This document shows, piece by piece, positions 1-64,000 of a stretch of DNA of 64,000 nt. Each line of letters begins with the position of its first letter. The stretch's first letter is position 1. The stretch spans positions 885 to 64,884 of the forward strand of contig JABDDT010000004.1 of NCBI GenBank assembly GCA_013287475.1, given 5' to 3'. Source of the stretch: Bacteroidota bacterium. Its GTDB lineage: Bacteria; Bacteroidota; Bacteroidia; Chitinophagales; Chitinophagaceae. The position numbers were made by a program, and so were the translations under genes. The notes below the pieces were generated by a model, which was not told the DNA's origin, searched no databases, and saw only the letters and a program-made list of their open reading frames with translations.

Positions 1-55
1 AGTTGCATCAGAAAACAGCATTCGTTTGTGAATGGCTGTGGCATTGGATTCATCG
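1..55. repeat. Inverted copy of 239-293 (fold-back junction at window end)
   Basis: Bases 1-55 are the exact reverse complement of bases 239-293, which lie inside the nitronate monooxygenase gene. The match stops at base 55, and from base 51 on the DNA reads as the expected gene. The five bases CATCG (51-55) fit both the inverted copy and the gene, so the junction has short microhomology. A perfect 55-base inversion of a nearby coding segment, placed at the very start of the sequence and destroying the gene, is typical of a fold-back chimera from amplification or contig-end assembly. A real inversion is possible but less likely. Confidence 0.93.
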
Positions 56-578
56 CCCATCATTCCTTACAACGGCAGAGTCATCAACAACCGGAACGTT
101 TGTATTACTCCAACTGATTAAAGAAAAAGTAAAAGTGCCGGTTATCGCTGCAGGAGGTATTGCAAAAGGAAATGCCATTGCTGCAGCGTTAGCTCTTGGT
201 GCTGATGCTGTTCAGATAGGTACTGCATTCCTGGCAACCGATGAATCCAATGCCACAGCCATTCACAAACGAATGCTGTTTTCTGATGCAACTAAATATA
301 CCAGCTTATCGAGAGCATTTACCGGGAGACTGGGCAGAGGAATAACCAACCGCATTGCAAGAGAGATGAAGCATAAGGAAAATTGCTTTCTCCCTTTCCC
401 GTTTCAGTCGCAGTTTATGTCGCATTTAAGGAAGGCTGCGATTGACCAGGAAAAATGGGACATGATCTTATTTTGGAGTGGCCAGATAGCGCCGGCACTT
501 AAACATACAAAAGCTGCTGAACTGATGAGATCTTTGATTGAAGAAACAACTGGATACTTTGAACATTCAAAAATTTAA
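51..578 (+). CDS. Nitronate monooxygenase family, 5'-truncated
   Basis: This is the C-terminal part (about 175 codons) of an FMN-dependent nitronate monooxygenase (2-nitropropane dioxygenase family), a TIM-barrel enzyme that oxidises alkyl nitronates. It begins at the HRPSFL segment, which in the family follows the EAGG motif carrying the catalytic His. Further on it has the FMN-phosphate strand PVIAAGGI, then GADAVQIGTAFL, and a C-terminal FWSGQIAP segment. The frame stays open upstream of base 51, but that part is the inverted copy of 239-293 and not the true protein. The N-terminal half of the barrel is missing. Only 36 bases separate it from the SDR downstream, so the two are probably co-transcribed. 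The family call is firm; the substrate is unknown. Confidence 0.88.
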   Translation, partial: HRPSFLTTAESSTTGTFVLLQLIKEKVKVPVIAAGGIAKGNAIAAALALGADAVQIGTAFLATDESNATAIHKRMLFSDATKYTSLSRAFTGRLGRGITNRIAREMKHKENCFLPFPFQSQFMSHLRKAAIDQEKWDMILFWSGQIAPALKHTKAAELMRSLIEETTGYFEHSKI

Positions 579-614
579 GATGGGCACTGAATAAAAAGCT
601 TTAAAAATAATATC

Positions 615-1454
615 ATGAACACTTCAAAAGTGTGGTACGTAACAGGGGCTTCCCAGGGACTGGGACTCGTCCTTGTAAAAAGACTACTTGAAAATGGTTA
701 TTGTGTTGCTGCAAGTTCCCGCGATGTACATATGCTGAGTCAGGTGGTTGGTCTGATAGATAAGAATCGTTTTCTCCCGTTAGCTGTCGATTTGAACAAC
801 CTGGATTGCATTGATGAATCTATACAAAAAACGCTCGCAACATTCGGGCGGATTGATGTGGTGGTTAACAACGCGGGATACGGAATGGCCGGAACATTAG
901 AAGAAACAGGAGAACAGGATATCAGGAACATTTTTAATGTTAATGTGTTGGCAACAATGGATGTGGTTAAGAGTGTCCTGCCGGTCATGCGCAGTCAAAA
1001 ATCGGGTTATATTATTAATATCGGTTCAGTGGCCGGTTTTGTAGGTGCTCCGGGCTGGTCCGTTTATTCGGCTACCAAGGCCGCGGTAGCCGCTTTTTCC
1101 GAAGTGATCGCATTGGATGTTAAAGAATTTGGGATCAGGGTTACTGTAGTCGAGCCATCGGGATTTCGAACCGGCTTTTTAAGTAAAAATTCTCTGGCTT
1201 ATATAGAAAGTAAACTTGATGGTTACAAGGCTGTCAAAGACACGCAGAAGCGCTATATGTCAAATAATGGCCAGCAGCCTGGTGATCCCGAAAAGGCTTC
1301 TGAAATATTAATCGGACTTGCTGATAAAGAAGATCCCCCGCTTCATCTCTATTTGGGAAGGGATGCATTCAACCGTGTATCAGTAAAATTAGCAGCAATG
1401 TCCACAGAACTTGAAAGCTGGAAATTAACCAGCATTTCAGCAGATTATAAATGA
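615..1454 (+). CDS. SDR family NAD(P)-dependent oxidoreductase
   Basis: A 279-residue classical short-chain dehydrogenase/reductase. The Rossmann nucleotide motif TGASQGLG is at residues 10-17, the NNAG motif at 85-88, and the catalytic triad is Ser138, Tyr151 and Lys155 (YSATK). Length and motif spacing are normal, so it should be an active cytoplasmic oxidoreductase. The C-terminal half (EPSGFRTGF) resembles the SDR subgroup often annotated as oxidoreductases of unknown substrate, which can act on ketones or sugars. It sits between the nitronate monooxygenase (36 bases upstream) and the response regulator (22 bases downstream), all on the plus strand, which suggests one transcript. The substrate cannot be read from sequence. 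Confidence 0.9.
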   Translation: MNTSKVWYVTGASQGLGLVLVKRLLENGYCVAASSRDVHMLSQVVGLIDKNRFLPLAVDLNNLDCIDESIQKTLATFGRIDVVVNNAGYGMAGTLEETGEQDIRNIFNVNVLATMDVVKSVLPVMRSQKSGYIINIGSVAGFVGAPGWSVYSATKAAVAAFSEVIALDVKEFGIRVTVVEPSGFRTGFLSKNSLAYIESKLDGYKAVKDTQKRYMSNNGQQPGDPEKASEILIGLADKEDPPLHLYLGRDAFNRVSVKLAAMSTELESWKLTSISADYK

Positions 1455-1476
1455 CAATTAGTTTCAACATTTTTAT

Positions 1477-2913
1477 ATGGGTGAAAAAATCCTGATTGTG
1501 GAAGATGAGCTGGTTGTAGCCGAAGATATCCGGTTAACAATAGAACAGGCCGGGTATGAATTTTGCGGAATTGCACCCTCTGTAAATCGCGCGCTTGAAC
1601 TTGTCAAACAGCAAAAGCCCCGTATGGTCCTGATTGACATTTTTCTCAAAGGAAATTTATCAGGACTAAATCTTGCTTATGAGTTAAATGAAAAAGATAT
1701 TCCCTTCGTGTATTTGTCTGCAAATTATGATCCTGAAATAATGGAAATTGCAAAAAGAACGCAACCTTATGGATTTGTGGTAAAGCCAATCCGGAAAAAG
1801 GATTTGCTTGTTGCACTGGACATGGCTCATTATCGCTGGGAACTGAAAGCACAATCGAAATTCAAATCCTCCAAAACTTCCATTGATAAAAAAGTAAATT
1901 CCCGCCCTGATAAGAAATACTTATTTGAGGCTAACGATGAATCAGCAATTCAAAAAACTAAAGTTCTTGAAGGCATTGTGGGAAAAACCTCCCGGATGCA
2001 GAAGATATTTGATTCCATCGGACTGGTAGCACCATTCGATACTTCTGTTCTCATTCTCGGCGAAAGCGGTACCGGTAAAGAGGGCATAGCGAATGCAATT
2101 CACCGTTTATCTCTACGCAGAGATAAGGAATTCGTTAAAGTAAACTGTAGTTCTTTACCGCATAACTTAATAGAATCTGAATTATTTGGACATGAAAAGG
2201 GATCGTTTACCGGTGCATTTGAAAAAAGAATCGGAAAATTTGAAAAGGCAAACGGGGGCACGATATTCCTGGATGAAATTGGAGATATGCCTGCTGATAT
2301 GCAGGTTAAATTACTTAGGGTCTTGCAGGAAAAAGAATTCGAGAGAATAGGATCGAATACAACATTGAAAACAGATGTCCGTATAATTGCAGCAACAAAC
2401 CGTGACCTGGAAAAGGAGATAGATGAAGGACGATTCAGATTGGATCTGTTTTACAGATTGCATGTATTCCCGATAAATTTACCTCCGCTAAGGGAGCGAA
2501 AGGAAGACATACCGTTGCTGGTAAGTCATTTTATAAAAATATTTTCTGAGAAAGCAAAGAAATCGATTTCAGGCATCAGTGATCCTCAGATGAAAAAATT
2601 AATTGCGTATTCATGGCCGGGGAATATTCGTGAATTACAAAACCTGTTGGAAAGAACTGTATTACTTGCGAAACACAATTTCATAGATGAAATATGGCTT
2701 CCGGATGTAAAATATAAAAATAATCTTCAGGAGTCAGTTTCGAAAGTAAAGACGATTGACGAAATGCAACGGGATCATGTACTATCCGTTCTGAAGCACT
2801 GCAATGAACGGATTTCAGGTCCCGGAGGCGCAGCCCAACTTCTGAATTTACCTCCCAGCACCCTTAATGCAAGAATGAAAAAGCTGGGTATCCATAGAAA
2901 ACATTCTTATTAA
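1477..2913 (+). CDS. Sigma-54-dependent response regulator (REC-AAA-Fis HTH)
   Basis: A 478-residue NtrC-type transcription activator. The N-terminal receiver domain (about 1-125) has acidic residues E9/D10 and the phosphoacceptor Asp54 (VLIDIF). After a linker comes the AAA+ domain with Walker A GESGTGKE at 195-202, the sigma-54 contact loop GSFTGA at 242-247 (a common variant of GAFTGA), and Walker B IFLDEIGD. The C-terminus (about 430-478) is a Fis-type helix-turn-helix (GGAAQLLNLPPSTLNARMKKLGI, interrupted here by no gaps). When phosphorylated it should bind upstream enhancers and drive sigma-54 RNA polymerase. No histidine kinase is adjacent, so its partner is encoded elsewhere. A long palindrome and a sigma-54-like promoter lie directly downstream, before the alpha/beta hydrolase gene, and are a plausible target. 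Confidence 0.95.
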   Translation: MGEKILIVEDELVVAEDIRLTIEQAGYEFCGIAPSVNRALELVKQQKPRMVLIDIFLKGNLSGLNLAYELNEKDIPFVYLSANYDPEIMEIAKRTQPYGFVVKPIRKKDLLVALDMAHYRWELKAQSKFKSSKTSIDKKVNSRPDKKYLFEANDESAIQKTKVLEGIVGKTSRMQKIFDSIGLVAPFDTSVLILGESGTGKEGIANAIHRLSLRRDKEFVKVNCSSLPHNLIESELFGHEKGSFTGAFEKRIGKFEKANGGTIFLDEIGDMPADMQVKLLRVLQEKEFERIGSNTTLKTDVRIIAATNRDLEKEIDEGRFRLDLFYRLHVFPINLPPLRERKEDIPLLVSHFIKIFSEKAKKSISGISDPQMKKLIAYSWPGNIRELQNLLERTVLLAKHNFIDEIWLPDVKYKNNLQESVSKVKTIDEMQRDHVLSVLKHCNERISGPGGAAQLLNLPPSTLNARMKKLGIHRKHSY

Positions 2914-2920
2914 TATCGTC

Positions 2921-2960
2921 AATTTTTATGTGAATTCACCATATATGGTGACATAAAATT
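2921..2960. promoter_or_regulatory. Long palindrome, candidate enhancer site
   Basis: Two arms, TTTTATGT (2924-2931) plus CACCAT (2937-2942), pair perfectly with ATGGTG (2945-2950) plus ACATAAAA (2951-2958). The only interruption is a 5-base bulge (GAATT) on the left. It lies 8 bases after the stop of the sigma-54 activator gene and 46 bases before the GG of a sigma-54-like promoter. That position suits an activator binding site. A transcription terminator for the upstream gene is the alternative, but there is no clean T-run after the stem. Confidence 0.55.
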
Positions 2961-3002
2961 TCTTCAGTTCTTCAACTTATTGATTGATAGGATTCACTGA
3001 GA

Positions 3003-3018
3003 TGGCACGTCATTGGCT
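3003..3018 (+). promoter_or_regulatory. Sigma-54 (-24/-12) promoter candidate
   Basis: TGGCACGTCATTGGCT matches the -24/-12 consensus TGGCAC-N5-TTGC, with the invariant GG (3004-3005) and GC (3016-3017) correctly spaced. Only the second T of the -12 element differs. Transcription would start about 12 bases downstream, giving a short leader with the ATG of the alpha/beta hydrolase at 3041. This is the strongest sigma-54 match seen in the window, and it directly follows a sigma-54 activator gene. Confidence 0.65.
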
Positions 3019-3040
3019 TTTGAATTTCAAAACATAAAAA

Positions 3041-3733
3041 ATGAAAAGCAAAAACATTGTAATAGTGCATGGCGCATTTGCAGACGGATCGGGATACAAA
3101 AAGTTATATGAAATCCTCACTAAAAAAGGATTCCAGGTCACTGTTGTTCAAAATCCTCTTACATCTCTGGAAGACGATGTCGACGCCACATTCCGCGCCC
3201 TGGACCGGCAGGATGGGCCTGTGGTTTTAGTAGGTCACTCCTGGGGAGGTAGTGTGATTACGGAAGCTGGTATGCATCCAAAAGTAGCAGCCCTCGTTTA
3301 TATTGCAGCCTTCGAACCTGATAAAGGAGAGACCTCAGTTCAATGGATTTCCTCGCTCCCGACAGCCCCTGAATTCGGCATTTTGCCTCCGGATGAAAAA
3401 GGTGTTGTATATTTTGATAAATCTAAATTTCATGCAGGCTTTGCGGCTGATTTAAGTAAGGAAGATGCCGATTTTATGTATGCTTCCCAGGGACCTATTT
3501 TCGGAGCCTGTTTTGCAACACCTGTCAGGGAGGCCGCCTGGAAAACCAAACCAAGTTATGGAATAGTGGCAACAGAAGATAAAGCCATCAACCCCGATAT
3601 AGAAAGGAACATGTACCGCCGCGCAGGAGCAAAAATTACTGAAATAAAGGGCAGCCATGTATTATTCATATCTCAGCCGGATGCAGTTGCAAACGTGATC
3701 ATTGCAGCGGCAAACGATCTAAATTCAAATTAA
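3041..3733 (+). CDS. Alpha/beta hydrolase
   Basis: A 230-residue alpha/beta-hydrolase-fold protein with no signal peptide, so cytoplasmic. The oxyanion region HGAFADGSG is at 10-18, the nucleophile elbow GHSWGG at 65-70 (Ser67), and the C-terminal GSHVLF carries the probable catalytic His. It belongs to the compact subgroup often named alpha/beta hydrolase or salicylate-esterase-like. It is likely an esterase, but the substrate is unknown. The gene is preceded by a sigma-54-like promoter (3003-3018) and a palindrome (2921-2960), and it follows the sigma-54 activator gene in the same orientation. It is therefore a good candidate target of that activator. Confidence 0.9.
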   Translation: MKSKNIVIVHGAFADGSGYKKLYEILTKKGFQVTVVQNPLTSLEDDVDATFRALDRQDGPVVLVGHSWGGSVITEAGMHPKVAALVYIAAFEPDKGETSVQWISSLPTAPEFGILPPDEKGVVYFDKSKFHAGFAADLSKEDADFMYASQGPIFGACFATPVREAAWKTKPSYGIVATEDKAINPDIERNMYRRAGAKITEIKGSHVLFISQPDAVANVIIAAANDLNSN

Positions 3734-3767
3734 CTATAACCTCCACAGATATGTCTTCATAGTCAGA

Positions 3768-6140
3768 CTATTCAGTACGCAGACTTTTTACCGGGTTTGC
3801 CATGGCAGCTTTTATCGCAAGAAAACTTACACTTACCAGCGCGATAAATATTGCAATCAATCCGGTCAAAACAAATATCCACCAGCTTAAATGAGTCCTG
3901 TTTGCAAAATTCTCTATCCACTTATTCATTGCCCACCATGCAATCGGCACCCCCATTATTATAGCAATAAAAACCAGCTTCACAAAGTCCTTTGAAAGCA
4001 GGGTCGCAATCCCGCTTACCGTTGCACCCAGCGTTTTTCGAATTCCAATCTCCTTTATTCTTTGTTCAGCCGTAAATGCAGCCAATCCGAATAATCCAAG
4101 TGATGAAACAAATACAGCAATGAGAGCGAACGCAAAAATCAAGGATGAAGTTTGCTGATCTCCTTTGTACATCTGATTAAAGCTTTCATCCAGGAAATTG
4201 TATTCAAACGGATCGTCAGGTAAAAAAGCCCTCCAGACGTTTTGAATGTTTTGCAAGACAGCAGACTCCTTTCCCGGTGCTACACGTATCATAAACAACT
4301 GGTACCAGAAGGGCGAAATATATGCGACCAGTGGGCCGGTTTTATTGCGCAGATTTTGATAATTAAAATCCTTTACCACCCCGATAATCTGCCCTGTATT
4401 CCCCTTGAATGTAAACCGCTGACCAACTAAGGGCAAATGAATGGATAATTCTTTTGCAGCTGTTTCATTAAGCACAACATTGTTTTTATCTGTTTGGATG
4501 CCTGACTGAAACCATCTTCCTTCCTTCATTTGCAGGCCCATGGTTTTTTGATAATCTGCATCTGTCGAAAGTTGTCTTATTTTCGGATTAAAGGTGGATT
4601 CACGCCCATCCCAGTCGGCATTTCCGGAAGTCATACTTCCAATATCCACGATGGATTGATTCGCGAATGATACATTTTCAATTCCTGATTGTTTTAGCAA
4701 TTCCTCTTTAATATTCTGCATCACATTCACTTTCTTATCCTGGCTCACGCTTGGGGGAAGATGGATTGATAAAACCTGGGCACGGTTGTATCCCGGATTT
4801 GACTTTTGTATATACTGCATTTGCTTGTATATGATAATGCTTGCTGCAATCAGAATAACGGAAATCGTGAATTGTAAAACCACAAGACCTTTTCTGAAAC
4901 TGGCATCCTTTACTTTTAATACGGTCAGTCCCCTGAAAACATTTAGCGGCTTGAAGGAGGATAATAATATGGCAGGATAAATGCTGTTAAGCAAAACAGA
5001 AACAACAAGCGTAGTGCCGATTACTTTCCATAAATCCGGCGAGGTTAATGGCAATACAAAGGTTTCAGAAGTGATCAGGTCAAAGAATGGTAAACAAAGC
5101 TGAACCAGGATTGTTGTTGTGGTCAGCGCTAAAAAACTGGTCAACAATGATTCTGTTATAAACTGGTAAAACAAGTGAAGACGCCGGGCCCCTATCATCT
5201 TTCTTATGCTCACTTCCTTTGCCCTTAGGGAAGCTTTAGCAGTAGTGAGGTTAACATAATTGATACAGGCAATTAACAGGAGTAAGAAGCCAAGCACAGT
5301 GAATATATAAACCGTGTTTCGGTTTCCATGATTAACAAAGGAACCTACCAGATCACTCTCAAAATGCATTTCTTTTAATGGAATACTGCCAATTTGAAGA
5401 TTTTGTTCCTTGTAAGCAGGAATGAGACTGGTAAGTTTTTTGTTTACCAATGGTATGTTTACGGCCTTCTTTAATTTTACGAAAGTCACATAATTATTGT
5501 TATCCCATGACTCATCATTTTCCCGACGGTCTTTATCAAGCAGCAATACTTTTAATGGGATAAAAGCTTTGAATTGAAAACTGGAATTTACGGGTGGATC
5601 TGCAACAATTGCTTTAACCTCATAATTCATACTGTCTATCCGGATGGTTGCTCCCAGAGCATTTTGGTTTCCAAAATATTTTTTTGATTCAGATTCCGTC
5701 AGGATTACACTATTAAGCTTCGCACCGAAAGAAGTTGCATTGCCTTCTATAAAATAGTAATGAAATATGCTGAACCAGTCGTCGTCGACATAAGCACATT
5801 CTTTTTCGTAAACCGGGTTGTTATTCAGATTGAATACAGGCCAGTTTCCCGAATGTATTCTCGCGATTTTATCAATCTCCGGGATTGTTTTTATAGCAGC
5901 ATCTGCCAGCGGCAGGGGTGTGCCATCCCATATCCATTGATTATTGTTTTGACTTTCTGTGAGCATGTATATTTTATCTGCATCGGGATGATATCCATCA
6001 AAACTCATTTCATTCCGGACCCAAAGTAAAATCAATACTGCTGCTGTCATTCCTACGGATAAACCTATAATATTTATTCCACTGGTCGGCTTGTTATTCC
6101 ACAAGCTTCGCCATGCTGATTTTAAATAGCTTTTAAGCAT
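3768..6140 (-). CDS. FtsX/MacB-type ABC transporter permease
   Basis: A 790-residue inner-membrane protein of the Bacteroidota FtsX/MacB permease type. It has an N-terminal membrane helix (about residues 20-42), a large periplasmic MacB-PCD-like domain, an FtsX core with three helices (about 280-400) containing NLTTAKASLRAKEVSIRK, then a second helix at about 425-445 and a second periplasmic domain. The C-terminal FtsX core (about 670-790) contains EQRIKEIGIRKTLGA. Such proteins do not transport across the membrane; they use a separate ATPase to move periplasmic domains. No ATPase is adjacent. The start MLKSYLKSAWR matches the family's usual start. A sigma-54-like promoter lies 49 bases upstream and a 22-bp block shared with the second permease lies about 108 bases upstream. 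Confidence 0.93.
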   Translation of the reverse strand: MLKSYLKSAWRSLWNNKPTSGINIIGLSVGMTAAVLILLWVRNEMSFDGYHPDADKIYMLTESQNNNQWIWDGTPLPLADAAIKTIPEIDKIARIHSGNWPVFNLNNNPVYEKECAYVDDDWFSIFHYYFIEGNATSFGAKLNSVILTESESKKYFGNQNALGATIRIDSMNYEVKAIVADPPVNSSFQFKAFIPLKVLLLDKDRRENDESWDNNNYVTFVKLKKAVNIPLVNKKLTSLIPAYKEQNLQIGSIPLKEMHFESDLVGSFVNHGNRNTVYIFTVLGFLLLLIACINYVNLTTAKASLRAKEVSIRKMIGARRLHLFYQFITESLLTSFLALTTTTILVQLCLPFFDLITSETFVLPLTSPDLWKVIGTTLVVSVLLNSIYPAILLSSFKPLNVFRGLTVLKVKDASFRKGLVVLQFTISVILIAASIIIYKQMQYIQKSNPGYNRAQVLSIHLPPSVSQDKKVNVMQNIKEELLKQSGIENVSFANQSIVDIGSMTSGNADWDGRESTFNPKIRQLSTDADYQKTMGLQMKEGRWFQSGIQTDKNNVVLNETAAKELSIHLPLVGQRFTFKGNTGQIIGVVKDFNYQNLRNKTGPLVAYISPFWYQLFMIRVAPGKESAVLQNIQNVWRAFLPDDPFEYNFLDESFNQMYKGDQQTSSLIFAFALIAVFVSSLGLFGLAAFTAEQRIKEIGIRKTLGATVSGIATLLSKDFVKLVFIAIIMGVPIAWWAMNKWIENFANRTHLSWWIFVLTGLIAIFIALVSVSFLAIKAAMANPVKSLRTE

Positions 6141-6174
6141 AATTGATTATTTGATATTTGAGTTGAAATAACGT

Positions 6175-6191
6175 CTCAACAGGAATGCCAA
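6175..6191 (-). promoter_or_regulatory. Sigma-54 (-24/-12) promoter candidate for permease
   Basis: On the minus strand this reads TTGGCATTCCTGTTGAG, fitting the TGGCAY-N5-TTG pattern, with GA in place of GC at -12. The GG lies 49 bases before the permease ATG at 6140. The second permease has an equivalent site (22551-22567). In both cases the shared upstream block is exactly 59 bases from the first G. Confidence 0.5.
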
Positions 6192-6247
6192 TATAAAACG
6201 TATTGACTTATACCAGGTTAGAGAAGGACAATAAATATAATAGATCA

Positions 6248-6269
6248 TTTTCGATACGAAGAATGTTCG
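6248..6269 (-). promoter_or_regulatory. Shared 22-bp upstream block (enhancer candidate)
   Basis: On the minus strand this reads CGAACA, six bases, GTATCGAAAA. The identical split motif with the same 6-base gap lies upstream of the second FtsX permease at 22624-22645. Distance to the sigma-54-like GG is 59 bases in both. This is the expected placement for an enhancer-binding protein site. The remainder of the 6141-6452 intergenic region shows no gene. A further TGTATC-like half site flanks the block upstream. Confidence 0.6.
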
Positions 6270-6452
6270 ATTCTGATACATTCTAATCCCGGCGTCTACG
6301 TCATTTTCTGGTCCGACGGAACAAAGGTGCTTTTGAATTCTTTCCAGGTGAGATGATGAGAAGGAGATTGCAAATAAGACTGAAAAGCTCTTTTTTGGAG
6401 TTTGATATGTTACTTATATGAGAGATATGTAAGACTTATATAACTTTAGAAA

Positions 6453-7256
6453 ATGGAAATGCTCGTCAGGGCCGGACGCACAGCTTTTGGGATTTGCCTC
6501 ATTGGCCTGGGCATTCAGGGTATGTTTTACAGTGATTTTGACCCGGTATTTTTGCCCGATGCATCCTCATGGCTTCCATTCCACACAGCATTGGAATATG
6601 TATGGTGCCTGATTCTCATATTATCAGGTCTATCCATTATTTTGGAAAAAAAGTCCAAAGAAGTATCACTCGTTTTGGGAGGAATATTCCTGATATTATT
6701 TTTATTTTGTCAGGTGCCACATCTGCTATTCGTTGACCCCAATTGGAAAGCGCTAGGCTCCTGGACGAAGGCTTTGAAAGAACTGGCATTTTCGGGAGGA
6801 GCTTTTGTCGTTGCAGGATCTTACGCTCCATCTACTATTCAGCCAGCATCACAATTGCTCAATCTGTTACAAAAACTTATTCCTTTTGGCAGGGTTTTCT
6901 TTTCTATAACAATGATCGCATTTGGCATTGACCACTTCTTATATAGTGAGTTTGTAGCAACCTTAGTACCCGACTGGATCCCGAATCATATTTTTTGGAC
7001 AGATTTTGCCGGTGTTGCTCTTATTGGTTCGGGTGTTGCGATCATTGCAAAGATCAAATTAAAAATAGTAGCGGGCCTGCTGGGAACAATGATTTTTCTT
7101 TGGTTTATTTTTCTTCATATTCCCCGTGGAATCGCAGATCCATATGGCAACAGGGGAAATGAAATGACAAGCATAATTCAATCTTTTGGGTTTAGCGGAA
7201 TTGCTTTTGTAATTGGTTTTGGAAGTCGTCCGGGAATTAATAAAAGCCCCTCATAA
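6453..7256 (+). CDS. DoxX-like membrane protein with two repeats
   Basis: A 267-residue protein with about eight hydrophobic segments arranged as two similar halves (about 1-120 and 140-265). The first half has the pattern AFGICLIGLGIQGMFYSDF and the second has IAFGIDHFLYSEFVATLVP; both resemble DoxX-like four-helix units. The segment DHFLYSEFVATLVPDWIP is typical of the second unit in related Bacteroidota proteins. It should be an inner-membrane protein of unknown function, possibly linked to redox chemistry as in the DoxX superfamily. It is divergent from the FtsX permease, with a 312-base gap. An ATG six bases further in could also serve as start. The function is not readable. Confidence 0.8.
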   Translation: MEMLVRAGRTAFGICLIGLGIQGMFYSDFDPVFLPDASSWLPFHTALEYVWCLILILSGLSIILEKKSKEVSLVLGGIFLILFLFCQVPHLLFVDPNWKALGSWTKALKELAFSGGAFVVAGSYAPSTIQPASQLLNLLQKLIPFGRVFFSITMIAFGIDHFLYSEFVATLVPDWIPNHIFWTDFAGVALIGSGVAIIAKIKLKIVAGLLGTMIFLWFIFLHIPRGIADPYGNRGNEMTSIIQSFGFSGIAFVIGFGSRPGINKSPS

Positions 7257-7267
7257 AAATGAAGGGC
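7246..7267 (+). terminator. Stem-loop at end of DoxX-like gene
   Basis: GCCC and TCAT (7246-7254) pair with ATGA and GGGC (7260-7267), with one C-A mismatch and an AAAAA loop region. It overlaps the stop codon of the DoxX-like gene. The stem is good but only a weak T-run follows, so it is a possible terminator rather than a clear one. Confidence 0.35.
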
Positions 7268-7348
7268 GAACTTTAAAACTTGACACTAATTGCTGATTTG
7301 AAAACTTGTATTTATATTATGCAATTGTCCTGCCATTGGACACAGACT

Positions 7349-7612
7349 TCATGCAATTGCAGGAATCAGGTCGTCAATCGATCCTTGCGATTCAGGTTCA
7401 ATTTTTTTTATTCGTGAATGTACCTCAAACTGAAGTTGTTCTACAATTCCTTTTGTATATAAAAATTGCTCTGATGGCGGTATATTCAATGAAAGAATCC
7501 TTGTATATATTTTTGTATACACAGCGAGAAGATCGTACAATTCTGTCAGGTCGAAGATGCTGAAGTCAGGCATTACCGAAGGATCTGTATTCATGCAGCA
7601 AAAAACATGCAA
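7349..7612 (-). CDS. Hypothetical small protein
   Basis: An 87-residue reading frame without a recognised family. The sequence has a plausible protein composition, with amphipathic helical stretches (LTELYDLLAVYTKIYTRIL; KGIVEQLQFEVHSRIKK), no signal peptide and no membrane segment. The opposite strand has an overlapping frame of similar length, but it is rich in hydrophobic and aromatic runs and looks like the shadow. An internal Met at residue 14 (MPDFSIFDL) could be the true start. It lies alone between the DoxX-like gene and the acyltransferase. Confidence that it is a real gene is moderate. Confidence 0.5.
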   Translation of the reverse strand: MHVFCCMNTDPSVMPDFSIFDLTELYDLLAVYTKIYTRILSLNIPPSEQFLYTKGIVEQLQFEVHSRIKKIEPESQGSIDDLIPAIA

Positions 7613-7836
7613 TACCCTTTTAACCCAATAAATTTGATTTCTAAAATTTTATGTAGAAAAATAATCACGCTTATTAATTAAGAGGCAAAAAATCCCTGCG
7701 GAAAATACGTTTGCGTAAAATACGGTTGATGGTGATTACCGGGGTGATTTTGGATAACAGCAAAAAATAATGATACTGATAAGCATATCCCGGAGTTGTT
7801 GGGGTAAGAGATACTAATTTGGTAAATTCGAATCCC

Positions 7837-8751
7837 ATGTATTATATTCTATTCGGTTTTTTTTACATGCTCTCCCTGCTTCCGATGCGCATGCTGTATA
7901 TCATTTCTGATGGAATATACCTGGTTGTTTATTATTTAATTGGCTACCGTAAGAAAGAAGTGATGCAAAATCTGGAAATAGCTTTCCCGGAAAAATCATA
8001 TGCAGAGCGCACTAAAATAGCTAAAGCGTTTTATCATAACCTTATTGATTCATTTATAGAAACCATTAAATTAGTAAGCGCTTCCATGCGTTTTCTGGAA
8101 AAAAGGATAACTGCAAACTGGGAAGTGCTTGATCCATTATATCAAAGTGGTAAAAGTTGCCAGCTTCACCTCGGACATACATTCAACTGGGAATGGGGTC
8201 ATCATGTTTTGAGCAGCCACACAAAATACCAGTTGCTCGTAGTATATATGCCTCTAAGCAATGCTGTATTAGAAAAGTTGATGTATCATTTGCGCGTTCG
8301 CCACGGTAGTAAATTTATTGCTGCGGGCAATATGAAAAATTCAATGGAAAAATTTAAAGATACTCGCTATCTCCTGGGCCTTGTTGCTGACCAGAGTCCG
8401 GGCAACCTCAAAAATGCTTACTGGATGAATTTTTTTGGAAGGCCTACAGCTTTTGTGGCAGGTCCCGAAAAGGGAGCAAGAATGGGTAATTTACCAGTGG
8501 TGTTCACATATATTGTAAAACCTAAGCGTGGATATTATCATGCCGTTTTAGAAGTTGCATGTGAAGATCCCAGGTCACTGAAAGAAGGAGAACTGACTTT
8601 ACGATATGCCCGTTATATGGAAAAAGTAATACGCTCGAATCCTGATATGTGGTTGTGGAGCCACCGAAGATGGAAACACAGCTGGAATAAGGCGTACGCT
8701 GAGAGTTGGATTGAAGAAAACCTGCCCAATATTGAAGAACAGGTTGTTTGA
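7837..8751 (+). CDS. Lysophospholipid/lipid A-type acyltransferase (LpxL/HtrB family)
   Basis: A 304-residue protein of the LpxL/HtrB acyltransferase family, which transfers acyl chains from acyl-ACP to lipid A precursors or related lipids at the inner membrane. It has an N-terminal hydrophobic anchor (about 1-25) and the HX4E catalytic motif His114...Glu119 in HTFNWE. It also has LVADQSPGN, typical of the family's glycine/asparagine-rich second motif, and WLWSHRRWK near the C-terminus. Length is normal. A TTG 18 bases upstream could extend the frame, but ATG at 7837 places the hydrophobic anchor at the N-terminus as usual. It stands as a single gene, and its acyl acceptor is inferred from the family. 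Confidence 0.92.
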   Translation: MYYILFGFFYMLSLLPMRMLYIISDGIYLVVYYLIGYRKKEVMQNLEIAFPEKSYAERTKIAKAFYHNLIDSFIETIKLVSASMRFLEKRITANWEVLDPLYQSGKSCQLHLGHTFNWEWGHHVLSSHTKYQLLVVYMPLSNAVLEKLMYHLRVRHGSKFIAAGNMKNSMEKFKDTRYLLGLVADQSPGNLKNAYWMNFFGRPTAFVAGPEKGARMGNLPVVFTYIVKPKRGYYHAVLEVACEDPRSLKEGELTLRYARYMEKVIRSNPDMWLWSHRRWKHSWNKAYAESWIEENLPNIEEQVV

Positions 8752-8788
8752 AAAAAATAAAACAGAAAAAAATCATTACACCCCCTGA

Positions 8789-9595
8789 TTAATTCAGCAT
8801 TATAACTTCTGAATAGTTTACATGATTATCCAGGTCCATCTGTTTCAGGCGAAAGGCTTTTACGGTTGAAGCAGGGGCATTGTCAGGCACTATTACAGAT
8901 TTACTGCATGAAAAAAGAAACATACAGGCTATTCCTAATAGCAGGCATTTGTATGCCTTTTTTAGTTTACTTATAAAAACTATCATGGCAAGCAATGTCA
9001 TAACAATCCATATGCTGTGCATATCTGCCTGTGTGTTATTGTTAGAAATTTGATAGCTGTATGTCAGCGGTGTACTGCTGTTTCCACCTTTCGCCTGTGA
9101 AGAAACGGCGGCTAAATCGAAGAAATCGGAACCATTCGTACTTTCCTGAACAATGAAACCTGCGTTGTTTGATTCCATATCCGTCTGCCAGCTAACCAGT
9201 ATACCACGATCATTTCGGGCAACATTGAAATATGCAAACTCCACTGGAAGTACTCCGGAAATGACCGTTATTTTTACTGCTGACGAGGATGAATTTTGCT
9301 TATCGGTAGCTGTTAGTGTAAATACATAAGAACCTGCAACCAGGCCTGTTACTGTTGTAGTCATATGATTAGATGGCTTGGTAATGGTAGCAGCCGGTCC
9401 GCTGGTTTTGATCCAGCTGGTATCTAAAATCGGATGCCCGGGATTGGCTTGAACCGCGGTGCCAGACAGAGTAATTGAATTCGCTGGAAGAATAATAACA
9501 GTGTCCTTGGCAGGCGTGGTATAACCAGATACAGTCGGTTGTGCAACTGCTGAAAGAGAAAAAAAGACACTTAAAATATATATCGCTGTTTTCAT
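8789..9595 (-). CDS. Exported PKD-like protein with an inserted membrane segment
   Basis: A 268-residue protein with a signal peptide (about 1-18, ending VAQ). A PKD/REJ-like immunoglobulin-type domain follows (about 30-112, SGPAATITKP...TLTATD). Then comes the common Bacteroidota module starting LPVEFAYFNVARND (117 on) with SWQTDMESNNAGFIVQES. In related modules the strand ending YSYQ is followed directly by a YRLKQVDLDG-like strand. Here the two are separated by about 55 residues (190-246) holding one membrane helix (IWIVMTLLAMIVFIS) and a second hydrophobic stretch ending in a lipobox-like LFSCSKS. The module then resumes as FRLKQMDLDNHVNYSEV. Function unknown, probably cell-surface adhesion or binding. 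Confidence 0.75.
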   Translation of the reverse strand: MKTAIYILSVFFSLSAVAQPTVSGYTTPAKDTVIILPANSITLSGTAVQANPGHPILDTSWIKTSGPAATITKPSNHMTTTVTGLVAGSYVFTLTATDKQNSSSSAVKITVISGVLPVEFAYFNVARNDRGILVSWQTDMESNNAGFIVQESTNGSDFFDLAAVSSQAKGGNSSTPLTYSYQISNNNTQADMHSIWIVMTLLAMIVFISKLKKAYKCLLLGIACMFLFSCSKSVIVPDNAPASTVKAFRLKQMDLDNHVNYSEVIMLN

Positions 9596-9797
9596 AGAAC
9601 TAGTGATAAACCATTAGCATGCCGTTCTTAATGCCTTGAAAATCAACCTTGTTTTATATTTTTGAAACGATTTTTTTCCAATAACCGGAATGGAATCCAT
9701 ATTTGGAATCACGTTATTCCATTGTCCGGGTATGCTTTTTGTTTAAGTGCCATTGATTTTTAATCTGGTTCATATATAGTTCATTAAAACAAGCATT

Positions 9798-10382
9798 ATG
9801 AAAAAGATACTCATACTATCAATTACAGCTATATTATTCCTTGCCAGTAAATCGGAGGCTCAAACTGCTGAATTTGGATTAAAAGGAGGCCTCAATGTGA
9901 CCGGCCTGCATAATAATTTCACAAATAGTCTTGACCCGAGAACCTCTGTATATGTGGGAGGACTTTTACATATACATCTGAGTAAAAATTTTGCGATTCA
10001 ACCTGAAATATCTTATTCCTGCCAGGGCGCCACACAAAATACAGACGGGGGTGAGATTGCATGGAGGTTAAATTATCTTGTATTGCCAGTATTAATGCAA
10101 TACATGTTTGATAACGGGTTTCGACTAGAAACAGGCCCGCAATTGGGATTACTTGCAAGTGCTAAAGAAAAATCGGGGGGCACAATAACAGACATCAAGA
10201 GTAATTACACTACGGGTGATTTTTCCTGGAGTATAGGGGTAGGTTATATAACTCAGGTAGGGTTGGGAATCGATGCAAGGTATAACCTGGGGATCAACAA
10301 CATTTATAATATCAGAAGTGCAGATAAAATACAAAACAGGGCGTTCCAGGTCGGGTTATTTTATCAGTTTAAACACTTATGA
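9798..10382 (+). CDS. Outer-membrane beta-barrel protein (PorT-like family)
   Basis: A 194-residue protein with a Sec signal peptide (about 1-21, ending SEAQ) and an eight-stranded beta-barrel pattern of the PorT/OMP_b-brl_2 type. Features include EFGLKGGLNVTGL after the signal, FAIQPEISYS, LNYLVLPVLMQYMF, RLETGPQLGLLASAK and a C-terminal GLFYQFKHL ending in an aromatic/basic residue as usual for outer-membrane barrels. These proteins are abundant in Bacteroidota and most have no defined role. The same fold is encoded at 14017-14571. The gene is isolated between two minus-strand genes. Confidence 0.88.
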   Translation: MKKILILSITAILFLASKSEAQTAEFGLKGGLNVTGLHNNFTNSLDPRTSVYVGGLLHIHLSKNFAIQPEISYSCQGATQNTDGGEIAWRLNYLVLPVLMQYMFDNGFRLETGPQLGLLASAKEKSGGTITDIKSNYTTGDFSWSIGVGYITQVGLGIDARYNLGINNIYNIRSADKIQNRAFQVGLFYQFKHL

Positions 10383-10423
10383 AATTAATTAACAGGAACT
10401 TTGCAAAATCGTTAAATGCAATA

Positions 10424-12673
10424 TTAAAATAATGCCTTTTGCGTAAATGCTAATTGATTATTGATAAACAGGGATACAACGAGAACTTCTGATTTCTGTT
10501 TATTGAATACAGGAAGATCAATAATATTTAGTCCTTTGTTTAATTGCACAGTTTGTGACTCCAGTGATTGACCGATTACATTGTACATTACTATTTTTCC
10601 ACTGCAATCCTTATCGGTATTACATGCCAGAGAAACCCTGCCTTCACCAAAACTATTTATCAGATAAATTTTCCTGGAGTCTACCGGATTTCCATTAATA
10701 TCCACAATATTGGAGTAAGAAATAAGTCCTTGTTTCGAAATGGATTTAATTCTATAATAATTATCGCCTGCGTATGGGCTATTATCTGTAAATGAGAAGA
10801 AGTTTACAGAGGACAGCTCATTGCTATTTAAATTAAATACTGTTCCGATTTTATTAAAACCTGTGTTAGCGGAAGATTTTTCAATTTCGTAATAATCAGC
10901 ATTGCTTGCCACATTATCACTCCAGGAAAGTTGTATGGATTGGTTTTTATAAACCCCGCTTAAATTTAAATATCTTCCGGCAAGTGTTCCGAAATCCCAA
11001 AAACTCAGCGTTTTTAAAGCAGTATCCTTACAACCATTTCTTTTTTCTGTAACTATCAACTGGTAAGTACCCCAGGTCGTGTCATTGATGGGATTTTGTA
11101 TTGTTGAAGCAAATCCTCCCGGTCCGCTCCAGTTCCACAATAATCCTTTGGAACCTCCAAAAGGGGTTATATAATTACTGGCAGCCGTATCTCCACCATA
11201 GAACTGCAGATATGAATAGTTAGATCCAATAGCAGCAATAATTGAGGCAACCGGAGGAAATGTATCTATCGGGATAACAACAGTATCTTTTCTTGTTGCG
11301 GGGCAACCCAATGCTGGTGACGCAGAAACTATATAGGTACCTGGCTTGTTTATATTGATAGTCGAACTATCACTATTAGAACCGGAAATGTTACCATTGG
11401 CTGTTGTCCAGTTGTATATTCCTGCCGTTGAATTATTGGTAATCTGAATATTTCCTACGGGACGATTACAGCGCAAAGTATCAGGCCGTAAGGAATAATC
11501 CATTACTGGGTTTCGGAGGAATTGAAGTGGTGTAACAAAATCATGCATTTGAGATACAAATGAATTGGACGCCCTGGATTTGAAAAAAATATCGGAAAAA
11601 AGGGACTGACATGGATTTAAACCAAGTGCTGTATAAAGTGCAGGATCCAAACCGATTCTTGTTAAATTTAAACCCACCTCTATAAATTGTAATGTTTGAT
11701 ATTGTGTCGCCCAAATCTTAGAGGTGTTTTCTGTCCCCCAAGGAGTTGAGAGAGTTGTATCCTGGGCAGGTGTTACTGAATAATTTGATATGCCGGAGCC
11801 AAAATTTGTTGTGCCTGCTTTGGATAAAATAGACGCATAACCGAAAGCCGGAGTAGCGCCATCAAAATTTGCTCCGAAACTAAAGTACGCCGGTGTTATT
11901 GATGAATATGTCGTCTGACTTACCCAAATACGCAGATCTACGACAGGAGCAATACCAGGAGTAAAGTTAACAGCAACGATCATGTCTCCTGTTTGTATGA
12001 TATTTCCACTGGCATCAAATATCCATTGTGTATGGCCTGCATCAGGTCCGGCACTGGAGAAACTACCGCTTGCAGCATTGTAACTGAAATTATTTTTATA
12101 TAGTTCGATGTCAAAGTACCTGGATCCCGATGTGCCTACAGTTGATACGCCTGTGAAAAACCAAAGTGAATCATGCACATTAGTTCCGTCCCTACGCATA
12201 TGGGCAAAAACATCTACTAGATCATCTTTGTCAGGAAAGTTTTTTTGCCCGCCCATCCAATTGACAGGATTATCCCCATTTTTACTGGCAATAGTAAAAC
12301 CTGTGGAATCAATTAATGAATTTGAACCAATATAATCCCTCCCATATACTGCATCCAGCCATAATTTCCCGTTTTCTTTTGAATAAAGAGGAACTGACAT
12401 TCTTTTGTTGAACCCAATATTTCCACCTGCCTGAAGAATGCTTAAATAAACTGAAGCGCCTGATGTATCGATTACGTTATAAGAAGAGGGCAGGGAAGAA
12501 AACCAGTCATCACTTAGGATAGATCCGGTAGCAGGACCATACTTTACATAGTCACTGCGAGTATCTCCATCCACTCCAAAATAAGCATTGATCCCACCAT
12601 TCGAAAGTTGGGCGGAGGATAAAAAAGGAAGAAGACAGGTCAGTAATAATGAGAGTGTAAAATTGGATTTCAT
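10424..12673 (-). CDS. Large exported protein with C-terminal sorting-type domain
   Basis: A 749-residue exported protein starting at ATG 12673 (MKSNFTLSLLLTCLLP), which gives a clear signal peptide ending SSAQ; an in-frame TTG three codons upstream is less likely. The first 380 residues form an unrecognised region rich in Gly, Ser, Asn and aromatics. PKD/Ig-like stretches follow (about 400-560, with TYIVSASPALGCPATRKDTVV). Then comes a module with YYEIEKSSANTGFNKIGTV and YYRIKSISKQGLISYSNIV, and finally a 75-residue T9SS-like type A sorting domain (GKIVMYNVIGQSL...). It is probably secreted and anchored at the cell surface. Function unknown. Confidence 0.8.
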   Translation of the reverse strand: MKSNFTLSLLLTCLLPFLSSAQLSNGGINAYFGVDGDTRSDYVKYGPATGSILSDDWFSSLPSSYNVIDTSGASVYLSILQAGGNIGFNKRMSVPLYSKENGKLWLDAVYGRDYIGSNSLIDSTGFTIASKNGDNPVNWMGGQKNFPDKDDLVDVFAHMRRDGTNVHDSLWFFTGVSTVGTSGSRYFDIELYKNNFSYNAASGSFSSAGPDAGHTQWIFDASGNIIQTGDMIVAVNFTPGIAPVVDLRIWVSQTTYSSITPAYFSFGANFDGATPAFGYASILSKAGTTNFGSGISNYSVTPAQDTTLSTPWGTENTSKIWATQYQTLQFIEVGLNLTRIGLDPALYTALGLNPCQSLFSDIFFKSRASNSFVSQMHDFVTPLQFLRNPVMDYSLRPDTLRCNRPVGNIQITNNSTAGIYNWTTANGNISGSNSDSSTININKPGTYIVSASPALGCPATRKDTVVIPIDTFPPVASIIAAIGSNYSYLQFYGGDTAASNYITPFGGSKGLLWNWSGPGGFASTIQNPINDTTWGTYQLIVTEKRNGCKDTALKTLSFWDFGTLAGRYLNLSGVYKNQSIQLSWSDNVASNADYYEIEKSSANTGFNKIGTVFNLNSNELSSVNFFSFTDNSPYAGDNYYRIKSISKQGLISYSNIVDINGNPVDSRKIYLINSFGEGRVSLACNTDKDCSGKIVMYNVIGQSLESQTVQLNKGLNIIDLPVFNKQKSEVLVVSLFINNQLAFTQKALF

Positions 12674-12970
12674 GGGCGTCAACGGATTTGGATTTTCTCA
12701 GTAATTAGTACTTGCACAAATGACTAATCACTTATCAAATTAGATATATTTTCCTCCCTGTGCAATGAAAAATTACTCGTAAAAACACCAATGATTCAGA
12801 AATATTATTTACCGAATGAAGGAATTACAACTCACTGGTTACCAATGATTTTACTAACCGTTTATTCACTTCATTTTAAAATAAAAAACTCAGCTTAGCG
12901 TTAGTAGCTTTTACATACTGAAATAAGGCCCGCAAGGCTTATCAGAACATTCATTCCATTACCCATATTG

Positions 12971-13933
12971 ATGAAAAATCTCCCATTAATTCTTGTTATC
13001 TCTTTTATTTTCACATGTATCACCCAAAATATTTCTGCTCAGTCTGTCAAAGATTCTGCTCAAAAAAAACGAATCACTCAGGTTATCATTCAACATGATT
13101 CAATCATGGTTGACAAAGATGATCTGAAGGAAATAAAAAAAACCCGTGTTGAAACAGGTTTGAGTTATCAGAATAATGACGTTTATCTGGGCCGGAAAGA
13201 TTCAACGATGTTGCCTTATTATATTCCTTTTCTGAGCTACTACCATAAATCCGGTATATATTTTTCTGTTCATTTAAATTATTTAAAAAATACTGAAGCA
13301 AGCCGGGTTGATTTAGTTACCATGGAGGCTGGTTATGTTTTTGGTTCCGGTAACTACGACGGGCAGGTAAATGTTTCGAAGTTTTTTTACAACAGCCAAA
13401 GCACCAGTGTATCTTCTGAAATTCAGGCTGGCTTTGAATATCAAAATGGTTTTGATTTTGGATTCATTAAACCGAATTTAGATATCAATTTAAATTTCGG
13501 AAATAAAATTGATTACACCGGAAGTTTCAGCCTGGAACATGGTTTTACAGCGTTACATAAAAAACTGGAATATACACCGACAATCACAGTAAATGGTGGA
13601 ACGCAAAATTTTTACGACAGTTACTATAAGAATAAAAGGTACTCCAATAATAAAAAAAATAAAATTATTCAGAACGGAGTGTCTACGATCACTGGAAGTG
13701 TTGTGAATCCATACAGTTTTAAAATCCTGGACTACGAAGCAAGTATGCCTTTCAGTTATACGATAAAAAATTTAGTAATCAATTTTACACCTACGTATTC
13801 CATCCCCTTAAATCCAGCTTTAATTAATATCCATACAGGACAATCTAATGGAACATCCTCGAATCAGGTTATATCGGAAAATTTAACCAATACCTTTTAC
13901 TGGACTATTGGAATAACTTTTCGGTTAGGCTAG
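12971..13933 (+). CDS. Exported beta-barrel-like protein of unknown function
   Basis: A 320-residue protein with a signal peptide (about 1-24, ending ISAQ). The body is rich in aromatic/hydrophobic residues in alternating strand patterns (SGIYFSVHLNYLKN, FGFIKPNLDINLNFG, TPTITVNGGTQNFYD) and ends FYWTIGITFRLG, which looks like a C-terminal outer-membrane strand. An outer-membrane barrel of about 12 strands is likely. I do not recognise a specific family. The ATG at 12971 follows a TTG that could only add one residue. About 285 bases upstream contain no visible gene or site. It precedes another barrel gene by 83 bases. Confidence 0.7.
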   Translation: MKNLPLILVISFIFTCITQNISAQSVKDSAQKKRITQVIIQHDSIMVDKDDLKEIKKTRVETGLSYQNNDVYLGRKDSTMLPYYIPFLSYYHKSGIYFSVHLNYLKNTEASRVDLVTMEAGYVFGSGNYDGQVNVSKFFYNSQSTSVSSEIQAGFEYQNGFDFGFIKPNLDINLNFGNKIDYTGSFSLEHGFTALHKKLEYTPTITVNGGTQNFYDSYYKNKRYSNNKKNKIIQNGVSTITGSVVNPYSFKILDYEASMPFSYTIKNLVINFTPTYSIPLNPALINIHTGQSNGTSSNQVISENLTNTFYWTIGITFRLG

Positions 13934-13975
13934 GTATAATTCCGATCAAACCCAATGGAATTAACCCTGGTATGA

Positions 13976-14010
13976 TATTTTAATAGATCGTTTTAAGTAC
14001 TATTAAAATA
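13976..14010. promoter_or_regulatory. Perfect inverted repeat ahead of barrel gene
   Basis: TATTTTAATA (13976-13985) is repeated perfectly inverted as TATTAAAATA (14001-14010), with a 15-base spacer. It ends six bases before the ATG at 14017. It could be an operator, or a hairpin in the leader that affects ribosome access. The sequence is AT-rich, so chance cannot be excluded. Confidence 0.4.
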
Positions 14011-14016
14011 GCAGCC

Positions 14017-14571
14017 ATGAAAAATATCTTTCTTCTTTTATTTGTCCTCATTGTAATGGATTGTTTATCCGCCGGAGCCCAGGCATTACACCTGGGCATC
14101 AAGGCTGGCACAGACCTGAGTGAAGTCACGGGTTATTCTGTTCAGAACGGACTCAAAGGCGGTTTTATGGCGGGCGCTTTTGCCGAAGTCAATCTTATCC
14201 TTTTGGGCGTACAGCCGGAAGTATTATATAGTCAGATTAATACCCAGGGTTCAGACAATCAAAACATCAAACTTCAATATTTGAATATACCCATCCTGCT
14301 CACTATCAAACTACCTATCCCCATCCTGAGTCTTTTGCTGGGTCCGCAGTTTAGCACCCTTTTAAATAAAAATGACAATCTCGAAACCAACGGGAAAAAT
14401 GCCTTTACTTCAGGCAATTTCTCCATGGTTGCGGGTGCTCAACTGAATATTTTAAAATTTAAAGGAGGCGTTCGGTACGTATACGGGTTTTCCGATATCA
14501 ATAACACCTCGGCATCTGGATCCTGGAAAACAAGGACTGTTCAGATATATGTGGGACTAAGGATATTTTAA
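14017..14571 (+). CDS. Outer-membrane beta-barrel protein (PorT-like family)
   Basis: A 184-residue protein with a signal peptide (about 1-22, ending AGAQ) and the PorT-type barrel pattern. Features include LHLGIKAGTDLSEVTG, GGFMAGAFAEVNL, QPEVLYSQI, LQYLNIPILLTIKLP, LLLGPQFSTLL and a closing TVQIYVGLRIF. It resembles the protein at 9798-10382 in layout. It should sit in the outer membrane; no specific function is known. A perfect inverted repeat lies just upstream of the start. Its stop codon overlaps that of the convergent gene 14568-15077 in a shared TTAA, so the two genes have no room for separate terminators. Confidence 0.88.
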   Translation: MKNIFLLLFVLIVMDCLSAGAQALHLGIKAGTDLSEVTGYSVQNGLKGGFMAGAFAEVNLILLGVQPEVLYSQINTQGSDNQNIKLQYLNIPILLTIKLPIPILSLLLGPQFSTLLNKNDNLETNGKNAFTSGNFSMVAGAQLNILKFKGGVRYVYGFSDINNTSASGSWKTRTVQIYVGLRIF

Positions 14572-15077
14572 TGAATCAAAAATGTTGCAGTCGGAGCATC
14601 CTGCTCAATAACAGCATTAGAATAGGATGCAAAACCAGCCGATGTGCCATCGTCAAAGTTCAATGTAAGTTTTGGATTAAATACCCATCTGTCGTTACCG
14701 TTTGGATACATAGTAACGGTGAAATATCCTGATTGGATGTTTTGCTGAAGCACTTTATTAAATATTTTGATGGAGAAAGGCCCTCTTATTTCTCCGTTAT
14801 CTTTAAACTTAGTGACAGGGTTGATGCAACAAAAGCAGCCCAGCATATCAGCACTTGGTGTGGATGCGTCACAGGAATTATAACCGGCTACACCAACGAG
14901 TGTACCGTCTATTAAAAATAATGATACTTTTATTTGAGTATTCCAGTCTTTGTCGTCTGTATTTGCCGGTGTGGTGAATGAAATTTCAGCAGATTTTAAT
15001 TTTACCTGGGCAATGCAATTTCCACCGATCAAAACAAAAGTCAAAAATTGAAATAAGCGCTTTGAGGAGGACTTCAT
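14568..15077 (-). CDS. Exported hypothetical protein
   Basis: A 169-residue protein with a signal peptide (about 1-23, ending GNCIAQ) and no recognised family. The mature part contains several cysteines in a cluster (SCDASTPSADMLGCFCCINP) that could form disulfides or bind a metal. It also has beta-rich stretches (SGYFTVTMYPNGNDRWVFNPKLTL) suggesting a single small beta-sandwich. It is probably periplasmic or secreted. It converges on the barrel gene 14017-14571 with overlapping stop codons, and its start is 69 bases from the divergent SDR at 15147. Confidence 0.65.
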   Translation of the reverse strand: MKSSSKRLFQFLTFVLIGGNCIAQVKLKSAEISFTTPANTDDKDWNTQIKVSLFLIDGTLVGVAGYNSCDASTPSADMLGCFCCINPVTKFKDNGEIRGPFSIKIFNKVLQQNIQSGYFTVTMYPNGNDRWVFNPKLTLNFDDGTSAGFASYSNAVIEQDAPTATFLIH

Positions 15078-15146
15078 TAATTTTATTTTTGATTAGAGAA
15101 GAGGAATAAAGATCGTGAATCACTGTGTTATATCTTCATAGAAAAA

Positions 15147-15869
15147 ATGGAATCTCTAAAAGGAAAAACAGCATTGATCACAGGAGCCGGTAAAGGACTG
15201 GGTCGCGCTATTTCATTGGCGCTTGCAGCGGAGGGGGTTAACCTGGCGCTTGTTTCCAGAACCAGCCAGGATCTCATTAGCCTGTTGGCTGAGGCCAATA
15301 ATTTAAATTCAGAGATCAGGGCTTCATATCAAATTGCTGATATATCGGATTATTCTGCAGTGTCTGCGTCTATAAGCGCCTTCATCCGTGAGTTTGGTCA
15401 GATTGATATTCTTATCAATAATGCAGGCATCGCTAAGATGGGCAACTTTATGGAGCTACCGGTTAAAGAATGGGAAATCATTATTCAAACTAATTTGCTG
15501 GGATCTTATTATTGTATTCACGAAGTGCTGCCAGCCATGCTTGCAAGAAAAAATGGCGATATAGTCAATGTATCTTCAACAGCGGGACTCAAGGGATTTT
15601 CAAATACCAGTGCATACAGTGCATCGAAATTTGGTTTGGTTGGTCTTTCAGAATCTCTGATGATGGAAGTGCGCTCATCAGGAATCAGGGTATTCACAGC
15701 AAATCCAAGTACCATAGCAACTTCCCTGGCAATGGAACTTAAATTAACAGATGGTAATCCGGAGAAAGTATTGCAGCCTGAAGATTTTGCAGAAATGATT
15801 TTAGCACATCTTAAGCTGCCGCGTCGTGCACTGGTAAAAAACGTTAGTCTCTGGTCAACGAATCCCTGA
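15147..15869 (+). CDS. SDR family oxidoreductase (FabG-like)
   Basis: A 240-residue classical short-chain dehydrogenase/reductase of the 3-oxoacyl-ACP reductase-like group. The nucleotide motif TGAGKGLG is at 12-19, NNAG at 91-94, and the catalytic residues are Ser144, Tyr157 and Lys161 (YSASK). Length is that of FabG-type and sepiapterin-reductase-like enzymes. An NADPH-dependent carbonyl reductase is likely, but the single sequence does not define the substrate, and it is not clustered with fatty acid synthesis genes. It is divergent from the exported protein at 14568-15077. About 100 bases without a recognisable feature follow it. Confidence 0.9.
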   Translation: MESLKGKTALITGAGKGLGRAISLALAAEGVNLALVSRTSQDLISLLAEANNLNSEIRASYQIADISDYSAVSASISAFIREFGQIDILINNAGIAKMGNFMELPVKEWEIIIQTNLLGSYYCIHEVLPAMLARKNGDIVNVSSTAGLKGFSNTSAYSASKFGLVGLSESLMMEVRSSGIRVFTANPSTIATSLAMELKLTDGNPEKVLQPEDFAEMILAHLKLPRRALVKNVSLWSTNP

Positions 15870-15968
15870 AAAAGTATTTCACAAAAAGTTTAGACTTTCT
15901 CAGTTGAGCTGGAGGTACCAGTGTTTGGGAAGGAAAGATTGCCAGAATCGTGACAATCCAAGGAATCA

Positions 15969-16184
15969 TTATTTCCTCCCCTTGAACGTAGCGTAAATAG
16001 CCATAGCATGTCCATGACCCAGATCGAAGTCTTCTTTCAACCATTTTATTATTTCACCTGCTTTAACTGTCGGCTTAAGACTTCCTTTTTCAAAAAACCC
16101 TTTTTTTTCAGCTAATTTCTTAAATTCGGAAGGTGATTTACCGGTCTTTAATTTAATATTATTTATATAAGCCTGGAATGACAT
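15969..16184 (-). CDS. DUF4287 domain-containing protein
   Basis: A 71-residue protein that matches the small DUF4287 family along its whole length: a first half of FQAYINNIKLKTGKSPSEFKKLA, then KAGEIIKWLKEDFDLGHGHAMAIYATFKG. The GHGHAMA motif is the family hallmark. It is cytoplasmic and predicted all-helical; its role is unknown, though relatives sometimes occur fused to or beside DUF5655 domains. The start ATG at 16184 is the only sensible one. It stands alone between an SDR gene and an exported protein. Confidence 0.85.
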   Translation of the reverse strand: MSFQAYINNIKLKTGKSPSEFKKLAEKKGFFEKGSLKPTVKAGEIIKWLKEDFDLGHGHAMAIYATFKGRK

Positions 16185-16274
16185 GTTTCTGTTTTGAAGA
16201 AAGATTTAGTTGATTAACAACACAAAGTTCGGTAATTATCAATCCAAGGCAGCTTTATAAAGCAATTTGTTGTG

Positions 16275-16282
16275 TACTTTTG
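16275..16282 (+). promoter_or_regulatory. Bacteroidota -7 box
   Basis: TACTTTTG fits the -7 consensus TAnnTTTG of the Bacteroidota housekeeping sigma factor. It ends only 4 bases before the ATG at 16287, so the transcript of the following gene would be nearly leaderless. The -33 region has only a weak match (CTTTAT around 16253). Confidence 0.45.
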
Positions 16283-16286
16283 TATT

Positions 16287-17039
16287 ATGAATAAGGGATT
16301 ATTTATCCTGGTTATTATTCTACTGCCTGCTATACTTTTTGCTCAGAATAAAGCAGATACTGTTCCAAATCATGAAAACAGGAATGGGCCCGAATTGAAA
16401 AAGCATGATGATCTTACTGGTCATGCGTTTGTATTCATGTTCAATGCAAGTGCTGTTTTTTATACTTCCACAGATCCCAGAATAAATAATTTTCTTAATA
16501 AATACGGTTATACAGCGCAACAGAAAATCCCTGTGGGACTGAGAATTGAAATGGCAGGTATACCTTTTGGAGGTAAAATGATATACAGTTTAAACGCAGG
16601 AACCATTGTATCCAAACAGGATATCAGTACCGCCGATGTGCTATTAGGCATCTATCGCCGTTTTTTCGAAACTAAAAAATTATGGATTCTCGCCGGCGTG
16701 GCCTTGGGAGAACATTTTGACCGTATTGTACTAACAGGGAACATGCCTCCTTCACTCGATAGTTTGGCAAAAAAATATAATACCACATTGTCATTACGCA
16801 GGAATGGGTTTATTACAGAACCTGCGATAAAAATATTCTGGTATCCATTGATATCGAAAAAATTTCAGTTGGGCTTATATACAGGAATTTACTATGATCT
16901 GGATTTTAACAGCCGCTGGCGTGTCGGATACGATCCTCATAATGACAATTCATTCAAAAACTTGAGAAGACCAACAAATGTGAGTACTGAAGAAGAATTT
17001 GGCTGGGTCTTTAGCTCAGGTATCAGTATTTGCTTCTAG
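16287..17039 (+). CDS. Exported hypothetical protein, probable beta-barrel
   Basis: A 250-residue protein starting at ATG 16287 (MNKGLFILVIILLPAILFAQ), giving a compact signal peptide; an upstream in-frame codon would put charged and aromatic residues ahead of it and would overlap the -7 box. The mature protein has alternating strand patterns (HAFVFMFNASAVFYTS, GLRIEMAGIPFGGKMIYSL, FQLGLYTGIYYDLDFNSRWRVGYD) and ends with FGWVFSSGISICF, like a terminal outer-membrane strand. I do not recognise a family. It converges on the membrane protein at 17066-17569. Confidence 0.7.
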   Translation: MNKGLFILVIILLPAILFAQNKADTVPNHENRNGPELKKHDDLTGHAFVFMFNASAVFYTSTDPRINNFLNKYGYTAQQKIPVGLRIEMAGIPFGGKMIYSLNAGTIVSKQDISTADVLLGIYRRFFETKKLWILAGVALGEHFDRIVLTGNMPPSLDSLAKKYNTTLSLRRNGFITEPAIKIFWYPLISKKFQLGLYTGIYYDLDFNSRWRVGYDPHNDNSFKNLRRPTNVSTEEEFGWVFSSGISICF

Positions 17040-17065
17040 GAGAATTCTTCCTTCAACCCAGGGTG

Positions 17066-17569
17066 TTAACGGTTATCACTGTGACGGCGTCCCGTGATCC
17101 TGGGGAAAAGCAAAGTAGGTCCGACAGTAAGGAATGCACCCAGTGTCGCAATGCCTGTGATTGTTCCAATAGCAAAATCCTTACGGCTGACGAGGTGACC
17201 GCCGACGCCATATTTGATCAGGAGATAAAAGATGACTACGTATAGCAGACTTGTAACCAGGCCCGGCGAGTAAGTGTAGAGACGGATTGTCCAGTATAAG
17301 TGCACAGTCAGAACATGGGTAACGAATCCTGTTGAGAAGAAAATTGGCAGGATAACCCAATGGCCGCCAAAACTGTCAAATAGAATATTGCTTACTGCGA
17401 TTGCTCCAATAAAAGCAGCATTAAACCAGAAGAACATCCGAATATTATACGTCGGCCAAAAATTCTCTGCAATCCATTTAACAAAGCCGCCATTGAGCAA
17501 AGTTTCGTCAAGGATATGAACAATATATGACGCAAAAAATGCCCAGAAGAGAATGCTTAGGAACGACAT
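17066..17569 (-). CDS. HXXEE-domain-like membrane protein
   Basis: A 167-residue membrane protein with about five hydrophobic helices. An early helix carries HILDE, and a later one has VLTVHLYWTIRLYTYSPGLVTSLL. The combination of an H-x-x-[DE]-E motif in the first helix, a second His and a YSPGL turn fits the HXXEE family (PF13787), whose conserved polar residues inside helices suggest metal binding or catalysis. The function is unknown. The family call is made from motif layout only. It is convergent with the previous gene and 206 bases from the glucanase-like gene. Confidence 0.6.
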   Translation of the reverse strand: MSFLSILFWAFFASYIVHILDETLLNGGFVKWIAENFWPTYNIRMFFWFNAAFIGAIAVSNILFDSFGGHWVILPIFFSTGFVTHVLTVHLYWTIRLYTYSPGLVTSLLYVVIFYLLIKYGVGGHLVSRKDFAIGTITGIATLGAFLTVGPTLLFPRITGRRHSDNR

Positions 17570-17683
17570 GATCTGCTTATTTAATTACTATTAAATCTTT
17601 TGATTCATGGATAGTATTCGAGATTGTTATAACGGAGCGCCATATTCCCTCCGAAAAACGTGAGCATATATTTTTTCATAAAG

Positions 17684-17708
17684 TTTTTGCATTATTATAT
17701 TGCAAAAA
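17684..17708. promoter_or_regulatory. Inverted repeat upstream of glucanase-like gene
   Basis: TTTTTGCA (17684-17691) and TGCAAAAA (17701-17708) form a perfect 8-bp inverted repeat with a 9-base spacer, 67 bases before the ATG at 17776. This is a typical size for a dimeric repressor site. No regulator gene is next to it. Confidence 0.4.
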
Positions 17709-17775
17709 TAGCAAGAAAGGAAAACTAACTATTTCACTATTGTATATACCGGGAAAATTCATAAATTAACTTCAA

Positions 17776-19089
17776 ATGACAGAGTATTTAGATTCAGATA
17801 GGGAAATGCTGGAGAACTTGCAGGCAAAAACTTTTAACTATTTTCTTAAATATTTAAATCCGGCAAACGGTTTGATCGCTGATAAATCAAGCCCGGATTC
17901 ACATTCGAGTATAGCGGCTGTAGGTCTGGGAATCAGTAGTTATGTGGTGGGTATTGAACGAAATTTAATTTCAAGAGAAGAGGGGATTAATAAAATTCTC
18001 ACCATTTTGAATTTTTTTCTCGCCGGTCATCAGGGTCCGGAGGTGGATGCAATGGGTTACAAAGGATTTTATTATCATTTCCTCCAAATGGATACAGGCA
18101 AGCGGGCCTGGGAATGCGAATTATCAACCATTGATACAGCCATTTTTATTGCTGGCGTGTTGACTGCTGCTGTTTATTTTAAAGGTGAAAATAAGTTAGA
18201 AAAAGAGATACGAACCCTTGCAGAAAACCTTTACAGACGCGTTGACTGGCAATGGGCTTTGAATGGGGGATCGATGATTTGTCATGGTTGGAAACCTGAG
18301 TCCGGTTTTCTTAACAATTACTGGGGTGATGGATATTGTGAAGCAATCATTTTATATGTACTTGCGTTGGGTTCGCCAACTTTCCCCATTGATCCGAAAG
18401 GTTATCAAAATTGGACATCCACTTTTAAATGGGTTGACATACTCGGTTACGGGTACATACATGCCGGACCACTTTTTATCCATCAGATGTCGCACCTGTG
18501 GGTGGATTTTCAGGGTATCCAGGACGAGTTGAACAGGAAATATAAGATTGATTATTTTGAAAACAGCCGTCGTGCAACCCATATCCAGCAACAATATGCT
18601 ATAAAGAATCCACTCAATTTTAAGCATTATGGTGAAAATAATTGGGGCTTTACGGCAAGTGACGGACCCGGGCCTGCTGTTTTAAAGATTGACGGGGTTG
18701 AAAAAATCTTTTATGATTATGTCGCCCGCGGTGTACCGTATGGCCCGGATGATGGTACGATTTCACCATGGGCAGTTGTGGCTTCTTTGCCTTTTGCCCC
18801 CGACATCGTATTAAGTACCCTTCGTCATGCGGTAAATAGATTAAAGGAAAATAATGCTGTCAATGAAGGTTTTGATGCAAGCTTTAATCCGGTATTTAAA
18901 ATCCCCGGCAAGGAGGAATATGGTTGGGTTTCTCCATGGAAGTTTGGATTGAATGAAGGTCCGATGGTTATCATGATTGAGAATTTCAGGTCTCAATTAA
19001 TTTGGAATATTATCAAGCAATCCATTTTTATTAAAAAAGGCCTCCGCAAGGCTGGATTCACGGGAGGATGGCTCAACCAGGAATCATAA
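17776..19089 (+). CDS. GH144-like endo-beta-1,2-glucanase / glucoamylase-like protein
   Basis: A 437-residue protein of the glycoamylase-like (PF10091) group that includes GH144 endo-beta-1,2-glucanases, first characterised in Chitinophaga. These are (alpha/alpha)6-barrel enzymes. Recognisable parts are FNYFLKYLNPANGLIADKSSP near the start (split here by no domain border), SIAAVGLGISSYVVGIERN at about 43-61, and WGDGYCEAIILYVLALGSP. Also visible are HQMSHLWVDFQGIQDELNRKY, NWGFTASDGPGP, PYGPDDGTISPWAVVASLPFAP and the final YGWVSPWKFGLNEGPMV. Unlike secreted members it has no signal peptide, so it seems cytoplasmic. A 92-residue gene follows 24 bases later. Confidence 0.82.
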   Translation: MTEYLDSDREMLENLQAKTFNYFLKYLNPANGLIADKSSPDSHSSIAAVGLGISSYVVGIERNLISREEGINKILTILNFFLAGHQGPEVDAMGYKGFYYHFLQMDTGKRAWECELSTIDTAIFIAGVLTAAVYFKGENKLEKEIRTLAENLYRRVDWQWALNGGSMICHGWKPESGFLNNYWGDGYCEAIILYVLALGSPTFPIDPKGYQNWTSTFKWVDILGYGYIHAGPLFIHQMSHLWVDFQGIQDELNRKYKIDYFENSRRATHIQQQYAIKNPLNFKHYGENNWGFTASDGPGPAVLKIDGVEKIFYDYVARGVPYGPDDGTISPWAVVASLPFAPDIVLSTLRHAVNRLKENNAVNEGFDASFNPVFKIPGKEEYGWVSPWKFGLNEGPMVIMIENFRSQLIWNIIKQSIFIKKGLRKAGFTGGWLNQES

Positions 19090-19113
19090 ATATTCTAAAC
19101 CGCATACCAGATT

Positions 19114-19392
19114 ATGAATGTTTTACTACCTGTCATGTATAAAAATGCAGAATATACAGTTGAATATAACGAGCCGGACAGCACGCCCGATCCAAAAGAT
19201 TATATTGTTCGTATCGAATCGATTAAGGGCAATTCAGATCTGCCAGCTGAACTGGAAGAACAGGTATGCAAGGAGTTTTCATACAAGGCTTCAGATAAAT
19301 TCAAGGGAGATCCGAATCAGCCCCTGGATCTCATTATAAAGACTTACCGCGATCATATTGCAAAAGATGTAGATCCCCTGCCCAGGGTATAA
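19114..19392 (+). CDS. Hypothetical protein following the glucanase-like gene
   Basis: A 92-residue cytoplasmic protein with no recognised family. It is acidic, with a mixed alpha/beta look (NAEYTVEYNEPDSTPDPKDYIVRI, then an amphipathic helix LPAELEEQVCKEFSYKASDKF). A second frame overlaps on the same strand but has an unlikely composition. The gap to the upstream glucanase-like gene is 24 bases, so both probably share a transcript. Whether the two proteins work together cannot be told. Confidence 0.65.
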   Translation: MNVLLPVMYKNAEYTVEYNEPDSTPDPKDYIVRIESIKGNSDLPAELEEQVCKEFSYKASDKFKGDPNQPLDLIIKTYRDHIAKDVDPLPRV

Positions 19393-19420
19393 ATCATATT
19401 TCTGTTCCTTCAGCTTTTGA

Positions 19421-19510
19421 TTACCTCACAGCGCTTCCATCAATCGTCAGACAAACTCCGCTGACAAGAGATGCCTCATCAGACGTCAGGTAGAGATAAC
19501 CATCTCTTTT
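19421..19510 (-). pseudogene. C-terminal remnant of an SDR gene
   Basis: On the minus strand this reads RDGYLYLTSDEASLVSGVC followed by LTIDGSAVR and a stop. That is the classic end of a short-chain dehydrogenase (YLASDEASFVTG...xVDGG). Immediately upstream in this frame is a stop codon, and no other part of the gene is found nearby. It is the last 29 codons of a lost SDR gene. Confidence 0.8.
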
Positions 19511-19706
19511 TTATTTCTGCAAAAAAATGGTCTGAGGATTTAAAGTTGAAGGGTTGAATCAACAATTATTTTCAGGATTTTTACTATTTCTTCGGTTGAT
19601 TATTACGATAATGATACCATATATTTTATAAGTGGGTCAGTACTGGTAATAAATGGTTTTTAACCTTTACAACTTATTCATAATTAATAATTTATGAAAA
19701 AAATAT

Positions 19707-19723
19707 CTGGCACCATAGTTGTT
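19707..19723 (+). promoter_or_regulatory. Sigma-54 (-24/-12) promoter candidate
   Basis: CTGGCACCATAGTTGTT matches TGGCAC-N5-TTGC, with GT in place of GC at the -12 element. The GG (19709-19710) lies 46 bases before the ATG at 19755, the same range as for the two permease genes (43 and 49). No copy of the permease enhancer block is present upstream. Confidence 0.5.
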
Positions 19724-19754
19724 TTTATATAGTGAACAATTAAAATAATATACT

Positions 19755-19883
19755 ATGACAAAGTCCGAATCTATGAAAGATCAGTCATCATTACCGGTTG
19801 GCGAATCAATCATTGTCTATTTAATTGCGGCAGTTCTTTTGACAGGTGTGATGATTCTTGCTTTTGCGAGTTGGCAGGGATAA
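19755..19883 (+). CDS. Small single-pass membrane protein (42 aa)
   Basis: A short frame that translates to a 42-residue peptide: a polar N-terminus (MTKSESMKDQSSLPVGES), then one membrane helix (IIVYLIAAVLLTGVMILAFA) and SWQG at the end. The clean split between a polar tail and a single helix, plus a sigma-54-like promoter at the usual distance upstream, argue for a real gene. There is no recognised family. It lies next to the second FtsX permease (convergent, about 270 bases away), so a role as a small membrane partner or stress peptide is possible, but this is inference. Confidence 0.5.
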   Translation: MTKSESMKDQSSLPVGESIIVYLIAAVLLTGVMILAFASWQG

Positions 19884-20019
19884 TAGTTATCCAATTCCTG
19901 TTCACCTTTGTTCTGCAATAAAATAATTTATATCGCATAGAAATTGAAGCGATCGGCTAGTCGCATATCCGTTTACGGGATTGGCTCAGCTATTGTTGCT
20001 TTGCTGATACGTCAATGCA

Positions 20020-20121
20020 TTAAACAAAACTATTTTCCTTGTTTTCGCCAAAAGAAAACCAGTTAACTGAGTCGTCGATAAACAGCGCCTCATAGGCGTA
20101 GAATTCTTTGGTAGGTGGCTT
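20020..20121 (-). pseudogene. Possible C-terminal remnant of a VOC/glyoxalase-type gene
   Basis: On the minus strand, two stop codons are followed by 33 open codons reading PPTKEFYAYEALFIDDSV then NWFSFGENKENSFV and a stop. There is no start codon. The pattern of an aromatic-rich strand, EALF, Asp-Asp and NWFSF resembles the last strand of VOC-superfamily (glyoxalase-like) proteins. The family call is tentative. It lies 34 bases downstream of the stop of the FtsX permease, in the same gap as the SDR stump. Confidence 0.35.
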
Positions 20122-20155
20122 TTATTACTCCCATGCTCCCATACTTGCCTTTGGA

Positions 20156-22522
20156 TTACTCAGACCTTAAACTGGAGACCGGATTCACCAGCGCCGCTTT
20201 AAGTGCCTGAATACTGATCGTCAGCAAAGTAATTAATACGACGCACGTCCCGGTTATCAAAAAAACTTCCGGTCCTATATCAATACGGTATGCAAAGGAC
20301 TGCAGCCATTGATACATGAACCACCATGCCAGTGGGAATGCAATGATAACTGAAATCAATACCAGTTTCAGGAAATCCTTAGATAACATGACTACAATAC
20401 TATTCACCGAAGCCCCTACGACTTTCCGGATGCCAATTTCCTTACGTCTTTTTTGTGCGGTAAATGTTGCCAGGCCAAACAAACCAAGACAAGAAATTAA
20501 AATCGCCAGTCCTGCAAAATATCTTGAGAGTATGCCCACCCTGGTTTCTGTGAGATATTGTTTTTGATAGGCTTCATCAAGAAAATTATAATCAAAAGGG
20601 AAACCCGGATTATAAGTTTCGTAGAGGTGCCTGATAGAATTAATCGTGGCCTCCTGGTCCCCGCCCTTAATCCTCACCATCATTTTGTGCCAAATATTGC
20701 CTGGTGCATCAAGTGTGATAAAACATGGCTTTACCACTTCATGTAATGATTCAAAATGAAAATCCTTTACGACACCAATAATTTGTCTTGGCTTACCAAC
20801 ATACTGTACTGTTTTCCCAATCGGGTCTTTGATTTGCATCATCTTAATGGCAGCTTCGTTCAGAATAATTTTTGACGTTTCGTCTCCATAAGCTTTTGAA
20901 TAAGCCCTGCCGGCAGCCATATGCATTCCCATCGTTTCTATAAAACCATAACCTCCGCCAAATCCTTCTAAATAAACTGCTTCATTGGGATTTTTCCCTT
21001 CCCAGCTCAGGTTGTAATCTCCATAATTCCTTCCGATCATTTCATGCCATGTGTAACATGCATTAACCACTCCGGGAATTTTTTTAACCTGATCCATAAA
21101 TACATCTTCGCTCTTTAATACATTTCCTTCAGAATTAAAACGAATAACATTTTCTTTATTATAACCGGGATTTGTACTTTGTACAAATTGCACTTGTCTG
21201 TAAACAACAAGAACTGAAACGATCAGCAGAGCAGATAAGGTAAATTGAAATACAACAAGGCCCCTCCGTGATAATAATTCAGCTAAGGAAGTTTGCAGGC
21301 TTCCTTTCAGAATGGAGATCGGGTTAAAACCTGAAAGATATAATGCCGGATAACTACCCGAAAGCAATCCCGTGACGATGGTTATTCCTGCCAGTGTGAG
21401 AACAAGTTTCGGATCAACGCTCAAAACAATTTCCTTCCCCGTAAGATTATTGAATGATGGCAGAAGAAGCAAGACCAAAATAAGCGCGAAGATCATGGCG
21501 ATGGCAGAATAGATAATAGACTCGGAAAGAAACTGGAGTATCAATTGCCATCTCTCAGCCCCCATCACTTTTTTGATACCTACTTCTTTCATTCTCCCCG
21601 AAGCTTTGGCGGTTGACAGGTTCATAAAATTGATGCAGGCAATTGCAAGAATAAAAATTGCAATCAGCGAAAATAATTTTACATATCCCATTTTACTGCC
21701 TGTCTGCGAACCATGACTGAAAGTGTAGAGCAGGTAATTCTCAGCAAAAGGAGCGGCGAAAGCCGATCTCGTCGTGTCATTGCTATTTTCAGCTACGATA
21801 CCGGCAATTCTTTTATTAAACGCATCGATATCGGTGCCTTTTTTCAGGAGCACAAAATTATGTGGACCAGTATTGTTCCACGAAGTTACCCAGGGGTACA
21901 CGTCTTTCATATATTCGAAGGATAGAACGAAATCAAATTGCTGTGAGGAGTGCGGACCTGGTTTTTCAAATACACCGGAAACAAAAAAATCACGTTCATG
22001 CTGGAATCGGATGGCTTTGCCAATCAGATTTGCAGTTGTACCAAAAAGTTTTAATGCCAGTTCATCGGATATGGCGATTGAGTTTTTGGCGGCAAGTATC
22101 TGGTCTTTCTTTCCATCAATGAGGCGGAAAGAAAAAATATTGAAATAATCTTTACCGGCATATTGTCCATAGGCCTTGATATTTTTTTCACCGGCTGATA
22201 AAGTGAATTTCTGGAACCATTCATGCGGAGCCAGTGCTGCAGCATATTCCACTTCAGGCATTCGTTGAGCAACCACTTCGGCCAGCATGCCGGAGGACTC
22301 GTCAGAAGCGGGACTCTGTCCTGGTGTTTTGCGATGTTCAAGGAGCTGATATATCAGACCATCTTTTTCAAATGATTTATCTATGCTCAGCTCATCATTC
22401 ACCCAGAACCAGATCAACAAAGTGCAGGCGAGCCCCGCGGAAAGTCCAAACACATTGAGAAAAGTAAATTGCCTGTCCCTGATCATATTGCGCCACGCAA
22501 TCCTGAAATAATTTTTAAGCAT
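20156..22522 (-). CDS. FtsX/MacB-type ABC transporter permease
   Basis: A 788-residue inner-membrane permease with the same layout as the one at 3768-6140. It has an N-terminal helix (about 20-40), a MacB-PCD-like periplasmic domain, an FtsX core (about 275-400) with NLSTAKASGRMKEVGIKKVMGA, a helix near 425, a second periplasmic domain, and a C-terminal FtsX core with AQKRRKEIGIRKVVGAS. The start is taken at MLKNYFRIAWRN (22522), the family's usual beginning. An in-frame ATG 33 bases upstream would overlap the sigma-54-like promoter. No ATPase gene is adjacent. The upstream region shares the promoter and enhancer block of the first permease at identical spacing, so both should be co-regulated. 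Confidence 0.93.
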   Translation of the reverse strand: MLKNYFRIAWRNMIRDRQFTFLNVFGLSAGLACTLLIWFWVNDELSIDKSFEKDGLIYQLLEHRKTPGQSPASDESSGMLAEVVAQRMPEVEYAAALAPHEWFQKFTLSAGEKNIKAYGQYAGKDYFNIFSFRLIDGKKDQILAAKNSIAISDELALKLFGTTANLIGKAIRFQHERDFFVSGVFEKPGPHSSQQFDFVLSFEYMKDVYPWVTSWNNTGPHNFVLLKKGTDIDAFNKRIAGIVAENSNDTTRSAFAAPFAENYLLYTFSHGSQTGSKMGYVKLFSLIAIFILAIACINFMNLSTAKASGRMKEVGIKKVMGAERWQLILQFLSESIIYSAIAMIFALILVLLLLPSFNNLTGKEIVLSVDPKLVLTLAGITIVTGLLSGSYPALYLSGFNPISILKGSLQTSLAELLSRRGLVVFQFTLSALLIVSVLVVYRQVQFVQSTNPGYNKENVIRFNSEGNVLKSEDVFMDQVKKIPGVVNACYTWHEMIGRNYGDYNLSWEGKNPNEAVYLEGFGGGYGFIETMGMHMAAGRAYSKAYGDETSKIILNEAAIKMMQIKDPIGKTVQYVGKPRQIIGVVKDFHFESLHEVVKPCFITLDAPGNIWHKMMVRIKGGDQEATINSIRHLYETYNPGFPFDYNFLDEAYQKQYLTETRVGILSRYFAGLAILISCLGLFGLATFTAQKRRKEIGIRKVVGASVNSIVVMLSKDFLKLVLISVIIAFPLAWWFMYQWLQSFAYRIDIGPEVFLITGTCVVLITLLTISIQALKAALVNPVSSLRSE

Positions 22523-22550
22523 AATGAAGTCTGTATAATTATAATATGGA

Positions 22551-22567
22551 AACAAACAGGATGCCGC
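22551..22567 (-). promoter_or_regulatory. Sigma-54 (-24/-12) promoter candidate for permease
   Basis: The minus strand reads GCGGCATCCTGTTTGTT, with GG at -24 and TTG at -12 in the right spacing and GT in place of GC. The GG is 43 bases before the chosen ATG at 22522. The near-identical site before the first permease (6175-6191) supports it. Confidence 0.5.
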
Positions 22568-22623
22568 CTGTTAATTCTATGCAAATCAATAATCTATAGA
22601 AGTTCAGAATAAAATATCGTCCG

Positions 22624-22645
22624 TTTTCGATACAATTGCTGTTCG
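22624..22645 (-). promoter_or_regulatory. Shared 22-bp upstream block (enhancer candidate)
   Basis: The minus strand reads CGAACA, six bases, GTATCGAAAA, matching all 16 fixed positions of the block at 6248-6269. The proximal edge is 59 bases from the sigma-54 GG, as in the first permease. The right half extends as CGAAAACG, an imperfect dyad that could be one of two protein binding sites. Confidence 0.6.
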
Positions 22646-22698
22646 TCTATGGCTGAATGGTAAAATAGATATAATGGGGAAATCTGTAATGCTGGACG

Positions 22699-23667
22699 TT
22701 AGAAAATCCCTTTCGGCACAGAAGGGCTTAAGGCCAGGGAATCCCTTATAACGAACTCCTTAAATGTACCTGGTGTAATTCCTTCTGATTTTTTGAAGAG
22801 ACGTACAAAATAATTGACATCGGCAAATCCACATTGGTAGGCGGTTTCCGTAACCGTAGTATTTTGGCTGCCCAGAAGTTGTTTAGCGAGTTTGATACGT
22901 TCGCGATTTATATATTCCAATGGAGAGATCCCGAACTGTTGCCTGAACCATTTGAAAAACTCGTTGCGACTCATATACGCTTTGCGTGAAAGAGAGTCAA
23001 CACCTAATTTCTCTGTAAGATGTTCATGGATATAGTCAAGCAGAAAATGCTGTCGGCTGAAATTTTTCTTATCACTTTTATCCATTTCCACCCGCTTCAG
23101 ATATTGACTCTGAACCAGACGGATAAGCAGTTCCTTCAGGCTCAGATCAGCATAGATATTTTTTGCCTTATCCCCGCTGCTGCAATTACGAATGATCTTG
23201 TTAATGGTTTCGGCGATTTCCGCATCATTTGAAAAATGATACTGACTGAAATCAATATTCCATTCATGATTGTCGTCGCTTCCGCTGTTGTAACAGGAAT
23301 TGAGATATTCCATCGTATCCTGCACATAGGTCGTGTTCACCATAAGTGCAATACATTGAGTCGGGTTGCTATGGGTGGATTCGGGGAAATCAATAACCAT
23401 GGGCTGATTAGCAGGCAATATCACCGTCTCGCCGGGCAGATATTCGAAATCCGGCTGATTGGCAAGGTGCATCACTTTCTTACCTGTTACCATGCTGGTT
23501 ATCACCAGATCATTAAAGGTCAGTGGCACCCCAAATGCCTTTTGATAGCTCTCATAGATATTGAGCTCGCAGTTATTTAGATTGAAAACGCGACGATTTT
23601 CAATTAATGTCTGCAGTTGTTTTGGCGGGGTCAGGTCTATTCTATTAATCAAATTCCTTCTTCCCAA
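22699..23667 (-). CDS. AraC family transcriptional regulator
   Basis: A 322-residue regulator with an N-terminal cupin-like sensing domain (about 30-150, with YLPGETVILPANQPMVIDFPE) of the AraC-binding-like type. The C-terminal double helix-turn-helix (about 215-315) has LSRKAYMSRNEFFKWFRQQFG, then ISPLEYINRERIKLAKQLL, and TAYQCGFADVNYFVRLFKK. It should control genes in response to a small ligand. The start is uncertain. The frame opens at a TTG; an ATG 13 bases upstream begins MKLLG in another frame and would join this one with a single-base deletion. So either a TTG start or a frameshift at the very beginning applies. The neighbouring FtsX permease lies downstream in the same direction. Confidence 0.88.
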   Translation of the reverse strand: MGRRNLINRIDLTPPKQLQTLIENRRVFNLNNCELNIYESYQKAFGVPLTFNDLVITSMVTGKKVMHLANQPDFEYLPGETVILPANQPMVIDFPESTHSNPTQCIALMVNTTYVQDTMEYLNSCYNSGSDDNHEWNIDFSQYHFSNDAEIAETINKIIRNCSSGDKAKNIYADLSLKELLIRLVQSQYLKRVEMDKSDKKNFSRQHFLLDYIHEHLTEKLGVDSLSRKAYMSRNEFFKWFRQQFGISPLEYINRERIKLAKQLLGSQNTTVTETAYQCGFADVNYFVRLFKKSEGITPGTFKEFVIRDSLALSPSVPKGIF

Positions 23668-23764
23668 GTAGTTTCATTTGAATATTAAAAATAGCTATTG
23701 GTCGAGGTTCAAACAATAATTTAGTACAATCGTGCTATAAAACCATACAAAAATGCTGATGTAG

Positions 23765-23887
23765 CGGCGTAATATTAATGATGTTTATGCCGGTCGTTTA
23801 GCAGGCCAGGCGAAGGCGAAGCCTTATCTAAAAATATTCCGGTTCATGGATTTTAATGATCCGGATCTCTGGGATAGGTTGCACTAA
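23765..23887 (+). pseudogene. Possible decayed coding stump
   Basis: Between a TAG and a TAA lie 40 open codons reading RRNINDVYAGRLAGQAKAK then PYLKIFRFMDFNDPDLWDRLH, with no usable start. The composition looks protein-like and could be the end of a lost gene, but no family is recognised. It overlaps the beginning of the structured intergenic region upstream of the dienelactone hydrolase. Confidence 0.25.
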
Positions 23888-23904
23888 CATACCATAACCA
23901 TTTA

Positions 23905-23969
23905 ACCTTATCCTGATAAGGTATCAAGTGACCCATCCGCCGGTAAGTTGTACTTGCCGGTGGTGGGTC
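23905..23969 (+). other. Two adjacent stem-loops in intergenic DNA
   Basis: The first stem pairs ACCTTATC (23905-23912) with GATAAGGT (23915-23922). The second is long, with 18 pairs between 23930-23948 and 23952-23969 (GACCCA...AAGT with ACTT...TGGGTC), two G-U pairs, one bulge and a three-base loop. The G-U pairs suggest RNA structure. Together with further stems at 24040-24062 and 24079-24164, this gap of 606 bases before 24274 looks like a structured transcript, not empty spacer. Confidence 0.45.
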
Positions 23970-24039
23970 GCAATCGCCTCCCGGTTATTTTTTTACTACT
24001 TTTTATTTACGGCAAAATCACGAAAGTTATTCTTTAAAA

Positions 24040-24062
24040 AGCCTCCTTTTTTAAGGGAGGCT
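24040..24062 (+). terminator. Stem-loop, terminator-like
   Basis: AGCCTCC pairs with GGAGGCT around a T-rich centre (AGCCTCCTTTTTTAAGGGAGGCT is 23 bases, so only the arms are quoted here as seven-base units). The stem is strong, but the T-run is inside the loop and not after it. It may be a terminator read from either side or part of a longer structured leader. Confidence 0.35.
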
Positions 24063-24273
24063 GCACTAGTCAAATACCGTTAACCATTAAACCTTATCCT
24101 ATGAAAACATTAAAATAAGACAATTTTCAATGATCATCAATTTAAAATTACTATAATGGTTAACCCGTACTCCCGGTTAACGGTCGTTAGTAATTTGCTT
24201 ACGGGGTATGTAAATTGCAGTGTAAATTATTATTGCACCGAGTTAAAAACACTTTTAATAAAAAAGGATCATC

Positions 24274-25158
24274 ATGGATATAAGAAAAGAAGATATCAAA
24301 CAGGAAGTTTTTGACCTGTATGATGATTACGCCCACAATAGAATTGAAAGACGCGATTTTATACAAAAATTGTCTGCTTATGCTGTGGGAGGTATTACCG
24401 TAACAGCTCTTACAAGTTTTCTGATGCCTGCTTATGAAAGTAATATTCAGGTGAAGCCGGATGATCCGCGTCTAAAATCAGCGTATATATATTATGATTC
24501 TCCCAAAGGCGATGGTAAGATCAAAGCATTGCTATCCCTACCCATTGATACAAAACAGAGACTGGGAGGCATCATTGTGGTACATGAAAACAGGGGACTG
24601 AATCCATATATTGAAGATGTGGCAAGACGAGCTGCGCTGGCAGGATTCATCTCGCTGGCACCTGATGCACTTACACCGTTGGGTGGTTATCCGGGGAATG
24701 ATGATCAGGGCCGGGAAATGCAGAGTAAGCTCGATAAAAATAAAATACTGGAAGATTTTATTGCTGCCTATGAATATTTAAATGGGCTTCCGGATTGTAA
24801 TGGGAAAGTGGGTGTCGTTGGTTTCTGTTTTGGTGGATGGGTAGCCAATATGATGGCAGTTCGTATTTCCGATTTGTCGGCGGCGGTTCCATTTTATGGT
24901 ACCCAACCTGCAACCGAAGATGTTCCAAAAATAAAGGCTCCCTTAATGTTGCACTATGCAGGTCTTGATACGCATGTGGATGAAGGATGGCCTGCTTATG
25001 AACTCGCGTTAAAAGATCAAAAGAAGGAATATATCGCCTACATATATCCAAATGTAAATCATGGCTTTCACAACGACACGACGCCAAGATATGATAAAAC
25101 TGCTGCAGAACTTGCCTGGAAACGCACCATTGATTTTTTCAATGAAAAATTGAAGTAA
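24274..25158 (+). CDS. Dienelactone hydrolase family protein with RR-type N-terminus
   Basis: A 294-residue alpha/beta hydrolase of the dienelactone hydrolase family. The nucleophile elbow is GFCFGG with Cys185, as in true dienelactone hydrolases. [21 protein letters not shown] is at about 103-123, and the C-terminal [15 protein letters not shown] carries the catalytic His. The first 50 residues form an extra N-terminal part with [21 protein letters not shown], which looks like a Tat-type signal or a membrane anchor behind a cytoplasmic helix. YghX-like relatives share this layout. It is probably an exported or anchored hydrolase acting on cyclic esters or similar. It stands behind the long structured intergenic region. 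Confidence 0.9.
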
Positions 25159-25292
25159 TAATTAATATTCCGCGTTCTGCTAAAGTCTCACAATATGGGA
25201 CAAACGGAACTTTAATGGCGATTCTTAAATTGATGAAATAATAGTACTATTGTTACTAATTTAGAATTCCACTTCACGCAGGAAATTTGGAA

Positions 25293-25595
25293 ATGATATT
25301 TTTAACGCAATTAATTTACATTCAAGAGGGACAGGAAGATATATTTCATCAGTTTGAAAACATTGCTATTCCGGCTATTTCAAAATATAACGGGCGGCTT
25401 TTAATCAGGGTACGACCCGGAGATCATTCAATCATTGAAAATAATATCGACAAGCCATATGAAATCCATTTAGTCGAATTTGATTCTGATCAGGATTTTC
25501 AGAATTTTAATCAGGACGAAGAACGCAGGAAATTTCTACATTTAAAAGAACAGTCTGTAAAGGCAGTCTTACTCATAAAAGGGACAAAAATATGA
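25293..25595 (+). CDS. DUF1330-like small protein
   Basis: A 100-residue protein with a ferredoxin-like dimeric barrel pattern: FLTQLIYIQEGQEDIFHQFE, then AIPAISKYNGRLLIRVRP, IHLVEFDSDQDFQNF and a last strand VKAVLLIKG. This is the DUF1330/ABM-like group, in which relatives are of unknown function or act as small oxygenases or isomerases. The start is set at the ATG 25293; a TTG six bases upstream would add two residues. The following P-loop gene starts 43 bases later. Confidence 0.68.
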   Translation: MIFLTQLIYIQEGQEDIFHQFENIAIPAISKYNGRLLIRVRPGDHSIIENNIDKPYEIHLVEFDSDQDFQNFNQDEERRKFLHLKEQSVKAVLLIKGTKI

Positions 25596-25638
25596 CTACC
25601 CTAAGGCACCGATTTCTCAGGTACTAAATGAATTCAAC

Positions 25639-26142
25639 GTGTCCCAAAATGTTAAAAGCCCCTTATTTCATTTAATATGTGGTTTGCCCGGATCGGGAAA
25701 AACTACACTGGCAAAAAATATTGCCGGATCAACGGGGGCCTTTAGATTTTCACCTGATGAATGGATAAAGGAAATCTGGAATGATAAAGCTGAAGCAGAT
25801 GGCAATCAATTCAGGGATCAGATTGAACAACTGCAATGGAAGATCGCAAAGAAGATGCTGCAAAATTCAATCAGCGTAATCATTGAATGGGGAACATGGG
25901 GAAGAACAGAAAGAGAAAAATTACGCGATGAGGCAAAGGAAATTGGTGCGCTGGTAAAGTTCTATTATTTAAATATATCAAGGGAGATTCTGAAAGAAAG
26001 AGTTTTAAAAAGAAATCAACAGACAGACCGCCATGAGTTTTATATTCCTCCGGAAGAGATCGAGGCATTTCTTGATGAATGTTTCAATTCATTTCAAATT
26101 CCAACAGCAGAAGAATTAGCGACTTACGATTTTATCGGGTAG
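25639..26142 (+). CDS. P-loop ATPase/kinase (zeta-toxin/Zn-kinase-like)
   Basis: A 167-residue AAA-type nucleoside-kinase-fold protein. Walker A is LPGSGKTT at about residues 16-23, followed by FRFSPDEWIKEIW, the typical substrate-contact strand. Then come VIIEWGTWGRTEREKLRDEA and the lid arginines LKERVLKRNQQTD. The layout fits small ATP-binding kinases that phosphorylate nucleotides, sugars or antibiotics; an aminoglycoside- or RNA-type role cannot be excluded. There is no antitoxin next to it. The frame opens with a GTG at 25639, and an ATG 11 bases upstream is in another frame. Cytoplasmic. Confidence 0.82.
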   Translation: MSQNVKSPLFHLICGLPGSGKTTLAKNIAGSTGAFRFSPDEWIKEIWNDKAEADGNQFRDQIEQLQWKIAKKMLQNSISVIIEWGTWGRTEREKLRDEAKEIGALVKFYYLNISREILKERVLKRNQQTDRHEFYIPPEEIEAFLDECFNSFQIPTAEELATYDFIG

Positions 26143-26187
26143 GTAATCGGAAAATAGATATATTTATTCCGATTACAAAATACACTT

Positions 26188-27831
26188 ATGAGAAAATTTC
26201 TTTTGTCATTCTGTATGATGCCTGTTATCATGGCTTCTGCACAGGATTCCATTACGCGCTCGCAGATTGCAACCACTGAAAAAATGTTTGGCCTCTCTTT
26301 TAGTGATTCAAAGAAAGATTCCATGACCGGCTATTTAACAGACAGGTTGAAAACATACTACTACCTACAGTCGCAGAACCTGAACAATGATGTGCCATTT
26401 CCGCTCTGGTTTAACCCGATTTTGCCTGGCATGAAGATTCCGCGTAAACAAATGCCCGTTCATTTTGATATTCCTGACCAGGTATCCATGCCTTCAGATA
26501 AAAGTCAGCTCGCTTTTTATAGTATCCCGCAACTGGCTTCACTGATTAAACACAGGAAAATAACTTCCGAAGAACTAACCCGTTTCTACCTCGAACGGCT
26601 AAAGAAATACGGGGCTGCTTTGCATTGTGTGATTGAATTAACGGAGGATATCGCCATCAGTCAGGCCAGAAAAGCGGACGCCGAGATTGCAAGTGGTAAG
26701 TACAGAGGTCCCCTGCATGGAATTCCTTATGGGATCAAAGATCTTTTTGCCGTAGAAGGAACATATACCACCTGGGGAACGCCGCCATATAAAAATCAGA
26801 AAATAAATCAAACCGCTTTTGTTGCCAAACAATTAGAGTTGGCAGGCGCTGTGATGGTTGCCAAATTATCCCTGGGTGAACTGGCGATGGATGATGTATG
26901 GTTCGGAGGTCTCACACGAAATCCGTGGGATACAACTAAAGGATCGGGTGGCTCATCAGCAGGATCAGCTGCTGCAACAGCAGCAGGACTTGTTCCCTTT
27001 GCCATCGGTACTGAAACCTACGGTTCTATTGTGGATCCCGCGATGCGTTGCGGAGTTACAGGTCTGAGGCCAACTTATGGAAGTGTCGCCCGGACAGGAG
27101 CCATGGCACTTGCATGGAGTTCAGACAAGGTCGGAGTCCTCTGCAGATCAGCAGAAGATGCGGCAATTGTGTTTAATTATATCCACGGGGCCGATCAATC
27201 AGATGCATCTTCGATCCGGTTCGCTTTCAACTATTCAGCTTCGGTAAATTTGAAGCAATTAAAAATTGCCTATATAAAAAATTATATTGATACACTGCCT
27301 TCTGGAAGTACGGAGAAACAAACCCTTGTTCGCCTGAAAGAGATGGGTGCTCAATTGATCCCCATAAGTTTTCCTGATAGCCTGCACGGTGATGAAATAC
27401 TTTCATTGATCATTGGTGCAGAATCCGCTGCTGCTTTTGATTTGCTAACCCGTTCCTCCATGGATGATGAAATGGTACAGCAGGCCAGAGACAGATGGCC
27501 CAACACTTTCAGAACCGCGCGTTTTATTCCTGCTGTAGAATATATCAATGCCTGCAGGGTGCGTTATCAGATCATGAAAAAAATGGATCCTGTACTTGAC
27601 GGGTATGATATTATTATTGCGCCGCCCGAAACCGGGGATCAGCTTGCTATTACCAATTTAACGGGTAATCCTTCCATTACCATTCCGAACGGTTTGTTAC
27701 CTAATGGAATGCCTGCAAGTATTTCTTTCATCGGGAAACATTTTGGGGAAGCCACACTGCTCGCCTTTGCAAAATCTTACCAGGAACAAACAGGATTCCA
27801 TTTGAAGCATCCGTCTGGCTTCCTGCCATAA
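26188..27831 (+). CDS. Exported amidase (amidase signature family)
   Basis: A 547-residue amidase-signature enzyme with a signal peptide (about 1-18, ending ASAQ), so periplasmic or secreted. About 130 residues precede the core. The Ser-cisSer-Lys triad is visible: Lys184 in GIPYGIKDLFAV, the cis-Ser in SGGSSAGS (253-260), and the nucleophile Ser280 in ETYGSIVDPA. GVTGLRPTYG follows. The family hydrolyses amides such as peptides, fatty-acid amides or glutaminyl/asparaginyl substrates. The extended N-terminus and the signal peptide separate it from GatA. The substrate is unknown. It starts 45 bases after the P-loop gene and converges on the LuxR-type regulator. Confidence 0.93.
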   Translation: MRKFLLSFCMMPVIMASAQDSITRSQIATTEKMFGLSFSDSKKDSMTGYLTDRLKTYYYLQSQNLNNDVPFPLWFNPILPGMKIPRKQMPVHFDIPDQVSMPSDKSQLAFYSIPQLASLIKHRKITSEELTRFYLERLKKYGAALHCVIELTEDIAISQARKADAEIASGKYRGPLHGIPYGIKDLFAVEGTYTTWGTPPYKNQKINQTAFVAKQLELAGAVMVAKLSLGELAMDDVWFGGLTRNPWDTTKGSGGSSAGSAAATAAGLVPFAIGTETYGSIVDPAMRCGVTGLRPTYGSVARTGAMALAWSSDKVGVLCRSAEDAAIVFNYIHGADQSDASSIRFAFNYSASVNLKQLKIAYIKNYIDTLPSGSTEKQTLVRLKEMGAQLIPISFPDSLHGDEILSLIIGAESAAAFDLLTRSSMDDEMVQQARDRWPNTFRTARFIPAVEYINACRVRYQIMKKMDPVLDGYDIIIAPPETGDQLAITNLTGNPSITIPNGLLPNGMPASISFIGKHFGEATLLAFAKSYQEQTGFHLKHPSGFLP

Positions 27832-27843
27832 AGAATTTGATAT

Positions 27844-28611
27844 TTATACCCAACCGTACCTTATGGCTTTACCAATAAGTTCGCCGGTATTGTTCAGGTT
27901 TTTTTTGTGCAGCATATTTTTTCGATGTGTGTCAACGGTCTGCTTACTGATTTGCAAAATAAAACTGATTTCCTTGCTTAATTTTCCTTCCATTAGAAGT
28001 CTGAGTACTTGTTTTTCACGGCTGGTCAACTCATCCTTGCTTTCAATATATATATTGTTTAAAGCAACATTATGATAAGATGGTTCTCCATCAATACCAA
28101 TAAATGATAGCGCCGGTATTCCCACCTGTTTCAGGTAATTAATATCCGTAAGAACGCTCAGGGTTCTCAGGAATCTGCCATTTTCGTCATGCTCAAGCAG
28201 CATACCCTGATATAGCATTCGTACATAATTGCCATTCAGTTTCCTGAGTCGAATATCATATCTCACTTTATATTTCAACAATTTTTCTATGGGCAATTTT
28301 GAAAAAAAATCTAAAACACTGGTTCCGAAAGACAAAAACCAGGATCGGTCATCGGGATGTATTAACCCATTCATAAACTGAAGATTAAACTCATAAGGAT
28401 GATAGCCTAGTATATCTTTTACTTCTTTGCTCACAAATTCGTATGAAAAGCTTTGATGGTTCAGGATGAAATAATAAGAATCGCCAATCAGGAAAAAATT
28501 CAAAATCTTTTTATAAAAGTCCTGCTCAAACTCCAACATGCTGGGCGCCGATTCATTGCTCAGTCCTTTGATTAATCTGTTGAACTCGAGATTGAAAGGT
28601 TCTTTATTCAT
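27844..28611 (-). CDS. LuxR-type regulator with PAS-like domain
   Basis: A 255-residue transcription regulator. The middle (about 40-165) is a PAS/PAC-like sensing domain (FVSKEVKDILGYHPYEFN; VRYDIRLRKLNGNYVRMLYQG). The C-terminal LuxR helix-turn-helix is at about 195-250 with LTSREKQVLRLLMEGKLSKEI then SKQTVDTHRKNMLHKKNL. It has no receiver domain and no membrane helix, so it reads a cytoplasmic signal. A perfect palindrome (28705-28720) lies upstream in the gap shared with the haloperoxidase-like lipoprotein gene, and is a plausible operator for it. Confidence 0.9.
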   Translation of the reverse strand: MNKEPFNLEFNRLIKGLSNESAPSMLEFEQDFYKKILNFFLIGDSYYFILNHQSFSYEFVSKEVKDILGYHPYEFNLQFMNGLIHPDDRSWFLSFGTSVLDFFSKLPIEKLLKYKVRYDIRLRKLNGNYVRMLYQGMLLEHDENGRFLRTLSVLTDINYLKQVGIPALSFIGIDGEPSYHNVALNNIYIESKDELTSREKQVLRLLMEGKLSKEISFILQISKQTVDTHRKNMLHKKNLNNTGELIGKAIRYGWV

Positions 28612-28704
28612 AACTAATTTTTAAATGCAGTTATGGAGTAGAAAATCCATATTTAATTAATCGGTAAAAAGGATAAAGGGCAAACAGTCAATTCAAAATA
28701 ACGC

Positions 28705-28727
28705 TACCCATAAATGGGTATTTTTTT
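28705..28727. promoter_or_regulatory. Palindrome plus T-run (operator or terminator)
   Basis: TACCCAT (28705-28711) and ATGGGTA (28714-28720) form a perfect stem with a two-base loop, followed by seven T. On the plus strand it would be a textbook terminator, yet no plus-strand gene lies upstream within reach. A second perfect palindrome (TATTGGCCAATA, 28750-28761) lies 30 bases further. The placement between a LuxR-type regulator and a divergent gene makes an operator pair more likely. Confidence 0.45.
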
Positions 28728-28804
28728 GGGAGATATCCCAAGTTACATTTATTGGCCAATACTGCGCCTTGGATTTTTCATTCTTTTAACCCAAAAAACA
28801 TTTT

Positions 28805-30154
28805 ATGAAGCAATTTTTACTAAAGCCGAATGGCCAGTCGAAAAGCCTCATTCTGCTTTTACCTGTCCTGATAATGGTTTGTTTCACAGCATGCCGCAAA
28901 TCAGGTGATCCTTTTAAGGGGAGGAACGATCCCTATTTTTATTCTGCGGACGTGATCGATAAATGGATGACCCTTGAAATTAGATTGTATAAGGATGCCA
29001 CGGGTATTGGCAATGGGGCATTAGCACGGCCCTTTGTATATTCAGGCATTAGTGCCTATGAATCTATTGATCCGGGACTGGCTTCCTGGAAGAATAAATA
29101 TAATGGACTATCGGGACTGCCTGAAACGGAAAAGAATAAAAGATATGACTGGTCCGCCAGTGTGAATGCGTCCCTTGCAGAATTCAACAGAAGTTTTTTT
29201 ACGTCAGCTAATTTAAATCCGATTGATCTGGCCGCCATCGATTCACTCGAGAATGCCATTTATTCAACTTTCAATGGTGAAGGGAATGAAGTGCTTGACC
29301 GCTCTGTTGGATTTGGAAAATCCATTGCAGACGCAATTTTTGCCTGGTCCCTCACAGATAGTTATATTCAAAATAATGCGCTTCCTTATACTCCTCCCGT
29401 AGGTCCGGGACTTTGGGTACCTACACCGCCGGCTTTTGCAGCACCCCAGGGTCCTTTTTGGGGAAATGACCGTCCCATTATCGCAGGCAGCGATGATAAC
29501 GCGCAATCAGGGCCGCCAATTCCATATTCTGAAGTTCCGGGATCTGATTTCTACAATGAGGTCAATGATTTATACCAGGCGTCAAAAGTCCTGACGACCG
29601 ATCAAAAGAACTGGGCGTTATTCTGGAGAGATATTCCTGGTGTTACAACACCCGGCCACTGGATGAGCATTATCCAACAGGTGATCAGGCAAACTCATAG
29701 CCGTCTCGACAAGGCAGCTCTGACTTACGCACTGGTAGGAATATGTTTGAACGATGCAGTGATCAGCGTATTTAAAACCAAGTATGTATACAACCAGGTC
29801 AGACCGATAACCTATATCAGAAATGTAATTGGAGATGCAACCTGGCTATCTTTCTTAACAACACCCGCACATCCGGAATATCCATCTGCCCATTCTGTTG
29901 CTTCGGCAGCAGCTTCGGAAGCATTAACGGCCATATACGGAAACATAGGACCTTTTACAGATCATACCTGGGACTATCTCGGTTTCCCCGCACGTACATT
30001 TAATACATTCAGGGATATTGGGACAGATGCAGGTAATTCCAGGTTTTATGCCGGCATTCATTATCAGCCTTCCATAAATGCAGGACTGAAGCAGGGTAGA
30101 ATAGTTGGTTCAAATATAGTTTTCAGCCTTTCGCAATTTGGAGATTTGAAATAA
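28805..30154 (+). CDS. Vanadium-haloperoxidase/PAP2-family lipoprotein
   Basis: A 449-residue lipoprotein with a type II signal (LILLLPVLIMVCFTACRKS, lipid Cys near residue 31). The C-terminal half is a vanadium-dependent haloperoxidase/PAP2 fold. It shows YNQVRPITY (Arg333-Pro334), the acid/base motif PSAHS (His363), and the last motif SRFYAGIHY with Arg413 and His419, the residue that in vanadium enzymes binds the metal. Members either oxidise halides with peroxide or act as phosphatases; motifs alone do not decide. Upstream are palindromes, and the gene is divergent from the LuxR-type regulator. A strong terminator follows at 30181. Confidence 0.9.
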   Translation: MKQFLLKPNGQSKSLILLLPVLIMVCFTACRKSGDPFKGRNDPYFYSADVIDKWMTLEIRLYKDATGIGNGALARPFVYSGISAYESIDPGLASWKNKYNGLSGLPETEKNKRYDWSASVNASLAEFNRSFFTSANLNPIDLAAIDSLENAIYSTFNGEGNEVLDRSVGFGKSIADAIFAWSLTDSYIQNNALPYTPPVGPGLWVPTPPAFAAPQGPFWGNDRPIIAGSDDNAQSGPPIPYSEVPGSDFYNEVNDLYQASKVLTTDQKNWALFWRDIPGVTTPGHWMSIIQQVIRQTHSRLDKAALTYALVGICLNDAVISVFKTKYVYNQVRPITYIRNVIGDATWLSFLTTPAHPEYPSAHSVASAAASEALTAIYGNIGPFTDHTWDYLGFPARTFNTFRDIGTDAGNSRFYAGIHYQPSINAGLKQGRIVGSNIVFSLSQFGDLK

Positions 30155-30180
30155 TAACCTGCATAGTAATAGAAAATGGT

Positions 30181-30215
30181 TACCCGGGAAAAATATTCCC
30201 GGGTATTTTTGTTTT
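30181..30215 (+). terminator. Rho-independent terminator
   Basis: TACCCGGGAA (30181-30190) pairs perfectly with TTCCCGGGTA (30196-30205) around a five-base loop, followed by TTTTTGTTTT. It lies 27 bases after the stop of the haloperoxidase-like gene. The stem and T-run are both convincing. Confidence 0.85.
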
Positions 30216-30303
30216 ATATTAATTCATTCACGGAAGCAATTTTTGCAAAAAATGAAGTTGCGGTTAGTAATCCTTTACTAATTTGGCTGAAACCTTTCCG
30301 TTC

Positions 30304-31521
30304 ATGCAGAGACCATTTGTCCTGTTTTTATTATTATTTCAGTTGCAATTCGTATTAGCCCAGCAATTTGATATTCTTATTAAAGGTGGTCATGTAATTG
30401 ATCCCGGGAACAACATCAACGGAATTTTGGATGTTGCCGTCAGCCATGGGAAAATTGCTGGAATTGCAAAGAGCATTGATGAAAAAAAAGCCAGAGAAGT
30501 AATTGATGCCAGAGGAATGCTTGTAGTACCGGGCCTCATAGATATACATACCCATGATTTTTATGGGCCTGATCCCGAAAGACATTTTTGCAATGGCTCT
30601 GAATCCCTGTTACCCGATTCATTTGCTTTTCGTACTGGTATAACGACCGTAGTTGATGCCGGCTCTTCGGGCTGGAAGGATTTTCCAGATTTCAAAAAGA
30701 AGATAATAGATAGTTCAAAAACAAGGGTACTTGCATTCCTGAATATTGTGGGAGCAGGCATGCGCGGCAGAAAATTTGAACAGGACACCGGTGATATGGA
30801 CGGGAAAAAGACGGCCATAATGGTACAGCAATACCCCGACTATATTGTGGGTATCAAGCTCGCTCATTATAAAGGAACTGAATGGAAGCCTCTTGAAGAA
30901 GCAATACATGCCGGAAGCCTGGCAAATGTGCCGCTAATGATTGATTTTGGGGATAACAAATCTCCTTTGTCACTCGAAGAATTATTATTAAAACGTATGC
31001 GGCCCGGAGATATTTTCACACATTGTTTTGCTGAACTGAAGGGCCGGGAATATATCGTTGATACAGGAAGTAAAAAAATAAAAACCTACGTGTGGGAATC
31101 CAGGGAAAAGGGAATTCTTTTCGATGTGGGTTATGGAGAAATCAGTTTTTCGTTTTCCCAGGCTAAACCGGCAATTGATTCGGCTTTTTATCCAAACTCT
31201 ATCAGTTCGGATATGCATTCCGTCAGGAAAAATAAAATGAAAGATCTCCCGGAAATTATGTCTGAATTCCTTGCACTCGGAATAAATATCCGGGAAATAA
31301 TTAAGCGGGTTACCTGGAATCCTGCGATAGAGATTAATCACAAAGAATTAGGAAATCTATCAAAGGGAGCAATTGCAGATATAGCTATTCTGCATGTTCG
31401 CAAAAAAAGTATTGTATTTTATGATCATACAGGATATAAATTAGACGGTTCAAAAAGTTTTGAATGCGAAATGACGATCAAGAGTGGTAAAATTGTTTAT
31501 AACAAAAGGAATTCTTTATAA
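30304..31521 (+). CDS. Exported amidohydrolase/deacetylase family metallohydrolase
   Basis: A 405-residue amidohydrolase-superfamily protein. The start is ATG 30304 (MQRPFVLFLLLFQLQFVLAQ), which gives a signal peptide; an in-frame TTG seven codons upstream would spoil it. The metal-binding HTH motif is GLIDIHTHDFYG (His82, His84) and the probable carboxylated lysine is Lys185 in GIKLAHYKG. The N-terminal FDILIKGGHVIDPGNNINGIL and the last LSKGAIADIAILHV (beta-sandwich strands) are typical. The relatives are called amidohydrolase/deacetylase (EF_0837/AHA_3915 group), acting on acetylated or cyclic amide substrates. Its stop overlaps the stop of the convergent barrel gene. Confidence 0.9.
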   Translation: MQRPFVLFLLLFQLQFVLAQQFDILIKGGHVIDPGNNINGILDVAVSHGKIAGIAKSIDEKKAREVIDARGMLVVPGLIDIHTHDFYGPDPERHFCNGSESLLPDSFAFRTGITTVVDAGSSGWKDFPDFKKKIIDSSKTRVLAFLNIVGAGMRGRKFEQDTGDMDGKKTAIMVQQYPDYIVGIKLAHYKGTEWKPLEEAIHAGSLANVPLMIDFGDNKSPLSLEELLLKRMRPGDIFTHCFAELKGREYIVDTGSKKIKTYVWESREKGILFDVGYGEISFSFSQAKPAIDSAFYPNSISSDMHSVRKNKMKDLPEIMSEFLALGINIREIIKRVTWNPAIEINHKELGNLSKGAIADIAILHVRKKSIVFYDHTGYKLDGSKSFECEMTIKSGKIVYNKRNSL

Positions 31522-32163
31522 TATCAAGCGGAAACCGACACCTAAATAATTTAATGGATTGCTGATAAAATTTGCTGATACACCAAAATTGTCACCTGAT
31601 CCGGTCGATACTGATCCCGATTTAGAATTTGAGTTTGAATAGCTAACGGAAAATATCTGCGGTATGGATAATTCGAGAAAGAATTTTTTTGAAATTTTGT
31701 AAGCTATGCCGGGAGAAATGTAAATGCTGCCCCCATAGGCGGTACCATTAGATAATTTATTCCCTGCACTGTCAGTACTTGAATAAGAAGATCCGTTAAA
31801 TCCGGCTCCGGCTTGTCCGAAAAGATAAAATTCTTTTCCCAGATCTTTATACACACGATAAAAAACTCCTAACCCATAATTGTAACTCGTCGCTTTTGAA
31901 GGGCTGACGCTAGCGCACAACATATTTGAAAAACCACCGTAACTTATATTTACACCGAACAAAGCATTTTCTTTAATTGCTTTTCCGAGTGAAATATCAA
32001 TATTTCCACTATTACTTTTCTGTTCATCAGGATTTGGAGGTGATGTTGATTTAGAGCTTCCATAAGATAAGTTTCCACCTAACAGAATATTCCCTTTGTT
32101 AAATTGCGCACTGGCAGAATAGAAGAAAAAAATAATCAGCAGTGAGAGTAAAATTCTGGACAT
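31516..32163 (-). CDS. Outer-membrane beta-barrel protein
   Basis: A 215-residue protein with a signal peptide from ATG 32163 (MSRILLSLLIIFFFYSASAQ); an upstream in-frame ATG would add 25 residues before the signal and is unlikely. The mature part alternates polar and hydrophobic residues in strands (NILLGGNLSYGSSKS, ALFGVNISYGGFSNM, EFYLFGQAGAGFNGS, FFLELSIPQIFSVSYS) and closes with NYLGVGFRLIL, an outer-membrane-type C-terminus. It is an outer-membrane porin-like/OmpW-OmpA barrel of unknown role. Convergent with the amidohydrolase, with overlapping stops. Confidence 0.85.
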   Translation of the reverse strand: MSRILLSLLIIFFFYSASAQFNKGNILLGGNLSYGSSKSTSPPNPDEQKSNSGNIDISLGKAIKENALFGVNISYGGFSNMLCASVSPSKATSYNYGLGVFYRVYKDLGKEFYLFGQAGAGFNGSSYSSTDSAGNKLSNGTAYGGSIYISPGIAYKISKKFFLELSIPQIFSVSYSNSNSKSGSVSTGSGDNFGVSANFISNPLNYLGVGFRLIL

Positions 32164-32404
32164 ATATTTGATTTTGGTGAATAATCCTGTTAAGTTAAAT
32201 AAAGGGGTTCTTAAAAATTTCACAATGACTATCCGCACCAGCTGTAAAAGAACGTTAAATGATTTTACTTAGGGTTTATACTTAGTCCACTAACTATCTT
32301 CTGCAAACGAAAAATCCATACTAATTTAATACTACTTTTTTCTACTTTCTGTTTTAGCAACTTATTAGAATTACAAAAGAGGCAAACCGGCAGAACCATC
32401 AGGT

Positions 32405-32630
32405 ATGCAAAATGAAAAGACCAGTCTGAAAGAATTAGCCGCCTTATTCACCAGGCTGGGATTAACAGCATTCGGGGGTCCAGCCGCTCATATAGCCATG
32501 ACGCAGACTGAAGTTGTGGACAAACGGAAGTGGATGGATCACCATAATAACATTCGAATTCCCGGGAATTAATACAATATTTCTTATTATTGGGAGTGCT
32601 GTCCTGGGATATACATTATTGCTGTTTTAA
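32405..32630 (+). pseudogene. chrA: Internally deleted chromate transporter
   Basis: The first 43 codons match the start of a ChrA chromate transporter: LKELAALFTRLGLTAFGGPA, then AHIAMTQTEVVDKRKWM. The reading frame then ends at a TAA (32570-32572). In another frame, 32544-32630 reads ITFEFPGINTIFLIIGSAV then LGYTLLLF and a stop, which looks like the last ChrA helix. So the gene retains its two ends and has lost about a kilobase in the middle, with the junction near 32541-32550. It cannot encode a working transporter. Confidence 0.8.
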
Positions 32631-32738
32631 GGTCCTTGTACTTTTTAAGGTTAACAGCAAAATTTTGGAAGTTTGCATCATTACCGGGACCACCCATTTA
32701 CCGGATGGTAGCTTTATACCTGCTAAATAAAAACGATC

Positions 32739-33236
32739 ATGATAAAGAAAATTTTAATTGGCCTTGCGATAGTATTTATTATTATTCAGTTCTTTCGTCC
32801 TTCAAAAAATTTATCAGCGGATACCAGTAAGGATATAAGCGCTTTGTACAATGTGCCTGATGATGTTAAGTTAATTTTACAAAGAGCCTGTAATGATTGC
32901 CATTCCAATAAAACCGTCTATCCCTGGTACGCCGAAGTCCAGCCTGTGGAGTGGTGGCTTAATAATCATATAGTGGATGGGAAAAGACATTTTAACCTGA
33001 ATGACTTCACTTCTCTTAAGGTTGCAGTTCAGAAGAAAAAAATGGAAGAATGCATGGAGCAGATCAAAAAAAATGAAATGCCGCTCGATTCCTATACCTG
33101 GATCCATAAAGATGCCATCCTCAGCGAAGCTGATAAACAAAGGATAAATACCTGGTGTGCCAGTATCATAGACACATTAAAAGCGAAATATCCGCCAGAC
33201 AGTTTAATCTTCAAAGAACAAAGATGGCACGATTGA
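32739..33236 (+). CDS. Haem-binding domain protein
   Basis: A 165-residue protein with an N-terminal membrane anchor (about 4-20) and a c-type haem motif CNDCH at 51-55 (Cys51, Cys54, His55), followed by SNKTVYPWYAEVQPVEWWL. This is the Bacteroidota haem-binding domain family (PF14376). The Trp-rich part and the C-terminal helix (EADKQRINTWCASII) fit. It should be anchored at the periplasmic face and bind one haem. It overlaps the start of the histidine kinase gene by 13 bases, so both are co-transcribed and a redox input into the kinase is possible. Confidence 0.88.
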   Translation: MIKKILIGLAIVFIIIQFFRPSKNLSADTSKDISALYNVPDDVKLILQRACNDCHSNKTVYPWYAEVQPVEWWLNNHIVDGKRHFNLNDFTSLKVAVQKKKMEECMEQIKKNEMPLDSYTWIHKDAILSEADKQRINTWCASIIDTLKAKYPPDSLIFKEQRWHD

Positions 33237-34270
33237 GGGATTTGAAGATAAGCGGACAGCGTAACAACAGGTTAGTTTGGGTTATACATATTATTATCTG
33301 GGCTTCCATTTTCATGCTGCCATTTATTTTCAGGGCTGAAAATGAGACAATCAGAAATCCGGATGACCTGGATTTCAGAAATTTGAATGCAGCCACGAAT
33401 ATTTTATGGATGGGGTTCTTCTATCTGAATGCCCTGGTTCTCATACCCCGATTTTTCTATACCAAGAAATTTTTTATTTATTTCAGTTCCCTGATAATAT
33501 CGTATTGCATTATCATGCTGCTGCATGGTGCTTTATTTATTCCATTTATACATCGCCATCATTTTAATTTTTTAATTTCAGCCAGACATAACAGTATCCC
33601 ATTTCTTTTTACTGTTATGGTGAGTACGACCTACAAAATTATCTATGACAAATTTAAAGCTGACGCCAATGCACTTGCTCTGCGCCAGGAAAACCTTAAA
33701 ACAGAACTGGCCTTTCTTCGTTCACAGGTGAGCCCTCATTTTTTATTCAACATACTCAATAATATTGTAGCGATGGTAAGATTGAAAAGCGAAGAATTGG
33801 AGCCCACAGTAATTAAGTTGTCATCATTATTGCAATATATGCTCTATGAAAGTGATGATGATAAAGTATTATTAAAAAATGAAGTGGAATCCCTTCGTGA
33901 TTATATTGATCTTCAGAAGTTGCGGTTTAGTTCTAATCTGGATCTGCAGATTCATTTTAATGTGAAAGAAGAATGGCATTCCATTGAACCGATGCTGCTG
34001 ATTCCATTTGTGGAAAATGCATTTAAACATGGAAATGGTTTGTCGGGTGACCCGGGGATTTTTATAGAATTGAATGCAGAGAATAACAGGCTGGATTTTA
34101 AAGTCAGAAATAAATTCATCAGCAATGACAGGGCTAAAGATAAAACCTCCGGTATCGGATTGGTAAATGTTAAGAGACGGTTGGATTTGCTGTATCCGCA
34201 TTCGCACCAGCTGATTATTGATGATTCGAATGGCTGGTATAATGTGGATTTAAAACTATCTTTAAAATGA
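33224..34270 (+). CDS. LytS/YehU-type sensor histidine kinase
   Basis: A 348-residue inner-membrane histidine kinase. It has four hydrophobic helices in the first 140 residues (for instance LVWVIHIIIWASIFMLPFIF), a short linker helix and the His_kinase domain (PF06580) with the H-box LRSQVSPHFLFNILNNI at about 163-179. The ATP-binding region with PFVENAFKHG and SGIGLVNVKRRLDLLYP follows. The start is ATG 33224 (MARLRDLK), inside the end of the haem-binding gene; an upstream start would lengthen the overlap. The response regulator gene follows with an ATGA overlap. Signal unknown. Confidence 0.92.
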   Translation: MARLRDLKISGQRNNRLVWVIHIIIWASIFMLPFIFRAENETIRNPDDLDFRNLNAATNILWMGFFYLNALVLIPRFFYTKKFFIYFSSLIISYCIIMLLHGALFIPFIHRHHFNFLISARHNSIPFLFTVMVSTTYKIIYDKFKADANALALRQENLKTELAFLRSQVSPHFLFNILNNIVAMVRLKSEELEPTVIKLSSLLQYMLYESDDDKVLLKNEVESLRDYIDLQKLRFSSNLDLQIHFNVKEEWHSIEPMLLIPFVENAFKHGNGLSGDPGIFIELNAENNRLDFKVRNKFISNDRAKDKTSGIGLVNVKRRLDLLYPHSHQLIIDDSNGWYNVDLKLSLK

Positions 34271-34983
34271 AAATGAATTGTATTGCTGTTGACGACGAAC
34301 CATTGGCTTTAAAGCTGCTGGCCGATAATATCGGAAAGGTTGCTTATCTTAACCTGGCAGCAACCTGCAGCAATGCATTTGAAGCCATGAAGGCCCTGCA
34401 GGAAAATCAAATAGACCTGATTTTTATCGATATACAAATGCCGGGATTGACAGGTCTTCAGTATATCTCAACTTTGGAAAATAAACCCATGGTCATATTT
34501 ATTACTGCATATAAACAATATGCACTTGAAAGTTATGACTTGTCTGTAGTGGATTACCTGGTAAAACCTGTATCTCTTGAAAGATTTGTAAGAGCCTGCA
34601 ACAGGGCAAAGGAATTGTATGAATTAAAATCATTAAAGAATGTTTCACCGGTGCAGGCAACCCAAGAGTATTTTTTTGTGAATTCTGATTATAGTCAGAT
34701 AAAGGTGATATTCAGTGATATTACATGGATGGAGGGATTGCGTGATTATGTGAAGATATATCTGAAGAGTACCAATAAACCACTTGTTATAAGAAGCAGT
34801 TTAAAATCAATTGAAGAACAGCTTCCTCCGAATAAATTTATAAGAATACATAAATCCTATTTAATTTCTATCGAGAGTATCGTTGCGATCCGGAAAAACA
34901 GTGTATTTATTAAGGAAAAGGAACTTCCTGTCGGTGATACATATCGCGAATCAGTAGATAGACTGGTTACAAAAAAATCATAA
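34267..34983 (+). CDS. LytTR family response regulator
   Basis: A 238-residue response regulator. The receiver domain (about 1-120) has Asp9/Asp10, phosphoacceptor Asp55 (LIFIDIQMPG) and VKPV near the end. The LytTR DNA-binding domain (about 135-235) has SDITWMEGLRDYVKIYL and FIRIHKSYLISIESI. It overlaps the kinase by four bases. LytTR regulators bind direct repeats upstream of targets; no clear site is visible here. It should be phosphorylated by the adjacent kinase and may control the haem-binding protein or outer-envelope genes. Confidence 0.94.
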   Translation: MKMNCIAVDDEPLALKLLADNIGKVAYLNLAATCSNAFEAMKALQENQIDLIFIDIQMPGLTGLQYISTLENKPMVIFITAYKQYALESYDLSVVDYLVKPVSLERFVRACNRAKELYELKSLKNVSPVQATQEYFFVNSDYSQIKVIFSDITWMEGLRDYVKIYLKSTNKPLVIRSSLKSIEEQLPPNKFIRIHKSYLISIESIVAIRKNSVFIKEKELPVGDTYRESVDRLVTKKS

Positions 34984-35044
34984 GTTGAAAGGAATATCCG
35001 ATGTGATTTGAACAAATAACAATTGAAATGTACACTTGTGCCTA

Positions 35045-36001
35045 TTATATTAAGGTAATTACTACGTTCCCTTTTTTATGTCCCATTTCGACATACCTGT
35101 GCGCATCGGCTATTTGTTCGAGCGGATAGGTTCTATCTATAACAGGCTTTAACTTCCCCTTCTCAATGAGTTCTTTAAGAAAAATGATGTCTTCAGTTTT
35201 TTCCCTTATTACCCCGGATATAATCTTCTTGCTGCTTGTCATTGACGTCCATAAACCCTGAACCATTTGACCCATACCGGCCGATGCCAAAATCAGGATC
35301 CCTTTTCTATTAAGTGAACGAACGCAATCTTTAAATGAACTCTTGCCTACTGCATCAAAAATTATATCATAAGTCTTCCCATTTTTTGTGAAGTCAGTTG
35401 TAGTATAATCAATTACATCATCGGCTCCCAGCTTTTTGACCATTTCTAAATTCATTGTACTGCATACACGGGTAACTTCCGCACCAAAATATTTGGCAAG
35501 TTGCACTGCGGCTGTGCCAACGGCTCCGGAAGCCCCATAGATAAGAACTTTTTGTCCGCTTCTTATATTTCCTTTTCTAAGAAAATACAGGGCTGTAGAG
35601 CCTCCAAATGGAATCGTAGCAGCTTCTTCATAAGTCAGATTGTTTGGCATTTTTGCCAGCAGTCCGTTTTCAGGAAGGCATTTGTATTCGGCATATGTGC
35701 CCATATTCAATCCGGTAGTTCCAAAAACCTGTTCCCCCGTTTTAAAAAGTTTTATGTTTTTTCCTCTTGCTTCAATTTCTCCGGCCAGTGAAAATCCGAG
35801 TATCATTTTTTTAGGTTTTGTAAGGCCAAAGAAAAACCTGACAGCAAACGGGTCGGCTTTCCGAAGTCGCACATCCCCCGATGATACGGCAGTCGCATGA
35901 ATTCTTATCAGGATTTCATTATCATTGGGGACTGGCTTTTCCATTTCACGGAGGATCAGTACTTCTGGCGGACCATACTTTGTGTAGATAATTGCTTTCA
36001 T
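35045..36001 (-). CDS. NAD(P)-dependent MDR oxidoreductase (quinone-reductase-like)
   Basis: A 318-residue medium-chain dehydrogenase/reductase without catalytic zinc. It has the N-terminal GroES-like domain ([17 protein letters not shown] start), the Rossmann motif [26 protein letters not shown] at about 136-161, and the final [19 protein letters not shown]. This is the group of NAD(P)-dependent alcohol dehydrogenase/quinone reductases. The start is ATG 36001; an upstream in-frame ATG would add ten residues with no family match. It is divergent from an HD-domain gene across a gap containing a perfect inverted repeat (36044-36061). The substrate is unknown, quinone or enone reduction being likely. 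Confidence 0.92.
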
Positions 36002-36043
36002 AATGTGGTGCAATAATCCTGAAAGGTACACCTTGATTCAGCG

Positions 36044-36061
36044 TCCAATATTATTATTGGA
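36044..36061. promoter_or_regulatory. Inverted repeat between divergent genes
   Basis: TCCAATA (36044-36050) and TATTGGA (36055-36061) form a perfect 7-bp inverted repeat with a four-base spacer. It lies midway between the starts of the oxidoreductase (36001, minus) and the HD protein (36103, plus). It may be an operator that controls both. Confidence 0.4.
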
Positions 36062-36102
36062 ACAACAGCTAAATTTGAATAATCTTATCGAAATATAAAT
36101 TT

Positions 36103-36711
36103 ATGTCAGAACATAATTTGAATCTGGGCAGAACGCAATTTGGAGATGTTGCCAATGACGGCAGACTTATGACCATGGAGGACGCCCATGGTCTGCTTAA
36201 AGAATGGGTTTCGAATGAAAAATTGCAACTTCATATGAAACAGGTGGCGGCGTTGATGAAAGCCTGGGCATTTGAAAAAGAAAGTTCAGACGAGGCAACA
36301 AGCCATGCGTGGGAGCTGGCTGGTCTGCTTCACGATGCGGATTGGGAAAAATATCCCGACACCCATTGCAAAATGATCATAGAAGAATTAGAACGTCGTA
36401 AAATCGATCCGGTTGTTATCCATTGTATTGCGTCTCATGGTCCAAAATATTTTGGCGTTGAACCCGAATCAATGATGGATAAAATGATTTATGTGTTTGA
36501 TGAATTATCCGGATTTATCCATGCGGCCTCACTCATAAGGCCCACAGGATACGAAGGGATGGATGTAAAATCTGTTCTTAAAAAACTGAAAACTTTATCA
36601 TTTGCCGCGCAGGTAAACAGGGAAGATATTACCGATGCGATCGGGCGAATTGATCAGAGCCTGGAAGAAATCATCCAGTTTATTTTAGATCATCAGAAAA
36701 ATGTTCAATAG
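36103..36711 (+). CDS. HD-domain protein
   Basis: A 202-residue cytoplasmic protein with an HD phosphohydrolase-type fold. WELAGLLHDADWEKYPDTH has the His-Asp doublet (HD, about residues 80-81), and HCKMIIEELERRKIDPVVIHCIASHG has the next conserved His. VFDELSGFIHAASLIRP continues the helical bundle. This is the small HD subgroup that hydrolyses phosphate esters, though many members have no known substrate. An extra N-terminal segment (about 1-25) has no known counterpart. It is divergent from the oxidoreductase, and a small hairpin follows its stop. Confidence 0.85.
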   Translation: MSEHNLNLGRTQFGDVANDGRLMTMEDAHGLLKEWVSNEKLQLHMKQVAALMKAWAFEKESSDEATSHAWELAGLLHDADWEKYPDTHCKMIIEELERRKIDPVVIHCIASHGPKYFGVEPESMMDKMIYVFDELSGFIHAASLIRPTGYEGMDVKSVLKKLKTLSFAAQVNREDITDAIGRIDQSLEEIIQFILDHQKNVQ

Positions 36712-36728
36712 ATCTGAGGATGATCTAT
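36708..36728. terminator. Stem-loop between convergent genes
   Basis: ATAGATC (36708-36714) and GATCTAT (36722-36728) pair perfectly with a seven-base loop. The structure sits exactly between the two convergent stop codons, but no T-run follows on either strand. It is a weak bidirectional terminator candidate. Confidence 0.4.
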
Positions 36729-37255
36729 CATCGATTATTCTTCAGTGAAGTCTTCCTGTTTGAAGGAAAAACCGGGTAACTGTATCTGTCTACTCCGATA
36801 CTGCCCGAGATGGAAAATGTTTTTGCATCGTTCATATACATTAGCCCCAGATCTACCCGCGAATTCAAACCCAACCCATAAGCGTTTGGCATGTTGCCAG
36901 GATAAGAGGGATTTGTAAATGAACTGCTGAAGTTAAAAAATGTCGGAGCTACAGAAACTCCTGCAAATGCGATTAAATTATTATTCAACGGGCGATTCAG
37001 TTGCAATCCCACCGGCGCTGAAATGAAACTGCCTCCTGTTCCATTGATAAAACCAAAACCGGCGGAAATTCCTGCATATTTACTCAGATACCAGCCCTGA
37101 TTTAAATTTTTGCTGTCACCATAAGGATGATAAATAGAGAAAGGCTGCCATTGTGCAAAATTCATGGTGCTGATGGATAAATAGGATTGTGCCTTTGCTG
37201 AAAGGAAGCCAATCGAGACAATCATCACAAGAAGTATTCTTTTCCCGCGGATCAT
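36728..37255 (-). CDS. Exported hypothetical protein
   Basis: A 175-residue protein with a signal peptide (about 1-22, ending SAKAQ) and a body that looks like a small beta-barrel: AGISAGFGFINGTGGSFIS, APVGLQLNRPLNNNLIAFAG, VDLGLMYMNDAKTFSISGSI. It ends KTSLKNN, which is not the usual aromatic end of an outer-membrane barrel, so it may be periplasmic. No family is recognised. It follows the LolA-like gene in the same orientation but with a 130-base gap, so it may have its own transcript. Confidence 0.65.
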   Translation of the reverse strand: MIRGKRILLVMIVSIGFLSAKAQSYLSISTMNFAQWQPFSIYHPYGDSKNLNQGWYLSKYAGISAGFGFINGTGGSFISAPVGLQLNRPLNNNLIAFAGVSVAPTFFNFSSSFTNPSYPGNMPNAYGLGLNSRVDLGLMYMNDAKTFSISGSIGVDRYSYPVFPSNRKTSLKNNR

Positions 37256-37385
37256 GATATAAAAATACTGATTCTTATTGTATGTACTGTAAAATCAGTA
37301 TTAATTAACAACAGCAAAGAAGTTCACCTGATTCATAAACTGTTAAAATAACAATTTGGGTAATGATTTTAAACGGGCCAAAAGA

Positions 37386-38102
37386 TTAATTCTTCGGCAT
37401 AACAAAAATAGCCGGATCAATTTCTTTATTTATTTCAATCTTCTTATTGGTAAAACCAATAGTCAATCCGGGGAAATCTAATTCACTGGAATATGACATA
37501 ATATATCCATCTGCTGTTTTCCTGTAGTCTGATAATGCTGTGGTTATTTCTATATCCTGGCCGTTTACATTCATTTTTGCCACAGTTTCCATGATATAAT
37601 AAGATGAATCACTAATATAATAAACGACTTCTGTTCCTGCGGCCGAAGTAAGTTTTATTTTATAAGCGGAATTTCCTTTAAGATCCTCTTTGCCCAGCAA
37701 TTCCACTTTGCTCCCTTTTGATCCATAGTTATACAAAGGACCTGAAGCATCGAATGACAACTGACCCAGTTTTATCTGGCCTTCAGGCATGTTTACCGCT
37801 GTGGGTTGTCCCGCTAAAGGATTAATACTCCAGCCGCCATTCACGGTGTAGCAGTCAATGATTGTTTGTCCGCTTAATTCTATCTCGCTTTTAAAACCCT
37901 TACCATTTAATATATAGGTTTTTCCCGAAGCCGGATTGTTCATAATGCTAAGTTCATTCTCTGTGTAAACAGATTTTATGCTGGCTAATTTCTCCCCGCC
38001 ACCCATGGCATTCGTCCATTTCTTAATAATATCATCAGCCGTTTGTGCTTTTGAATATAAAAAACCCAGAAACGAAATGAAAAGGATCGATACATTTTTC
38101 AT
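37386..38102 (-). CDS. LolA-like exported protein
   Basis: A 238-residue exported protein with a signal peptide (about 1-19, ending SKAQ). The body is a LolA/LppX-like open barrel: DIIKKWTNAMGGGEKLASIKSVYTE near the start, then repeated long beta strands (GKGFKSEIELSGQTIIDCYT; GKEDLKGNSAYKIKLTSAAG; YYISDSSYYIMETVAKMNVN). Members carry lipids or lipoproteins across the periplasm, or act as outer-membrane lipoprotein-sorting-like proteins. It lies 19 bases after the PQQ quinoprotein gene, so they probably form one transcript and may share a role at the periplasmic membrane face. Confidence 0.75.
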   Translation of the reverse strand: MKNVSILFISFLGFLYSKAQTADDIIKKWTNAMGGGEKLASIKSVYTENELSIMNNPASGKTYILNGKGFKSEIELSGQTIIDCYTVNGGWSINPLAGQPTAVNMPEGQIKLGQLSFDASGPLYNYGSKGSKVELLGKEDLKGNSAYKIKLTSAAGTEVVYYISDSSYYIMETVAKMNVNGQDIEITTALSDYRKTADGYIMSYSSELDFPGLTIGFTNKKIEINKEIDPAIFVMPKN

Positions 38103-38121
38103 GATTTTTACTTTTTAATTG

Positions 38122-40020
38122 TTACTTTTTAGATTTCTCCTCAACCTCAAAACCAAGCAAAACATTTCCTCCCATTTCTCCAAACATCCCATATCCTGAA
38201 TTTACATATAACATTCCATCAGCGATTACAGGGGCGGGTCCATCTATGGATCCTCCTTTAGCTTTTATTCCATTGATCGTGTCATAATCTCTGGCCGTAT
38301 TATAATCCCATAATATTTTTCCATCCATGGATGAATAACCGCGCATATGTCCGTCCAATGAGCCGGCAAATACAATTCCGGGTATAACAGCAGGCGCTGC
38401 AGAGTTAAAAGAGAGGCAGCCTTTTTTATCAGGGCACTCGGGCGAAGGCGTTTTCCAAATTATTTTTCCAGTAAAAAGATCAAGAGCATATATTCCGGGT
38501 GAAGCCATGACCGATGAATCCCTTTTATCTAATCCGGCGATATTATCAGCATTAGCTGCATAGACAAACCTTCCATCTGTTGCCATTCCCCAATGGATAC
38601 CTCCCAGCATGCCTCCTTTTCCGACCCTTGTCTGCCAGATGAGCTTCCCCCCGTTTGGTGATAAAGCATATACCACGCCTGACTTCTGACCCGCGAGTAA
38701 AATTTCATTACCATCCTGTCTTTTTATAAGTATGGGCGCCATTCCAAAATCCAGATCAGGACCTGATTTATCGGGACAGTTAATAAAAACAGGGCATGCT
38801 ACATTATAAGCATCACCACTGGTTGCCTGAAAACTCCAGATTAATTTTCCAGTATTCAAATCAATAGCCTGTATCGCATCGCTGGAATTGGTCGTCGGAC
38901 GTGAATAATTTTCACCAGTGCCGATATATACCAATCCTCTTTTTGCATCTATGGTTGGACTGCACCAGACCGGTGCGCCTGATGGTCCGAAGAAAGGTTT
39001 ACCATTTTTCTTTTTTCCTCTTTCTCCTGCTGCTTCAGCTATTACGCGATACCGCCAGATTTCATTTCCTGTTTTCTCATCCAATGCAACCAATCCACCG
39101 GATGAAAAACAACAATTATATTGCCCATCGACCGCTACGCCTACTTCGGTGGATGTGATAGGGACAAATACTTTCCCGGCGTAAATTGCCACAGACCCCG
39201 TAACACCTGATTGCGGGTCAATTCCCGCTCTTTTGTTCCAAATCTGTTTGCCAGTATTTAGATTGATTGCATAAACATTTGTACTGAAATCGGCAAAATA
39301 TGCAATGGCTGAGTCCGCATGTTTTTGTATAACGATTGCTCCGCGAATGGCAGCATTCGCAGCGAAATGCCATCCGGGTTTTCCTGTTTTTCTATTGATG
39401 GCATAGAGGTCTCCAAACTGGCTGCCAACGATCAGCCAATTATCTACAACTGCAGGCTTACTGCGAACGATTGTAGCATCCGGGAAAGCAAAAACCCATT
39501 TCAATTTTAATGAACTGATATTGGAAGAAGTTATACCCGCCTGTTGCGAATTACGATGTCCCGTGCCTGTTATATTTCCGCCCCAGCCTGAATAATCGAA
39601 TATAGAACGACCATGCTTCGGAAGAGAAAATGCTGTATAAGCGTTCTCAGGAATTACCGTAGATTTTAATTTCCCACCGGTTACCCATTCTGCAACTGCC
39701 TTCCTTTCGATTTCAGAAAGAGAAGCAGCCTGTTGACGCATTTTGCCATTGTTCAATGCTGCCAGTACAGCCCTGGGAGTCATGAGAGATAATACTGAAA
39801 TACCAGGTGCCAGATAGCCGGCTGTATCCTTGTGACAGGTATAACAGGTTGTATAAAAGATCTTCCTGCCCAGCGCACTTACGGTGTCGCCTGGTTGCCC
39901 GTCTCTGTTATTCTGTAGTAAAATTGCGGGAGTTGTTATTTTTTTAGCCTGAAGAAAAAGAGCGGCTAAAAAAACTGTTGTGGCTAACATCATCGGGAAA
40001 GAAGACCTGGCTGGGTTCAT
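38122..40020 (-). CDS. Cytochrome c-PQQ quinoprotein dehydrogenase
   Basis: A 632-residue exported enzyme. From ATG 40020 (MNPARSSFPMMLATTVFLAALFLQA) it has a signal peptide, then a cytochrome c domain with haem motif CYTCH (Cys59, Cys62, His63) up to about 115. The rest is an eight-bladed PQQ propeller with repeated blade motifs (KTGKPGWHFAANAAIRGAIV; LNTGKQIWNKRAG; TGNEIWRYRV; LNTGKLIWSFQ; NGGKLIWQTRVGKGG; FTGKIIWKTPSP; MDGKILWDYN). This is the polyvinyl-alcohol/alcohol dehydrogenase type, oxidising alcohols in the periplasm and passing electrons to its haem. An in-frame longer frame upstream has no signal. It lies between a LytTR regulator and a LolA-like gene. Confidence 0.92.
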   Translation of the reverse strand: MNPARSSFPMMLATTVFLAALFLQAKKITTPAILLQNNRDGQPGDTVSALGRKIFYTTCYTCHKDTAGYLAPGISVLSLMTPRAVLAALNNGKMRQQAASLSEIERKAVAEWVTGGKLKSTVIPENAYTAFSLPKHGRSIFDYSGWGGNITGTGHRNSQQAGITSSNISSLKLKWVFAFPDATIVRSKPAVVDNWLIVGSQFGDLYAINRKTGKPGWHFAANAAIRGAIVIQKHADSAIAYFADFSTNVYAINLNTGKQIWNKRAGIDPQSGVTGSVAIYAGKVFVPITSTEVGVAVDGQYNCCFSSGGLVALDEKTGNEIWRYRVIAEAAGERGKKKNGKPFFGPSGAPVWCSPTIDAKRGLVYIGTGENYSRPTTNSSDAIQAIDLNTGKLIWSFQATSGDAYNVACPVFINCPDKSGPDLDFGMAPILIKRQDGNEILLAGQKSGVVYALSPNGGKLIWQTRVGKGGMLGGIHWGMATDGRFVYAANADNIAGLDKRDSSVMASPGIYALDLFTGKIIWKTPSPECPDKKGCLSFNSAAPAVIPGIVFAGSLDGHMRGYSSMDGKILWDYNTARDYDTINGIKAKGGSIDGPAPVIADGMLYVNSGYGMFGEMGGNVLLGFEVEEKSKK

Positions 40021-40156
40021 AATTTGAAATTGTTCTTGCCGGATATAAAAGTAATAATGTCCCAAAGACGCACGAATTAAAATTAGACGAAAGGAATTTA
40101 ATTCGCTGAACTGTATTATATGCACGACGAGCAGCGTACGGAATACCCTTCCTTCA

Positions 40157-40861
40157 TTATTTATGAATTTTTTTCAGTACTTCCTGCCTGTGTTCCCTGG
40201 ATATGGGAAGGAGTTTACCATCGATTTCAACACAGTTTCCTTCTATCGAATTAACTTTATCAATGCCTATGGTGTATGAGCGGTGAATACGTATAAACTT
40301 TTCGGGAGGTAGTTTTTCTGTAATAGATGTAAGCGACTGGTATGAAATTAAGGAAGACGATTTGGTTGTAACCCTGATATAATCTTTCAGACTTTCTATA
40401 TAGAGAATATCACCCATCATTATTTTTACAAATTTCCGGTCCACTTTTAAAAACAGGTATTCGCTTTCATCACCCGGATTATTATCGGAGAGGTTTTCAG
40501 CACTTGCAACAGATTTGAGTGCTCTCTCAAAAGCTTTTACAAAACGTGGAAACGATATGGGTTTTACCAGGTAATCCAGGGCTTCGAATTCGAAACCTTC
40601 CACCGCATAATCCCGGTAAGCTGTTGTAATAATCACAGGCGGAGGGTCCTTAAGAGTTTCAAGGAAATCAAGCCCGGTTAACATGGGCATTTCAATATCG
40701 AGGAAAATCAAATCATATTTTTCTTCTTTTAAAAGACGAAAAGCATCCAGGGCATTTTCGCAACGCCTGGTCTCGACGTTTTCAAACCGGTGCAAATAAT
40801 TTTCAATAATATCTATAGCCAATGGTTCATCATCAACAATCAGGCATTTGAATGGTTTCAT
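40157..40861 (-). CDS. LytTR family response regulator
   Basis: A 234-residue response regulator with a receiver domain (Asp10/Asp11 region, phosphoacceptor Asp55 in LIFLDIEMPM, VKPI at about 105) and a C-terminal LytTR domain (about 130-230) with GDILYIESLKDYIRVTTK and FIRIHRSYTIGIDKV. Its start overlaps the upstream kinase by four bases (ATGA). It is followed in the same direction, after 136 bases, by the quinoprotein gene, which is a likely target or co-transcribed partner. Confidence 0.94.
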   Translation of the reverse strand: MKPFKCLIVDDEPLAIDIIENYLHRFENVETRRCENALDAFRLLKEEKYDLIFLDIEMPMLTGLDFLETLKDPPPVIITTAYRDYAVEGFEFEALDYLVKPISFPRFVKAFERALKSVASAENLSDNNPGDESEYLFLKVDRKFVKIMMGDILYIESLKDYIRVTTKSSSLISYQSLTSITEKLPPEKFIRIHRSYTIGIDKVNSIEGNCVEIDGKLLPISREHRQEVLKKIHK

Positions 40862-41961
40862 CTGGCCGGCATTTTTAGTGAAACGATGAATTCATTGTCA
40901 TTCTCTGAAATATCAAGCTGATAATTATTGCCATAAAGCAATTCCAGCCTTCGCCTTGCATTTTTTAATCCAATGCCTGTATTTTCTTTTGAAAGATTTT
41001 CACCGATAGGGTTTTTAATGCTAAAGAGTAAGAATGCTCCTTCAACTTTTAATGAAATTTCTATAATGATTTTATTGATATTGTTTTTAACCCCATGCTT
41101 GAAACTGTTTTCGACGAAAAGGATCAGTATCATAGGCGGGATGCTTACTTCATCAATTTCTCCCTCTATCTCAAAAGAAACATACAGTCTTTGTCCAAAC
41201 CGCAGCTTTTCAAGATCCAGGTAATTCTGTAAATAGGTGATTTCTTTATTCAGTGATACTTTGGCTGCATTTGATTCATAAAGCATATAGCTCATCAGTG
41301 CAGATAATTTCAGAACGACTTCAGGTGCCTGGTCAGATTTTTTAAGTGTGAGGGAATATAAATTATTTAGTGTGTTAAAGAAGAAATGCGGGTGAATCTG
41401 TGTTTTCAGGAAATTCAATTCTGTTTCGAGATACTGTTTCTCCTTTTCTTTCATCAACTGCTGGTTTTGTATCCAGTCTTTCGAGAGTTTAATACCCGTA
41501 GTAAAACCGGTAAGATAAAATAGTCCGACAGCTTCTGAAAACAGACTTTTAAATCCGAGCCCTGATGTATAAGTATAAATCTTATAGCCTAAATGAATGT
41601 ACAAATTTTTAATAAGCTGATCCGCATAGGCCATAACAAATAATGCAAGTGTCAGCGTCAAGGCATAATAGAGATATTTTCTTCTATACAAATAAGCAGG
41701 TATCAGGATATAAATATTGATATATACAAGCACCGCTGAAACTGGCATGAATGCACTGAGCTGGATATAAAAACCTAAATCGTGAAAATCATAAGCTGTG
41801 TAAAAAGCCGTACAAATGAATAAATAATATAATATCCAGAACAAAGAATGATAAATCCATTTCTTTTTAAAAAATACAGACAATTGGCCCGACGTTTCAA
41901 CAGCCTGTTGTTGGATTGGAAAAGATTTATCCTTGAAAGTCTTAATCAGGGCGGTTTTCAT
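40858..41961 (-). CDS. LytS/YehU-type sensor histidine kinase
   Basis: A 367-residue inner-membrane histidine kinase. The first 30 residues are cytoplasmic, followed by four hydrophobic helices (about 36-165) and the His_kinase domain with the H-box LKTQIHPHFFFNTLNNLYSL at about 185-205. The ATP-binding motifs are FVENSFKHGV and TGIGLKNARRRLELLYG. It has no separate sensor domain, so the signal is probably read by the membrane helices. It heads the gene run kinase, regulator, quinoprotein, LolA-like protein. The 256 bases upstream (41962-42217) show no clear feature. Confidence 0.92.
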   Translation of the reverse strand: MKTALIKTFKDKSFPIQQQAVETSGQLSVFFKKKWIYHSLFWILYYLFICTAFYTAYDFHDLGFYIQLSAFMPVSAVLVYINIYILIPAYLYRRKYLYYALTLTLALFVMAYADQLIKNLYIHLGYKIYTYTSGLGFKSLFSEAVGLFYLTGFTTGIKLSKDWIQNQQLMKEKEKQYLETELNFLKTQIHPHFFFNTLNNLYSLTLKKSDQAPEVVLKLSALMSYMLYESNAAKVSLNKEITYLQNYLDLEKLRFGQRLYVSFEIEGEIDEVSIPPMILILFVENSFKHGVKNNINKIIIEISLKVEGAFLLFSIKNPIGENLSKENTGIGLKNARRRLELLYGNNYQLDISENDNEFIVSLKMPAR

Positions 41962-42217
41962 TATTTATCAAAACTAATACATTGAATAATCGAAAAATGA
42001 ATTGTCTGCAAATGGCAAGGTTTGCCTGTTGAATTGCAACTATTGACCGCTGAACAACAAAATGTTTCTCCCTCTAGTAAAAACTACAGGTAATCAAATA
42101 TCCGGGTAACTTTGATTAAGGTCACTCTGTTTCATCTTGAATTATTATTTTCATCAGCAATTTTATTTTAATGGTACAATTATAAAGAAAGTTTAAGGAC
42201 TCAAAAATTTAGAACAA

Positions 42218-43330
42218 ATGAATATTAAAACTTATGGGATATTATTGACCGTAGCATTTGTAATGTTTTTCAATATTTCTATTTCGGCCCAAACCAAACT
42301 TGACAGCCTGCTGCCGGTTCGTGGTTTTTGTATTGATGCACCAAGACCAGCTGGCATGGATTCCTTTATTCATTTTATAGGAAACGAATTGGCTCCGCGA
42401 AAAGTTAATACGTTGATAGTTCAGATCGAATATCACTATCAGTTCAAATCTCATCCGGAGCTTATCGATAGTTTCGCGCTTTCAAAAGCAGACATAAAAA
42501 AAATTATTGCTGTCTGCAGAAAAAATAATATCCGGGTCATTCCGCAAATCAACCTGCTTGGTCATCAGTCCTGGGCGAATCATACTGGTAAATTATTAAG
42601 GGTTTACCCGCAATTCGATGAAACGCCCGCTATAAAAATGCCGGCAATATATGTGTGGCCAAATGCAGATAATCTTTATTGCAGAAGTTATTGCCCTCTG
42701 CACCCTGATTTGCATCCCATACTCTTTGAAGTAATTGATGAACTCTGCGATGTTTTTGAAAGCGATGCATTTCATGCAGGGATGGATGAGGTATTTTATA
42801 TTGGTGATGATAAATGTCCGCGATGCGGCGGAAGAGATAAAGCAGAATTATTTGCCGGAGAAGTGAGGACAATTCATGATCACCTGCAATTGAAAGGGAG
42901 GGAAATGTGGATCTGGGGCGACCGGCTGCTGGATGGTAAAACAACCGGTTTGGGTGAGTGGGAGGCTAGTTTCAACAATACATACCGGGCTGTTGACATG
43001 ATTCCGAAAGATGTAGTGATTTGCGACTGGCATTATGATAGGGCAGATAAAACCGCCATTTATTTTGCAATGAAAGGGTTCAGGGTGATAACCTGTCCCT
43101 GGAGGCAGCCATCGACGGCGGTTATTCAGATAAACGACATCCTAAACTTTAAACAGGAATCAACCCCTGAAATGAACGCCCGTTTTCTCGGAATCATGGA
43201 AACCATTTGGGTGCGCACCGATACATTTTTGAACAATTATTATACAGAACCTCCATCAGCTACTCCCATTGAAAACACACCCTGGAATTGTTTCAGGGTT
43301 ATGTATGGTGCCATCGATAAACTTCAATAA
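42218..43330 (+). CDS. Exported GH20-like family protein
   Basis: A 370-residue protein with a signal peptide (about 1-24, ending SISAQ) and a TIM-barrel like that of glycoside hydrolase family 20 (beta-N-acetylhexosaminidases). Hallmarks are VRGFCIDAPRPAGMD at about 34-48, RVIPQINLLGHQSWA, and the acid/nucleophile pair Asp-Glu in HAGMDEVFYIGDDKCPRCGG. EMWIWGDRLLDG and VICDWHYD follow. The family cuts N-acetylglucosamine or -galactosamine from glycans. A CPRC segment, possibly zinc-binding, is unusual for GH20. It stands alone, not in a polysaccharide locus. Confidence 0.85.
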   Translation: MNIKTYGILLTVAFVMFFNISISAQTKLDSLLPVRGFCIDAPRPAGMDSFIHFIGNELAPRKVNTLIVQIEYHYQFKSHPELIDSFALSKADIKKIIAVCRKNNIRVIPQINLLGHQSWANHTGKLLRVYPQFDETPAIKMPAIYVWPNADNLYCRSYCPLHPDLHPILFEVIDELCDVFESDAFHAGMDEVFYIGDDKCPRCGGRDKAELFAGEVRTIHDHLQLKGREMWIWGDRLLDGKTTGLGEWEASFNNTYRAVDMIPKDVVICDWHYDRADKTAIYFAMKGFRVITCPWRQPSTAVIQINDILNFKQESTPEMNARFLGIMETIWVRTDTFLNNYYTEPPSATPIENTPWNCFRVMYGAIDKLQ

Positions 43331-43482
43331 CTATTAACCATTTCTGTGATTTGCGATAATTAGCCGCATACAGGGTTATTATACATGATGATAAAATGAT
43401 ATATAATATTTATTTAAGTTCTAATCGGGTTTTTGCGATATCTGGCTAAAATAAATGAAATATTTTTACGAATTTTCTGAAA

Positions 43483-43515
43483 TTGACTTATGGAATCCCT
43501 TTTTTTGTATATTTA
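43483..43515 (+). promoter_or_regulatory. Bacteroidota-type promoter candidate
   Basis: TTG at 43483-43485 and TATATTTA at 43508-43515 resemble the -33 and -7 elements (TTTG and TAnnTTTG) with a spacing of 22 bases. The following small gene starts 53 bases later. The last base of the -7 element differs from consensus. Confidence 0.4.
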
Positions 43516-43568
43516 CGTGAGTCCGCAGGACAAAAGAAACCATTTAAAGAATCTATAAATAAAAGCAG

Positions 43569-43751
43569 ATGTACAAACCAATCAACAGAATTTCATTGAT
43601 CGCTTTGGGTTCAATAACTTATTGGGTGGGATATTGTGGTTTCTTCACTCACCTGCAGAATACAGCCTATGCCTTACTAAGCCTGTTTTTGATCATATCC
43701 GGTCTCTGGCTTGCAGGTACGAATTCTTCCAATTTGGTCAGGGGCAAATAA
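43569..43751 (+). CDS. Small membrane protein (60 aa)
   Basis: A 60-residue frame with two hydrophobic segments: RISLIALGSITYWVGYCGFF and TAYALLSLFLIISGLWLAG, separated by a short polar turn. The composition and the promoter-like sequence upstream support a real gene of the small two-helix membrane type. There is no recognised family. It is flanked by long intergenic stretches on both sides and has no clear partner. Confidence 0.5.
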   Translation: MYKPINRISLIALGSITYWVGYCGFFTHLQNTAYALLSLFLIISGLWLAGTNSSNLVRGK

Positions 43752-44056
43752 AACTGTCAAGTAATAGCTTCGTTTTAAATTGAAAGCTATAATTTCATAA
43801 TTGCACTAAATCTAAGTGTAAACTCTTACCCTATTTAAACATAAGGATAAACTGCCGGCTGATTTTTCGTTACAGTTCGGGAAATAAATCAGCAGAAAGT
43901 TTTATCCGGATCGATCCCTTCTCTTTTATAATCTCCCGGGAATTTTAAATGCCTGCCTGCTATCATATTATTGTAGCATTCAGCGTTACTATGTAAAGTC
44001 ATTTCTTGCGCTCATGAATTTAATTAACTGAGCCCTAACCCTAATGAAATGCTATC
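43752..44056. other. Intergenic region with small inverted repeats
   Basis: No gene is visible in these 305 bases. ATAGCTT (43764-43770) pairs with AAGCTAT (43784-43790) and may end the small-protein transcript. GCTGATTT (43858-43865) pairs with AAATCAGC (43886-43893) over a 20-base loop. Neither is followed by a T-run. The last 60 bases upstream of 44057 hold no recognisable promoter. Confidence 0.5.
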
Positions 44057-46270
44057 ATGAAGACCCTGGCCTTGTGGAGTATATGGAGGAAAGCAAACAA
44101 TTTTCATATATTATTTACGCTCTTTCTATTAGCTTTTTCTACCAAAGGGGTCGCTACTACCTATTATGTAAGCAGTTCGGGCAATGATTCCAATAACGGC
44201 ACTTCTATAGTTGATGCCTGGTCGACTATCGATAAAGTAAACAGCAGTGTATTTCTTCCCGGTGACACATTGTATTTTGAAGGTGGACAAACTTTTAATG
44301 GTAATATTTATTTATCTGCCACTGATGCCAATGATCCCAACAACATTTTTGTTATTTCATCCTATGGTACAGGAAGTGCAACGATTAATGCAGGCAGTTC
44401 TTATGGTTTTTATGCATTCAATACACAGGGGTTCTCCGTTTCCAATTTAATATTTGATGGCAATAGTGTAAACACTAATAACAGTGCAGGCCTGATCATA
44501 TTCTCAGATCTTTCAGGAAATGTTAAGCTCAGTAATATTTCTGTAAGTAATGTTGAAATTAAAAACTTCGGGGCGGAGGGAGTTAAAATTTACACTTCAG
44601 CTGGCCTTACCGGATTTCAAAACCTTTCACTCAGCTATCTGAGTGTACACGATGTAACAAATAACGGGATCATGATTTTTGGGAATATTACCCAATCACT
44701 CGTTGGATGGCAGCATAAAAATGTTTCTATTTCAAATTGTGAAGTATATAACGTTCCCGGATCTCCCATTCCTGCAGCTTATGAAGGTAATGGCATCGTG
44801 ATCGCCGGAGTAGATGGTGGAGTGATTCAGTATTGCACAGCGCACGATAATGGACAGAACAATGTTTTTTGCGGAGGACCTGCCGGCATCTGGACCCTTG
44901 AGAGTAATGATGTTACCATACAGTATTGTGAAAGCTATAGAAACCACGATGGTTCAGGATGTGACGGTGCGGGTTTTGACCTCGACGGCGGTGTGACCAA
45001 TTCAATGATGCAATACAATTATTCTCATGAAAATGATGGAGCCGGCTATCTTATGGGCCAATATGAAAATGCAAGATCCTGGGCTAATAATTCAATGAGG
45101 TATAATATAAGTCAGAATGATGGCGTAAAGAATGAGGGTGGCATTGGTTTATTTAAGGGACCAGGCACAACCATGAGTGGCGCAAATATTTATAATAATG
45201 TGGTTTATATTTCACCTCAAATCGCCAATAACAGTGAAAGTGCCGCATATATTACAAATTGGGCTACGGGCATCAACAACGTAGCTTTCTACAATAATAT
45301 TTTTTACAGCACTGGTGGAGTACCCTTCATCAGTATTCCTGCGGGCTATTCTGCTTTTTTTGCAGGCAATATATATTGGTCTTCAGGTAATCCTTTTTCT
45401 CTCTTTTATCAGGGTAATAATTATTCATCATTGGACTCCTGGCGCACTGCAACAGGAAATGAAATAGTAAGTGGGAACAAAACCGGTCTCAACAGTGATC
45501 CACTTTTAACCAATCCGGGTTCAGGAGGCACCATTGGATTCGGTAACAGCCTCAACACGCTGAATGCCTATAAAATTAATAACAGTTCATCTCCGGCTAA
45601 TAATGCAGCATTGGATCTCTATTCACTCTTTTCTATTAATCCGGGTAATATAGATTTTTGGGGAACAATCCTACCGGGTGGAAGTGCCAATGATATAGGA
45701 GCTAACCAGGTCAGCATTCCACTTCCACTTGTATTGTTGTATTTCAATGGCAATTGCGCCGGTACAGAACAAAACATATCCTGGGCTACAGGAGAAGAAA
45801 CAAATATGAGATCCATTGAACTCATGTATTCAGAAAATGGAAATAAATTTAGCCGTTTGTCAGACATAACCCCCAAGGGAAGCAATAGCGTATATAGTTT
45901 TACAAATGATATGTCATCACCAGGGAATAATTATTATCAGTTAAAAATGACTGACCTGGACGGTTCCATTTCTTACTCAACGGTTCTGAATATAAATTGC
46001 CAGAATATTTCCGATAAAATAAGTGTTGGTCCCAATCCTTTCATTAACTCTTTCAACCTTTCAATTGAAACAACTGTCAAGAGCCCGGCAACAATAACTT
46101 TATATGATGCCATGGGAAAACTGCTTTCTGAGAGAACGGTACCACTAATCGAAGGCAATAACCAGGTCAGTTTCGACGGAATGAATTGGTTGCCTTCAGG
46201 GATTTATTATCTTCGGATCGCATATAAGGATCAGGTAGATCATTTCAAGCTGCTTAAAGCGGGTTATTAA
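44057..46270 (+). CDS. Exported right-handed beta-helix protein with sorting domain
   Basis: A 737-residue secreted protein. The signal peptide is at about 14-33 (FHILFTLFLLAFSTKGVATT), preceded by a basic stretch. TYYVSSSGNDSNNGTS at about 34-49 marks the beginning of a pectate-lyase-like right-handed beta-helix with many short repeats (VSNLIFDGNSV, NVEIKNFGAEGVKI, NCEVYNVPGSP, YCESYRNHDGSG), reaching about residue 500. A module with QNISWATGEETNMRSIELMYSEN follows. The last 85 residues form a T9SS-type sorting domain (VGPNPFINSFNLSI...GIYYLRIAYK). Glycan binding or cleavage is likely. Confidence 0.85.
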   Translation: MKTLALWSIWRKANNFHILFTLFLLAFSTKGVATTYYVSSSGNDSNNGTSIVDAWSTIDKVNSSVFLPGDTLYFEGGQTFNGNIYLSATDANDPNNIFVISSYGTGSATINAGSSYGFYAFNTQGFSVSNLIFDGNSVNTNNSAGLIIFSDLSGNVKLSNISVSNVEIKNFGAEGVKIYTSAGLTGFQNLSLSYLSVHDVTNNGIMIFGNITQSLVGWQHKNVSISNCEVYNVPGSPIPAAYEGNGIVIAGVDGGVIQYCTAHDNGQNNVFCGGPAGIWTLESNDVTIQYCESYRNHDGSGCDGAGFDLDGGVTNSMMQYNYSHENDGAGYLMGQYENARSWANNSMRYNISQNDGVKNEGGIGLFKGPGTTMSGANIYNNVVYISPQIANNSESAAYITNWATGINNVAFYNNIFYSTGGVPFISIPAGYSAFFAGNIYWSSGNPFSLFYQGNNYSSLDSWRTATGNEIVSGNKTGLNSDPLLTNPGSGGTIGFGNSLNTLNAYKINNSSSPANNAALDLYSLFSINPGNIDFWGTILPGGSANDIGANQVSIPLPLVLLYFNGNCAGTEQNISWATGEETNMRSIELMYSENGNKFSRLSDITPKGSNSVYSFTNDMSSPGNNYYQLKMTDLDGSISYSTVLNINCQNISDKISVGPNPFINSFNLSIETTVKSPATITLYDAMGKLLSERTVPLIEGNNQVSFDGMNWLPSGIYYLRIAYKDQVDHFKLLKAGY

Positions 46271-46306
46271 TATTCACACCTCATAAATGCCCAACTGAAT
46301 AACTCC

Positions 46307-46330
46307 TTTGGAAATATTAACATTTCCAAA
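46307..46330. promoter_or_regulatory. Inverted repeat upstream of TonB receptor
   Basis: TTTGGAAAT (46307-46315) and ATTTCCAAA (46322-46330) form a perfect 9-bp inverted repeat with a six-base loop. It lies 37 bases after the beta-helix gene and 48 bases before the receptor start. It may be an operator or a terminator without a T-run. Confidence 0.45.
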
Positions 46331-46377
46331 CCTCCGGTTAAGATACTTTTACGTTCCGGAAAATTAATACCTGCTTG

Positions 46378-48705
46378 ATGAGTAAATGGTTTTTTCTTTT
46401 TATAATTCTTTTGTCTGAATCTGTATCCTACGGTCAAAACAGGCATACCATTAGTGGTATAATCAAAGAAAGCAGAACAGGCGAGTCTTTAATCGGAGCT
46501 ACAGTTTACCTGCTGGAACTACCGAGAACTGCATCATTGAGTAATTCCTATGGCTTTTATTCCATTTCTGCTCCAAAGGGTAATTATACTCTGATCATAA
46601 GTTTTTCGGGCTTTATCCCAGATTCAGTCAAAATAAATTTGGATAAGGATCTTTCGCAGCCAATAGAAATGGTTCAGCGAAACACTGAATTGCAGGAGGT
46701 TGTTGTAAGCTCGGTAAGGCAAACCGATAATGTAAGGAAACCCCTTATGGGAGTACTGAAACTTTCTGCAAAAGAAATTCAGGATATGCCCGTTATTTTT
46801 GGAGAAAAAGATATTTTAAAATCTCTTCAGTTACTTCCGGGTGTGCAATCAGCGGGTGATGGTGGCAGTGGATTTTATGTAAGAGGCGGCACGACGGATC
46901 AGAATCTTATTTTACTCGATGAAGCGACAGTATACAATCCGTCTCATTTGCTGGGCTTCTTTTCAACTTTCAATTCAGATGCAATAAAAGATGTGACTTT
47001 ATACAAAGGCGCCATTCCTGCGGAATATGGCGGCAGACTGGCTTCCGTGCTGGACGTAAGGATGAATGATGGAAATTCAAAAGAATATCAGGTAAGTGGA
47101 GGCCTCGGACTGATCTCATCCCGACTGAATGTGGAAGGGCCCATCGAAAAAGATAACGGTTCATTCATTGTAAGTGCCAGAAGAACTTATGCAGACCTCT
47201 TCCTCAAGTTGTCGAAAGATACAAACACAAAAAACAGCAGCCTGTATTTTTATGATATTAACGCCAAGGCGAATTACAAACTAGGCGACAAAGATCATAT
47301 CTATCTGTCCGGTTATTTTGGAAAGGATTTCCTGGGTCTCGGTAACAGTTTTGGAATTGACTATGGAAATACGACCGCTACATTCAGGTGGAATCATATT
47401 TTCAACAGCCGGTTGTTTTCCAACACCTCACTGATCTATAGTAAATACAATTATGATATCGACGTGACTTCCGGCAACAACGATGTTGCTATCAATTCCT
47501 TTATCAGGGATTATCATTTCAAAGAGGATATGCAATATTTCGTGGGTTCCGGAAACAAAATAAATTTCGGTCTCGATGTGATTGGTATCACGACTTCTCC
47601 AGGTGTCATAACGGCTGCTCCGCAAAGTGATAATTTTAATTCAATATCTGTACCGGATAAGCATGCTATTGAAAGTGCATTGTATTTTTCACAGGAAATC
47701 GCTTTGTCTGAGAAACTGAATATAAACTACGGGCTTCGTGCAGGGCTCTTTACGGTATTGGGTCCGGGTGCATTCTATACATATGATTCTGCCGGCTATG
47801 CCGTCGATACTGCAAATTATGGATCGGGCCAGATAGTGAAAAATTATTTTAACCTGGAACCACGTTTTTCCATGAGCTACCAGCTTACCGGGAACAGTTC
47901 AGTTAAGTTTGCATATGCACGCACTACACAAAATCTTCACCTTCTTTCGAATAGTACTTCATCAAATCCGACCGATGTTTGGATACCCAGTAGTAATAAT
48001 GTAAAACCAGAAATTGCCGACCAGGTATCTGTAGGATGGTTCAGAAATTTCAAGGAAAACCAATATGAATTTTCAACCGAAATTTATTACCGGAACATGC
48101 AGAACCAGATCGATTATAAGAATGGTGCACAGTTGATCGCGAACGTAAATGTTGAATCCCAGCTGATATTCGGAAAGGGCAGATCATATGGTCTGGAACT
48201 ATTCATCAAAAAAAAATACGGACAACTCAGTGGTTGGATCAGTTATACTTTATCCAGGACGGAACGCCAGTTCACACAGGTTAATAATGACAGCTGGTAT
48301 CCTGCAAATCAGGACAGGACAAATAATCTGGCAGTTGTGGGAATTTATAAGCTGAATAAGAAATGGACACTCTCTGCGGATTTAGTTTACTATACCGGCA
48401 ATGCAGTCAGTTGGCCAAGTGGGAAATACGAAGTAAACGGGCAGGCTGCGTTTGTTTATGTGGAAAGAAATGGATACCGGATGCCTTCATATAATAGATT
48501 GGATATTGGGGTGACATTGCAAGGTAAAAAGACGAAGAAATTTGAAAGCAACTGGAACTTCTCTCTTTATAATGCTTATGGAAGAGAAAATCCTTATAGC
48601 ATCAGCTTTCAGCAGGATCCCGGAGATCCCTCTAAAACCCAGGCTGTGCAATGGTCTTTGTTCCGCTGGGTGCCTTCCGTCACTTATAATTTTAAATTTT
48701 TGTAA
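46378..48705 (+). CDS. TonB-dependent receptor with carboxypeptidase-regulatory-like domain
   Basis: A 775-residue outer-membrane receptor. The signal peptide (about 1-20, ending SYGQ) is followed by a CarboxypepD_reg-like domain (about 22-105, with ISGIIKESRTGESLIGATV) and a plug domain (about 115-225, with SLQLLPGVQSAGDGGSGFYVRGG, a typical TonB plug). A 22-stranded barrel ends in VPSVTYNFKFL. Size fits the smaller, non-SusC receptor group. It imports a ligand with energy from TonB. Start at ATG 46378, where an in-frame TTG precedes it directly. The DUF4249 partner starts 1 base after the stop, so the pair is one unit. Confidence 0.93.
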   Translation: MSKWFFLFIILLSESVSYGQNRHTISGIIKESRTGESLIGATVYLLELPRTASLSNSYGFYSISAPKGNYTLIISFSGFIPDSVKINLDKDLSQPIEMVQRNTELQEVVVSSVRQTDNVRKPLMGVLKLSAKEIQDMPVIFGEKDILKSLQLLPGVQSAGDGGSGFYVRGGTTDQNLILLDEATVYNPSHLLGFFSTFNSDAIKDVTLYKGAIPAEYGGRLASVLDVRMNDGNSKEYQVSGGLGLISSRLNVEGPIEKDNGSFIVSARRTYADLFLKLSKDTNTKNSSLYFYDINAKANYKLGDKDHIYLSGYFGKDFLGLGNSFGIDYGNTTATFRWNHIFNSRLFSNTSLIYSKYNYDIDVTSGNNDVAINSFIRDYHFKEDMQYFVGSGNKINFGLDVIGITTSPGVITAAPQSDNFNSISVPDKHAIESALYFSQEIALSEKLNINYGLRAGLFTVLGPGAFYTYDSAGYAVDTANYGSGQIVKNYFNLEPRFSMSYQLTGNSSVKFAYARTTQNLHLLSNSTSSNPTDVWIPSSNNVKPEIADQVSVGWFRNFKENQYEFSTEIYYRNMQNQIDYKNGAQLIANVNVESQLIFGKGRSYGLELFIKKKYGQLSGWISYTLSRTERQFTQVNNDSWYPANQDRTNNLAVVGIYKLNKKWTLSADLVYYTGNAVSWPSGKYEVNGQAAFVYVERNGYRMPSYNRLDIGVTLQGKKTKKFESNWNFSLYNAYGRENPYSISFQQDPGDPSKTQAVQWSLFRWVPSVTYNFKFL

Positions 48706-48706
48706 A

Positions 48707-49501
48707 ATGAAAGTATTAACTCCGATAACTTTTATTTTAATTTTTCTTTTTTATTCCTGCCAGAAGGTAGTGACTCTTAAACTCAATACGATACCACCAC
48801 AGATTGTGATACAGGGTGAAGTAACGGATTCCGCAGGTCCATATTCTATCACGATCAATCAGACTGTTGATTTTTACGCAGACAATGTTTTTCCTCCCGT
48901 CTCCGGTGCCATAGTTAAGATCAGTGATGATGAAGGATATACAGATAGTCTGACTGAATTTTCACCCGGCATTTATTCTACGCATGGATTACAGGGCAAA
49001 GCGGGACATACGTATACCTTATCAGTTTTTGCCCAGAATACAAATTATTCAGCAGTATCTACCATGCCTATGCCGGTCAAATTGGATTCCGTAACACTTG
49101 AAATTACCAGCGGATTCGGAATGCAACGGATTAATGCAATCGTCAATTTTCAGGATCCTCCGGGTATTGCAAATTATTACCAGTTTCAGGAATATATCAA
49201 CGGACAGCTCTTTAATAAAGAAATATTCATTTTTGATGATCGACTCTCGGATGGGAAATACATCAGTGCTACGTTGCGGACAGACAGTTCATATCTTAAA
49301 TCAGGCGATCAGCTTAAGGTAAACATGTTTTCGATTGACCAAAATGTATATAATTACTTCCTCCAACTTCGTCAATCCTCCGGCACCGGTGCATTTAATT
49401 CAACTGCTTCTCCCGCCAATCCGACCTCCAATATTTCCGGTGGAGCACTGGGTTATTTTTCTGCTCATACCACCCAATCACAAATAATTACAGTTTACTG
49501 A
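48707..49501 (+). CDS. DUF4249 family lipoprotein
   Basis: A 264-residue lipoprotein with signal and lipobox (FILIFLFYSCQK, Cys18). The body belongs to the DUF4249 group, often encoded next to TonB receptors: IPPQIVIQGEVTDSAGPYSI, then VDFYADNVFPPVSGAIVKISDD, and TLSVFAQNTNYSAVSTMP. It should act at the cell surface as the ligand-binding partner of the receptor, like SusD-type lipoproteins but unrelated in fold. A frame starting upstream in the receptor gene is only open by chance. The true ATG is one base after the receptor stop. Confidence 0.9.
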   Translation: MKVLTPITFILIFLFYSCQKVVTLKLNTIPPQIVIQGEVTDSAGPYSITINQTVDFYADNVFPPVSGAIVKISDDEGYTDSLTEFSPGIYSTHGLQGKAGHTYTLSVFAQNTNYSAVSTMPMPVKLDSVTLEITSGFGMQRINAIVNFQDPPGIANYYQFQEYINGQLFNKEIFIFDDRLSDGKYISATLRTDSSYLKSGDQLKVNMFSIDQNVYNYFLQLRQSSGTGAFNSTASPANPTSNISGGALGYFSAHTTQSQIITVY

Positions 49502-49618
49502 AGAGGAGAACGACGCCAGCAGCCTTTGTCTATTTTTTAATCATCATCTGCTCACTCCGGAATGGATGGAGCGCATTCTTCTCCTTTATTTACTATAAAA
49601 TATTAGCTTTGGAAATTT

Positions 49619-50464
49619 ATGAATGCAGACGATCAGAAGGATATAGATAAATCGGAGAAAGAATCCTGGCCGCAGGATCCGAATGCTGATATTACAACAC
49701 AATTTTCTACACCATCACCTGAAACTGAAATGGAAGTACATCATCATCCACAGTTGGATCATAAACCCAAGCCCTGGAAAGAATACCTGCTGGAAGGTTT
49801 TATGATATTTATTGCAGTCATGCTGGGTTTTTTTGCTGAGAATATCAGGGAGGATATTACCAACAGCGAACATGTAAGGCAATTGACCTCCCAAATGGTG
49901 CAGGATCTGAAGGTAGATACTAACAGGTTAAATAATATAATAGAAAACGAACAAAAAATATTGCGAAGCAACGACACCTTATTTAGCCTTTTGCAGGGGC
50001 CCTTCGAAAAATTAAATACTAAAAAGCTGCAGATGGTTGCCATTAATGCCCATGGTATGTGGCCATTTCATGCATCTTTGGGAGCGATCGCAGCGATAAA
50101 GAATGAACTGCATCTGAAACAGTTTGCCAATTCCGAAATAATCAGATATATCGCTCAATACGAAGGCAATATTGAGCTATTGCATACCGTGCAGGATATT
50201 ACCCTTCAGTATCAACGAAATTTTCTTGATCCGTTTTTAAGCAGGCATTTTACACCTGCTAACCTCAATGCTGCTTTCCATCATGCTTCACCGGATGAAA
50301 AGATGCGAAACCTGACCCAGGAGGATCTAACACAATTGGGGGCCGAAATGGTATTGATAAGAATAAACAACGACGAGCTTATAAGAGATAATCAGGAATT
50401 GAAACAGGATGCCATAGAACTATTGCAATATGTGACCAGACAATATAACCTGTCCGGATATTGA
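49619..50464 (+). CDS. DUF6090-like membrane protein
   Basis: A 281-residue protein with a soluble acidic N-terminus (about 1-55), one membrane helix (FMIFIAVMLGFFAENIR at about 62-78), and a long helical region (about 80-281) rich in charged residues (LTSQMVQDLKVDTNRLNNIIENEQ). This is the layout of the DUF6090 group found in Bacteroidota: helix plus extracytoplasmic coiled region. Function unknown. A -7-like box TAGCTTTG (49604-49611) lies seven bases upstream, so the leader would be very short. It converges on the lytic transglycosylase, with four bases between stops. Confidence 0.75.
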   Translation: MNADDQKDIDKSEKESWPQDPNADITTQFSTPSPETEMEVHHHPQLDHKPKPWKEYLLEGFMIFIAVMLGFFAENIREDITNSEHVRQLTSQMVQDLKVDTNRLNNIIENEQKILRSNDTLFSLLQGPFEKLNTKKLQMVAINAHGMWPFHASLGAIAAIKNELHLKQFANSEIIRYIAQYEGNIELLHTVQDITLQYQRNFLDPFLSRHFTPANLNAAFHHASPDEKMRNLTQEDLTQLGAEMVLIRINNDELIRDNQELKQDAIELLQYVTRQYNLSGY

Positions 50465-50468
50465 TTCC

Positions 50469-51305
50469 TTATTTGCTGTTATGGAGTGCATGATTAGATC
50501 TATGTAAGGATTCCTCAGATTCTTTTAATATTCTATTGAATTTTTCTTCCGAAGTTTCATCTTTTACCTGAGGAATTTCCTTTGCGGTAATTTTTATTGT
50601 TTGTAAATCCGTAAAAGTCTTATACGAATTAGCATATGGGATACCCTTGGTTTTGGATAGCAGAACCGGGTTATAAATGCCTTCAAAATAATAACAGGTA
50701 GCAATATATTTTTTTACATATTCTCTTGTTTCTTCCGGAAGATAATTCTGGAGCGTCCAGTAATTTTTGCTTCCTGACTTTTTAATAGCAGAGTAAACGG
50801 GGCCTTCACCGCCGTTGTATGCGGCGAACACAAGAAACCAGTCACCAAATTCTTCATGCAGATCCTTCAGGTACCTGGCTGCCGCTATGGTACTCTTGTA
50901 ATAATCTTTTCGCTCATCGTGATGCTTGTTGACCTTCAACCCAAGGATACGGGCTGTTTTAGGCATTAACTGCCAGGGACCAACGGCGCCTACTTTGGAA
51001 ACAGCTTTTGTTTTCAACTCAGATTCTACAACTGCGAGATATTTTAACTGAACGGGAAGACCAAAATGATTAAATACAGAATCAATCATAATAAAAGGAG
51101 AACTGCTTCTCTTTTTTATGCTGTAAAGATTATTCCTGTTTGCCTGTATATAAGTTTTTACAAACTGCTTTACATGCTTGTTTAAAGGCGCTTTATCTAA
51201 CCCTGCAAAATAATTTTCGGTGGTCCCCCCATCAACTGCAGGGATTACAAAAAACAATAATGTGCAGGTTATTATAATATTCTTTATGGACGTTGAGTGT
51301 GGCAT
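50469..51305 (-). CDS. Lytic transglycosylase (SLT domain)
   Basis: A 278-residue exported enzyme with a signal peptide (about 9-25, LLFFVIPAVDGG) and an SLT-type lysozyme-like domain (about 70-215). It has the catalytic Glu94 in AVVESELKTKAVS, then VGAVGPWQLMPKTARILGL and VFAAYNGGEGPVYSAIKK. The family cleaves murein glycan strands with formation of 1,6-anhydro products. There are no LysM repeats, unlike full MltD. The C-terminal tail (about 220-278) is charged. It lies downstream of the ABC importer operon in the same direction but has its own gap with a strong hairpin. Confidence 0.92.
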   Translation of the reverse strand: MPHSTSIKNIIITCTLLFFVIPAVDGGTTENYFAGLDKAPLNKHVKQFVKTYIQANRNNLYSIKKRSSSPFIMIDSVFNHFGLPVQLKYLAVVESELKTKAVSKVGAVGPWQLMPKTARILGLKVNKHHDERKDYYKSTIAAARYLKDLHEEFGDWFLVFAAYNGGEGPVYSAIKKSGSKNYWTLQNYLPEETREYVKKYIATCYYFEGIYNPVLLSKTKGIPYANSYKTFTDLQTIKITAKEIPQVKDETSEEKFNRILKESEESLHRSNHALHNSK

Positions 51306-51386
51306 ACAGCCCTAGGAATCAATCCGAATGCCGCTTTGTAACTATATGGATATCAGCAATTTATATAAGAAAAAAAGAAATAATTG

Positions 51387-51401
51387 TTCCCCCCGGGGGA
51401 A
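51387..51401 (-). terminator. GC-rich hairpin after the ABC importer operon
   Basis: TTCCCCC and GGGGGAA form a near-perfect palindrome with C-G pairs only, unusual in this AT-rich DNA. On the minus strand it is followed by an A/T stretch with seven T (about 51370). It lies 73 bases after the ATPase stop and fits a terminator for the importer genes. Confidence 0.5.
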
Positions 51402-51473
51402 TGAAAGCAGGTATTTGGGAAGGCTTGATTTCAATCAATTTTCGCTTAAATTCTTTGAAATTTCAATTGAATA

Positions 51474-52223
51474 TTATCCAAACCATTCGAAAATATCCGG
51501 AAGTGATAATCTGGATTTCATTTCAGCATTGATATCACGAAGGATTTTGCCTTCGTTCAATTGTATCAGACGGTTCCCGTATTGATGCGCATCTTTTATA
51601 TTGTGGGTAATTAATATGGTTGTCATGCCAAGGTCTTTATTGAGTTTATCCGCAAGTTTTAAAACCACCAATGCGGATTTCGGATCAAGCGCTGCTGTCG
51701 GTTCATCGAGCAATAAAATATTGGTATCATCCATTACGCTCATCAGCAAAGTCAACGCCTGTCTTTGTCCGCCTGACAAATTTCCCATGGGCTGATTAAT
51801 TTTATTCTCCAGTCCCATTCCTAATTCAGAAATCTTCTCCTGTACTTTTTTCTTAAAAGCAGCATTGATACCAATCGTCATATTTTTTCTCTGTGTACGC
51901 AAAGCCGCGAGTCTGAAATTATCCAGTATAGTCAAATCGGGTGCCGTACCATTATTAGGGTTCTGAAAAACCCGGGCAACCCACCTGCTTCTTTTATATT
52001 CAGGCAAGGGAGTCACATCATTGCCATTAATTTCAATCTTACCCAAAGAAGGCATTTCTACACCCGCAATAATGTTAAGCAGGGTTGTCTTTCCACTTCC
52101 GTTTGCACCAATAACGACCACGAATTCGCCTTCATTTATTTGTAATGAAATGTTGTTCAAAGCGGTGACTTCATTCGTTTTCCCTTTATTGAAAAATTTA
52201 CTTATTTTCTGAAGTGAAATCAT
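51474..52223 (-). CDS. ABC transporter ATP-binding protein
   Basis: A 249-residue ABC ATPase. Walker A is IGANGSGKTT at about 37-46, the ABC signature LSGGQRQALTLL is at about 148-159, Walker B ILLLDEPTAALDP at about 168-180, and the switch His in ILITHNIKDAH. Length is normal. It is the third gene of a substrate-binding protein, permease, ATPase set and should energise import of the ligand. The group is that of tryptophan/tyrosine-type (TrpXYZ) importers with broad substrate possibilities. Confidence 0.95.
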   Translation of the reverse strand: MISLQKISKFFNKGKTNEVTALNNISLQINEGEFVVVIGANGSGKTTLLNIIAGVEMPSLGKIEINGNDVTPLPEYKRSRWVARVFQNPNNGTAPDLTILDNFRLAALRTQRKNMTIGINAAFKKKVQEKISELGMGLENKINQPMGNLSGGQRQALTLLMSVMDDTNILLLDEPTAALDPKSALVVLKLADKLNKDLGMTTILITHNIKDAHQYGNRLIQLNEGKILRDINAEMKSRLSLPDIFEWFG

Positions 52224-52240
52224 CCGTGATATAAATTTTA

Positions 52241-53119
52241 TCAGCTCGCTCTTTTCAACTGACTGCTCACTCTGGGCAGCGCCACGATGAACAAAACAAA
52301 AAGTGCCGTTACTAATTTTAAAAAATTGGGATCGATTCCCATAGCCAGACTGAATGCAAGCACCAGTTGAAAAATAAGACTCCCTGCTAAAACAAATAAA
52401 ATCTGCAGGCCGATATTTGAAACATTCATCCAGATTCGAAGTGCATCTGCAATCAGTACAGATCCTAAACCGGTAATTACTATACCGATACCCATATTAA
52501 TATCTGCAAAACTCTGATATTGGGCAACGAGGAATCCGCTCAGTGCAGTTAATGCATTGGCAATGGCGAGACCAATAATTTTAATGAAATCATTATTAAT
52601 TCCCATTGATTTAGTCATGATGGGGTTGTTACCCGTAGCTCGCATGCCAATACCAAAATCAGTTAGCAATAAATAACGCAGCAAAAAAATCAATACGATG
52701 ATAATGAGTAAAGCCACGAATAGCTGGTTATATATATCATTATTGAAAATGGAGAGGGTATTAAATATGGAGTGAATATTAATCAGTGGTACATTGGATC
52801 TTCCAAGAATAATCAGGTTAACGGAGTACAATCCTGTCATAACTAAAATTCCAGCAAGCAGCGCATCAATTCTCAGCTTTGTGTGTATCAGGGCAGTGCA
52901 GATTCCGGCAACCGAACCTGCTATCATGCATAAAGGCAAAACAGCCAGGACAGGCCAGTGATTGGATAACAATACTGCCGTAACTACAGCACCCAAAGTA
53001 TAACTTCCATCAGTCGTTATGTCGGGGATATTGAATATTTTCATCGTGATGAAGATACCCAGGGCCATCGGGCCAAGGCAAATTGATAATTGGAGGGCAG
53101 TTAAGTAGAACTGGCTCAT
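52241..53119 (-). CDS. ABC transporter permease (TrpY-like)
   Basis: A 292-residue inner-membrane permease with about eight helices of the branched-chain/TrpY-like permease family. PMALGIFITMKIFNIPDITTDGSYTLGA is at about 17-45 and GIGIVITGLGSVLIADAL at about 205-222; the latter is the cytoplasmic coupling loop typical of the group. It overlaps the substrate-binding protein gene by four bases (ATGA) and lies 17 bases before the ATPase, so all three are one operon. The imported ligand is unknown. Confidence 0.93.
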   Translation of the reverse strand: MSQFYLTALQLSICLGPMALGIFITMKIFNIPDITTDGSYTLGAVVTAVLLSNHWPVLAVLPLCMIAGSVAGICTALIHTKLRIDALLAGILVMTGLYSVNLIILGRSNVPLINIHSIFNTLSIFNNDIYNQLFVALLIIIVLIFLLRYLLLTDFGIGMRATGNNPIMTKSMGINNDFIKIIGLAIANALTALSGFLVAQYQSFADINMGIGIVITGLGSVLIADALRIWMNVSNIGLQILFVLAGSLIFQLVLAFSLAMGIDPNFLKLVTALFVLFIVALPRVSSQLKRAS

Positions 53120-54096
53120 TGAACTGGTTGGAAATTTGAAGGTATGATAATACCGAATTTTTTGGCAGTAGCGGGGTTAAAGACTTTTTTTCGAAGCGCA
53201 ACCATTTCCCAGTGGAGGCCTGCGGTATTTTTAGTTTTCAGAAATTGTGCAGCCTCATGCCCTGCCTGGTAACCCCATTGATAAATATCTGCGCCATATG
53301 CGGCCAATGCACCTCTTTCAACTAACCCGGCTTCACTCGTAAAAATGGGAATATTTTTTTGATTGCATGACTGAATAATAGTTTCAAATGATTCGAAAAC
53401 AATATTATCTGGGTTGGCAAAAAATACATCTAAATTTTTTGAAAGCAGGGAAGCAGTTACAAGTTGTACATCAGCCGTTGAATTAACAGGTTGAATAATA
53501 AGATCGATATTATTGCCGTTCGCTAATTTCCTGATCCGATCCATGGATTCAACCGACTGGGGTTCGGATTGATTAAAGATCATGCCCACTCTTAATCTGC
53601 CTGATTTTGGTTTTATAACTTTAGGAATAAGTAAAAAGGAGGTATCGATATAATCAAGTGTTTCGCCGACGCCAAATAAATTAGGGGGAGGATTATTTTG
53701 CGCATCATTTACTTTCATCAGGGAAGGAGTTGGAGATACCATCATAAATATGGGAATATCTTTTGTGTTTTGCACCGCTGTAATAGTCGACAAAGAAGGA
53801 TTTGTTCCGATCAGTGTCACTTGTTGTGAAATAAAATATTTCATTATTTGTGTAAGCGTGGGAATATTACCCTGAGCATTACGATAAATTATTTTCAGTG
53901 TGCCTTTTTTCTCATCGAACCCATCATTACGGAGCGCATCAAAAAATCCAATTTTAGCCTGTTCAATCGTATTGTCCTGAAACGCATCAACAAAACCGAT
54001 TACTGGTACGCCTGAATTACTATGACTATTGCAGGCCAGATTCAAAGTGATTGCAAACAAGCCCAGCCAATTATAAATTGATTTTTTAAATATCAT
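53116..54096 (-). CDS. ABC transporter substrate-binding lipoprotein (TrpX-like)
   Basis: A 326-residue lipoprotein with signal and lipobox (FAITLNLACNS, Cys22). The body is of the ABC_sub_bind family (PF04392): VIGFVDAFQDNTIEQAKIGFF at about 32-52, LIGTNPSLSTITAVQNTKDIPIFMMVS in the middle, and VERGALAAYGADIYQWGYQAGHEAA near the C-terminus. The fold is a two-lobed periplasmic binding protein; known members bind aromatic amino acids. A -7-like box (CAAAAGTA on the plus strand, 54156-54163) may drive the operon. Confidence 0.93.
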   Translation of the reverse strand: MIFKKSIYNWLGLFAITLNLACNSHSNSGVPVIGFVDAFQDNTIEQAKIGFFDALRNDGFDEKKGTLKIIYRNAQGNIPTLTQIMKYFISQQVTLIGTNPSLSTITAVQNTKDIPIFMMVSPTPSLMKVNDAQNNPPPNLFGVGETLDYIDTSFLLIPKVIKPKSGRLRVGMIFNQSEPQSVESMDRIRKLANGNNIDLIIQPVNSTADVQLVTASLLSKNLDVFFANPDNIVFESFETIIQSCNQKNIPIFTSEAGLVERGALAAYGADIYQWGYQAGHEAAQFLKTKNTAGLHWEMVALRKKVFNPATAKKFGIIIPSNFQPVQ

Positions 54097-54203
54097 TCCA
54101 TGGAGAAATTAATTTGTTATAAGAAGAAGCTTCATGATAGCTCATGTAAACATTTCAAAAGTAAATAATAATATTGCCAACTCCGGTTAACCATTGGTGT
54201 GAA

Positions 54204-55739
54204 TTAAGGAACCCATTCGCCAGTCTTTAGCGATTCAATAAGCTTTGGATCATTAACCGACAGGGGCGGAAGCCAGTCACCAAGACGATCACGATTCCAC
54301 CAGAGGCCATCAGGATTGCCCGGTTTGGCGAATGAATAGCGATACAACACAGCCCTGATATAACGCGGTGGTTTATCGAGGAAAGGATTATCGGCAAATA
54401 AACTTAATGCACCATCATCGTTGTGAAGAAGCTTTGAAATAAGGTTGACCGTCCAGGGATATTCTTCCGGTGTCGACATGGCAGCGAACCACATTTGCCA
54501 GTCCAAACGAAGATGGTAAGGTGCGATTTGCGGAGGTCTTATATCCAGGTCAACGGGCAGGCCTTTATAGGGGTATGCTTTCCAGTGTGCATTGCTGTCG
54601 GGGATTTCATCCATCGTTCCTTCGAAGACCACATTAAAACGTTCACGACCCACAGATCCAAATGCGCCATAAGTATTCACAAGATCGTAAGGATCGAATG
54701 AAGTGTTCATGATCTGTCTCGGTGATAAAATATTAAACACGGGCTGAATACTTAAAACTGCGATAAGGACAGTAATTATCCATGCAGTGATATTCATCGG
54801 ACGGGAAGGTTCAGCATTGGCAATTGCTTCTTTAGCCTTACTGACGATCAATCGGGGAAGGAGCTTTGACCAGAAGCCGTCGTCGAAGCATGCCAGTGCT
54901 GGAAGAATAGTAAGCCAGTTCAGAAACGAAAGATTCCCGCTGAGTACGAGAATGATCTGTAGAAGTACAATAACTATTCCTGCGATATGACGTGCAATGC
55001 GCGGCCCGAATACAAACCAGGGCGCGATGAGCTCAGCAAGAAAATTATACCATACGCCCATTTTCAAAACTGCACGGGGCAGAAAATGAAACCATCGGCT
55101 AAAGGGACCAGCCAGCGGTTGGGTTTCAAAATGATAATAGAGTGCAGTACCATTCCGCCATACTTCATCACCGCGTATCTTGATCATTCCTGAGCCAAGC
55201 ATGATTCGGAAAGTCAGCCAACGAAACAATACAATAATTTGAACCGGAGGAGCGCGCTTTGGAAAAGGACGCGTGTCAAGCAAAGGACAAAGAAAGATAG
55301 CAAGAAATCCGGTTTCAAGCAGCTGAATCTCCCATCCGTATCCATACCATTCCTGTCCCAGATGAACGAATGACATATACAGAATCCAGAGTATCCCGAG
55401 TATGATTGCATTCGCAAAGCCGGCCATCACAAGACAGGAAAGGGTGAATCCTATCCATGCTGCTGTAAGAAGATTTGAATCTGAATGACCAAACCAAAAT
55501 AATGATGGAAGCCGCGCAAAGCCTGCACCAGGCGATCCAAGTGCTTCACTAACCCGCTGAATGAATACGCCGACCGGAAGTAAACCGTCTTTTCCAATGA
55601 GGGGAATAATCTGATTGATCGCCACAAGAAAAGCTACGGCATAGATCGCTCCAAGCAAACGAAGAATGACAAAGCGGGTGAGCCAGTAGGTAGGACGGGC
55701 ATTATCCGTAGTATCATCTCTTCGGAAAATATTGTGCAT
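54204..55739 (-). CDS. Lipase maturation factor family membrane protein
   Basis: A 511-residue membrane protein with about ten helices and the signature of the lipase maturation factor (LMF) family. Examples are ILRLLGAIYAVAFLVAINQIIPLIGKDGLLPV at about 28-59, GQEWYGYGWEIQLLETGFLAIFLCP at about 128-152, LTFRIMLGSGMIKIRGDEVWRN and LYYHFETQPLAGPFSRWFHFLP. In animals the family folds lipases in the ER; bacterial members have no known role. The final LFADNPFLDKPPRYIRAVLYRY is also typical. The gene follows the 835-residue exported protein by 18 bases, so they are likely co-transcribed. Confidence 0.92.
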   Translation of the reverse strand: MHNIFRRDDTTDNARPTYWLTRFVILRLLGAIYAVAFLVAINQIIPLIGKDGLLPVGVFIQRVSEALGSPGAGFARLPSLFWFGHSDSNLLTAAWIGFTLSCLVMAGFANAIILGILWILYMSFVHLGQEWYGYGWEIQLLETGFLAIFLCPLLDTRPFPKRAPPVQIIVLFRWLTFRIMLGSGMIKIRGDEVWRNGTALYYHFETQPLAGPFSRWFHFLPRAVLKMGVWYNFLAELIAPWFVFGPRIARHIAGIVIVLLQIILVLSGNLSFLNWLTILPALACFDDGFWSKLLPRLIVSKAKEAIANAEPSRPMNITAWIITVLIAVLSIQPVFNILSPRQIMNTSFDPYDLVNTYGAFGSVGRERFNVVFEGTMDEIPDSNAHWKAYPYKGLPVDLDIRPPQIAPYHLRLDWQMWFAAMSTPEEYPWTVNLISKLLHNDDGALSLFADNPFLDKPPRYIRAVLYRYSFAKPGNPDGLWWNRDRLGDWLPPLSVNDPKLIESLKTGEWVP

Positions 55740-55757
55740 TTTATTTTGCCCTTTAGG

Positions 55758-58265
55758 CTAGTCTTTAAGAACATGCATTGTTCCAATCAAATTATTCTTG
55801 TTATAACCATAAATACTGAGCAAATAAGTACCTGAAGTTAAAAAATTTGTATTTACAACAACGTTGGTCTTGTTACTTATCTGTTGCTGATAGACGATTT
55901 CCCCTGATACATTATAGATGATAACGACATAAGTTTTACTATCACTTAATCCGTTAATGCTGATGGACTGGCTGAAAGGGTTTGGATATGAATTAATGGT
56001 CTGATTCGGGAAATCCGGATCGGTTATCCCATTGATTGTATTGCGGGTTATTTGCAAACTATCAATGGCTGTTTGAGAAGTAAAACAGGTATCACTGGTT
56101 TTCATGCGTACATATATCTCGTTGGAGCCAACATTCAAAGTGGAAGTATTCAAACTAAGTGAATTACTGTTGCCTTCAGTTTGTAGTATCCTTGTAATTG
56201 AAGGGTCGCTCGCAAAAGTATATGTCGGCATAGCTCCTCCGCCTCCTGTGTTGGTTGCTGTAATAATTACCGGGTTAGAACCGCTGGTTACGGATGAAAT
56301 ATTGGAAGATAGTGTTACGACCGGGGTAACAGGACTTACCACCGTGAAAGTGTAAGAAACTGTTTGAGTAATGGTGGCATTTGAATCCATTAAAGAAATA
56401 TTATGTGTACCTGTTAAAAGGTTGTTTGTATTAAAAGAGCAACTGTTGTCCTGCGCAATGGATAACCTGGTATTATCCAAGTAGATTTTTACAAAAGTTC
56501 CTGTGGTGGTATCCGGTAAATTCAGGATATTTAATTTCTGCAATCCCTGGTTTTGGCAATAACTACTATCCAGTCCCATAACAACTGGCAATCCATTCAA
56601 TATACTATCTGAACTACCCTGTACTTTTAGTTTGTATAACATTCTGCCCAGGGTAAGATACCATGTAGTATCCCTGAAATATGTTAAGCCCAGTGGAGAA
56701 CAGATTTCAGTTATTTGTCCGGTAGACCTGTTTCTAAAATATCTTCGATTAGCTGAGGCAGCATTTTTACTGAAGAAAGTCAGGTCACCGTTGGGACCTA
56801 ATAAATCTATCTTACAGTCATTAGGGAAAGCTGTCATTTGATTGCTTGTTCCAAGACTATCCCTTAACCAGATTTGCATGTGCCCTGAAAGATCCGGTTT
56901 TGAATAAGCAATGTATTTATCATTTATCTGGTAAGTTCCGGACCCATTCATTCCCCAATCACTTAATAATATATCCGTTTGACCATTATAAAAATGCAAA
57001 GAATAGGTTTGGTTAGAGCAACAGGGGTCCTGTTTAGTGTAGACAACATTTTTTCCATCAGTTAATGGATATACATTCCACTTATTACCCAAATTATTGG
57101 TCAATAAAGTAGTTGTGTTATTCATATAACTGTAAATATTATAGTCATTACCCCAATATGCAACCTCCCCGTTGGAAGCCAGGTCGTTATCGGAATTCCC
57201 GGCCGACGAAGAAATAATTGTACTCGAAGCTGTTTGAAGGTTTCTGAAGTAAAGCAAAGTATCATTTGAAAAAATAGCATTATTGCCCGCTACCTTCATT
57301 GAAAAGGCCGAATTGGCAGGACCGAGAGGATATAACATATTGGTATTCCAATCATAAAATGAATCTAAAAAATTTGCATTCACTGTTGTAAAAATTGCAC
57401 CATAATTAGTGAGGGTCGAAGCTTCATTATGATTAAAACCCATAACAAGAGGACCCGGAAATGGAATTACCGTCGAGTCGCCGGTTGCAATGTTTACGAT
57501 TCTTGATCTGGATATATAGGAGTTATTATCATTCATTGTATTCAGACTTCCTGCCCACCATGAATTCGAAACTAGAAGTTTGTTATAATTAAAATCCAGA
57601 ATTTGGTCACCAGCCGCAAATACCTCTTGAATGTTTTGACTGTTTTCTACAAGTATCGGTGCCTGAAATACCGTGCTTTGTCCGCGCGCGTCAGTAGCCG
57701 TGAAATTAATATTTGCTGAAACACCTTCATACGCGGATAAATCTATCATTGAGTCTACTGAGTCTCCGGTATTGATGTTCAATCCCGTGAAGCCTGTATT
57801 AAGGTCTCCACTTACATTCAGATTACAACCACTGCTGTCTGTACACTTTGCCTTTAGATGAATCAAAGGAGTTGCCGTTGAATAACTTAGTGGAGATTCT
57901 ACTATTAAAACAGGAGGAATATCATAAATAAAATCCTGACTGGCCGTTTGCTGATTACCCTGATTATCATTTGCAGTTACTATTGCTGTTAAAGTACCTT
58001 GGGTCAGCCCCGCCATTGACATACTGCCTTCATAGTAGCCACTTACAGGATTAAGTATAAGAGCTGTTTGTCTTCCGCTAACATTTGCTGATGCTATTGA
58101 AATGGGCAAAGTGGATGATATTGCTACCTGTATTAGAAGTGTTCCACTTACAAATTCCAATGAATGTGGATTTTGAAATGGGGAATAAAAAGTTATAAAG
58201 ATATTTTGTGCAAACGAAGTTTGGAAAATCAGATAAAAAATCACAGTTCCGGTCAATTTTTTCAT
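55758..58265 (-). CDS. Exported beta-propeller-like protein with sorting domain
   Basis: An 835-residue secreted protein with a signal peptide (about 1-19, ending SFAQ). An Ig-like region follows (about 20-210), with AIVTANDNQGNQQTASQDF. The middle (about 215-565) has repeating blade-like units ending in aromatic residues (GEVAYWGNDYNIYSYMNNTT; YIAYSKPDLSGHMQIWLRD) and looks like a TolB/WD-type propeller. Further Ig-like strands run from about 570 to 745, and the last 80 residues form a T9SS-type sorting domain (SYPNPFSQSISINGLSD...GTYLLSIYGYN). Surface-displayed, with unknown ligand. It heads a two-gene run with the lipase maturation factor homologue. Confidence 0.8.
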   Translation of the reverse strand: MKKLTGTVIFYLIFQTSFAQNIFITFYSPFQNPHSLEFVSGTLLIQVAISSTLPISIASANVSGRQTALILNPVSGYYEGSMSMAGLTQGTLTAIVTANDNQGNQQTASQDFIYDIPPVLIVESPLSYSTATPLIHLKAKCTDSSGCNLNVSGDLNTGFTGLNINTGDSVDSMIDLSAYEGVSANINFTATDARGQSTVFQAPILVENSQNIQEVFAAGDQILDFNYNKLLVSNSWWAGSLNTMNDNNSYISRSRIVNIATGDSTVIPFPGPLVMGFNHNEASTLTNYGAIFTTVNANFLDSFYDWNTNMLYPLGPANSAFSMKVAGNNAIFSNDTLLYFRNLQTASSTIISSSAGNSDNDLASNGEVAYWGNDYNIYSYMNNTTTLLTNNLGNKWNVYPLTDGKNVVYTKQDPCCSNQTYSLHFYNGQTDILLSDWGMNGSGTYQINDKYIAYSKPDLSGHMQIWLRDSLGTSNQMTAFPNDCKIDLLGPNGDLTFFSKNAASANRRYFRNRSTGQITEICSPLGLTYFRDTTWYLTLGRMLYKLKVQGSSDSILNGLPVVMGLDSSYCQNQGLQKLNILNLPDTTTGTFVKIYLDNTRLSIAQDNSCSFNTNNLLTGTHNISLMDSNATITQTVSYTFTVVSPVTPVVTLSSNISSVTSGSNPVIITATNTGGGGAMPTYTFASDPSITRILQTEGNSNSLSLNTSTLNVGSNEIYVRMKTSDTCFTSQTAIDSLQITRNTINGITDPDFPNQTINSYPNPFSQSISINGLSDSKTYVVIIYNVSGEIVYQQQISNKTNVVVNTNFLTSGTYLLSIYGYNKNNLIGTMHVLKD

Positions 58266-58603
58266 CTCAGGATAAATTAATCATCTGTTTGAGAATTTCC
58301 ATTCTAATTAACTGGAAGATTACCTTATAAAAATATACCGATTTTTTCGTAAATGAAATTGGTTTTTACTAATGAGCTATCCGGAATGGCGGGATTAACT
58401 AAATCTAAACAAAGCATTCAAAACGCTTGGTATGAACCAGTTAACCGGGAGTCACGGGAATTAAACGAAAGCGATTTTTGTAAAGGAAGGACAAACAACA
58501 TGCGATTCCTGTTGAAATGGACGCTGAAATGATTTAAAATCTCAAACTATTGTATTCAAAATGAAGGAGCGATAGGTTAAATTTATTGACCAATTTACAA
58601 AAA
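58266..58603 (+). other. Intergenic region with a doubtful 59-codon frame
   Basis: This 338-base gap holds no recognised gene. A complete frame of 59 codons runs from ATG 58353 to 58532 (begins MKLVFTNELSGMAG, has NAWYEPVNRESRELNESDF in the middle). It has no ribosome site or family, so chance is likely. No terminator or clear promoter is visible. Confidence 0.3.
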
Positions 58604-59299
58604 ATGAAATCTTTGCAGGAACCTATAACTAAAATTACTACCGGAAGATTTGCGTTAATCGCAGGAATTGCGATGGTTTTCATGGGAGCAACTCCCTATG
58701 CTGAGTTTTTTGTTTATCATAAACTTGTCGTTTCGGGCAGTGCTGAAGTAACAGTCAAAAATATTTTAGCGAATAAAAACCTCTTCATTACAGGCATATT
58801 TGGTTACCTAATAAACTTTATTGCAGATGTGGTTGCTGCCTGGGCGTTTTATGGGTTACTCAAACCGGTAAATGAGATGCTTTCCCTGCTTACGGCCTGG
58901 TTAAGGTTGGTGTATACCGTAATCAGTTTAGCTGCGCTCCTTAATCTTCTTACAGTTTTAAGGTTAGTGAACAGTGCTGAATATTTAACAATATTTGATG
59001 CTGATCAATTGCATTACCAGGTCATGTTCTCTCTTCATGCTTTCCGGGACGGTTGGACATTTGCGTATTATTTTTTTGGAATTCACTTGATACTCTTAGG
59101 TTATTTAATTTTCAAGTCTTCCTATATACCCAGGATAATCGGAGTCTTATTAATCGCTGATGGTCTGGGGTGGATTATAAATACCATACAACCGGTTATT
59201 TTTCCACATATAAATTTGGAGTTTATAGCTATAACCTTCTTTGGAGAATTGGTATTATTATTTTGGCTGCTCATTAAAGGTCCAAAGATTCAGGTGTAG
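58604..59299 (+). CDS. DUF4386 family membrane protein
   Basis: A 231-residue integral membrane protein with six hydrophobic helices of the DUF4386 family: RFALIAGIAMVFMGATPYAEFFVY at about 16-39, NLFITGIFGYLINFIADVVAAWAFYGLLKPVN, then WLRLVYTVISLAALLNLLTVLRL, and FGIHLILLGYLIFKSSYIPRIIGVLLI. Function unknown. The start is ATG 58604; a TTG six codons upstream is in frame but less likely. It is followed after 37 bases by an esterase gene in the same direction. Confidence 0.88.
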   Translation: MKSLQEPITKITTGRFALIAGIAMVFMGATPYAEFFVYHKLVVSGSAEVTVKNILANKNLFITGIFGYLINFIADVVAAWAFYGLLKPVNEMLSLLTAWLRLVYTVISLAALLNLLTVLRLVNSAEYLTIFDADQLHYQVMFSLHAFRDGWTFAYYFFGIHLILLGYLIFKSSYIPRIIGVLLIADGLGWIINTIQPVIFPHINLEFIAITFFGELVLLFWLLIKGPKIQV

Positions 59300-59336
59300 A
59301 AATTGACTATATTCAGCTAATGAAAAAAGTTAGGAA

Positions 59337-60113
59337 ATGAAAAACATACAATCTATCAGTTTTCTTTTGATACCTCTTTTAGCATTGAATGTTCAATTTG
59401 CTTTTTCACAGTCCTCAAGATTCAGTGCGGGTAAGTATGGAAATGATAAAGGCGATACATTGAAATACAGGATGCTTTTTCCTGATGCGGATACATTGCG
59501 CAAATACCCGTTAGTAATTTTTTTACATGGATCCGGGGAGCGCGGCAGTGATAACGAGGCGCAATTAAAATGGGGCGTAATGAATTTTGCAACAGATCAG
59601 AATATGATCATGCATCCGGCCATCGTGATTGCACCTCAGTGCCCGGAGAAAATGGGCTGGTCCAATTTCTCGCGTGGTAAAACCAGTTCGGATATGCACC
59701 TTCTGCCTGAACCAAGCAAACCCATGGAATTGTTGATCGGACTTATCCATCAATTAATCAAAACAATGCCTGTGGATACTAACCGCATTTATATCACCGG
59801 GCTTTCAATGGGTGGCTTTGGAACCTATGATGCTATAGAAAGATACCCTGGTTTATTTGCCGCAGCAGTTCCTGTTTGTGGAGGAGGTGATGTTTCTAAA
59901 GTTTCAACTATTACTCATTTGCCTGTCTGGGTTTTCCAGGGTGCGGAAGATCCGGCTGTGAATCCCTCTTATGCCCTTGATATGCTGGAGGCCTTAACTA
60001 AATCCGGCGCTCACCCCGGATTTACCCAATATCCGGAAGTCGGACATTTTTCATGGCTCGGTGCTTATAGTGATCCGTTGATGATGGAATGGCTTTTTAA
60101 GCAGCATAAATAA
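59337..60113 (+). CDS. Exported alpha/beta hydrolase (esterase)
   Basis: A 258-residue secreted esterase with a signal peptide (about 1-24, ending AFSQ). The alpha/beta fold has LVIFLHGSGERGSDNEAQLKWGV at about 60-82, the nucleophile elbow GLSMGGFGT at about 154-162 (the Ser in GLSMG), AGAEDPAV-like VWVFQGAEDPAVNPS with the acid Asp, and EVGHFSWLGAYSDP with the catalytic His. It resembles the phospholipase/carboxylesterase and feruloyl-esterase-like group found in plant polysaccharide loci. It heads a cluster with another esterase and a fucosidase. Confidence 0.9.
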   Translation: MKNIQSISFLLIPLLALNVQFAFSQSSRFSAGKYGNDKGDTLKYRMLFPDADTLRKYPLVIFLHGSGERGSDNEAQLKWGVMNFATDQNMIMHPAIVIAPQCPEKMGWSNFSRGKTSSDMHLLPEPSKPMELLIGLIHQLIKTMPVDTNRIYITGLSMGGFGTYDAIERYPGLFAAAVPVCGGGDVSKVSTITHLPVWVFQGAEDPAVNPSYALDMLEALTKSGAHPGFTQYPEVGHFSWLGAYSDPLMMEWLFKQHK

Positions 60114-60166
60114 AAGAAGCAGAAGCTTACATTGATACAAAAATTTGCCGAAAGTCACCCGTAAGA

Positions 60167-61459
60167 ATGAAAAATAATCGAAGGGAGTTCCTGAAATTTT
60201 CCGGCCTTGCCGGACTGGGCATGGCCGGAGGTATTATGAAAGGCTTTTCAGCGGATTTCACCCTGAGCGATTATCCTAAAACAATGAACAAGAAGAATCC
60301 CAATGATTTTAATGATGAAGAGCTTTCCATGATTGGCTTATATGGTCCCTGGGCTGCATCCCTTACCGCGAATAAATTACCTTCTTTTTCATTTAGGAAT
60401 TCTGAATGGACCAATATAGAATCATGGCGTCCTGTCGCAAGCCAAAGGGTTAAAGACAGGATGTCTATTCCTGATATCGGTGGACTGCCGGAAGTCCGTG
60501 TGATAAAAGAAATTGAATTTGATGGTTTATTGATACAGGAATTGCAATGGCAACTTCCCTATGGCCGACCTACAGAAGCGACCCTTTTGAAACCTTTACA
60601 TGCAAACAGACCTCTTCCCGGTGTACTTGCATTCCATGATCATGGAGGCAATAAATATTTCGGCAAAAGAAAAATTACAAAGACAGAAAATACACTGCAT
60701 CCTTTATTGGTTGCACATCAGAAGGAATATTATTCCGGACTGGCCTGGGCGAATGAACTGGCCAAAAAAGGATATGTCGTATTAGTACCTGATGCTTTTG
60801 CTTTTGGGAGCCGGCGTGTGATGCTGCGGGACGTTCCGAAATCTTTGAGGAGGGGTTTGAATGACGATGATCCGGAGAATTCTGACAATATCACTGCTTA
60901 TAATAGTTGGGCATCAGACCATGAACATATCATGGCTAAATCCTTATTCAGCGCAGGCACTTCATGGCCAGCTATGTTTTTTGCGGAAGATCAGAAAGCG
61001 CTGGATATACTCTGTTCACTGAAAGACGTCGATGCTAAACGTGTTGGATGCGCCGGACTTTCCGGTGGTGGTCTTCGGACAGTCTTCATGGGCGGCCTCG
61101 ATCCCAGGATCCAATGTGCTATTAGCGTAGGATTCATGACAACCTGGAAAGATTTCTTATTATACAAGTCAGTTACGCATACATGGATGGTATACGTACC
61201 TCTTCTTCCCATGGAATTGAATTTTCCCGAAATACTCGGGTTGCGCATACCATTGCCAACGCTCATATTGAATGATAAAGAAGATGAATTATATTCTCCT
61301 GAAGAAATGAAAGAGGCTGACAGGATCCTAGCCGAGCTGTATCATAAAGCAGGTGCTGATGACCGTTATAAATGCTCATATTATCCGGGTCCGCATAAAT
61401 TTGATGAAGCTATGCAGGCTGAAGCTTTTTCTTGGTTTGACCGCTGGCTAAAAAGATGA
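60167..61459 (+). CDS. Tat-exported acetylxylan-esterase-like hydrolase
   Basis: A 430-residue alpha/beta hydrolase with a twin-arginine signal (NNRREFLKFSGLAGLGMAGG, RR at 5-6). The fold matches the AB_hydrolase_7/acetylxylan esterase-like family: ATLLKPLHANRPLPGVLAFHDHGG at about 140-163, KKGYVVLVPDAFAFGSRRVML, and the nucleophile in GCAGLSGGGLRTVFMGGLDPRI. PTLILNDKEDELYSP carries the acid and YYPGPHKFDEAM the His. The family removes acyl groups from plant glycans. It is 53 bases from the preceding esterase and 39 bases from the fucosidase start. Confidence 0.88.
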   Translation: MKNNRREFLKFSGLAGLGMAGGIMKGFSADFTLSDYPKTMNKKNPNDFNDEELSMIGLYGPWAASLTANKLPSFSFRNSEWTNIESWRPVASQRVKDRMSIPDIGGLPEVRVIKEIEFDGLLIQELQWQLPYGRPTEATLLKPLHANRPLPGVLAFHDHGGNKYFGKRKITKTENTLHPLLVAHQKEYYSGLAWANELAKKGYVVLVPDAFAFGSRRVMLRDVPKSLRRGLNDDDPENSDNITAYNSWASDHEHIMAKSLFSAGTSWPAMFFAEDQKALDILCSLKDVDAKRVGCAGLSGGGLRTVFMGGLDPRIQCAISVGFMTTWKDFLLYKSVTHTWMVYVPLLPMELNFPEILGLRIPLPTLILNDKEDELYSPEEMKEADRILAELYHKAGADDRYKCSYYPGPHKFDEAMQAEAFSWFDRWLKR

Positions 61460-61498
61460 ATTTTGTCATATATTAAGGGAAGATCTACTTTTAAGCAT

Positions 61499-62566
61499 AT
61501 GAACAGGAAAATTTTTATTTTTCTTTTGGGCCTTATGATTGTTTTTTCCTATGCTTTTTCGCAGGCATATAAAGAACCAATTCCTTCCTCCATACCCAGT
61601 CATTATCAATTAGCCCAGATTGACAGGAAATACGGTATGTTCATCCATTTCGGGATTAATACTTTTTATGATATGGAATGGACCGATGGAACTAAACCTG
61701 CATCATCTTACAAGCCTGAAAAAATTGATGCAGACCAATGGGTAGGGACGGCTAAAATGGCCGGTATGAAATATGTCATTTTGGTATCCAAGCATGTGGA
61801 CGGCTTTTGTCTCTGGGATAGTAAATACACAGATTATGACGTAAGCAATTCGGGTAATAAAACGGATGTAGTAAAAGAAGTGGCTATGGCTTGCAAAAAA
61901 TATGGTGTCCGGATGGGTATTTATTATTCGCTTTGGGACAGGCATGAGAATGCTGATTTGAATGACCTTTCATTGGATAAAGCATATAATGAATACATTA
62001 TAAATCAGATAAAGGAATTGATTGGTATTACAAACAGATATACAAATATTGTTGAACTCTGGCTGGATGCCGGCTGGGAAAAAAAGCGGGAGCGGTGGCC
62101 AATTGCTGAAATATATAAAACAGTAAAAGTGTTGGCACCACAATGCCAGGTAGGAGTGAACTGGTCCATCGGAAGACCTGATAACCCCGATCCTGATTCA
62201 GCTTTTTTGTTGCCAACCATGCAAAAAGAAGGTTATCCGATCCGGTATTTTCCAAGCGATTTCAGAATGGGCGATCCTTATCTGCCCGCAGATCCTGATC
62301 CCAAATTGTTTTCTCATAATGGCAAACTCTATTATATGCCCTGGGAAACAACGGTATGCATCAGTCAGAAATGGTTTTATAACACAAAAGATAGCATTTA
62401 TAAAACACCTGAGGAACTTCTGATGATTTATAAAAAAGCAACGGCGCAGGATAATATTCTGATTTTGGATCTTCCGCCGGACAGGAGAGGGAAGCTAAGG
62501 GAGAAAGACAGGCAACTTGTATTTGCTTTAAGGAGATTAATTGCTGAGGATAATGACACGCATTAA
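61499..62566 (+). CDS. Exported alpha-L-fucosidase (GH29)
   Basis: A 355-residue GH29 enzyme with a signal peptide (about 1-21, FLLGLMIVFSYAFSQA). The catalytic barrel is complete: RKYGMFIHFGINTFYDMEWTDG, ADQWVGTAKMAGMKYVILVSKHVDGFCLWDS, VRMGIYYSLWDRHE, and the nucleophile Asp190 in VELWLDAGWEKKRE. It has no C-terminal carbohydrate-binding domain, so it is the short form. Start at ATG 61499; a longer frame from 61463 would place 12 residues before the signal. It removes terminal fucose from glycans and fits the esterase cluster upstream. Confidence 0.9.
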   Translation: MNRKIFIFLLGLMIVFSYAFSQAYKEPIPSSIPSHYQLAQIDRKYGMFIHFGINTFYDMEWTDGTKPASSYKPEKIDADQWVGTAKMAGMKYVILVSKHVDGFCLWDSKYTDYDVSNSGNKTDVVKEVAMACKKYGVRMGIYYSLWDRHENADLNDLSLDKAYNEYIINQIKELIGITNRYTNIVELWLDAGWEKKRERWPIAEIYKTVKVLAPQCQVGVNWSIGRPDNPDPDSAFLLPTMQKEGYPIRYFPSDFRMGDPYLPADPDPKLFSHNGKLYYMPWETTVCISQKWFYNTKDSIYKTPEELLMIYKKATAQDNILILDLPPDRRGKLREKDRQLVFALRRLIAEDNDTH

Positions 62567-62637
62567 TAATCCGAGTAGTTATTTATTTTGTCCTGACTTT
62601 TGTAATATGTATATCATCATTCACATAAAATTGTCAA

Positions 62638-63081
62638 GTGACTGACTTCAATTCAATCATCGAAAAAGCGAGTATAATCCTTCTTGTGGACTGGCCTGAC
62701 CGGAATGTTCCCCAATCACTGGTTCTATCGGGCTTAACAGTCTATTCATATTCACCTAATGGCTATTCACAAGTATTTATTGAAAAGGATCATCCCGGGA
62801 ACCAAGATGAGGATTCTAAATCTTTTTCTACAGCCCTAGTTGAAGTGAATAACCTTAATTTCCGGCCTGTAGATCATCCGCCAAATGCAGTTGACATAGT
62901 CACTATTTATCGTCCCGCAAAAGAACATGCTGAAATCATTGCGAAGCATGTTCTTCCTTTAGGAGCCAAAATCGTTTGGCTCCAGCCACCAGTTGAATCC
63001 ACCAAAACGGAACGGATAGCAAAAGAAAACGGATTAATATTTATTCAGGGAAGAGATATTCGTGAAATAATAATTCATTGA
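62638..63081 (+). CDS. CoA-binding domain protein
   Basis: A 147-residue cytoplasmic protein of the CoA_binding_2 (YccU-like) family, with a Rossmann fold. IILLVDWPDRNVPQSLVLSGL at about 13-33, AVDIVTIYRPAKEHAEIIAKHVLPLGAKIVWLQPPVE at about 83-119 and a C-terminal segment with the conserved RDIRE. The family binds CoA; its biological role is unknown. It starts with GTG. It is separated from the fucosidase by 71 bases and converges on the ribonuclease gene, with 21 bases between. Confidence 0.85.
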   Translation: MTDFNSIIEKASIILLVDWPDRNVPQSLVLSGLTVYSYSPNGYSQVFIEKDHPGNQDEDSKSFSTALVEVNNLNFRPVDHPPNAVDIVTIYRPAKEHAEIIAKHVLPLGAKIVWLQPPVESTKTERIAKENGLIFIQGRDIREIIIH

Positions 63082-63102
63082 TTCCACTACTCTCAACAAG
63101 GA

Positions 63103-64000
63103 TTATTTAATTCGCTTGAAGTCAATAAATCCGTGATTGATATCAGTATGAATTAATTGGACACGTGTTCGGTCTCCTACGTCCAATCCCTCGAAACCAC
63201 TGACTACTTTTCCTTCTACCGGAGGGTTAAAAACCCGAACCCAGGTTCCTTTGTCGGAAACACCCGTTACGATACCATCAAATTGCCTTCCAATACTTCC
63301 GCCCAATAAAAGTGCGGCTGTAGATTTTTCAACCCGGCGTTCAACCTTCCTGGCACCATCCTCCATATCTGTGCAATGGCCCGCCAGTTCTTCCAGTTCT
63401 ATATTTGTATAAGGTATTGGATTTTTATATAGTGCAGCTTTCAATAATCTTTGTGTGATCAAATCAGGATAGCGTCTGTTCGGAGCAGTAGAATGCGTAT
63501 AATCTTTAATAGCCAATCCGAAATGTCCAACACTTTTTTCACCAGGGTATTCCACAACATATTCTCCCGATCCCAGCAATTTAATTACACTGAGTGAAAT
63601 ATCGGGAAACTGATCAGGATCGGAGGATTTTACTGAGAGGAGAAACTGATCCAGTGCAGTTGAATCCGGCTGGGGAGGAAGTTGGAATTTCCATTCTGAT
63701 GCGAGTTGCACGATCCTGTCCCAGCGTTTGGGAACACGTACCACTCTTCTGATGGATGGAAAATTTCCAGAAGTAAGGAAGCGTGCGGTAACACTGTTTG
63801 CACAGATCATGAATTCCTGAATAATATCCTTTGCTTCATTCATCTTTTCTTCTTCAAGGCTGCTCACATTATCTCCTTGGAATACTGGCCGTGCTTCAAT
63901 TGTTTCCAGGTTGAGTGCGCCGTTACGATAACGTAAGGTTTTCAGTTTTTTTGCCGCTTCGTTCTGGAGTCTGAGATTTTGATCCAGTCCGGGAACTGCA
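63103..64000 (-). CDS. RNB-domain ribonuclease, 5'-truncated by window edge
   Basis: The last 299 codons of an RNase II/R-family exoribonuclease, open to the window end. The RNB domain is recognised by LRYRNGALNLETIEARPVF, and by AIKDYTHSTAPNRRYPDLITQRLL with the conserved APxRRYxD segment. The end is a helical segment plus an S1-like strand set (FDGIVTGVSDKGTWVRVFNPP, RTRVQLIHTDINHGFIDFKRIK). These enzymes degrade RNA from the 3' end. A GTG at 63867 is internal, not a start, since the matching frame continues upstream to 64000. Confidence 0.9.
   Translation of the reverse strand, partial: AVPGLDQNLRLQNEAAKKLKTLRYRNGALNLETIEARPVFQGDNVSSLEEEKMNEAKDIIQEFMICANSVTARFLTSGNFPSIRRVVRVPKRWDRIVQLASEWKFQLPPQPDSTALDQFLLSVKSSDPDQFPDISLSVIKLLGSGEYVVEYPGEKSVGHFGLAIKDYTHSTAPNRRYPDLITQRLLKAALYKNPIPYTNIELEELAGHCTDMEDGARKVERRVEKSTAALLLGGSIGRQFDGIVTGVSDKGTWVRVFNPPVEGKVVSGFEGLDVGDRTRVQLIHTDINHGFIDFKRIK

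Follow-up and report, generated by a model that had tools for sequence, protein, structure and literature searches.

The first 55 bases of the window (the whole 64,000-nt stretch of DNA that was analysed, positions 885–64884 of the 84,546-base contig C4) are an exact inverted copy of sequence from further along the same nitronate monooxygenase gene; they adjoin a scaffold gap, and skipping them restores the gene. We interpret this fold-back as a technical chimera of whole-genome amplification that was caught at a scaffold join, a reading to which we give a probability of roughly 80% and in which the sample is presumed to have been amplified. We consider it practically certain that one kind of artefact or another is involved, and not a biological feature. 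The first-pass annotation had suspected an amplification or assembly chimera, and this suspicion is supported by the gap at base 1, by the restored gene, by four other gaps of the same genome that look alike and by gaps in two of three MAGs whose titles connect them with an MDA study. Most likely we are dealing with an ordinary technical artefact, as first suspected, which can now be located at a scaffold gap and recurs within its source genome (3.16 Mb in 137 contigs, completeness estimate 74%).

Position and anatomy of the fold-back

Upon re-verification, the two arms listed in Table 1 were found to be complementary at 100% over 55 nt, as originally claimed, with a spacer of 183 nt between them, and an inverted match of this length is more than chance. 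The match ends at base 55, where the window continues with CCCATC while the inverted path would go on with GTTGCC, and the locus as deposited carries the chimeric junction string GGATTCATCGCCC. The left end of the window had been taken for the end of a contig. Base 1 is, however, base 885 of C4, of which 884 bases precede the window, and a gap of ten Ns adjoins it directly on the left (C4:875–884); it is therefore not a contig end. Within the 64,000 nt of the window itself the count of Ns is zero. Elsewhere in the window, positions 34550–34568 and 40560–40578 form an exact inverted pair of 19 nt, about 6 kb apart.

Table 1. Features at the left edge of the window (window positions unless prefixed with C4)
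Feature	Position	Strand	Remarks
Fold-back arm	1–55	.	Reverse complement of 239–293; right edge of scaffold gap C4:875–884; bases 1–49 false, 50–55 common with the true path
Source of the fold-back copy	239–293	+	Genuine; within the same nitronate monooxygenase gene
Junction TCATCG	50–55	+	Present in both the fold-back and the true path of the gene (base 55 by inference from homologues); conserved His codon CAT at 51–53
Nitronate monooxygenase gene, genuine 3' part	56–578	+	Joined protein matches PF03060
Nitronate monooxygenase gene, 5' part	C4:313–874		Left of the window
Mechanical ORF, 191 aa	3–578	+	Residues 1–16 purely fold-back (false N-terminus); PF03060 match from residue 24

Restoration of the split gene

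The reading frame that opens at C4:313 reaches ...GFEAGGH at the gap, where the left piece ends in GGTCATC (C4:874). When the left piece, up to this base, was followed by the window from base 55 onward, the result was GGTCATCGCCC and a single open frame, 361 residues long, in which the join reads GGHRPSF. The join rests on the overlap TCATC, which closes the left piece and also occupies window bases 50–54, and base 55 (G) completes the Arg codon. Since the final six bases before the gap recur at window position 80, five shared bases are weak on their own, and it is the homologues that decide the join. In a contig search with peptides that excluded the GGHRPSF motif, 57 homologous loci were retrieved, and all 57 carry the motif ungapped within 10 residues on either side; the same agreement was seen in 6 of 6 match rows from five genomes of the same genus. 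Of the 28 other same-genus genomes searched, 5 yielded the left half of the gene and 23 did not, so that most of them say nothing about the join.

Against PF03060 the joined protein scores 238.4 bits (cut-off 28) over residues 6–351, covering profile positions 3–331 of 331, as compared with 127.3 bits and profile positions 173–331 for the window ORF alone. The solved nitronate monooxygenases 5lsm and 4q4k align across the join; like the members of this family, the gene with the fold-back skipped matches the whole profile and has the GGHR motif, and no notable difference was seen. With the fold-back left out, the real nitronate monooxygenase gene appears to be whole. A search for the true-path junction as one string gave no match in this genome, as expected, since the N gap lies between the two pieces. 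We also considered a transposon or terminal repeat and rejected this candidate, since the left piece holds the continuation of the gene.

These data modify the earlier description of the junction in two respects. A microhomology CATCG at 51–55 had been proposed; a short shared junction does exist, but its extent is TCATC (50–54), or TCATCG if base 55, inferred from the homologues, is included. The gene segment with the conserved His had been thought to be replaced by the inverted sequence, whereas it is in fact displaced and ends the piece left of the gap. This His, within GGHRPSF, we take to be the catalytic base of the enzyme. Because shared bases 50–55 carry the CAT codon, even the false frame reads His-Arg. 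The prediction that the frame would read through the inverted part and yield a false N-terminus holds for the mechanical ORF and extends to two ORFs of the contig, C4:313–915 and C4:857–1462, both of which cross the N gap and have false ends.

Recurrence at scaffold gaps

We sampled 59 contigs of the genome, 855,217 bases in all (50 contigs whole, 9 from the start only), and found 20 N gaps; 19 consist of ten Ns, and the remaining one has 33. At five of these gaps a fold-back, that is an exact inverted copy of nearby sequence, ends precisely at the gap edge, with arms of 55 nt (C4), 58 nt (L038), 61 nt (L048), 86 nt (L051) and 34 nt (L063); at the other 15 there is none. No fold-back occurs at any of the 109 outer ends of the same contigs, and the difference between gap edges (5/40) and outer ends (0/109) gives a Fisher p of 0.001 with edges taken as independent. 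In 16 further contigs represented by their first 500 bases alone, no match of at least 20 nt was seen at the starts, which is a weak test. Exact inverted pairs of at least 34 nt within 5 kb number seven in the 855,217 bases; five touch an N gap, and the two others, one of them nearly a palindrome, lie away from gaps. We rejected the notion that the arm is the assembler's branching k-mer (k = 55), given arms of 34, 55, 58, 61 and 86 nt. In L051, an exact 36-nt inverted pair, 106 nt apart, was observed away from gaps (15480–15515 and 15622–15657); it may be natural or a chimera within the contig.

At two of the other gaps the pieces overlap in a manner that points to the true path. In L051 the terminal 21 bases of the left piece recur from the last fold-back base onward, and with the fold-back skipped there is an open frame of 322 residues whose polyprenyl synthetase match (residues 26–271) spans the join. 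In L063 the first 19 bases of the right piece are found again where the fold-back of the left piece begins, and skipping the fold-back leaves an open frame of 627 residues; here a GH127 catalytic match (95–407) precedes the join and a GH127 middle-domain match (446–520) begins about at it, so that no single domain match bridges the join. The bases shared exactly at the junction number one in L051 (7 of 8 with one mismatch), four in L063 and five in C4, or six with the inferred base 55. In L038 and L048 no overlap of more than 3 bases between the pieces confirms the true join, and bases are therefore probably missing there.

In L038 (G000:C90, 1046–1462) the 58-nt fold-back at its ten-N gap breaks rplP, the gene of ribosomal protein L16; the L16 match goes no further than profile position 116 of 132, and the ORF that follows begins at 1493. 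Completeness estimates that rely on marker genes could be affected by such a break. The broken rplP bears on the idea that some of the living cells truly carry the fold-back as an inverted duplication or hairpin, with the gene inactivated or the sequence forming a hairpin chromosome end. We regard this as exceedingly improbable: a living population should not tolerate the same signature within rplP, and at the window the gene sequence goes on left of the gap and fits. The chimeric string was found, by exact 27-base search, in only one of 33 same-genus genomes, namely this one; its absence from the 32 others is weak evidence because the search was exact and the gene is either absent there or, where found, has about 66–71% DNA identity. 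A variant, in which fold-back inversions arise repeatedly in vivo at microhomologies and stay at low frequency, several genes being present both intact and folded in the population, strikes us as scarcely credible either.

For comparison we turned to three mini-metagenome MAGs titled BW...Nextera (G044, G045 and G046), drawn from the homologous loci L067, L087 and L092 and linked by their titles to a study of Barre Woods soil (PMC7065516). In that study, sorted cells were amplified by MDA with phi29, Nextera XT libraries were prepared, assembly was carried out with SPAdes -sc at k of 25, 55 and 95, and 200 bp were trimmed off all contig ends. In 40 stretches of these MAGs (22 from G045, 8 from G046 and 10 from G044) there are five gaps. 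Three of these, in two of the three MAGs, show fold-backs, which occupy 4 of the 10 edges (one gap with arms of 61 and 68 nt, the two others with 59 nt and 23 nt). The 23-nt arm is within the range of inverted pairs lying away from gaps in the window genome (given as 24–36 nt); if it is dropped, as when 34 nt are required, 2 of the 5 gaps and 3 of the 10 edges remain. None of the 40 contig starts has a fold-back, and G044 has no gap in 200,000 bases. The gap-edge fold-backs of these MAGs are thus like those described here, with ten-N gaps, exact inverted arms (23–68 nt) and bare contig starts; they differ in belonging to other genomes whose link of record to study rests on titles. In one G045 stretch (L163, G045:C42, 1994–2132) both edges of a single gap carry fold-backs, the 61- and 68-nt arms.

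Neither of two assemblies intended as unamplified controls offered an informative ten-N gap. In the isolate G049, 17 of 20 contigs were wholly N, and the sole other gap, of 100 Ns, is flanked on each side by direct repeats of 77 nt and lacks a fold-back. The bulk MAG G047 has no gaps apart from 2 of 20 contigs that read wholly N, and its other outer ends are without a match.

The restriction of fold-backs to gap edges (5/40 as against 0/109 outer ends) would suit a purely computational origin, in which assembly or gap extension doubled back onto its own reverse strand and no chimeric molecule existed. Trimming of outer ends, as in PMC7065516, would however also account for bare outer ends, and it would explain in both sets why tips survive at gap edges only; for the window genome such trimming is presumed. 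The roughly six bases shared at the junction are also short for a k-mer walk at the k of 25, 55 and 95 of PMC7065516, which may not be the k used here, and the arms range from 34 to 86 nt and so do not correspond to one k-mer length. We therefore hold this origin to be quite improbable.

A fold-back arising in library preparation, when sheared or enzyme-cut single strands pair and are filled in without any whole-genome amplification, appears to us unlikely, if less so than the computational origin. The arms in L048 are separated by 1,401 positions, ten of them N, which is beyond the length of usual short-read inserts, and the same signature is present in the MAGs that their titles tie to an MDA study. 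Inverted chimeric reads have been described for both sonicated and enzyme-cut Illumina libraries (PMC10908179), but the model proposed there presupposes that the site naturally has inverted repeats or palindromes, whereas about six shared bases are involved here.

Proposed origin as an amplification chimera

We favour an amplification chimera, with phi29 (MDA) as the probable agent. A strand growing leftward would have copied positions 293 down to 239 and then been displaced; its free 3' end, TCATCG, could have annealed to the matching site at 50–55 on the displaced opposite strand and primed synthesis to the right, which would produce an inverted join lacking the 183 nt in between. Chimeric reads of this kind would fork the assembly path inside the gene, the assembler would leave the right piece with its chimeric tip, and scaffolding would then place the two pieces next to each other across ten Ns; this is the probable order of events. 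Both paths are present in the scaffold, the true one in the left piece and the right piece with its chimeric tip.

This scheme follows the mechanism given by Lasken and Stockwell (2007; PMC1855051), by which displaced 3' ends prime on nearby displaced strands. In that work, 406 of 475 chimeras in single-cell MDA DNA were inversions, 337 of these joined segments less than 10 kb apart, and priming complementarity was 2–21 nt in more than 70% of the junctions. The fold-back described here is likewise an inversion with an intervening deletion; its arms are separated by 183 nt, so that the second segment lies closer than 10 kb, and the bases shared at its junction, five directly and six with the inferred base 55, are within the 2–21 nt given there. 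The earlier chimeras were seen in single reads, whereas ours is seen in an assembly beside a scaffold gap, and our sample is presumed to have been amplified. Against an amplification chimera stand the 15 of 20 bare gaps, the single exact base shared in L051, and the joins of L038 and L048, which have no confirming overlap.

Fold-backs of this kind create false gene ends in a deposited genome (at 5 of the 20 gaps sampled), a result of small practical value. They would escape a trimming step applied to the outer ends of contigs, and a search beside N gaps for exact inverted matches detects them at once. At one further gap of the genome (L129, G000:C97, 260–301) the first 42 nt of the right edge reappear at position 536 in the same orientation, a direct and not an inverted duplication.
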